21,500 bases of DNA from an uncultured Lachnospiraceae bacterium (GTDB lineage Bacteria > Bacillota > Clostridia > Lachnospirales > Lachnospiraceae), in NCBI GenBank assembly GCA_902803635.1, contig CADCQU010000350.1:1-21500 (forward strand). The letters are read 5' to 3'. Positions within the stretch are counted from its first letter, which is position 1. Each line of letters opens with the position of its first letter. Positions 1-21,500 of the stretch are shown here, in pieces. A model generated the notes under the pieces. It did not search any database. It was not told where the DNA came from and was given only the letters and a program-made list of their open reading frames with translations. The position numbers and the translations under genes were made by a program.

Positions 1-1
1 A

Positions 2-1051
2 GGGGCTCTCTTTAAGAATTTTGGCTACTGCCGGAAGAATTATCGGCAAATGAAGGAAAAAGGGAGCGTCCGCATGGACAAGCTCCTTTGGCGGCCGATT
101 GCGGACGGGACGGACCCGATTCCGGGCGAATTTGACCTTGCCGTCGCCTTTCTCGAAGGAGCTGCCACCTATTATGTGAGCGAAAAAGTGAAGGCCAAGG
201 CGAAGGCCGCCTTTATACATGTTGATTATCAACAGGCAGGCTACAGCCGGGAGCTGGATTTGAACGACTACGAGGCATTTGCCAAGGTTTTCTGCGTCTC
301 CGACGAAGTACGGAAATCCTTCATCGAGGTCTATCCGGAGTATGCGGAGAAGACGGAGGTCTTCCACAACCTGATTGACAGAGAGCGAATCCTTGCTATG
401 TCAGAGGAAGCCATCTGCTTCCCAAAGGAGGAAATGGCTGCTTGTCCTGGGTTTTCGGAAAGTCTGGAGAAGGCGGAACCCCTTCGCCTTGTCACACTGG
501 GAAGGCTTGTGAAGCAGAAGGCCTTCGAGGTCTCCATCGAGGCCATGCGTCTTCTTCGGGAACGGGGTGTGGCCGCGAAATGGTACGTCTTCGGAGAGGG
601 AGAGGAGAGACGGTTCCTTGAGAAAAAAATCGAGGAGCTGGGGCTTTCGGACTCTTTCTTCCTTCCGGGCGTGGTGGACAACCCTTACCCCTATGTGAGG
701 AAGGCGGACATTTACGTGCACTGCTCGAAATTCGAGGGACGGAGCATCGCGATTCAGGAGGCCTTGCTGCTTGGCCGCCCGGTTGTCGTCTCCGACTGTC
801 CCGGAAACCGCGAACAGGTCGAGGACGGCTATGACGGGCTGCTAATCCCGTTTACCGCAGAAGCGATTGCGGACGCGGTCGAGGAGTTGGCCGGGAACGC
901 TGCGCTGCGGGAAAAACTGGGAAAGAACGCCGCGGAGAAAAGCCTTTCCGAGGACGATAGCGATAAGCTCTTGGGACTTCTTGCGGCAGAAAATGGTGGG
1001 GAGGAATACCGTGAAGACGACAAATGCGACGTCCGGACTACAAAAATATAA
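2..1051 (+). CDS. Glycosyltransferase family 4 (GT-B), 5' end outside window
   Basis: This probably transfers an activated sugar onto a growing surface polysaccharide in the cytoplasm. The reading frame is open from base 2 through an internal ATG at 50, which has no good ribosome binding site, so the gene is truncated by the window start rather than beginning at 50. The C-terminal half is a typical GT4 nucleotide-sugar domain: a LVTLGRLVKQKAF strand-loop, then FGEGEER, then ADIYVHCSKFEG, then the EX7E motif whose two glutamates are encoded at 734-736 and 758-760. GRPVVVSD and NREQVEDGYDGLL follow. The stop lies 41 nt inside the next gene, which suggests translational coupling. The acceptor and sugar cannot be read from the sequence. 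Fold and family are near certain; the exact role is inferred from the polysaccharide context. Confidence 0.9.
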   Translation, partial: GALFKNFGYCRKNYRQMKEKGSVRMDKLLWRPIADGTDPIPGEFDLAVAFLEGAATYYVSEKVKAKAKAAFIHVDYQQAGYSRELDLNDYEAFAKVFCVSDEVRKSFIEVYPEYAEKTEVFHNLIDRERILAMSEEAICFPKEEMAACPGFSESLEKAEPLRLVTLGRLVKQKAFEVSIEAMRLLRERGVAAKWYVFGEGEERRFLEKKIEELGLSDSFFLPGVVDNPYPYVRKADIYVHCSKFEGRSIAIQEALLLGRPVVVSDCPGNREQVEDGYDGLLIPFTAEAIADAVEELAGNAALREKLGKNAAEKSLSEDDSDKLLGLLAAENGGEEYREDDKCDVRTTKI

Positions 1052-2042
1052 AAACAGGCTCGTCCTCATTTCCTGCTATTATGGAAGCTTCCCGGAATGG
1101 ATGGACCTGTGGCTTTTGACCTGCGGGTGGAATCCGGATATTGATTTTCTGCTCGTATCAGACCTTGCGCTTCCGGAGCGCCCACAGAATGTTCACCTGC
1201 TCCCGCTGACGATGGAGGAGCTTCGGGAACGGTTTAGCAGGGTCCTCGGCTTTGACGCGGCGCTCTCCACTCCTTATAAATTATGTGACTATAAGCCTTT
1301 GTACGGATTGGCTTTTCGGGAGGAGCTTAAGGGCTATGCTTTCTGGGGACACTGTGATCTCGACATCATCTGGGGACGGCTTGGGCATTTTCTGACGGAT
1401 GAGGTTCTGGATGTCTATCCCCGGATTGGCGTCTTTGGACACTGTATCGCCTATCGCAACGATGAGGAGATGAACAATTTATATAGGAAGGAAGGGGCGG
1501 CATTTCCTTACATGACGGTATTCCGGGACGACGCGCACTATGGTTTTGACGAGCTGACCGGGATGAACCTGATCCTTGAAAAACATGGGATTCCGTATTA
1601 TAAAGATTTCCCTGTCGCGGATGCGAACTGGCTGTTGCCCAGGGTGAGCGCGGACGCCGTAAAAAGCGGAGAGGAGTTCTATTGCTGGTGGAAGGGAAGG
1701 ATTCTATGTGCTCGGGTGCGGGACGGAAGGGTCTGGGTGAAGGAATACGCTTACCTGCATTTTCAGAAAAAGAAGCCTCTTTATCGGAAGGATGCTGCCT
1801 ATGCAAATGGCTTTTACATTAAGGCAAATGCCTTCGTCCCGCGGAAGCCTGGCCGGTTTACCGTGGAGGAGGTGGAGCGGGAGAGTGAGTTTCTCGGACC
1901 CTTCCGGGACTATGCGGACGTTGCGAAGGGGCAGTCGAAGCGGGCGGTAGAGCTGCTTTTTTGCAAGAGCCGGCACGAGAAGAAAATCCTGCTTGTAAAA
2001 AAATGCAAACACCTTGCCTTCCAGCTACAATGCAAAAAGTGA
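1011..2042 (+). CDS. DUF6625 family glycosyltransferase-like protein
   Basis: I place the start at GTG 1011, because GGGGAGG at 998-1004 sits 6 nt upstream and the recognisable family sequence begins soon after (LVLISCYYGSFPEWMDLW). An in-frame ATG at 993 and one at 867 lie deeper in the preceding gene and lack a comparable site. The 343-residue product matches my memory of DUF6625 proteins, which sit in capsule and exopolysaccharide loci and look like GT-A glycosyltransferases. Supporting signs are FLLVSD early on and a GHCDLDIIWGRL segment that resembles a DxD metal and nucleotide-sugar site. There are no membrane segments, so it is probably cytoplasmic. It closes the upstream operon and is followed by an inverted repeat. 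The catalytic role is inferred from the family and the motif. Confidence 0.8.
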   Translation: MKTTNATSGLQKYKNRLVLISCYYGSFPEWMDLWLLTCGWNPDIDFLLVSDLALPERPQNVHLLPLTMEELRERFSRVLGFDAALSTPYKLCDYKPLYGLAFREELKGYAFWGHCDLDIIWGRLGHFLTDEVLDVYPRIGVFGHCIAYRNDEEMNNLYRKEGAAFPYMTVFRDDAHYGFDELTGMNLILEKHGIPYYKDFPVADANWLLPRVSADAVKSGEEFYCWWKGRILCARVRDGRVWVKEYAYLHFQKKKPLYRKDAAYANGFYIKANAFVPRKPGRFTVEEVERESEFLGPFRDYADVAKGQSKRAVELLFCKSRHEKKILLVKKCKHLAFQLQCKK

Positions 2043-2044
2043 CG

Positions 2045-2083
2045 GTTACTATTCAGCTTCAGCCTGAATTGTAACATAGTAAC
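2045..2083 (+). repeat. Nested inverted repeat after the upstream operon
   Basis: GTTACTAT (2045-2052) is the exact reverse complement of ATAGTAAC (2076-2083). An alternative hairpin uses GTTAC (2045-2049) with GTAAC (2071-2075) and ATTCAG (2051-2056) with CTGAAT (2064-2069), with one mismatch and a 7-nt loop. The two structures exclude each other because they share the left arm. The only T run (2100-2104, after GGG) is about 20 nt further on, so this is not a textbook intrinsic terminator. It may be a processing or termination signal, or an operator for the promoter about 33 bp downstream. Confidence 0.55.
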
Positions 2084-2115
2084 AAGTGTCGGGAAGGGTT
2101 TTTGTATACAGCTAA

Positions 2116-2144
2116 TTGACAAAAGGTTTTTATAAGAATATAAT
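2116..2144 (+). promoter_or_regulatory. Perfect-consensus housekeeping sigma promoter for the Pel-like operon
   Basis: The -35 TTGACA (2116-2121) and -10 TATAAT (2139-2144) both match consensus fully and are separated by exactly 17 bp. Transcription should start near 2151, giving a leader of about 110 nt before the flippase start at 2260. It lies between the end of the DUF6625 gene and the first gene of the long cluster, so it is the obvious main promoter. A promoter this strong suggests that control is exercised elsewhere: by a repressor, in the leader, or after translation through c-di-GMP. Confidence 0.85.
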
Positions 2145-2259
2145 TATGTAGTCGAGAAATATGCCCAAAGGGATGGGCGGTCACTTCCGGTACGGCATTC
2201 CCGAGAGCTTCACCGTTGCAATGTTAAAGATGCTGTGCTGTCACTTGTAGGAGGATTGT
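2145..2259 (+). other. Untranslated leader of the Pel-like operon
   Basis: This stretch between the -10 box and the first gene holds a small hairpin, GCCC (2163-2166) with GGGC (2175-2178) around an 8-nt loop. TCACTT occurs twice, near 2181 and near 2240. A clear ribosome binding site, GGAGG, precedes ATG 2260. I see no c-di-GMP riboswitch core, T-box or other known riboswitch, and no intrinsic terminator. A leader of this kind before a very long polysaccharide operon could carry a processive antitermination signal, but nothing in it proves that. Confidence 0.4.
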
Positions 2260-3825
2260 ATGTCCCAGCCTGCGGAAAAGAGCAGAATGGAATACTCCAT
2301 GCGCAATTCCGCCGTCGGCATGGTTTCGAAGGTGGCTGCCATTTTGGCGGGGTATATTGCGCGCGTCGTTTTCGTACGGGTGATGACGACAGAGCTTGTC
2401 GGGCTGAGCGGGCTTTTGACGAACATCATCAACGCCCTGTCCCTGACGTCGCTTGGCGTGGAGGCCGCGCTCGTGTTCTCGCTCTATGCCCCGGTTGCCC
2501 GCGGTGATGAGGAAAAGCAGGCGTCCCTGATGGCACTTTTTAGGCGGGTGTACTATGTTTTCGCGGCGGTGGTGCTTTTATTTGGGCTGATCCTGTATAC
2601 ACTGCTGCCGATGATTCTGGGGGAAAAGACACAGATTGCCTCCCTTAGCATCATCTGCGCACTGTACGTGCTTAACTCCGTGTTGTCCTACTTCTGCTCG
2701 TACAGGCGCATGGCGTTTCTCTCGCATCAGTGCAACTATGTCAACGAGCTCTTCGATGCAACTTCGCTGATCGTCCTGAGCACGGTACAGTGTATCGTCC
2801 TTTTGCTGACGAGGAACTTTTTCCTGTATCTTCTTATTCCCGTTGTCTGTACCGTGACGGAGAACCTTTCCCTTTCGGCCCTCGCCGGGAGGTGGTACCC
2901 GTTTCTTCGGCGGTTCAATCCGCCCCCCGTTGAAAAGGGCGAGCGTCGTGAGATTATGGCCAACATCCGGGCGATGCTTATGCATAAGTTCGGACTCGTC
3001 ATCATTTCAAATACGGACAACGTGCTCTTGACTTGGCTGTTCGGCCTACTGGCCGTGGGCAGCTACGCGAACTATTATCTGATCACGGGTTCCGTCGCCC
3101 AGGTGCTCGACCGCTTCATCAGCGGGATCACTGGCAGCGTGGGCGATCTCGGCGTGAAGGTGGACCGCAAACATGTGGGAGAGGTATTCCGGCTGGCATT
3201 TTTCGCGACGGCATGGATCTACGGCCTTGCCGCGGTGTCGCTCTTCATCCTGTTGGACAACTTTATCGCCTTCAGCTTTGGGGAGACCTACGTGCTTGGG
3301 GGGATGTTAACGCTCGTTCTGTGTATGAACCTGTATCTTGACGGCGTGCGAAAGGCGACGCTCATCTTCCGCGACAGCCTGGGGCTCTTTCGATACGACC
3401 GCTTCAAGACACCCATCGAGGCGGCCGTCAACCTCGGCGCGTCCATCCTGCTGGCCCGCCATTTGGGGCCGGTGGGCGTCTTTCTCGGCACGACCGTGAG
3501 CGTGCTCCTCATCTCGTTCTGGGTGGAGCCCATCGTGCTCTACCGGGGGTACCTCAAGGAACCGGTGCGGTCCTATTTTGCAAGTTATTTCCTGTACCTT
3601 CCCGCGGTGGCATTTGCCGGCGCAGCCACCTGGTATATTTGTTCTTTTATCAATGGTGTCGGAGTTGTGCAGCTTCTGGCAAAGCTGATCGTGTGCCTGG
3701 TTCTGCCAAATGCGGTGATGGCGCTTTTTTTTCACCGGACGGCGGAGTATCGTGCGCTGCGTGAACGCGTTCTTTCCGCAGGAAAGCGTTTGCAGGCAAA
3801 AAGAAGGATGAGGAGAAGAAAATGA
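2260..3825 (+). CDS. Polysaccharide flippase, Wzx/MATE-like (MOP superfamily)
   Basis: The 521-residue polytopic protein probably moves lipid-linked saccharide across the cytoplasmic membrane. It has about 12-14 hydrophobic segments from residue ~20 to ~500 and a basic tail. The N-terminal pattern (SAVGMVSKVAAILAGYIARV, then TELVGLSGLLTNI and LGVEAALVFSLY) is typical of Gram-positive oligosaccharide flippases. Start ATG 2260 follows GTAGGAGGATTGT, a strong binding site. It is the first gene behind the consensus promoter, and its stop overlaps the PqqD-like gene by 4 nt (ATGA). It is notable because PelG, further down, belongs to the same transporter superfamily, so the cluster encodes two MOP-type proteins. 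That suggests a second lipid-linked substrate besides the Pel-type polymer. Family is secure; substrate is unknown. Confidence 0.85.
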   Translation: MSQPAEKSRMEYSMRNSAVGMVSKVAAILAGYIARVVFVRVMTTELVGLSGLLTNIINALSLTSLGVEAALVFSLYAPVARGDEEKQASLMALFRRVYYVFAAVVLLFGLILYTLLPMILGEKTQIASLSIICALYVLNSVLSYFCSYRRMAFLSHQCNYVNELFDATSLIVLSTVQCIVLLLTRNFFLYLLIPVVCTVTENLSLSALAGRWYPFLRRFNPPPVEKGERREIMANIRAMLMHKFGLVIISNTDNVLLTWLFGLLAVGSYANYYLITGSVAQVLDRFISGITGSVGDLGVKVDRKHVGEVFRLAFFATAWIYGLAAVSLFILLDNFIAFSFGETYVLGGMLTLVLCMNLYLDGVRKATLIFRDSLGLFRYDRFKTPIEAAVNLGASILLARHLGPVGVFLGTTVSVLLISFWVEPIVLYRGYLKEPVRSYFASYFLYLPAVAFAGAATWYICSFINGVGVVQLLAKLIVCLVLPNAVMALFFHRTAEYRALRERVLSAGKRLQAKRRMRRRK

Positions 3826-4103
3826 AGGACACGGTTTCCCGCCTCAAGGCACTCTCCGGAGACTGCATCCTGCGCCACGCGGCGGGGTACGACTGGCTTG
3901 TGCGCGTGAAGCAGGACAGTGCGAAGTATATCCAGCCTGTACTTCTCAACGAGGCAGGCACGGCCATTTGGCGTGCGATTTCCCTGGGCAAGGGGGAGGA
4001 GAAGCTCATTTCCATCCTTGCCGGGGACGAGAAGCCGACGGAGGAGACGCGCCAGGATCTGACGGAATTTCTTTTGCAGCTTTGTACGGCACTTGGCGGA
4101 TAA
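3822..4103 (+). CDS. PqqD-like small protein (RRE-type winged-helix fold)
   Basis: The 93-residue protein carries the PqqD signature in its centre: VLLNEAGTAIWRAIS, then a variable GKGEEKLISIL stretch, then an ETRQDLTEFLLQL helix. PqqD-fold proteins bind leader peptides of ribosomally made peptides (RiPP recognition elements). Relatives also occur alone in capsule and exopolysaccharide loci, where no role is established that I know of. It overlaps the flippase gene by 4 nt and lies 17 nt before the PelD-like gene, so it is translated with the export machinery. No radical SAM or other RiPP enzyme is in the window. Two possible partners are the NTP_transf_5 protein at 17544 and the leader-bearing proteins at 20053 and 20465. 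Family is confident; function is unknown. Confidence 0.85.
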   Translation: MKDTVSRLKALSGDCILRHAAGYDWLVRVKQDSAKYIQPVLLNEAGTAIWRAISLGKGEEKLISILAGDEKPTEETRQDLTEFLLQLCTALGG

Positions 4104-4120
4104 CATAATGAGGGATTGCT

Positions 4121-6355
4121 ATGAATGTACTTTTGATCGGAGCGGCTAGTGAACTGGCAAACCAGCTGATCAAAAAAATGAATAAAGAAGGGCATCGTGT
4201 TTCCATCCTAACGGGCTCCAGATACGCACAGGGAAAATACGAGCGCGTCTTCGAGCGATATGACTTTAACTATACGAACTCGGTCATGATGGAGATTTTC
4301 GAGAGCGTCGCGCCAGACGTGACGATTTACCTCGGTGCCTATGACCGCAACTACGGTTGGTGGAATGCGCAGGAGGACAGTGCCCGCTTTATCTCCGGCC
4401 TTATCAGCCTGCTGACGGCCTATGCCTTTTTTGGCAAGGGCAGGTTTTTCTTCCTTTCCAGCGAGGCCGTTTTTACCGGAGACGGGGAGAAAAAGGAGAC
4501 CGACAGACCGAACGCAAATGATTTTAAGGGGATGGCCTTTGCGCAGGGCGAGGCACTGTGCGACAGCTTTCGTCTAAGCCGTGATCTGGACATCATCAAC
4601 GTGCGCCTCGGCGGGCTGTACGGCGTGCCCCGCCGGCTGGAGGATGTGGACACCCTCCCGGCCGAATTTTGTCTTACGGCGCTGCGCGATGGACAGGTTT
4701 GTGCGCATGAGGACTGCAGCCGGACGCTCCTGCACGTGGCCGATGCCGTACAGTTTCTCGGACAAATGGTTGCCGCCCCGGTGCACAGGCACAGCCTGTA
4801 CCATATCACGGGGCAGGCCGTGAAGGAGGAAGAACTTGCCCGATTCGTGGCGGATGCCTTTGAAAGCCAGACGGCCGAGGAGGAGGAAAAGATGCACATC
4901 GAGGTCACGACCGTCCACGCGGCCTCGGAAAAAGATGCCCTCATGCGCGCCTTGAACTGCGACCGCTTCCGGAGGGAGTTCGGGATCAACCGCCTGAACG
5001 AGACGTCCGATATTGTTGGGCAGATTGTCCGGACGATGCTACGGCACAAGGACAGGTTTCTTGATAACGAGCAGGCGGCTCTGCCGTGGTACAAAAGGCT
5101 TTGGATGCGGGCGAGCTGGGTCGTACAGGCCATCCTTCCATTTCTTGAGAACCTGATTGCCTTTATCCCGTTTTTCCTGCTGAGCAACTACGCCGCAGGA
5201 AGCCAGTTTTTTGCGAAAATCGATTTTTACCTTCTGTACGTACTGCTTTTTGCCATTCTTTTCGGGCAGCAGCAGGCTACCTTTTCCGCGATTCTGGCGA
5301 CCTTCGGCTATCTTTTTCGGCAAATGCATGACCGTTCGGGTTTTGACGTTTTGCTTGATTACAACACCTACATCTGGATCGCCGAGCTCTTCATCCTTGG
5401 CCTGGTCGTCGGGTACCTGAAGGACCGCATCAACGACCAGCGCGTCGAGATGCGTGAGGATCACACGTACATGGTCGGGCAGGTGGACGATATTAAGGAG
5501 ATTAACTCCAGCAACGTCCGCGTAAAGGATGCGATGCAGACGCAGATCATCAACCAGTCCGACAGTGTTGGCAAGATTTACGAAATCACGTCCACGCTGG
5601 ACCAGTACAGCTACGACGAGGTGCTCTTCTTTGCGACCGAGATCCTGGGTCAGATCATGGGGAGCGACGACGTGGCCATCTACACGGTGAAGGGCGGCCC
5701 CTATGCCCGCCTTTTTACGGCTACATCCCCCCTTGCGCGCACGCTTGGAAATTCCATGCGCTACGTGGACCTTCCGGGACTCTACGACGAAATCTCGCAA
5801 AAGCATGTGTTTATCAATCGAAAGCTTGACCCGTCGCTTCCGAAGATGGCCAGCGCCATATACGATGACGGCGAGGTGCGCCTCCTTCTCCTTGTATGGA
5901 CGCTTCCCTGGGAAAAGATGACGCTGGGACAGGCAAATATCCTCGCCGTCACGGGGGCGCTCATCCAGAACGCCGTGCTGCACGCGAACCGCTATCTGGA
6001 AGCGTTGCATTCCGACCGGTATATCGGCGACACGCCCATCCTGCGGCCGAAGGAGTTCGGCTCGCTCCTACGGGCCTACCGCAAGGCGGAGGAGCGCGGC
6101 CTGACTGTCTACAGTGTCCTGGAGATCCTTCCCGGCGAACAGCGTCTTGAGAATCTGGGCGGCGATGTCAAGCACTTTATCCGCCCGAATGACTACGTGG
6201 GAGAGCTCGTCGACGACCGGATCATAATTTTATTGACAAATACGGACAAAGATGGCTGCAATACCGTCATGGACCGCCTTGCGCAAAAGGGCTTCAAAAC
6301 GGAGCATATCTATTTGACGGGAGAGGAAGAGGGACTATATGACACCGCTATTTGA
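4121..6355 (+). CDS. pelD: PelD-like c-di-GMP receptor with N-terminal SDR (epimerase-like) domain
   Basis: This 744-residue fusion is the likely c-di-GMP sensor of the synthase. Residues 1-~300 are an SDR/epimerase-like Rossmann fold. About four membrane helices follow (~333-434), then a coiled linker, a GAF domain (~480-620) and a degenerate GGDEF domain (~635-725). The active-site GGDEF is replaced by VDDRI (697-701), so no cyclase activity is expected, but the inhibitory-site RxxD is kept as RPND (688-691), just where PelD binds c-di-GMP. The SDR part looks inactive: the glycine motif reads GAASELA (7-13), and the positions of the catalytic YxxxK align with K136 and F140. ATG 4121 follows GAGGGA, and the end overlaps the next gene by 17 nt. 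In Pseudomonas, PelD activates polymer synthesis when c-di-GMP binds; the same is inferred here. Confidence 0.85.
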   Translation: MNVLLIGAASELANQLIKKMNKEGHRVSILTGSRYAQGKYERVFERYDFNYTNSVMMEIFESVAPDVTIYLGAYDRNYGWWNAQEDSARFISGLISLLTAYAFFGKGRFFFLSSEAVFTGDGEKKETDRPNANDFKGMAFAQGEALCDSFRLSRDLDIINVRLGGLYGVPRRLEDVDTLPAEFCLTALRDGQVCAHEDCSRTLLHVADAVQFLGQMVAAPVHRHSLYHITGQAVKEEELARFVADAFESQTAEEEEKMHIEVTTVHAASEKDALMRALNCDRFRREFGINRLNETSDIVGQIVRTMLRHKDRFLDNEQAALPWYKRLWMRASWVVQAILPFLENLIAFIPFFLLSNYAAGSQFFAKIDFYLLYVLLFAILFGQQQATFSAILATFGYLFRQMHDRSGFDVLLDYNTYIWIAELFILGLVVGYLKDRINDQRVEMREDHTYMVGQVDDIKEINSSNVRVKDAMQTQIINQSDSVGKIYEITSTLDQYSYDEVLFFATEILGQIMGSDDVAIYTVKGGPYARLFTATSPLARTLGNSMRYVDLPGLYDEISQKHVFINRKLDPSLPKMASAIYDDGEVRLLLLVWTLPWEKMTLGQANILAVTGALIQNAVLHANRYLEALHSDRYIGDTPILRPKEFGSLLRAYRKAEERGLTVYSVLEILPGEQRLENLGGDVKHFIRPNDYVGELVDDRIIILLTNTDKDGCNTVMDRLAQKGFKTEHIYLTGEEEGLYDTAI

Positions 6356-7538
6356 CAATGAGCTGCGCCTTCTCATGATCGTGCTGATCATCAACACGGT
6401 CGTGGCACTGCTGTACGGTCTCTGGCGGCAAATCCGGCGAGGTGACAACCCGCGAGACGGCGGGTGGCTTCGGTGCGTCGTGATGATCCTCACTCCGGTC
6501 GTCGGGGTGTGCATGTTTTTCTTCGGCTTTCTCTTTTACAAGCTCTTCCTCAGGAAGCCCGTCGACCTGGAGGACGTTATCTTCAGTAAGCAGAGGGTGA
6601 AATCCTATCTGAAGGCCGACGAGGACCGGGAGCGCGATTTTGTACCTTTGGAGGAGGCCATCGCGGTCACGGACAAGGAGAGCACGCGTATCCTGATGAT
6701 GGAGGTCGTACGCCGCGACATCACGAATTCGCTGTCGTCAATCTCCCTTGCCCTGAACAGTGAGGACAGCGAGGTGTCGCATTACGCGGCCTCCGTCCTT
6801 CGCGACAAGCTGGGCTCGCTCCGGAACCAGTTCCAGCAAATGTCCCGCCACGTGCGGGAGCTGGACGAGGAGCTTAAAAGCATCGAGGACGAGGATGACC
6901 CCATCCGCACCGAGGAAAAGCGCCAGCTGGAGGAGGCAGAGGAAGAACTCCTGCAGGACGGCGGTACCGCCGTGGGAGAGGAGGGGGAGCATTCGGACGC
7001 TCTACGCGAGGACGAGGCGAAGAAGCCCGAGGCGGAATTCTACCGCGAGACCTCCCTGCGTGAGAGGACGAAGAAGGAAGCCTATGAGCAGGGCCTCTTG
7101 GCCCGTGATGGTACGCCCGAGCCGGATGAGAGTGTGGAAAAGAAGCTGGAGGAGCTGGTGGAAACGTCACAGGAACTCGTGATGGGCCTGGAACATCTCC
7201 TTCGGCAAAAGGTCCTGGCCTCGATGGAGCAGCGAAGCTATACCGAGATGATGGACAGGGCGGTCACAATTCTTGACCGGCGGCATGTGCCGTCCGCGCA
7301 GGAGCTGGAGGCCGTATGCGGGAGCTGGCTGGACCTCAACGAACCTGCCAGATGCCGCGTATGGGCTGGAAAATTTGAGACATTATATCCTAAAATTCTG
7401 GGGATGTACCTGACGCTTCTGAAGCTTTCCTATGCGGAAGGCGACCAGAAGGGGTATTTTGATACGCTCGACCGCCTCAAGAAGTCAGGAATCCCCATCG
7501 ACCATCAGACGATGGAAATTATTCGAACATTTCAGTAA
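6339..7538 (+). CDS. pelE: PelE-like membrane protein with helical cytoplasmic domain
   Basis: The 399-residue protein has two N-terminal membrane helices (~10-29 and ~44-70), then a long, highly charged helical region. A Glu-rich, probably disordered or coiled stretch lies at ~180-250. The C-terminal end (~335-395) resembles tetratricopeptide-like helices. This matches the architecture of PelE, which has two membrane helices plus TPRs and scaffolds PelD and PelF. It also follows pelD directly, with a 17-nt overlap, as in known pel operons. GAGGAAGAGGG upstream of ATG 6339 supports the start. There is no enzyme motif. Identification rests on architecture and gene order rather than on a signature, so it could be an unrelated PelD partner. 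Confidence 0.65.
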   Translation: MTPLFDNELRLLMIVLIINTVVALLYGLWRQIRRGDNPRDGGWLRCVVMILTPVVGVCMFFFGFLFYKLFLRKPVDLEDVIFSKQRVKSYLKADEDRERDFVPLEEAIAVTDKESTRILMMEVVRRDITNSLSSISLALNSEDSEVSHYAASVLRDKLGSLRNQFQQMSRHVRELDEELKSIEDEDDPIRTEEKRQLEEAEEELLQDGGTAVGEEGEHSDALREDEAKKPEAEFYRETSLRERTKKEAYEQGLLARDGTPEPDESVEKKLEELVETSQELVMGLEHLLRQKVLASMEQRSYTEMMDRAVTILDRRHVPSAQELEAVCGSWLDLNEPARCRVWAGKFETLYPKILGMYLTLLKLSYAEGDQKGYFDTLDRLKKSGIPIDHQTMEIIRTFQ

Positions 7539-7584
7539 TCGAAAGCTATAGAATTCGGACGAAAAGAAGAGAGGCTCATGCCCT

Positions 7585-10029
7585 GTGAATCAGACGTATT
7601 GGATAATTGAATACGTAAAGCTTTTTTTGGCCTACGGCTTTGTGCTCTTCGTGTGGCCGTCCGTCGTGTTTCGGCCGCACCTGAAGGGCAAGGGCGGGGC
7701 ATACCGTTTTGCCTTCTGCACGACGGTGACGGTATTGGTCGTGACGACGGCCGTGCTTTTGATGGGACTTGCGCACATTTTACATACATGGACGAGCGCG
7801 CTCGTCTTTTTCGGCGTGTTTGCCGTGCAGCTCTGGCGCAATTTCAAGTGGGACATGAGCTGGATTGGCAATATGCGGCGCGTCAGTGCGCACACGATGA
7901 CGCTAAAGCAGCTCATTTTCCGCGTGTTCCGGTGGTTTGGGCGAAAGGTGCGCCTCTGCATGGATTTCCTTGTGGAGTGGAGCCGGGGACGGCGGGTGGA
8001 GCTTTTGCTTCTCCTGTTGCTTGTCATCTTCGGGACGATTTATTTCAGCTATAATGCCTTTGATACGCACGCCTATGGCAGCGGCGACCAGTACGTCCAC
8101 AACGAATGGATTTACAAATTAAAACAGGGGGTGGCGTTCTCCGACGGTATTTATCCGGAGGGGATGCACTGCATGATCTATCTGACCTGTTCCTGTTTTG
8201 GAATCCGTCTTTATACGGGCGTGTTATTCTTTGGCTGCGTGCACAGCGCCATCCTGCTCCTTTCGTTCTATCTCTTCATGCGCGAGATCTTTCGTTTTCG
8301 TTACAGCGGGCTTTTGGCCCTCTGCATGTTTCTGACGCTGAAGCTGACGAACCTGGATGCCATCTTCGGCATGGCGCGTCTGTCCTGGGCACTTCCGCTG
8401 GAATATGCCATGCACACACAGTTTTTCTCGGCCCTGGCCCTGCTGCGGTTTTACCGGCGGGTTTCGGAGGGATACCGTCTGCGTCTTTCCTTCCGTCACC
8501 CCCTGAAAAATATCGCGGCGATCTTCCGGGATCCGGACCTGTTCATCTTTACGATGTCGATTGCCGTGTCGATTGCCGTGCACTTCTATGTCACGATCAC
8601 TGCCTTCTTCATTTGCCTGGCGGTGGCGGTCGTCTCCCTTCGCTACGTTTTTCGGCGAGGCAGTTTCGGGCCGGTGCTGCTTTCTGCCTTCCTCTCGCTT
8701 TTCCTTGCCGTCACGCCGATGGCGGTGGCCTTTGCGACCGGCGTTCCGCTGCAGGGCTCGCTGAACTGGGCGATCTCGGTGATTACCGGGGGAGACGAGG
8801 AGGATGCGGAGGAGTCGGTGGACGACGAACCGGAAGGGGTGGATACGTCGACTATCTCAGATGTTTCGGAAGATACTTCCAAAACGCCGCAGAAAAGACC
8901 GTCGGGAGCACCCGCACCCTCCGGGGAGGAGCCTGCTCAGGCGGGCCTGATGGACCGTCTGCTGTCTGCAGCGGCAGCCTTGAAGGATAAGGTGGGGAGC
9001 TTCTTCGGCATCCTCTACAATAGCGGCCTCCTGCTCTTCCCGAGGCACAAGCTCTTCATCGCAATCGCGTTCCTGTTTACCCTGCTCGTGGGCGGAATTC
9101 TGCATTTCTATTTGCATTTCAAAGCAAAGAAAAGGAAGGAAGAGGAGGAAGGCGAGGGGAAAAGCAGGACGTGGTCATTTGACGGGATCCTCACTGTGGC
9201 CCTGTCCATGTTGTTCTTCGCGCTCGTCTGCGCGTCAGCGGATCTGCATTTGCCAACGCTTCTGGAACCCGTGCGCGTGAGCTCGACAATGAACCTTCTC
9301 ATGATGATGCTCTACACCTTCCCGTTGGACCTGGCACTCTTCGCGCTGGCCGGTATCCTGGGCGTTATCGTCAGGAAGGTCCTCCTGACCGCGCTTGTCT
9401 TCGGAATCTACATCTTTGCGCAGGTTTCCGGCGAATTCCACGGGTACCTGTTTTACCATTTCATGCGCTACGATGCGGCGGTGACGATGACAAACAAGAT
9501 TATCCAGAAGATTCCCAAAGATATGTTCACCATCGTTTCCACGACGGAGGAGCTTTACCAGATCATCGAATACGGCTACCACGAGGAGCTTCTGACATTT
9601 ATCAACAATAGCAGCGACCCGGCCTACACGCTCCCGACGCCCTATGTGTTCGTGTTCATCGAGAAGCGTCCGCTTTCCTATGCGCAGTATCATTTTGCGG
9701 CTGGACCGGCATGGCTCGCCAGGGAATGCTACGCGGAATCCTTCGGGAGCATTGCGAGTCAGTGTCCTGAGATTAATGCCGGGGAGATTTCCCTGGAGGA
9801 TGCGGCCAAGGGCGTAAAGTACGGGGCCAAGCTTTCAGATGCGGCTGCGGATCTGGAGGGACGCACGATCCTCGAATCAAAGATTTATTACAATTGGTAC
9901 GAGACGTTTTCCAGCATTTATCCAAATGAGAGCCGTGTGGTCTACGAGGATGACGATTTCTTATGCTACTGCTTCGTACAGAACCCCGCAAGCCTTTACA
10001 CGCTCGGTGGGATAGAGTACTCATCCTGA
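7585..10029 (+). CDS. Large polytopic membrane protein, putative GT-C glycosyltransferase
   Basis: The 814-residue protein has about 13 hydrophobic segments and a soluble C-terminal domain (~630-814). It starts at GTG 7585, 10 nt after AGAGAGG; the nearby ATG at 7578 is out of frame. After the fourth membrane helix, a loop reads SGDQYVHNEWIYKL (D168, H172) and then GIYPEGMH. Acidic and His residues in the first large outer loop, next to such a motif, are typical of GT-C enzymes that use polyprenyl-phosphate sugars. A low-complexity acidic, Ser/Thr/Pro-rich insert lies at ~402-455. It sits between pelE and the anchored glycosidase-like protein, where Pseudomonas pel has no equivalent. The DPM1-like GT2 at 16731 could supply its lipid-linked donor. 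Membrane topology is certain; GT-C activity is inference. Confidence 0.6.
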   Translation: MNQTYWIIEYVKLFLAYGFVLFVWPSVVFRPHLKGKGGAYRFAFCTTVTVLVVTTAVLLMGLAHILHTWTSALVFFGVFAVQLWRNFKWDMSWIGNMRRVSAHTMTLKQLIFRVFRWFGRKVRLCMDFLVEWSRGRRVELLLLLLLVIFGTIYFSYNAFDTHAYGSGDQYVHNEWIYKLKQGVAFSDGIYPEGMHCMIYLTCSCFGIRLYTGVLFFGCVHSAILLLSFYLFMREIFRFRYSGLLALCMFLTLKLTNLDAIFGMARLSWALPLEYAMHTQFFSALALLRFYRRVSEGYRLRLSFRHPLKNIAAIFRDPDLFIFTMSIAVSIAVHFYVTITAFFICLAVAVVSLRYVFRRGSFGPVLLSAFLSLFLAVTPMAVAFATGVPLQGSLNWAISVITGGDEEDAEESVDDEPEGVDTSTISDVSEDTSKTPQKRPSGAPAPSGEEPAQAGLMDRLLSAAAALKDKVGSFFGILYNSGLLLFPRHKLFIAIAFLFTLLVGGILHFYLHFKAKKRKEEEEGEGKSRTWSFDGILTVALSMLFFALVCASADLHLPTLLEPVRVSSTMNLLMMMLYTFPLDLALFALAGILGVIVRKVLLTALVFGIYIFAQVSGEFHGYLFYHFMRYDAAVTMTNKIIQKIPKDMFTIVSTTEELYQIIEYGYHEELLTFINNSSDPAYTLPTPYVFVFIEKRPLSYAQYHFAAGPAWLARECYAESFGSIASQCPEINAGEISLEDAAKGVKYGAKLSDAAADLEGRTILESKIYYNWYETFSSIYPNESRVVYEDDDFLCYCFVQNPASLYTLGGIEYSS

Positions 10030-10044
10030 ACGAGGAGGACGACG

Positions 10045-11421
10045 ATGAGAAAAAAGCGGTGGTGGCTGCTTTTGCTGGTTCTTGCGTTTCTGATTGTGGG
10101 GGGAATTATGTTCATGAGACACAGATGGTTCCGGGCGGCGGAGGCACTTTTGCTGACGGAATCGACCAGGATGCTGGAGACGGCGGACCAGGGCTTCTAC
10201 TACATCCATTGCTTTGAAATTTCGGACGAAATGGATGCTTCTACCCTGGTGGCCGAGAGCTACGGATGGGACAAGGACACGAAGCTAAGCCTCCTGGAGA
10301 TCAACCTGCGCCAATATACCCGCCAGCCGCTGTCCGAGGAGGCCCTTGCGAATACAAGGTCCCTCTTTGGCACCTTGCGGAAGGAGAAAAAACGCTACGT
10401 CGTCCGCTTCCTCTATGACCTGGAAGGGAAAAATATGGAGAACGAGCCGACGAGGCGATGCCTCATCGAGACACATATGCGTCAGCTTGGAGACATAGTA
10501 AATGAGAACAAGGACATCATCTACACGCTGCAGGGCCTGTTCATCGGGAACTGGGGCGAGATGAACGGTACCCGCTACACGGATATGGAGAGCCTGCGGG
10601 CTCTCAGCCGGACGTTGGCATCGGTCACGGACGACGACGTGTTCCTGTCCGTGCGGGTTCCGATGCAGTGGCGGCAGTGCACGGGGACGGAGCGCGTGAT
10701 TCCCGGGACCCTCACGGCGCGTCTTGGTCTCTTTAATGATGGCATGATGGGGAACGAGTACGACCTCGGCTCCTACGCCGTGGGGCGGAGGGACGACGTT
10801 GGCATCATCGGCAAATGGTGCCGGCAGGACGAGCTGGAATTCCAGGACAAGCTGTGCCGGTACGTGCCAAATGGCGGCGAGGTCGTGTATGACACGGAAT
10901 ACAACGACTTTGAAGCGGCCGTGGTGACGCTTGCGAAGATGCATGTGTCGTATCTGAACCTCGACTATGACCGTTCCGTTATAAACAAATGGAAGGCTTC
11001 CAAAGTCCGGGACGGTTCCGTCTGGGACGGGACGGATGGCCTGACGTATATGGACCGCCACCTAGGCTGCAGGTTTGTTGCCGACAAGGCCCGGATCGAC
11101 TATGCGTTCTTCCCCAATGAGCTTACGGTGACCGTGCCGCTGCGCAATGTGGGCTTCTCGCCGCTTTACCGGGAGGTACGGGCCGAGGCTGTCTTTGTCG
11201 GGACGGACGGCACGTTCGTGCTCCCGCTCGACGGAAATCTGCAGACAATCTGCAGCGGGGAGGGCACCGAGCTTGTCGGGAAACTTTCCCTGTCCGCGCT
11301 CAAGCGGGGGGATTACGACGTGTTCCTGCGGTTGACGGATCGGGAAGGCAAGGCTGTCGCCGTTGCCGTCGAGGAGGCAAGCTCGCCTGAGGTCCCGATC
11401 GGGAGGATCAGGGCAAAATGA
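10045..11421 (+). CDS. Membrane-anchored DUF4874/DUF4832 protein, glycosidase-like
   Basis: The 458-residue protein has a single N-terminal membrane anchor (~5-24, after basic RKKR), so the rest should lie outside the membrane. It follows the DUF4874 then DUF4832 pattern: QGFYYIH (residues 49-55) near the start, a RFLYD strand (~111-115), then GNWGEMNGTRY (148-158). The Glu in WGE (E152) is a candidate catalytic acid of a TIM barrel. DUF4832 proteins are distantly related to glycoside hydrolases, but no substrate is established to my knowledge. The binding site GAGGAGGACGACG precedes ATG 10045, and the end overlaps the DUF2194 gene by 4 nt. In this position it could replace the hydrolase domain of PelA, trimming polymer at the surface. 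That role is inference. Confidence 0.75.
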   Translation: MRKKRWWLLLLVLAFLIVGGIMFMRHRWFRAAEALLLTESTRMLETADQGFYYIHCFEISDEMDASTLVAESYGWDKDTKLSLLEINLRQYTRQPLSEEALANTRSLFGTLRKEKKRYVVRFLYDLEGKNMENEPTRRCLIETHMRQLGDIVNENKDIIYTLQGLFIGNWGEMNGTRYTDMESLRALSRTLASVTDDDVFLSVRVPMQWRQCTGTERVIPGTLTARLGLFNDGMMGNEYDLGSYAVGRRDDVGIIGKWCRQDELEFQDKLCRYVPNGGEVVYDTEYNDFEAAVVTLAKMHVSYLNLDYDRSVINKWKASKVRDGSVWDGTDGLTYMDRHLGCRFVADKARIDYAFFPNELTVTVPLRNVGFSPLYREVRAEAVFVGTDGTFVLPLDGNLQTICSGEGTELVGKLSLSALKRGDYDVFLRLTDREGKAVAVAVEEASSPEVPIGRIRAK

Positions 11422-13244
11422 TCTCAAGAAGGAATTATTTTTCAATCCTGCTCATTTTTATCGCGACACTGCTCCTCTTTCAGGGGACGCAGGTGGGCAA
11501 GGAGTACTGGAACGATTACAACGCCAAAAGCCCTTCCAAACCTACCTCGTTTACAAAGGTGTCCACGTGGACGTCGCCGGAGCTGTCATTTGACAAGGCC
11601 CTCCGGCGGGACGGCGTACTCTACGTCGGCAGCAAGGACGCCGCTTCGGCCAGTGTGGTGGAAGAGTGGGCGCGGTATGCAAAGAGGGCGTTTCGGCGCG
11701 TTGATAAGCTTCAGAAAAAGGTGCCAAATGTCCTGCCCGGGCTGGTGGTCGTACACGGGGACGCGCTGGAGGGAAATACGGAGGCGATTGAAAAATGGTG
11801 TGAGGCCGGTGCGACGGTGCTCTGCCTTGGCCTGCCCTCGCCGGAGATTGTGGTGAAGAGTGTGGCCCTTCGCCGGATGCTCGGCGTACGCTCCGTACGA
11901 AAGACACAGGTACACCTGGATGGTGTACACCTGTTCTCCGGCTTTCTGGTAGGCGGGGAACGCATTTACCAGGAGCAGGAGGAGGATTTGGAGGAAAAGC
12001 AGGATCTGGAGCTGGACGTACCGTGGTACACCGTTCGGGAAGGCACGAAGACGTATATGCGGGGAATCCTGCCGGAAGAGGAATGGGCGGAATATCAGGA
12101 GCAGGGACTGGAAAATGAGGATGGTCCGGCACTGATCTGGCGAAACGCCTATAAAACCGGCGTTGTCTTTGCCGTAGCCGGAGGTTACGGCGAGGATGGA
12201 AAGATGGCCATGGGGATATGCGCCGCAGCCCTCTCCCAGAGGGAGGAGACTCTTCTCTACCCCGTCGTGAACGCGTATGTCGTCTCGGTGCTGAATTTCC
12301 CTGTCTGCAGCAACGAGAACGGCGAGGTTCTGCTTGATATATACGGGCGGGAACTGACGGACCTGGAACGAAACATAATCCTGCCTTCCCTGATCTCGCT
12401 CTCCTCCACCTACGGCATCACGCCTACGGTATTTATGACGCCGCAGATGGACTACGACGATGGGAACGAACCGGATCCGGAGCTTTCCCATACTTTTTTA
12501 AGCCAGCTGAACGAGATTGGCAGCGAGGCGGCCTACGGGACGCAGACCCGGAGCATGACCTCGCTCGCAAACAAGCTGAAACTCGACGAGGACTACTTCC
12601 AGTCGGCAGGAATCCATTACGCTTTTGCCGCTACCGACACCATCGGAGCTTCCCTCTCGGAGCTCGGCGACGCGCTTCGGAATCCATTTCTGTCCGGCAT
12701 TTGCACGCTGCTTACGGAACCAGCGGAGGATCAGCCTCTTTTCGGGTACCAGTCCATGAAGGTCTCATACCAGCAGCTTACCTCATCAGCCGAGACGCAT
12801 ACCTTTCGGCAGGATTTGCAAATGCTCTGTCTGGAGACTGCCGTCGGCTACAGTAGCACCTTCTTTGACATGGAAAAGGTGTTTTGGCCGGAGACGGAGG
12901 AGGACGAATGGCAGAACGCCTCAAAACGCGTCTTCCGCAACCTTACGACCTACGGGGCGAAGTACAGCGAGAATGGCGCTGCCACCGTCTACGAGAGTGA
13001 CCGGCGGATCCGACGCTTCCTTGCGATGGACTATCGGGAAGAGAGGGAGGGGGACGTGCTTTCCGTGGAAATCACCAATTTCGAGGGGGAGGCGTGGTTT
13101 CTTCTCCGCTGTTTCAAGGAGGAGGTTGCCAAGGTCGTCGGGGGCGAGGCCGTGAAGCTGGAGGACGGTACTTTCCTGATTCGCGCCGACAATCCGAAGA
13201 TTGAGGTTTCGCTGAAACAACTGGACGTGTTATTGTACAGATAA
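11418..13244 (+). CDS. Membrane-anchored DUF2194 protein, PelA-deacetylase-like
   Basis: The 608-residue protein has one N-terminal anchor (~7-22) and is otherwise soluble, presumably outside the cell. It matches DUF2194, which occurs beside pelF/pelG in Gram-positive loci in the place of the PelA deacetylase. The first half (~60-290) is alpha/beta with a Glu-rich insert (~184-200). The second half has the deacetylase-like stretch TYGITPTVFMTPQMDYDDG (331-349) followed by LNEIGSEAAYGTQ (364-376). In metal-dependent deacetylases the latter region usually carries a histidine pair; here G368-S-E is followed by no His, and no clear DDD/TDD metal motif precedes it (NFPVCSNENGEVLLDIYG at 293-310). 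It may therefore be a carbohydrate-binding pseudo-enzyme. A 4-nt overlap couples it to the upstream gene. Confidence 0.7.
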   Translation: MISRRNYFSILLIFIATLLLFQGTQVGKEYWNDYNAKSPSKPTSFTKVSTWTSPELSFDKALRRDGVLYVGSKDAASASVVEEWARYAKRAFRRVDKLQKKVPNVLPGLVVVHGDALEGNTEAIEKWCEAGATVLCLGLPSPEIVVKSVALRRMLGVRSVRKTQVHLDGVHLFSGFLVGGERIYQEQEEDLEEKQDLELDVPWYTVREGTKTYMRGILPEEEWAEYQEQGLENEDGPALIWRNAYKTGVVFAVAGGYGEDGKMAMGICAAALSQREETLLYPVVNAYVVSVLNFPVCSNENGEVLLDIYGRELTDLERNIILPSLISLSSTYGITPTVFMTPQMDYDDGNEPDPELSHTFLSQLNEIGSEAAYGTQTRSMTSLANKLKLDEDYFQSAGIHYAFAATDTIGASLSELGDALRNPFLSGICTLLTEPAEDQPLFGYQSMKVSYQQLTSSAETHTFRQDLQMLCLETAVGYSSTFFDMEKVFWPETEEDEWQNASKRVFRNLTTYGAKYSENGAATVYESDRRIRRFLAMDYREEREGDVLSVEITNFEGEAWFLLRCFKEEVAKVVGGEAVKLEDGTFLIRADNPKIEVSLKQLDVLLYR

Positions 13245-13255
13245 GGATGGAGACT

Positions 13256-14719
13256 ATGCGCATTTGCATCGTGGCCGAGGGCTGTTATCCTTATACGGTG
13301 GGCGGTGTTTCGAGCTGGATCAACAGCATGATACGCAGCTTCCCGGAGGCTGAGTTCGTGGTCCTTGCCGTCGTGGCCAACCGCTCGCTGCGGGGGCAGT
13401 TTAAGTACGAGCTGCCCGACAATGTTTCGGAGGTGTACGAAGCGTACCTGGAGGACGTTGCCTGGGAAAAGGGCAGTGGACACCGGGGAAGCCGCCTGCC
13501 GAAGGACCAGTTCGAGGCGATCAGGAGCCTGGTCCTCAACGAGGAGTGCGACTGGGACACAATTTTCGAGATGTTCCAGCACCGTGCCCTGTCGGTGGAT
13601 GCGCTGCTCATGGGGGAGGATTTCCTGCGGATTACCTCGGAACTCTATGACAGGCGCTACCCGGAGATCGTATTTTCCGACTTCCTTTGGACGATGCGGT
13701 CCATCTATTTGCCGCTCTTCCTCGTGCTCCGGACGAACGTGCCGAAGGCGGACATCTACCACTGCGTGGCCACGGGGTACGCCGGCGTGCTGGGATGCCT
13801 GGCAAAGCATTTGTATGACTGCCGTCTTCTGGTGTCCGAGCACGGCATTTATACCCGCGAGCGAGAAGAGGAGATTATCAAGGCAACGTGGGTACAGAAC
13901 GTATACAAACGAATCTGGATTGAGCAGTTCTACCGCATGAGCCAGGTCACCTACGACCGCGCGGATATCGTGACGAGTCTGTTTGAGCAGGCGCGGGAGC
14001 TGCAGGTTGAGCTTGGCGCTCCGCGGGAAAAGCTCCGCGTGACGCCGAACGGGATTAACGAGGCACGCCTGTCCTCGCTCCCCGGGAAGACGGAGGCGGA
14101 TGAGGGCTTTGTCAACGTCGGCGCCGTCGTACGCGTGACGGCCATCAAGGATATCAAGACCATGATCCAGGCCTTTGCACAGGCAAAGAGCCGTGTGCCT
14201 TCCCTTAGGCTGTGGATCATGGGGCCGACGGAGGAGGAGCCGGAGTACGCCAGGGAGTGCTTCGACCTCGTGGAAATGCTGGAGCTGGAGGATGTGGTCT
14301 TTACCGGGCGCATCGACATCCACGACTACCTCGGACGCATGGACTTCATGCTCCTTACAAGCATCAGTGAGGGGCAGCCGCTGACAATCCTGGAGGGCTA
14401 CGCGGCCAGCAAACCGGTGGTCGCGACGGACGTGGGCAACTGCCGCGGGCTGATTTACGGGGAGGGCGATGATTTCGGCGATGCCGGGATCTTGTGCCAC
14501 ATCATGAACGTTGAGGAATTGAGCCACGCGATGATCGTCCTGGCAAGGGATCCAGCCCGCGTTTCGAGGATGGGGGAGGCGGGGTACAAGCGCGTGCTCA
14601 GCAAATACACGGCTCGGCAAATGCACGAGACATACGAGGCAATCTACCGGGAGCTGGCCGCCAAGGCGGGGCTTGCATGGCCGGAGGAGGGTGCCCCGGC
14701 GAAGGAGGAGGCGAGATAA
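13256..14719 (+). CDS. pelF: PelF, GT4 polysaccharide polymerase
   Basis: This cytoplasmic glycosyltransferase probably polymerises the Pel-type chain from a nucleotide sugar. The opening MRICIVAEGCYPYTVGGVSS is the hallmark of PelF. ATG 13256 is preferred over the in-frame ATG 13247, because AAGGATGGAG lies directly before 13256 while 13247 sits inside that site. Further features are SEHGIYTRERE (E195, H196), GAVVRVTAIKDIKTMI (a GT-B linker strand), MGPTEEEPEY, and the EX7E donor-site pair E372 and E380 in EGQPLTILE. At 487 residues it has the usual family length. The stop is immediately followed by the pelG start. In Pseudomonas, PelF is recruited to PelDEG; the same arrangement is expected here. 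Identification is strong. Confidence 0.95.
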   Translation: MRICIVAEGCYPYTVGGVSSWINSMIRSFPEAEFVVLAVVANRSLRGQFKYELPDNVSEVYEAYLEDVAWEKGSGHRGSRLPKDQFEAIRSLVLNEECDWDTIFEMFQHRALSVDALLMGEDFLRITSELYDRRYPEIVFSDFLWTMRSIYLPLFLVLRTNVPKADIYHCVATGYAGVLGCLAKHLYDCRLLVSEHGIYTREREEEIIKATWVQNVYKRIWIEQFYRMSQVTYDRADIVTSLFEQARELQVELGAPREKLRVTPNGINEARLSSLPGKTEADEGFVNVGAVVRVTAIKDIKTMIQAFAQAKSRVPSLRLWIMGPTEEEPEYARECFDLVEMLELEDVVFTGRIDIHDYLGRMDFMLLTSISEGQPLTILEGYAASKPVVATDVGNCRGLIYGEGDDFGDAGILCHIMNVEELSHAMIVLARDPARVSRMGEAGYKRVLSKYTARQMHETYEAIYRELAAKAGLAWPEEGAPAKEEAR

Positions 14720-16195
14720 ATGGCGGGTGTAGGTGTACGGCTCAACAAAATATTTGAAAAGCCCTCGCTGGTCGGCCATTTGTTCGGCTTCGGTTACAGC
14801 ACCATCCTCACCGTTGCGCCCATGTTCGTCGTCATCGGGGCGATTATCGTTTCGCAGGTGCTTCTGGACTACTCCACGGTGGACTACTTCCGGCGGGAGT
14901 TGTTTGCGGATACGGTGCTTTATATTTTCATCTTCTCACTGCTGTCGGCCTCGCCCTTCAACGCTGTGCTTTCGCGGTACCTTTCCGACGTGATCTTCAA
15001 CGAGAAGTATGATGACATCATGCCCTGCTTCTACGTTGGAATGACGATGAACGTTGCATTGGGCACGCTGGTCGCCCTGCCGTTTTGCATACACGAGCAC
15101 ATTGTAGGCGGGGTCGCAATTTATTACGTGTTTACGGGCTATTGCGGGTTCATGGCCCTCCTTCTCGTGTTCTACAACATGCTGTACCTGTCGATCACGA
15201 AGGACTATTTCAAGATTTCCCTCTGCTTTATCATCGGCATGTTGACGACGGTGTTTCTAGCCCTCGTTTTTGTGCGCGTCGTGCATCTGGAGCTGACGTA
15301 CGCGCTCCTCCTGGCACTGGTGCTGGGCTTCCTTTTCATCGCGACCATGGAGATTGCAATCATACGGTCGTACTTCCGCATGAACAGCGGGAATTACCGC
15401 GAGGTGCTGCATTACTTCCGGCTCTACGATAAGCTTATCCTCATAAACTTTTTGTATACGCTCGGCCTGTACATCCACAATTTCGTCTTCTGGACGACGG
15501 ACATGCATACGATTCTGGTGCGAAGCTTCGTAACGATGATGAGCTATGATATGGCGACTTGCCTGGCGATGTTCACGAATATCTCTGCCACCGTAATATT
15601 CATTTCCAGGGTGGAGATGCACTTTCACGAAGTGTACAAGTCCTACTCCGAGGCCGTCATCGGCGGACGGGGCAAGGACATCCGCAATACGAAGATGCGG
15701 ATGTTCCGCCGCCTTGCGGAGGAGCTGATGAGCCTTGCAAGGCTCCAGTTCATCATCACCGTGATTGTGTTCCTGATATGCCTCCTGATCCTGCCGCGTT
15801 TCGGGTTCGGTGGGGACACGATGCGTTTCTACCCCTGCCTTTGCGTGGGGTACTTCATGCTCTTCCTCATGTACTCAGAGATTCTGTTCATGTACTATTT
15901 CAACGATCTCTCCGGGGCGCTTTTGACAGCCTTCCTATTCTGTGTGCTGACGGCGATGGGCTCGATGCTGTCCTCCCGCATGCCGAAAATCTGGTTTGGG
16001 CTTGGGCTGGTCATCGGGGGCTTTATCGGTTTTACGGCAGGGTACCTGCGGCTAAGGTGGGTGGAACGAAACATAGACAGACATGTGTTCTGCCAGGGAA
16101 ATCTGCAGAAGAAGGGCGTTGGCAAAATGCCGGACAACAAGGTTTATGACCGCAATGCGGATAGGACACCAAAGAAGAGAGGTGATGCTTTATGA
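14720..16195 (+). CDS. pelG: PelG, inner-membrane exopolysaccharide exporter (MOP superfamily)
   Basis: The 491-residue protein has about 12 membrane helices and is the likely channel for the nascent polymer. Its start, MAGVGVRLNKIF, then LVGHLFGFGYSTILTVAPM, is characteristic of PelG. ATG 14720 abuts the pelF stop and follows a GAAGGAGG binding site, so the two are translated together. The end overlaps the DUF2304 gene by 4 nt (ATGA). After the last membrane helix it has an unusually charged tail of about 40 residues (WVERNIDRHVFCQ onward), compared with the roughly 456-residue PelG of Pseudomonas. It works with PelD and PelE in the membrane complex. The presence of pelD, E, F and G without pelB or pelC fits a single-membrane cell. 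Confidence 0.93.
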   Translation: MAGVGVRLNKIFEKPSLVGHLFGFGYSTILTVAPMFVVIGAIIVSQVLLDYSTVDYFRRELFADTVLYIFIFSLLSASPFNAVLSRYLSDVIFNEKYDDIMPCFYVGMTMNVALGTLVALPFCIHEHIVGGVAIYYVFTGYCGFMALLLVFYNMLYLSITKDYFKISLCFIIGMLTTVFLALVFVRVVHLELTYALLLALVLGFLFIATMEIAIIRSYFRMNSGNYREVLHYFRLYDKLILINFLYTLGLYIHNFVFWTTDMHTILVRSFVTMMSYDMATCLAMFTNISATVIFISRVEMHFHEVYKSYSEAVIGGRGKDIRNTKMRMFRRLAEELMSLARLQFIITVIVFLICLLILPRFGFGGDTMRFYPCLCVGYFMLFLMYSEILFMYYFNDLSGALLTAFLFCVLTAMGSMLSSRMPKIWFGLGLVIGGFIGFTAGYLRLRWVERNIDRHVFCQGNLQKKGVGKMPDNKVYDRNADRTPKKRGDAL

Positions 16196-16581
16196 CACTT
16201 GCCGTCAAAGTTTATTTGATTATCCTGGGTGTTTCTCTTATCTTCGCGAATCTCGTTACCATGGGGAAACGTAAAATGCGCCCGTCCTTCGGCGTTGTGT
16301 GGAGCGTTCTGGCACTTTTGCCAATTGTGGCAGGAATCCTCCTTCACATGGATGTCCTCGAGCAGTACGTGAGCTGGACGGCCGTTATTGCCGCTTTCCT
16401 CGGTGTCACCGCCCTTGTGATCATTTTCTATATCAGCTCGCTGCAGATCAGCGACCTGCAAAATAAGACGCAGGAGCTCTTCATGCAGGTAGTCCTTCTC
16501 AACGAGGAGAACCGACGTCTGCGAATCTCGAATGAAAAGCGAGAGGACGAAGAGGCGCAAGAGCGGGAGAAGAAACAATAG
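16192..16581 (+). CDS. DUF2304 small membrane protein
   Basis: The 129-residue protein has three membrane helices (~4-22, ~31-51, ~61-82) followed by a C-terminal coiled coil rich in Glu, Arg and Lys (~85-129). The layout matches DUF2304, commonly encoded next to a DPM1-like GT2, as here with the gene at 16731. I infer that it anchors or regulates that glycosyltransferase, or flips its polyprenyl-phosphate-sugar product. It overlaps pelG by 4 nt, so it is made with the export complex. The very polar tail could reach the cytoplasmic GT2. There is no catalytic motif. Family assignment rests on topology, length and neighbourhood. Confidence 0.75.
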   Translation: MTLAVKVYLIILGVSLIFANLVTMGKRKMRPSFGVVWSVLALLPIVAGILLHMDVLEQYVSWTAVIAAFLGVTALVIIFYISSLQISDLQNKTQELFMQVVLLNEENRRLRISNEKREDEEAQEREKKQ

Positions 16582-16662
16582 AAGGGGTTCCTGCCTATTT
16601 ATACGCATGAGAATTCGTTGTGTCTTCCATGGAGCATTGAAAACGAGGATCCCTGCAAAGAA

Positions 16663-16691
16663 GAGACAAAAATGCAGCATGACGATTTAAT
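16663..16691 (+). promoter_or_regulatory. Weak candidate internal promoter before the DPM1-like gene
   Basis: The 149-nt gap 16582-16730 is the largest inside the cluster and holds no gene I can support. GAGACA (16663-16668) and TTTAAT (16686-16691) match the consensus boxes at 4/6 and 5/6 with 17 bp between them. This could give the last genes some expression independent of the main promoter. The match is weak enough to arise by chance in this locally A+T-richer spacer. Confidence 0.25.
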
Positions 16692-16730
16692 AACAAACGG
16701 ATGATGGAAAGCTGTGGAAGGGGCCATACA

Positions 16731-17516
16731 ATGAATAGAAAGGACCTGTTGATTCTCATTCCCGCCTACAATGAGGAGGAAAATCTTGGAAAGGTGCTTG
16801 ATGCGCTCGCCGCACTGGAGATGGATTGTAAGAAGGACGTGCTCGTTATCAATGATGCGTCCTCTGACCACACGCCCCAGATTGCCTATGACCACGGGGC
16901 CCGCGTCGTGAGCAACATCATCAACATGGGCTATGGCTGTGGCTTGCAGATCGGCTACAAATATGCGGTGCGCTATGGGTACAGGTACGTCATCCAGATT
17001 GACGGCGACGGCCAGCACGACGTGAGCAATGTCCCGCGGATTTACAATGCCCTGAACTCCCGCAAGGGGGACGAGGCCCCGGACATCGTGCTTGGCTGCC
17101 GGTATATGGAGGGAAGCAGCGCGTTCGATTCCGGGAAGCTGAAGGCTGTCGCTTACCGCTGGTTCCGCTTCCTGATCCGGCGCATGACGGGCAAGAATAT
17201 AGCCGACCCCACGACGGGGCTGCAGGGGTTAAACCGCAGGACGCTGGCATACTATGCCAAATACCAGCGCTTTGACGATCGGTATCCCGATGCAAACATG
17301 CTTGTACAAATGCTGCTCCTGGGTTACAACGTAGAGCAGATTCCGGCCGTCATGCACTATCGAAATGCGGGGACGAGCATGCATGCGGGAATCCTGAAGC
17401 CGGCCGTCTACATGCTGCGCATGACTCTGCAGCTTCTGGCCGTCTGGGTACGCATCAAGGTCATGAATATCGACAGAGGCATGGCAAATATGCTCAGGGA
17501 AGATGAGAAGGAATAA
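16731..17516 (+). CDS. GT2 glycosyltransferase, DPM1/polyprenyl-phosphate type
   Basis: The enzyme probably moves a sugar from a nucleotide donor to polyprenyl phosphate on the inner membrane face. The 261-residue form starts at ATG 16731, since GGAAGGGG (16716-16723) lies 7 nt upstream and the family motif LLILIPAYNEEENLGKVL begins at once. The in-frame ATG at 16701 would add ten residues without a binding site. Further motifs are VLVINDASSDHT, then NMGYGCGLQIGYKYA, and QIDGDGQH with the metal-binding DGD. PTTGLQGLNRRTL is the DPM-like second conserved block. There is no C-terminal membrane pair, so it may depend on the upstream DUF2304 protein. Its product could feed the putative GT-C enzyme at 7585. 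Class is secure; sugar and acceptor are unknown. Confidence 0.9.
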   Translation: MNRKDLLILIPAYNEEENLGKVLDALAALEMDCKKDVLVINDASSDHTPQIAYDHGARVVSNIINMGYGCGLQIGYKYAVRYGYRYVIQIDGDGQHDVSNVPRIYNALNSRKGDEAPDIVLGCRYMEGSSAFDSGKLKAVAYRWFRFLIRRMTGKNIADPTTGLQGLNRRTLAYYAKYQRFDDRYPDANMLVQMLLLGYNVEQIPAVMHYRNAGTSMHAGILKPAVYMLRMTLQLLAVWVRIKVMNIDRGMANMLREDEKE

Positions 17517-17543
17517 AGTGGCTGATGGCTTTGAGGTAAATGT

Positions 17544-18713
17544 ATGAAGCTGACAGATTATGAAGTTTATACCCTCTCCCTGCTGTCCCGGGCGCTTCGG
17601 GGCAAGAAGGGCGCCATAACCGACCTTCCGCAGGAAGTGGAACGGATTGCATCTCGGCACGGGGTGCTGCCGCTTCTCTATGATGCTGTTTCGCCCCCAG
17701 AGGATAGCCTGGTTGCCAGGGCGGCGGTGCAGTGTGTTAAGCAGAGCTATCATCTTTTAGTGGCCACGAAGAGGTACACGTCGCTCCTTAAGGAGGGGGG
17801 GTGCGATGTGGTCGTTTTGAAGGGGGCTTCTGTCGCTGCGCTTTATCCGGTACCGGAGTATCGCAAATCTGGAGATCTCGACCTGCTGCTCCGCAACAGG
17901 CACGAGTTTGAGCGGGCGGATGCACTGCTTCGGAAGGTTGGGGCCGTGGCAAATTCGTACCAGCATGCCAACCATCACATCGCCTATGAATTGCCCGACG
18001 GCTTCGAGCTGGAGCTGCATTTGTCGCTGGTGGAAGATTTTGACGATCGAGACTTGAATCGAAAGCTTGCTTCGATACAGAAGACGATGCGGGTTACGTC
18101 GTGTCCTGTGCTTGGAGTGGAATTGCCTGTGCTCGAAAAAGGAGCGCAGGCACTTTCGCTTCTCCTGCACATGCTACAGCATTTTTTGCTCTCCGGCTTT
18201 GGACTGAAGCTGCTGTGTGATTGGGTCTGCTTTTGGCGCGCAGGCGTGCCAAGGGCGGAGCGAGAGTGGTATCGCTCATGTGTTTCGAGACTTTGCCTTA
18301 CCGGATTTTCGGAGATTGTTACCGACGTATGCTGCCGTTATCTTGGGCTGTCGCGGAAAGCGGTGACCGATCTGCTTCCGGAGGATGGCGAGGAGCGTGT
18401 TGGATTGTGTGAAGACTTTATGCGGGAGGTTTTTGACGGGGAGGAGTTCGGCAAATCCTCCGATGACCGGATGGTCATGTTGCGCGGCTCGGGCGTAGCG
18501 GATTATGCCCGGGAGTTTCATCACCAGATGCACCTGAATTTTCCGAATGCAGGTCGCTGCCCGCTTTTATGGCCGGGGCTTTGGGCGTTCACGTTGGCCC
18601 GGTTTATGCGTAATAACCATCGCTACAGGGACACCAGCCTTCTTCGTGTGCTACGTTCCGCCGGAAAGCGCAGCAAGCTGTACAAACAAATGCGGCTGTT
18701 TGAGAAAGAATAA
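17544..18713 (+). CDS. Nucleotidyltransferase-fold protein (NTP_transf_5, PF14907-like)
   Basis: The 389-residue cytoplasmic protein has the family core VVLKGASVAALYP (90-102), then RKSGDLDLLL (107-116), with the acidic pair D111 and D113 expected to bind metal and nucleotide. A conserved ANHHIAYEL and ELELHLSL follow. Helices fill the C-terminal half, including LLHMLQHFLLSGFGLKLLCDW. Members occur in RiPP clusters and in polysaccharide clusters, often with a PqqD-like protein, as here. The reaction is unknown; transfer of a nucleotide to a protein, lipid or sugar is plausible. It follows the GT2 by 27 nt with only a weak GAGG site before ATG 17544, so coupling to the upstream gene is likely. 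Fold confidence is high. Confidence 0.82.
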   Translation: MKLTDYEVYTLSLLSRALRGKKGAITDLPQEVERIASRHGVLPLLYDAVSPPEDSLVARAAVQCVKQSYHLLVATKRYTSLLKEGGCDVVVLKGASVAALYPVPEYRKSGDLDLLLRNRHEFERADALLRKVGAVANSYQHANHHIAYELPDGFELELHLSLVEDFDDRDLNRKLASIQKTMRVTSCPVLGVELPVLEKGAQALSLLLHMLQHFLLSGFGLKLLCDWVCFWRAGVPRAEREWYRSCVSRLCLTGFSEIVTDVCCRYLGLSRKAVTDLLPEDGEERVGLCEDFMREVFDGEEFGKSSDDRMVMLRGSGVADYAREFHHQMHLNFPNAGRCPLLWPGLWAFTLARFMRNNHRYRDTSLLRVLRSAGKRSKLYKQMRLFEKE

Positions 18714-18804
18714 GGCTGAGCAATGGCTTGGACGTGAGCACCTGCGGGCAGGAGATTCTTGTTTGAAAAAAGAAAGGCTGGCCGATGGCTTGGGAGGTGT
18801 GCGT

Positions 18805-19833
18805 ATGCTGTTTTCTGTGATTGTTCCTATTTACAAGGTGGAAGCGTATCTTAGAAAATGCGTGGACAGCATCCTCGCACAGGAGTGCGGGGATTTCGAA
18901 CTGATCCTCGTGGATGATGGCTCCCCGGATGGCTGTCCCGCAATTTGCGACGCTTATGCGGAAGAGGATGCACGTGTCCGGGTAATCCACAAAGAGAACG
19001 GGGGCGTTGTCAGTGCACGCAACACGGGCATCCGCAAGGCGAAAGGGGAGTACATTTGCTACGTGGACGGTGATGACTGGGTGACGCCAGATTGGCTGAA
19101 GTCCATTCGGCAAATGTTGGAGCAGGCCCCCCAAAAGCTTGATATCCTTGCATTTGGAGCGCGAATGCTTTTCCAGGATCATGAGGAGGAGATTGGCAGC
19201 TCGTTGGAGGAGGGCTTCTACGCGAAAGACCGACTGGAGAAGGAAATCTATCCGTTTCTAATCAGCGACCGCAGATTGCTTTTTGGGAGAGGAATCATTT
19301 TCTCTGTGGCGTGGAACAAGGTATATAAGAAAAGCCTGCTCCGGAAATACTATTGCCGGGATGAGAGGCTGACCGTCGGGGAGGATACCGCCTTTACAAT
19401 CAAGTGCTTCCTGCATGCGGAGAATGCCTATATTAGCAACCGGGTCTTTTACCTGTATAACCGGATGAACGAGGGGTCCGAGCTTACAAAATACAATCCT
19501 GACCGCCTGAAGGCCGTCGCTCTGGAGTATCATTATCTTTCCACGACTCTTCGGAAGGAGGGAACCGTAATTCAGAAACAGCTGAATGACCTGTATGCAA
19601 AGGGGATTATGGCCGGGGTGTTCCACGAAATGGTGGCCGGGCGTCCGATTGGGGAGGCGGCCAGGAACCTTGCACGTGTCTTCCGCGAGACGGGGATCCT
19701 TCGCTATGTTTCCCTGCGGGGTCTCCCTCCGTTTGTGATGGCCTACATCCTGCTCCTTCGATTACGGATGTACCGGGTGGCCCTGCTGGGCGCGAAGGCG
19801 TGGCTCCGCCGAAACCCGATGACGGGAATCTGA
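18805..19833 (+). CDS. GT2 family glycosyltransferase (capsule/EPS type)
   Basis: The 342-residue enzyme is a GT-A glycosyltransferase that probably adds a sugar to a lipid-linked or polymer acceptor in the cytoplasm. ATG 18805 is chosen because GGGAGGTG lies just upstream and the family opening MLFSVIVPIYKVEAYLRKCV begins there. The frame extends upstream to 18547, but that part overlaps the previous gene in another frame. The key motifs are LILVDDGSPDG (nucleotide binding), NGGVVSARNTGI, and YVDGDDW with the DxD metal site. WNKVYKKSLL and VGEDTAFTIK (acceptor and catalytic region) follow. A hydrophobic C-terminal stretch (~300-330) with basic residues may associate with the membrane. A 91-nt gap separates it from the nucleotidyltransferase. 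It is the last gene before the A+T-rich break. Confidence 0.9.
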   Translation: MLFSVIVPIYKVEAYLRKCVDSILAQECGDFELILVDDGSPDGCPAICDAYAEEDARVRVIHKENGGVVSARNTGIRKAKGEYICYVDGDDWVTPDWLKSIRQMLEQAPQKLDILAFGARMLFQDHEEEIGSSLEEGFYAKDRLEKEIYPFLISDRRLLFGRGIIFSVAWNKVYKKSLLRKYYCRDERLTVGEDTAFTIKCFLHAENAYISNRVFYLYNRMNEGSELTKYNPDRLKAVALEYHYLSTTLRKEGTVIQKQLNDLYAKGIMAGVFHEMVAGRPIGEAARNLARVFRETGILRYVSLRGLPPFVMAYILLLRLRMYRVALLGAKAWLRRNPMTGI

Positions 19834-19843
19834 CATATTGCAC

Positions 19844-19876
19844 GGAAGAAAAGGATTTTCAATAATGTTTTTTTCC
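19844..19876 (+). terminator. Possible end-of-operon hairpin
   Basis: GGAAGAAAA (19844-19852) can pair with TTTTTTTCC (19868-19876) with one G-T wobble around a 15-nt loop. The stem is A/T-rich and uses the T run itself, so it is a poor classical terminator. A smaller GAAAA/TTTTC hairpin lies within it. It is in the right place, just after the last gene of the cluster and before a new promoter, which is the main reason to note it. Confidence 0.25.
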
Positions 19877-19947
19877 TAATTGTGTAAATAGTCAAAAAAA
19901 CAGTATATTTTTGCATTGAAATGGCAATAAATTATATTCAATATTTC

Positions 19948-19976
19948 TTGACAGTATGAGGATGTTATAGTATAAT
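19948..19976 (+). promoter_or_regulatory. Perfect-consensus promoter with A/T-rich upstream region
   Basis: TTGACA (19948-19953) and TATAAT (19971-19976) are separated by 17 bp, again a full consensus match. The ~70 bp upstream (19877-19947) is strongly A/T-rich with A and T runs, resembling an UP element. Transcription should begin near 19983. The arrangement predicts very high expression of the two small proteins downstream. A GAGGAT hexamer within the spacer (19958-19963) recurs in the palindrome just downstream, which hints at a repressor site. Confidence 0.87.
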
Positions 19977-19987
19977 CATTTTTGACA

Positions 19988-20006
19988 GAGGATATACAAT
20001 ATCCTC
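19988..20006 (+). repeat. Perfect palindrome at the transcript start (operator or 5' hairpin)
   Basis: GAGGATAT and ATATCCTC are exact reverse complements around the 3-nt loop ACA. The site begins about 5 nt after the predicted transcription start. As DNA it is a good dimeric repressor operator; its left half GAGGAT is 30 bp, about three helical turns, from an identical GAGGAT in the promoter spacer. As RNA it would form a hairpin at the extreme 5' end, a known way of stabilising abundant messages in Firmicutes. Both readings fit. Confidence 0.7.
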
Positions 20007-20052
20007 ATGCCAAGGGTGCATGATAAAATATAACACAGGGAGGGCATGACAG

Positions 20053-20436
20053 ATGGGCTATACAAAGCCGGTTGTGTTAATGAATGATGATCTTGGAGAG
20101 GGTGTTTACGCTGCGAGTGGCAGTACCTCGGAGACGGTGGATTACAGTCTCCGGGTTAACAGTGAAGGGAATCAATATTATAACTGGAATGGATATAATA
20201 TCGCCTTTACGAACAACACTGGCAAGACCCTGAGCACGTTTTCGGTTCGCCTTACATCCAACAAGAACATTTCTTCGGTTCAGGTTAATAATGGCCTTGT
20301 AACCGGAAGGATAGCAACTCCGACAACCTTGGAGCTTACATATAAGGCGACTGAAGATTGGGCAAAGCTTGCGCCTGGCAGTACATTTAATCTTTCATTT
20401 GCTGTTCAGGGCGACGTACCCTTTACTCTGCATTAA
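20053..20436 (+). CDS. Small leader-bearing beta-rich protein A (carbohydrate-binding-module-like)
   Basis: I do not recognise a named family. The 127-residue protein starts at ATG 20053, 9 nt after AGGGAGG; the ATG at 20046 is out of frame. Residues 1-23 form a segment (KPVVL at 5-9, EGVYAASG at 16-23) shared with the next gene. The rest looks like one beta-sandwich: alternating strands such as YNIAFTNNTGKTLSTFSVRL, an ISSVQVNNG turn, and LAPGSTFNLSFAVQGD near the end. This is reminiscent of CBM2-like cellulose-binding modules, with several exposed aromatics (YYNWNGY). There is no Sec signal, membrane helix or Cys. I infer export through a leader peptidase and binding to the polysaccharide made by the neighbouring cluster. 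The gene is A+T-richer than those upstream and has a strong promoter. Confidence 0.8.
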   Translation: MGYTKPVVLMNDDLGEGVYAASGSTSETVDYSLRVNSEGNQYYNWNGYNIAFTNNTGKTLSTFSVRLTSNKNISSVQVNNGLVTGRIATPTTLELTYKATEDWAKLAPGSTFNLSFAVQGDVPFTLH

Positions 20437-20464
20437 TTGTTTACATCAAGAAGGAGGTAAGATT

Positions 20465-20848
20465 ATGAACAACAAGCCGATGATTTTGACAAATGAAGAT
20501 ATGGCGGAGGGCATTTATGCCGCGAGCGGTGATGGTTGCTATACCACGACAGCTTATATCCACCAGAAACCCGAAACTGGCCGTGGTGACTACCGTATCC
20601 AGGTTGATGCGAAGCATCACGCAGACCATACGAAGGATGTTCAGTGGCTCCACATCTCCTTTAACAAGCCTGTCGTCTATGTCAGCTGCAATGCTAATGG
20701 CGCTCAGTTGGAGAGCGGAAACGGTTCTACGACACTCGTAATCCGTATGACGTACCACCAGAATCCGACCGATAATATTGGCTTCGGTGATTTGATTGTG
20801 ACCGCTGATGCCGGACTTGCCATTACCGGTCAGTACACGGTGGACTGA
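20465..20848 (+). CDS. Small leader-bearing beta-rich protein B
   Basis: The product is unrecognised. It is also 127 residues long. A full AAGGAGGT site (20451-20458) lies 6 nt before ATG 20465. Residues 1-22 match protein A closely (NKPMIL, N10, D12, EGIYAASG at 15-22), but the body is unrelated in sequence: a variable region with one Cys (C25), then QWLHISFNKPVVYVSCN, then LESGNGSTTLVIRM and LIVTADAGLAITGQYTVD. It is beta-rich with two Cys that could pair outside the cell. The same body occurs in the broken gene at 21134. It follows protein A by 28 nt and is probably cotranscribed, and a terminator lies 142 nt downstream. A conserved leader on two different bodies is what modular export or modification substrates look like. 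A polysaccharide-associated or surface role is inference. Confidence 0.8.
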   Translation: MNNKPMILTNEDMAEGIYAASGDGCYTTTAYIHQKPETGRGDYRIQVDAKHHADHTKDVQWLHISFNKPVVYVSCNANGAQLESGNGSTTLVIRMTYHQNPTDNIGFGDLIVTADAGLAITGQYTVD

Positions 20849-20989
20849 TTCCGTAGGATAAGGGGTGGAATGGGCGGCTCGCCTGCAGGGGTACGATTGC
20901 ACCATTTCTGAAGGATCGGTGTGACAATTTGTAAAAATGCCTGATTCTTAAAGCAGTTGCCTATTCCCTATATTTTTCTAGATAATGAA

Positions 20990-21025
20990 ACTGGCTGGTG
21001 GATGTTTTCCGTCAGCCGGTTTTTG
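20990..21025 (+). terminator. Intrinsic terminator after the two leader-bearing genes
   Basis: ACTGGCTG (20990-20997) pairs with CAGCCGGT (21013-21020) as an 8-bp stem with one G-T wobble, directly followed by TTTTG. The 15-nt loop can form a short GGA/TCC inner stem. It lies downstream of protein B and should end the transcript from the promoter at 19948. The stretch between protein B and this hairpin shows no gene or other element I can support. Confidence 0.75.
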
Positions 21026-21084
21026 TAGGCGCAAAGATGAAATTTGCAGAAAGAAGCGTCAAATAATTCATGAATATGAAAACA

Positions 21085-21131
21085 GAAAAATCTCCGATAT
21101 GATATAACCAAATATCTACCGGAGGTTTTTC
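21085..21131 (+). promoter_or_regulatory. Long hairpin that buries the ribosome binding site of the third gene
   Basis: GAAAAATCTCCG (21085-21096) pairs with CGGAGGTTTTTC (21120-21131) along 12 positions, one a U-G wobble. An inner stem, GATAT (21096-21100) with ATATC (21112-21116), extends it further. The right arm contains GGAGG, the only ribosome binding site for ATG 21134, and ends in a T run. It could be a terminator working in both directions, since it has A-rich and T-rich flanks, or a translational lock on the downstream gene. Confidence 0.65.
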
Positions 21132-21133
21132 TT

Positions 21134-21491
21134 ATGGCTAATGAAACAAGAAATTCAAGAATCGAACGCAGGAAGGTATTCATCACCGAAGCAACCGGAA
21201 TGATTATGGAAAGCTTCTTTAATGTTTTATGATAAAAAAACAAACGAAGAAAAGATTGTTACTGCAGAGCACAGGAAGACTACGCAGTGGATTCATATTT
21301 CGTTCAATCAGGTTGTTACTTTTGTAAGCTGTGATAACCATGAGGCTGAGCTTGAGAGTGGCGATGGTACGGTGACTTTGGTGCTTGTAAAGCATGAGTA
21401 TTCGAGTCATGCGGACAGTATTGGCATTAGCAAACTGGTTGTAAATGCTGGTCCGGGCCTTGCCATTGTAAATGTGTTTACAACGGATTGA
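21134..21491 (+). pseudogene. Frame-disrupted relative of leader-bearing protein B
   Basis: The C-terminal part, open from 21204 and with an ATG at 21222, is clearly homologous to protein B: QWIHISFNQVVTFVSCD, then ELESGDGTVTLVL, then LVVNAGPGLAIVNVFTTD. The only well-placed start, ATG 21134 after GGAGG, opens a different frame that stops after 33 codons (TGA at 21233-21235). The downstream frame has its own stop at 21201-21203. In the third frame, EGIHHRS is encoded from 21172, about where protein B has EGIYAAS, so the leader may survive as a remnant behind a small deletion. At least one and perhaps two frameshifts are needed to join the parts. Alternatives are an 89-residue leaderless protein from 21222, sequence errors, or a silent cassette. 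Confidence 0.65.
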
Positions 21492-21500
21492 GTCTGTGAA

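Follow-up and report, generated by a model that had tools for sequence, protein, structure and literature searches.

Two small proteins with a shared leader beside a Pel-type locus: probable precursors of an LPP-like modification and export pathway, mainly in Lachnospiraceae

Matrix proteins bearing a Sec signal are served by an ER-type signal peptidase in the SipW-TasA system. The linear polyphosphorylated peptides (LPP) were described by Popov et al. (Nat Commun, May 2026; PMC13381572), whose report is used here as far as its text was available. LPP precursors, encoded in capsule loci of Bacilli, are 35-200 residues long; they are conserved at the N terminus and vary at the C terminus, and their leaders follow the consensus YxxPxVLxHQxIxFETxxS. 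Three residues of LppB contact the leader: Asn33 fixes its backbone about the Pro, Asp70 bonds the Tyr, and Phe74 packs on the Pro. The kinase puts several phosphates on Ser3 of the core, and a SipW-like peptidase, aided by the RRE, cuts so that two residues are left before Ser3, with a preference for the phosphorylated form. By the authors' statement, the role of LPP is unknown and a role in biofilms is speculation only. Lachnospir-, Clostridia, Pel, carbohydrate-binding and phage are not mentioned in the main text, as far as available.

Related chemistry has been described, in the accessible parts of the respective papers, for the phosphorylated or phosphoglycosylated lasso peptides paeninodin, pseudomycoidin and Bsf (PMC8498205, PMC10368454, PMC5067487). 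Pseudomycoidin carries hexoses on the phosphate, reportedly added by the nucleotidyltransferase of the cluster (PMC8498205). The Gram-positive Pel operon has the order pelDEADAFG, and Roseburia Pel loci with a phosphotransferase and a nucleotidyltransferase are mentioned; in the available main text of that paper there is no PqqD, ABC transporter or signal peptidase, and its accessible passages do not mention leader proteins (PMC7112168).

The window, i.e. the whole 21.5-kb stretch of DNA analysed (contig C350 of a genome that is 88.65% complete), has near its end two ORFs of 127 aa located 3' of a Pel-type polysaccharide locus (Table 1). The proteins start alike, MGYTKPVVLMNDDLGEGVYAASG in protein 1 and MNNKPMILTNEDMAEGIYAASG in protein 2, and their remainders are dissimilar. 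This had been pointed out in an earlier note on this DNA, and both ORFs do exist. The likeness exceeds chance: a loose DNA pattern of the leader core had only two sites in the source genome, one in each of them, and the pattern read backwards as a control had 0. By eye neither protein has a Sec signal, in agreement with the earlier note. Searches of Pfam and NCBIfam gave no convincing family for protein 1 or protein 2. For protein 1 a single near-identical entry was found among the 5.8 billion proteins of one database, and 509 proteins matched protein 2 at E <= 1e-3 by similarity of the body. Behind protein 2, positions 21134-21491 hold a short ORF of about 32 codons followed by a leaderless class A body, apparently a decayed third copy. 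An IS insertion between protein 2 and this copy was considered and is not supported, because the DNA at 21020-21240 matches only itself in the genome.

Table 1. Features of the window and cargo genes at other loci
Feature	Position	Strand	Description
Leader-bearing protein 1	20053..20436	+	127 aa; leader residues 1-23, then CBM2-like beta-sandwich body (predicted)
Leader of protein 1	20053..20121	+	YTKPVV (YxxPxV) ... EGVYAASG
Leader-bearing protein 2	20465..20848	+	127 aa from ATG at 20465; leader residues 1-22, then class A beta-sandwich body (predicted)
Leader of protein 2	20465..20530	+	motif Tyr replaced by Asn, Pro retained
Third class A body, no leader	21222..21491	+	42% identical to protein 2; apparently decayed
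Discrete PqqD-like RRE, LppB-like	3822..4103	+	93 aa; Pfam PqqD E 1e-4, 23.0 bits against a cut-off of 23.4
PelD-like protein	4121..6355	+	N-terminal epimerase (Pfam Epimerase 2e-13); C-terminal GGDEF 0.0045, below cut-off
DUF4874/DUF4832 protein	10045..11421	+	domain matches; also near leaders in 8/69 loci
DUF2194 protein	11418..13244	+	domain match
PelF glycosyltransferase	13247..14719	+	NF038011, 377 bits, cut-off 100
PelG-like membrane protein	14720..16195	+	named by position beside PelF; no NCBIfam match
NTP_transf_5 nucleotidyltransferase-like, LppN-like	17544..18713	+	Pfam E 7e-33; homologue in 33/69 leader loci
Class C cargo loci	L020, L025, L030, L050, L052, L054, L063, L073, L076, L081, L087, L101
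Phage-contig cargo gene examples	L097:7519-7917, L100:7060-7458, L101:609-1016

The leader occurs well beyond the two window proteins. A stricter DNA pattern was found in 7 of 150 genomes of the family, the backwards control being 0 in every row, and a 24-column leader model, in which both window leaders are contained so that their own scores follow by construction, had matches in 18 of 299. The DNA pattern also gave 6 stretches in IMG/VR and 84 in GTDB genomes; of the latter 80 were listed, 45 of them with titles that name Lachnospiraceae. Out of 104 pattern matches 90 were retained as leader ORFs and 14, which had no upstream leader or no start codon, were discarded. A search of proteins with the leader alone returned 23; three of these are labelled CBM_2, and P0144 has yet another kind of body. 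No match to the leader was found in the PDB, and the literal string EGVYAASG is absent from open-licence PMC papers. The leader of about 23 residues, YxxPx[V/I]..AEGVYAASG, sits on at least four kinds of body among which no relation is detectable, mainly in Lachnospiraceae. The conserved leader on swapped cargo that the earlier note had seen in two proteins is thus a wider arrangement.

In the DNA-selected set the last eight residues of the leader are fixed by the pattern and the upstream Pro was demanded by the filter, and unbiased figures for conservation come from class A proteins found by body similarity, 120 of the 509 being listed. Among these, E-[GNA]-[VIL]-[YF] is kept in 119 of 120 and, where it is kept, Ser at -2 in 118 of 119; the leader Pro is present in 115/117, the Tyr in 106/117 and V/I/L in 116/118. 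Variant ends in other genomes (EGVFAASG, ENVFASSG, EGVYAGSG, EGVFMASG, EAVYAESG) retain the aromatic residue and the Ser-Gly. Leaders carried by different bodies showed no significantly greater likeness within a genome than between genomes, either in an ungapped comparison (equalled or exceeded in 654 of 2000 permutations) or in a gapped comparison of all 83 leaders, which gave 0.578 within and 0.509 between genomes (129/2000 as high). When class F, whose leader is shorter, was left out, the gapped values were 0.704 and 0.536 with 1/2000 permutations, an exclusion chosen after seeing the data.

Bodies were assigned to classes A-F by hand-written signature motifs, 89 of 92 being long enough. 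The six classes comprise 27, 29, 12, 4, 7 and 3 bodies, and 7 are unassigned, one of them resembling class B. Comparison of the class profiles by hhalign related A with B at 97%; the other 14 of 15 pairs reached at most 37% (B with F the highest). Lax clustering with phmmer fused A, B and D in a single group that contained 64 of the 89 bodies. Since profile comparison upholds this merger for A and B only, we speak of at least four kinds with no detectable relation. The class C body is small and rich in Cys (CDSxYMNG..GCLGCPA..), unlike the beta-sandwich classes.

The earlier note had proposed beta-sandwich, perhaps glycan-binding bodies, and the structure predictions agree with it. In the AlphaFold models of protein 1 (pLDDT 77) and protein 2 (pLDDT 78) the bodies are confident beta-sandwiches, and residues 1-26 and 1-18, respectively, are below 50; both leaders are thus predicted to be disordered. 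The best PDB fold match of protein 1 (Foldseek) had E 7e-4 and a TM of about 0.5, and its top ten consisted of seven CBM2 or CBM3 chains, two chitinases and one adaptor domain. With protein 2 only three matches reached E 0.001; the top seven were two C. perfringens chitinases, one adhesin domain and four CBM2 chains (C. fimi with TM up to 0.67 on the target, EngD 0.66), and from rank 8 onward adaptor-protein domains were common. Pfam CBM_2 was matched at 0.01 by 12 of 14 class E sequences, and solved CBM2 chains were the best PDB matches of the class E profile. Protein 1 itself had no match to CBM_2 at 0.01 and is only moderately linked to class E, at 19 bits compared with 16 for the best shuffled sequence. 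Both window bodies are thus predicted to resemble carbohydrate-binding modules.

A Pel-like matrix locus in the window, also proposed in the earlier note, is supported by PelF, which scores above its cut-off; PelD was recognized by its domains and PelG by position only. The DUF2194 protein may have a PelA-like role. Homologues of PelD, PelF or PelG were present in 7 of 20 wider loci (L112-L131). The discrete RRE beside the PelD-like gene has Asn43, Asp79 and Phe83 at the positions of N33, D70 and F74 of LppB. Compared with solved RREs, its profile (A10) matched TbiB1 at 9e-6, TfuB1 at 1e-5 and 9x90 at 4e-4, and LppB (9x8z) at 0.012, near the unrelated cofilin at 0.02.

Neighbouring genes were counted at the 69 leader loci that passed a strict filter (about 2-12 kb each, mostly 8 kb); nine of the 90 leader ORFs were recovered later with a looser filter and lie outside these counts. 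One ABC subfamily was found near 51 of the 69 loci, NTP_transf_5 near 33, a flippase near 19, an S26 peptidase near 18 and a Stealth phosphotransferase near 13. The profile of a PqqD-kinase fusion matched in 33 loci, possibly including some discrete PqqD proteins, and an earlier clustering of the same 69 loci had given 54 for the ABC, 28 for the fusion and 18 for S26. At 14 loci none of ABC, fusion and S26 was within reach. A modification or export module near the leaders, as the earlier note had supposed, is therefore recurrent. An apparent pair of histidine kinase and response regulator was also noticed by eye near the leader in several Lachnospiraceae (L017, L055, L062, L074; clusters c10 and c11).

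In the linked ABC transporter only ABC_membrane and ABC_tran are convincing, and there is no C39 domain; the best NCBIfam match of the ABC fragment from the window's own genome was MsbA_rel, far below its cut-off. Among 15 fusions PqqD was matched in all and HprK_rel_A in 9, with weak scores (best 3e-4). The kinase part has the His and the G-G-G-K-S in the same spacing as BsfK, the Asp being shifted by one; as a single-sequence query against the PDB the fusion gave nothing useful. For the PqqD parts there are matches among solved lasso RREs and a weak one to LppB. In the own-genome fusion the Asn and the Phe are retained, and Glu stands in place of the Asp that holds the leader Tyr in LppB. 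The S26 protein scored 34 bits with the archaeal/ER-type signal peptidase model TIGR02228, 23 bits with the NiSOD maturation protease model and 17 bits with the SipW model, all below cut-off. Its Ser and His are kept, and a GD that may supply the acidic catalytic residue follows the His by 15 residues versus 25 in LppS.

In the genome of the window another contig, C356, carries an ABC gene that has 64% identity to the L015 one and is truncated by a contig end, followed by the fusion (1427-2710) and S26 (3019-3543). At locus L121, in a relative, the named genes are arranged as DUF2194, PelF, PelG, GT2, NTP_transf_5, leader, leader, ABC, fusion and S26, with unnamed ORFs interspersed, an order that corresponds to the end of C350 followed by C356; L116 is similar. 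The two contigs do not overlap, therefore their adjacency is deduced from the synteny with L121 and L116. The gene adjoining S26 on C356 (L111:3842-6472) encodes a protein of 876 aa with a signal peptide apparent by eye; its mature part opens with a near-eukaryotic, closely polyubiquitin-like ubiquitin domain (Pfam 1e-26), and GLUG and Listeria-Bacteroides repeats were matched as well.

At the level of genomes, the fusion profile exceeded 350 bits in 16 of 299, and 15 of these 16 carry the leader versus 3 of the 283 others (Fisher 2e-21), an agreement that is partly built in because leader-linked members had gone into the profile and the line at 350 bits was chosen after viewing the list (next score 216). 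At E <= 1e-10 the profile matched in 73 of the 299, many in the kinase part only. The sixteenth fusion genome (G096) has a variant leader ORF with AEGIYAGSG between ABC and fusion, spotted afterwards by eye. Three leader genomes lie outside the 16: G213, where ABC and S26 accompany a fusion that has diverged; G047, with a broken fusion and a partial leader; and G146 (68% complete), which gave no fusion match. Culturable relatives with the module are Coprococcus catus, Fusicatenibacter saccharivorans and Anaerobutyricum hallii. Leader, ABC and kinase fusion are also present in the actinobacterium Olsenella porci (L078), which suggests transfer of the module between phyla.

Leader-bearing cargo genes were also observed on five IMG/VR virus contigs (L096, L097, L098, L100, L101). 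Terminase genes are close by in L097 and L100, together with a portal gene in L100 and with exonuclease and ClpP-like protease genes in L097. None of the five virus records, which are possibly fragments, encodes an ABC_membrane protein, and two of the phage cargo proteins had no match in cultured-phage records. Phages may use the machinery of the host for their cargo.

Taking the leader, the swapped bodies, the gene linkage, the RRE residues and the predicted folds together, all of them obtained by computation, we consider it likely that proteins 1 and 2 are precursors of an LPP-like, leader-guided modification and export pathway tied to the Pel-type matrix locus. By analogy with the LPP and lasso literature, a PqqD-type RRE would capture the disordered leader at its Y-x-x-P-x-[V/I/L]; this could be the discrete RRE of the window or the kinase-fused one on C356. 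The tethered HPr-kinase-like domain would then phosphorylate the invariant Ser of [YF]-x-x-S-G. Counted from the leader Pro this Ser is one residue later than Ser3 of LPP and is therefore read as the phosphate acceptor, a role that the analogy makes more likely for it than that of a cleavage-site residue. The S26 peptidase (ER/SipW-type, Ser-His) would remove the leader shortly before the Ser, at VY|AAS or YAA|SG: the former would leave two residues before the Ser, the latter would follow an aromatic-x-small pattern, and either may apply. Further steps we infer only: the NTP_transf_5 protein may put a sugar onto the Ser phosphate, and the C39-less ABC transporter would export the CBM-like body, which would bind or be joined to the Pel-like polysaccharide. 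Against the pathway stand the missing motif Tyr of protein 2 and the Glu that the own-genome fusion has for the Tyr-holding Asp of LppB. So do the 14 of 69 loci with no ABC, fusion or S26 nearby, the leader genome G146 with no fusion match, the absent second half of the LPP leader consensus, the sub-threshold S26 scores and the modest link of protein 1 to CBMs. A more far-reaching version is tentative and rather doubtful. In it the RRE-tethered kinase would act together with NTP_transf_5 or Stealth phosphotransferases, and the conserved N-terminal Ser of the CBM-like proteins that are exported would receive from them a glycan joined by a phosphodiester, which would anchor these proteins to Pel-type polysaccharide; any folded domain with the 23-residue leader would be a substrate, and phages would add cargo of their own.

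Other readings of the leader were weighed against this pathway. The earlier note had proposed, next to RiPP precursors, a double-glycine leader, after whose SG a C39-peptidase ABC transporter would cleave to export the body, and had suggested looking for such transporters or modifying enzymes nearby. Glu at -8 and Gly at -1 do fit, and the genome has one C39 ABC protein. This protein is encoded on a separate contig (C309), however, and the ABC linked to the leader has no C39 domain; nor was Peptidase_C39 among the 25 of 53 families listed for neighbouring proteins (95 of 167 listed). The C39 domain uses hydrophobic side chains at -4, -7 and -12 of the leader (PMC6363468, available part), whereas here these positions are A, G and mostly E/D, and the leader ends in SG, not in GG, GA or GS. 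With the linked ABC lacking C39 and these positions not hydrophobic, double-glycine export was rejected as highly improbable. The leader, the swapped cargo, the nearby module, the folds and the Pel locus of that interpretation stand. The sole C39-peptidase ABC match of the genome (L011) adjoins another ABC gene on a short contig. It would be harder still to credit that all bodies share a single continuous domain to which the leader contributes the first strand, even though classes A and B are homologous, lax clustering joins A, B and D, models of class A and class E bodies resemble the same CBM folds, and DSSP places a low-confidence strand at residues 3-8 of the protein 1 model. This explanation was rejected on the low pLDDT of the leader in both models and on the class pairs, most of which have no detectable relation, the Cys-rich class C being unlike the rest.

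A role of the S26 peptidase limited to trimming the leader in the manner of the NiSOD maturation protease or SipW while the RRE-kinase regulates and no lasting modification is made, accords with the sub-threshold matches to these two models and with [YF]-x-[small] ahead of the Ser, which suits a signal peptidase. We judge it unlikely, as among the short loci the fusion is more frequent than the peptidase (28 versus 18 of 69) and as in LPP, according to the available text, the precursor is modified by the kinase before a peptidase that favours its phosphorylated form. The leader might instead serve as an adaptor tag in the cytoplasm, by which regulatory CBM-like proteins dock onto polysaccharide enzymes with neither cleavage nor export, a reading compatible with the Sec signal not being visible by eye and with phage contigs that have leader genes and no ABC_membrane protein. 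An exporter of one subfamily in 51 of 69 loci with a peptidase adjoining, and carbohydrate-binding-type folds of little obvious use inside the cell, make such a tag very unlikely. The LPP-like pathway is thus the preferred reading. If it is true, it takes RRE-guided modification beyond small peptides to folded proteins as a whole, implies a leader transferable between proteins, and explains how small CBM-like proteins without a Sec signal arrive at the surface of gut and rumen bacteria. The leader with its set of kinase, peptidase and transporter suggests that these bacteria modify and export whole proteins for a slime matrix, and since LPP-type machinery stands here with recognizable carbohydrate-binding-type cargo beside a Pel-type operon, its role is directly testable.

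With LPP, as described in the available text, the window system has in common an RRE, an HprK-like kinase, an NTP transferase, a putative SipW-like peptidase and an MsbA-like exporter, so the statement of the earlier note that no system of this form had been described no longer holds. Both also have a YxxPxV leader start, a conserved N terminus with variable C termini, a location in polysaccharide loci and a Ser shortly after the leader, and the leader-binding Asn, Asp and Phe recur in the window RRE. YxxPx[V/L/I] is present in protein 1, and in protein 2 except for the Tyr. In contrast, the second half of the leader is AEGVYAASG instead of HQxIxFETxxS, and the system is therefore not filed as a strict LPP member. 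Unlike in LPP, the RRE is fused to the kinase, with a discrete RRE in the Pel operon in addition; the cargo consists of predicted folded domains, one class being CBM2, with cargo genes also on phage contigs; and the system is found mainly in Lachnospiraceae and at a Pel-type locus.

The lasso peptides discussed above share with it, in the parts of the papers that were available, a Y/WxxPxL-type leader, a discrete PqqD RRE, an HPr-kinase homologue, a nucleotidyltransferase and an ABC exporter. They differ in cargo, which here is a domain of about 100 residues, and neither the lasso macrolactam synthetase nor the B2 peptidase was among the 25 of 53 families listed for 95 neighbour proteins. PelF, the PelG-like protein, the epimerase-PelD and the DUF4832 neighbours are common to the window and the Gram-positive Pel operon, as far as the latter is described in the accessible text. 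The putative ER-type signal peptidase is as in SipW-TasA, with an RRE-type leader and an ABC exporter instead of the Sec signal. Compared with CBM2 (PF00553), which most class E bodies match (see above), the cargo is freestanding, having neither a catalytic domain nor a visible Sec signal. The system is best called an LPP variant with a kinase-fused RRE and folded CBM-like cargo, found mainly in Lachnospiraceae and at Pel-type loci.
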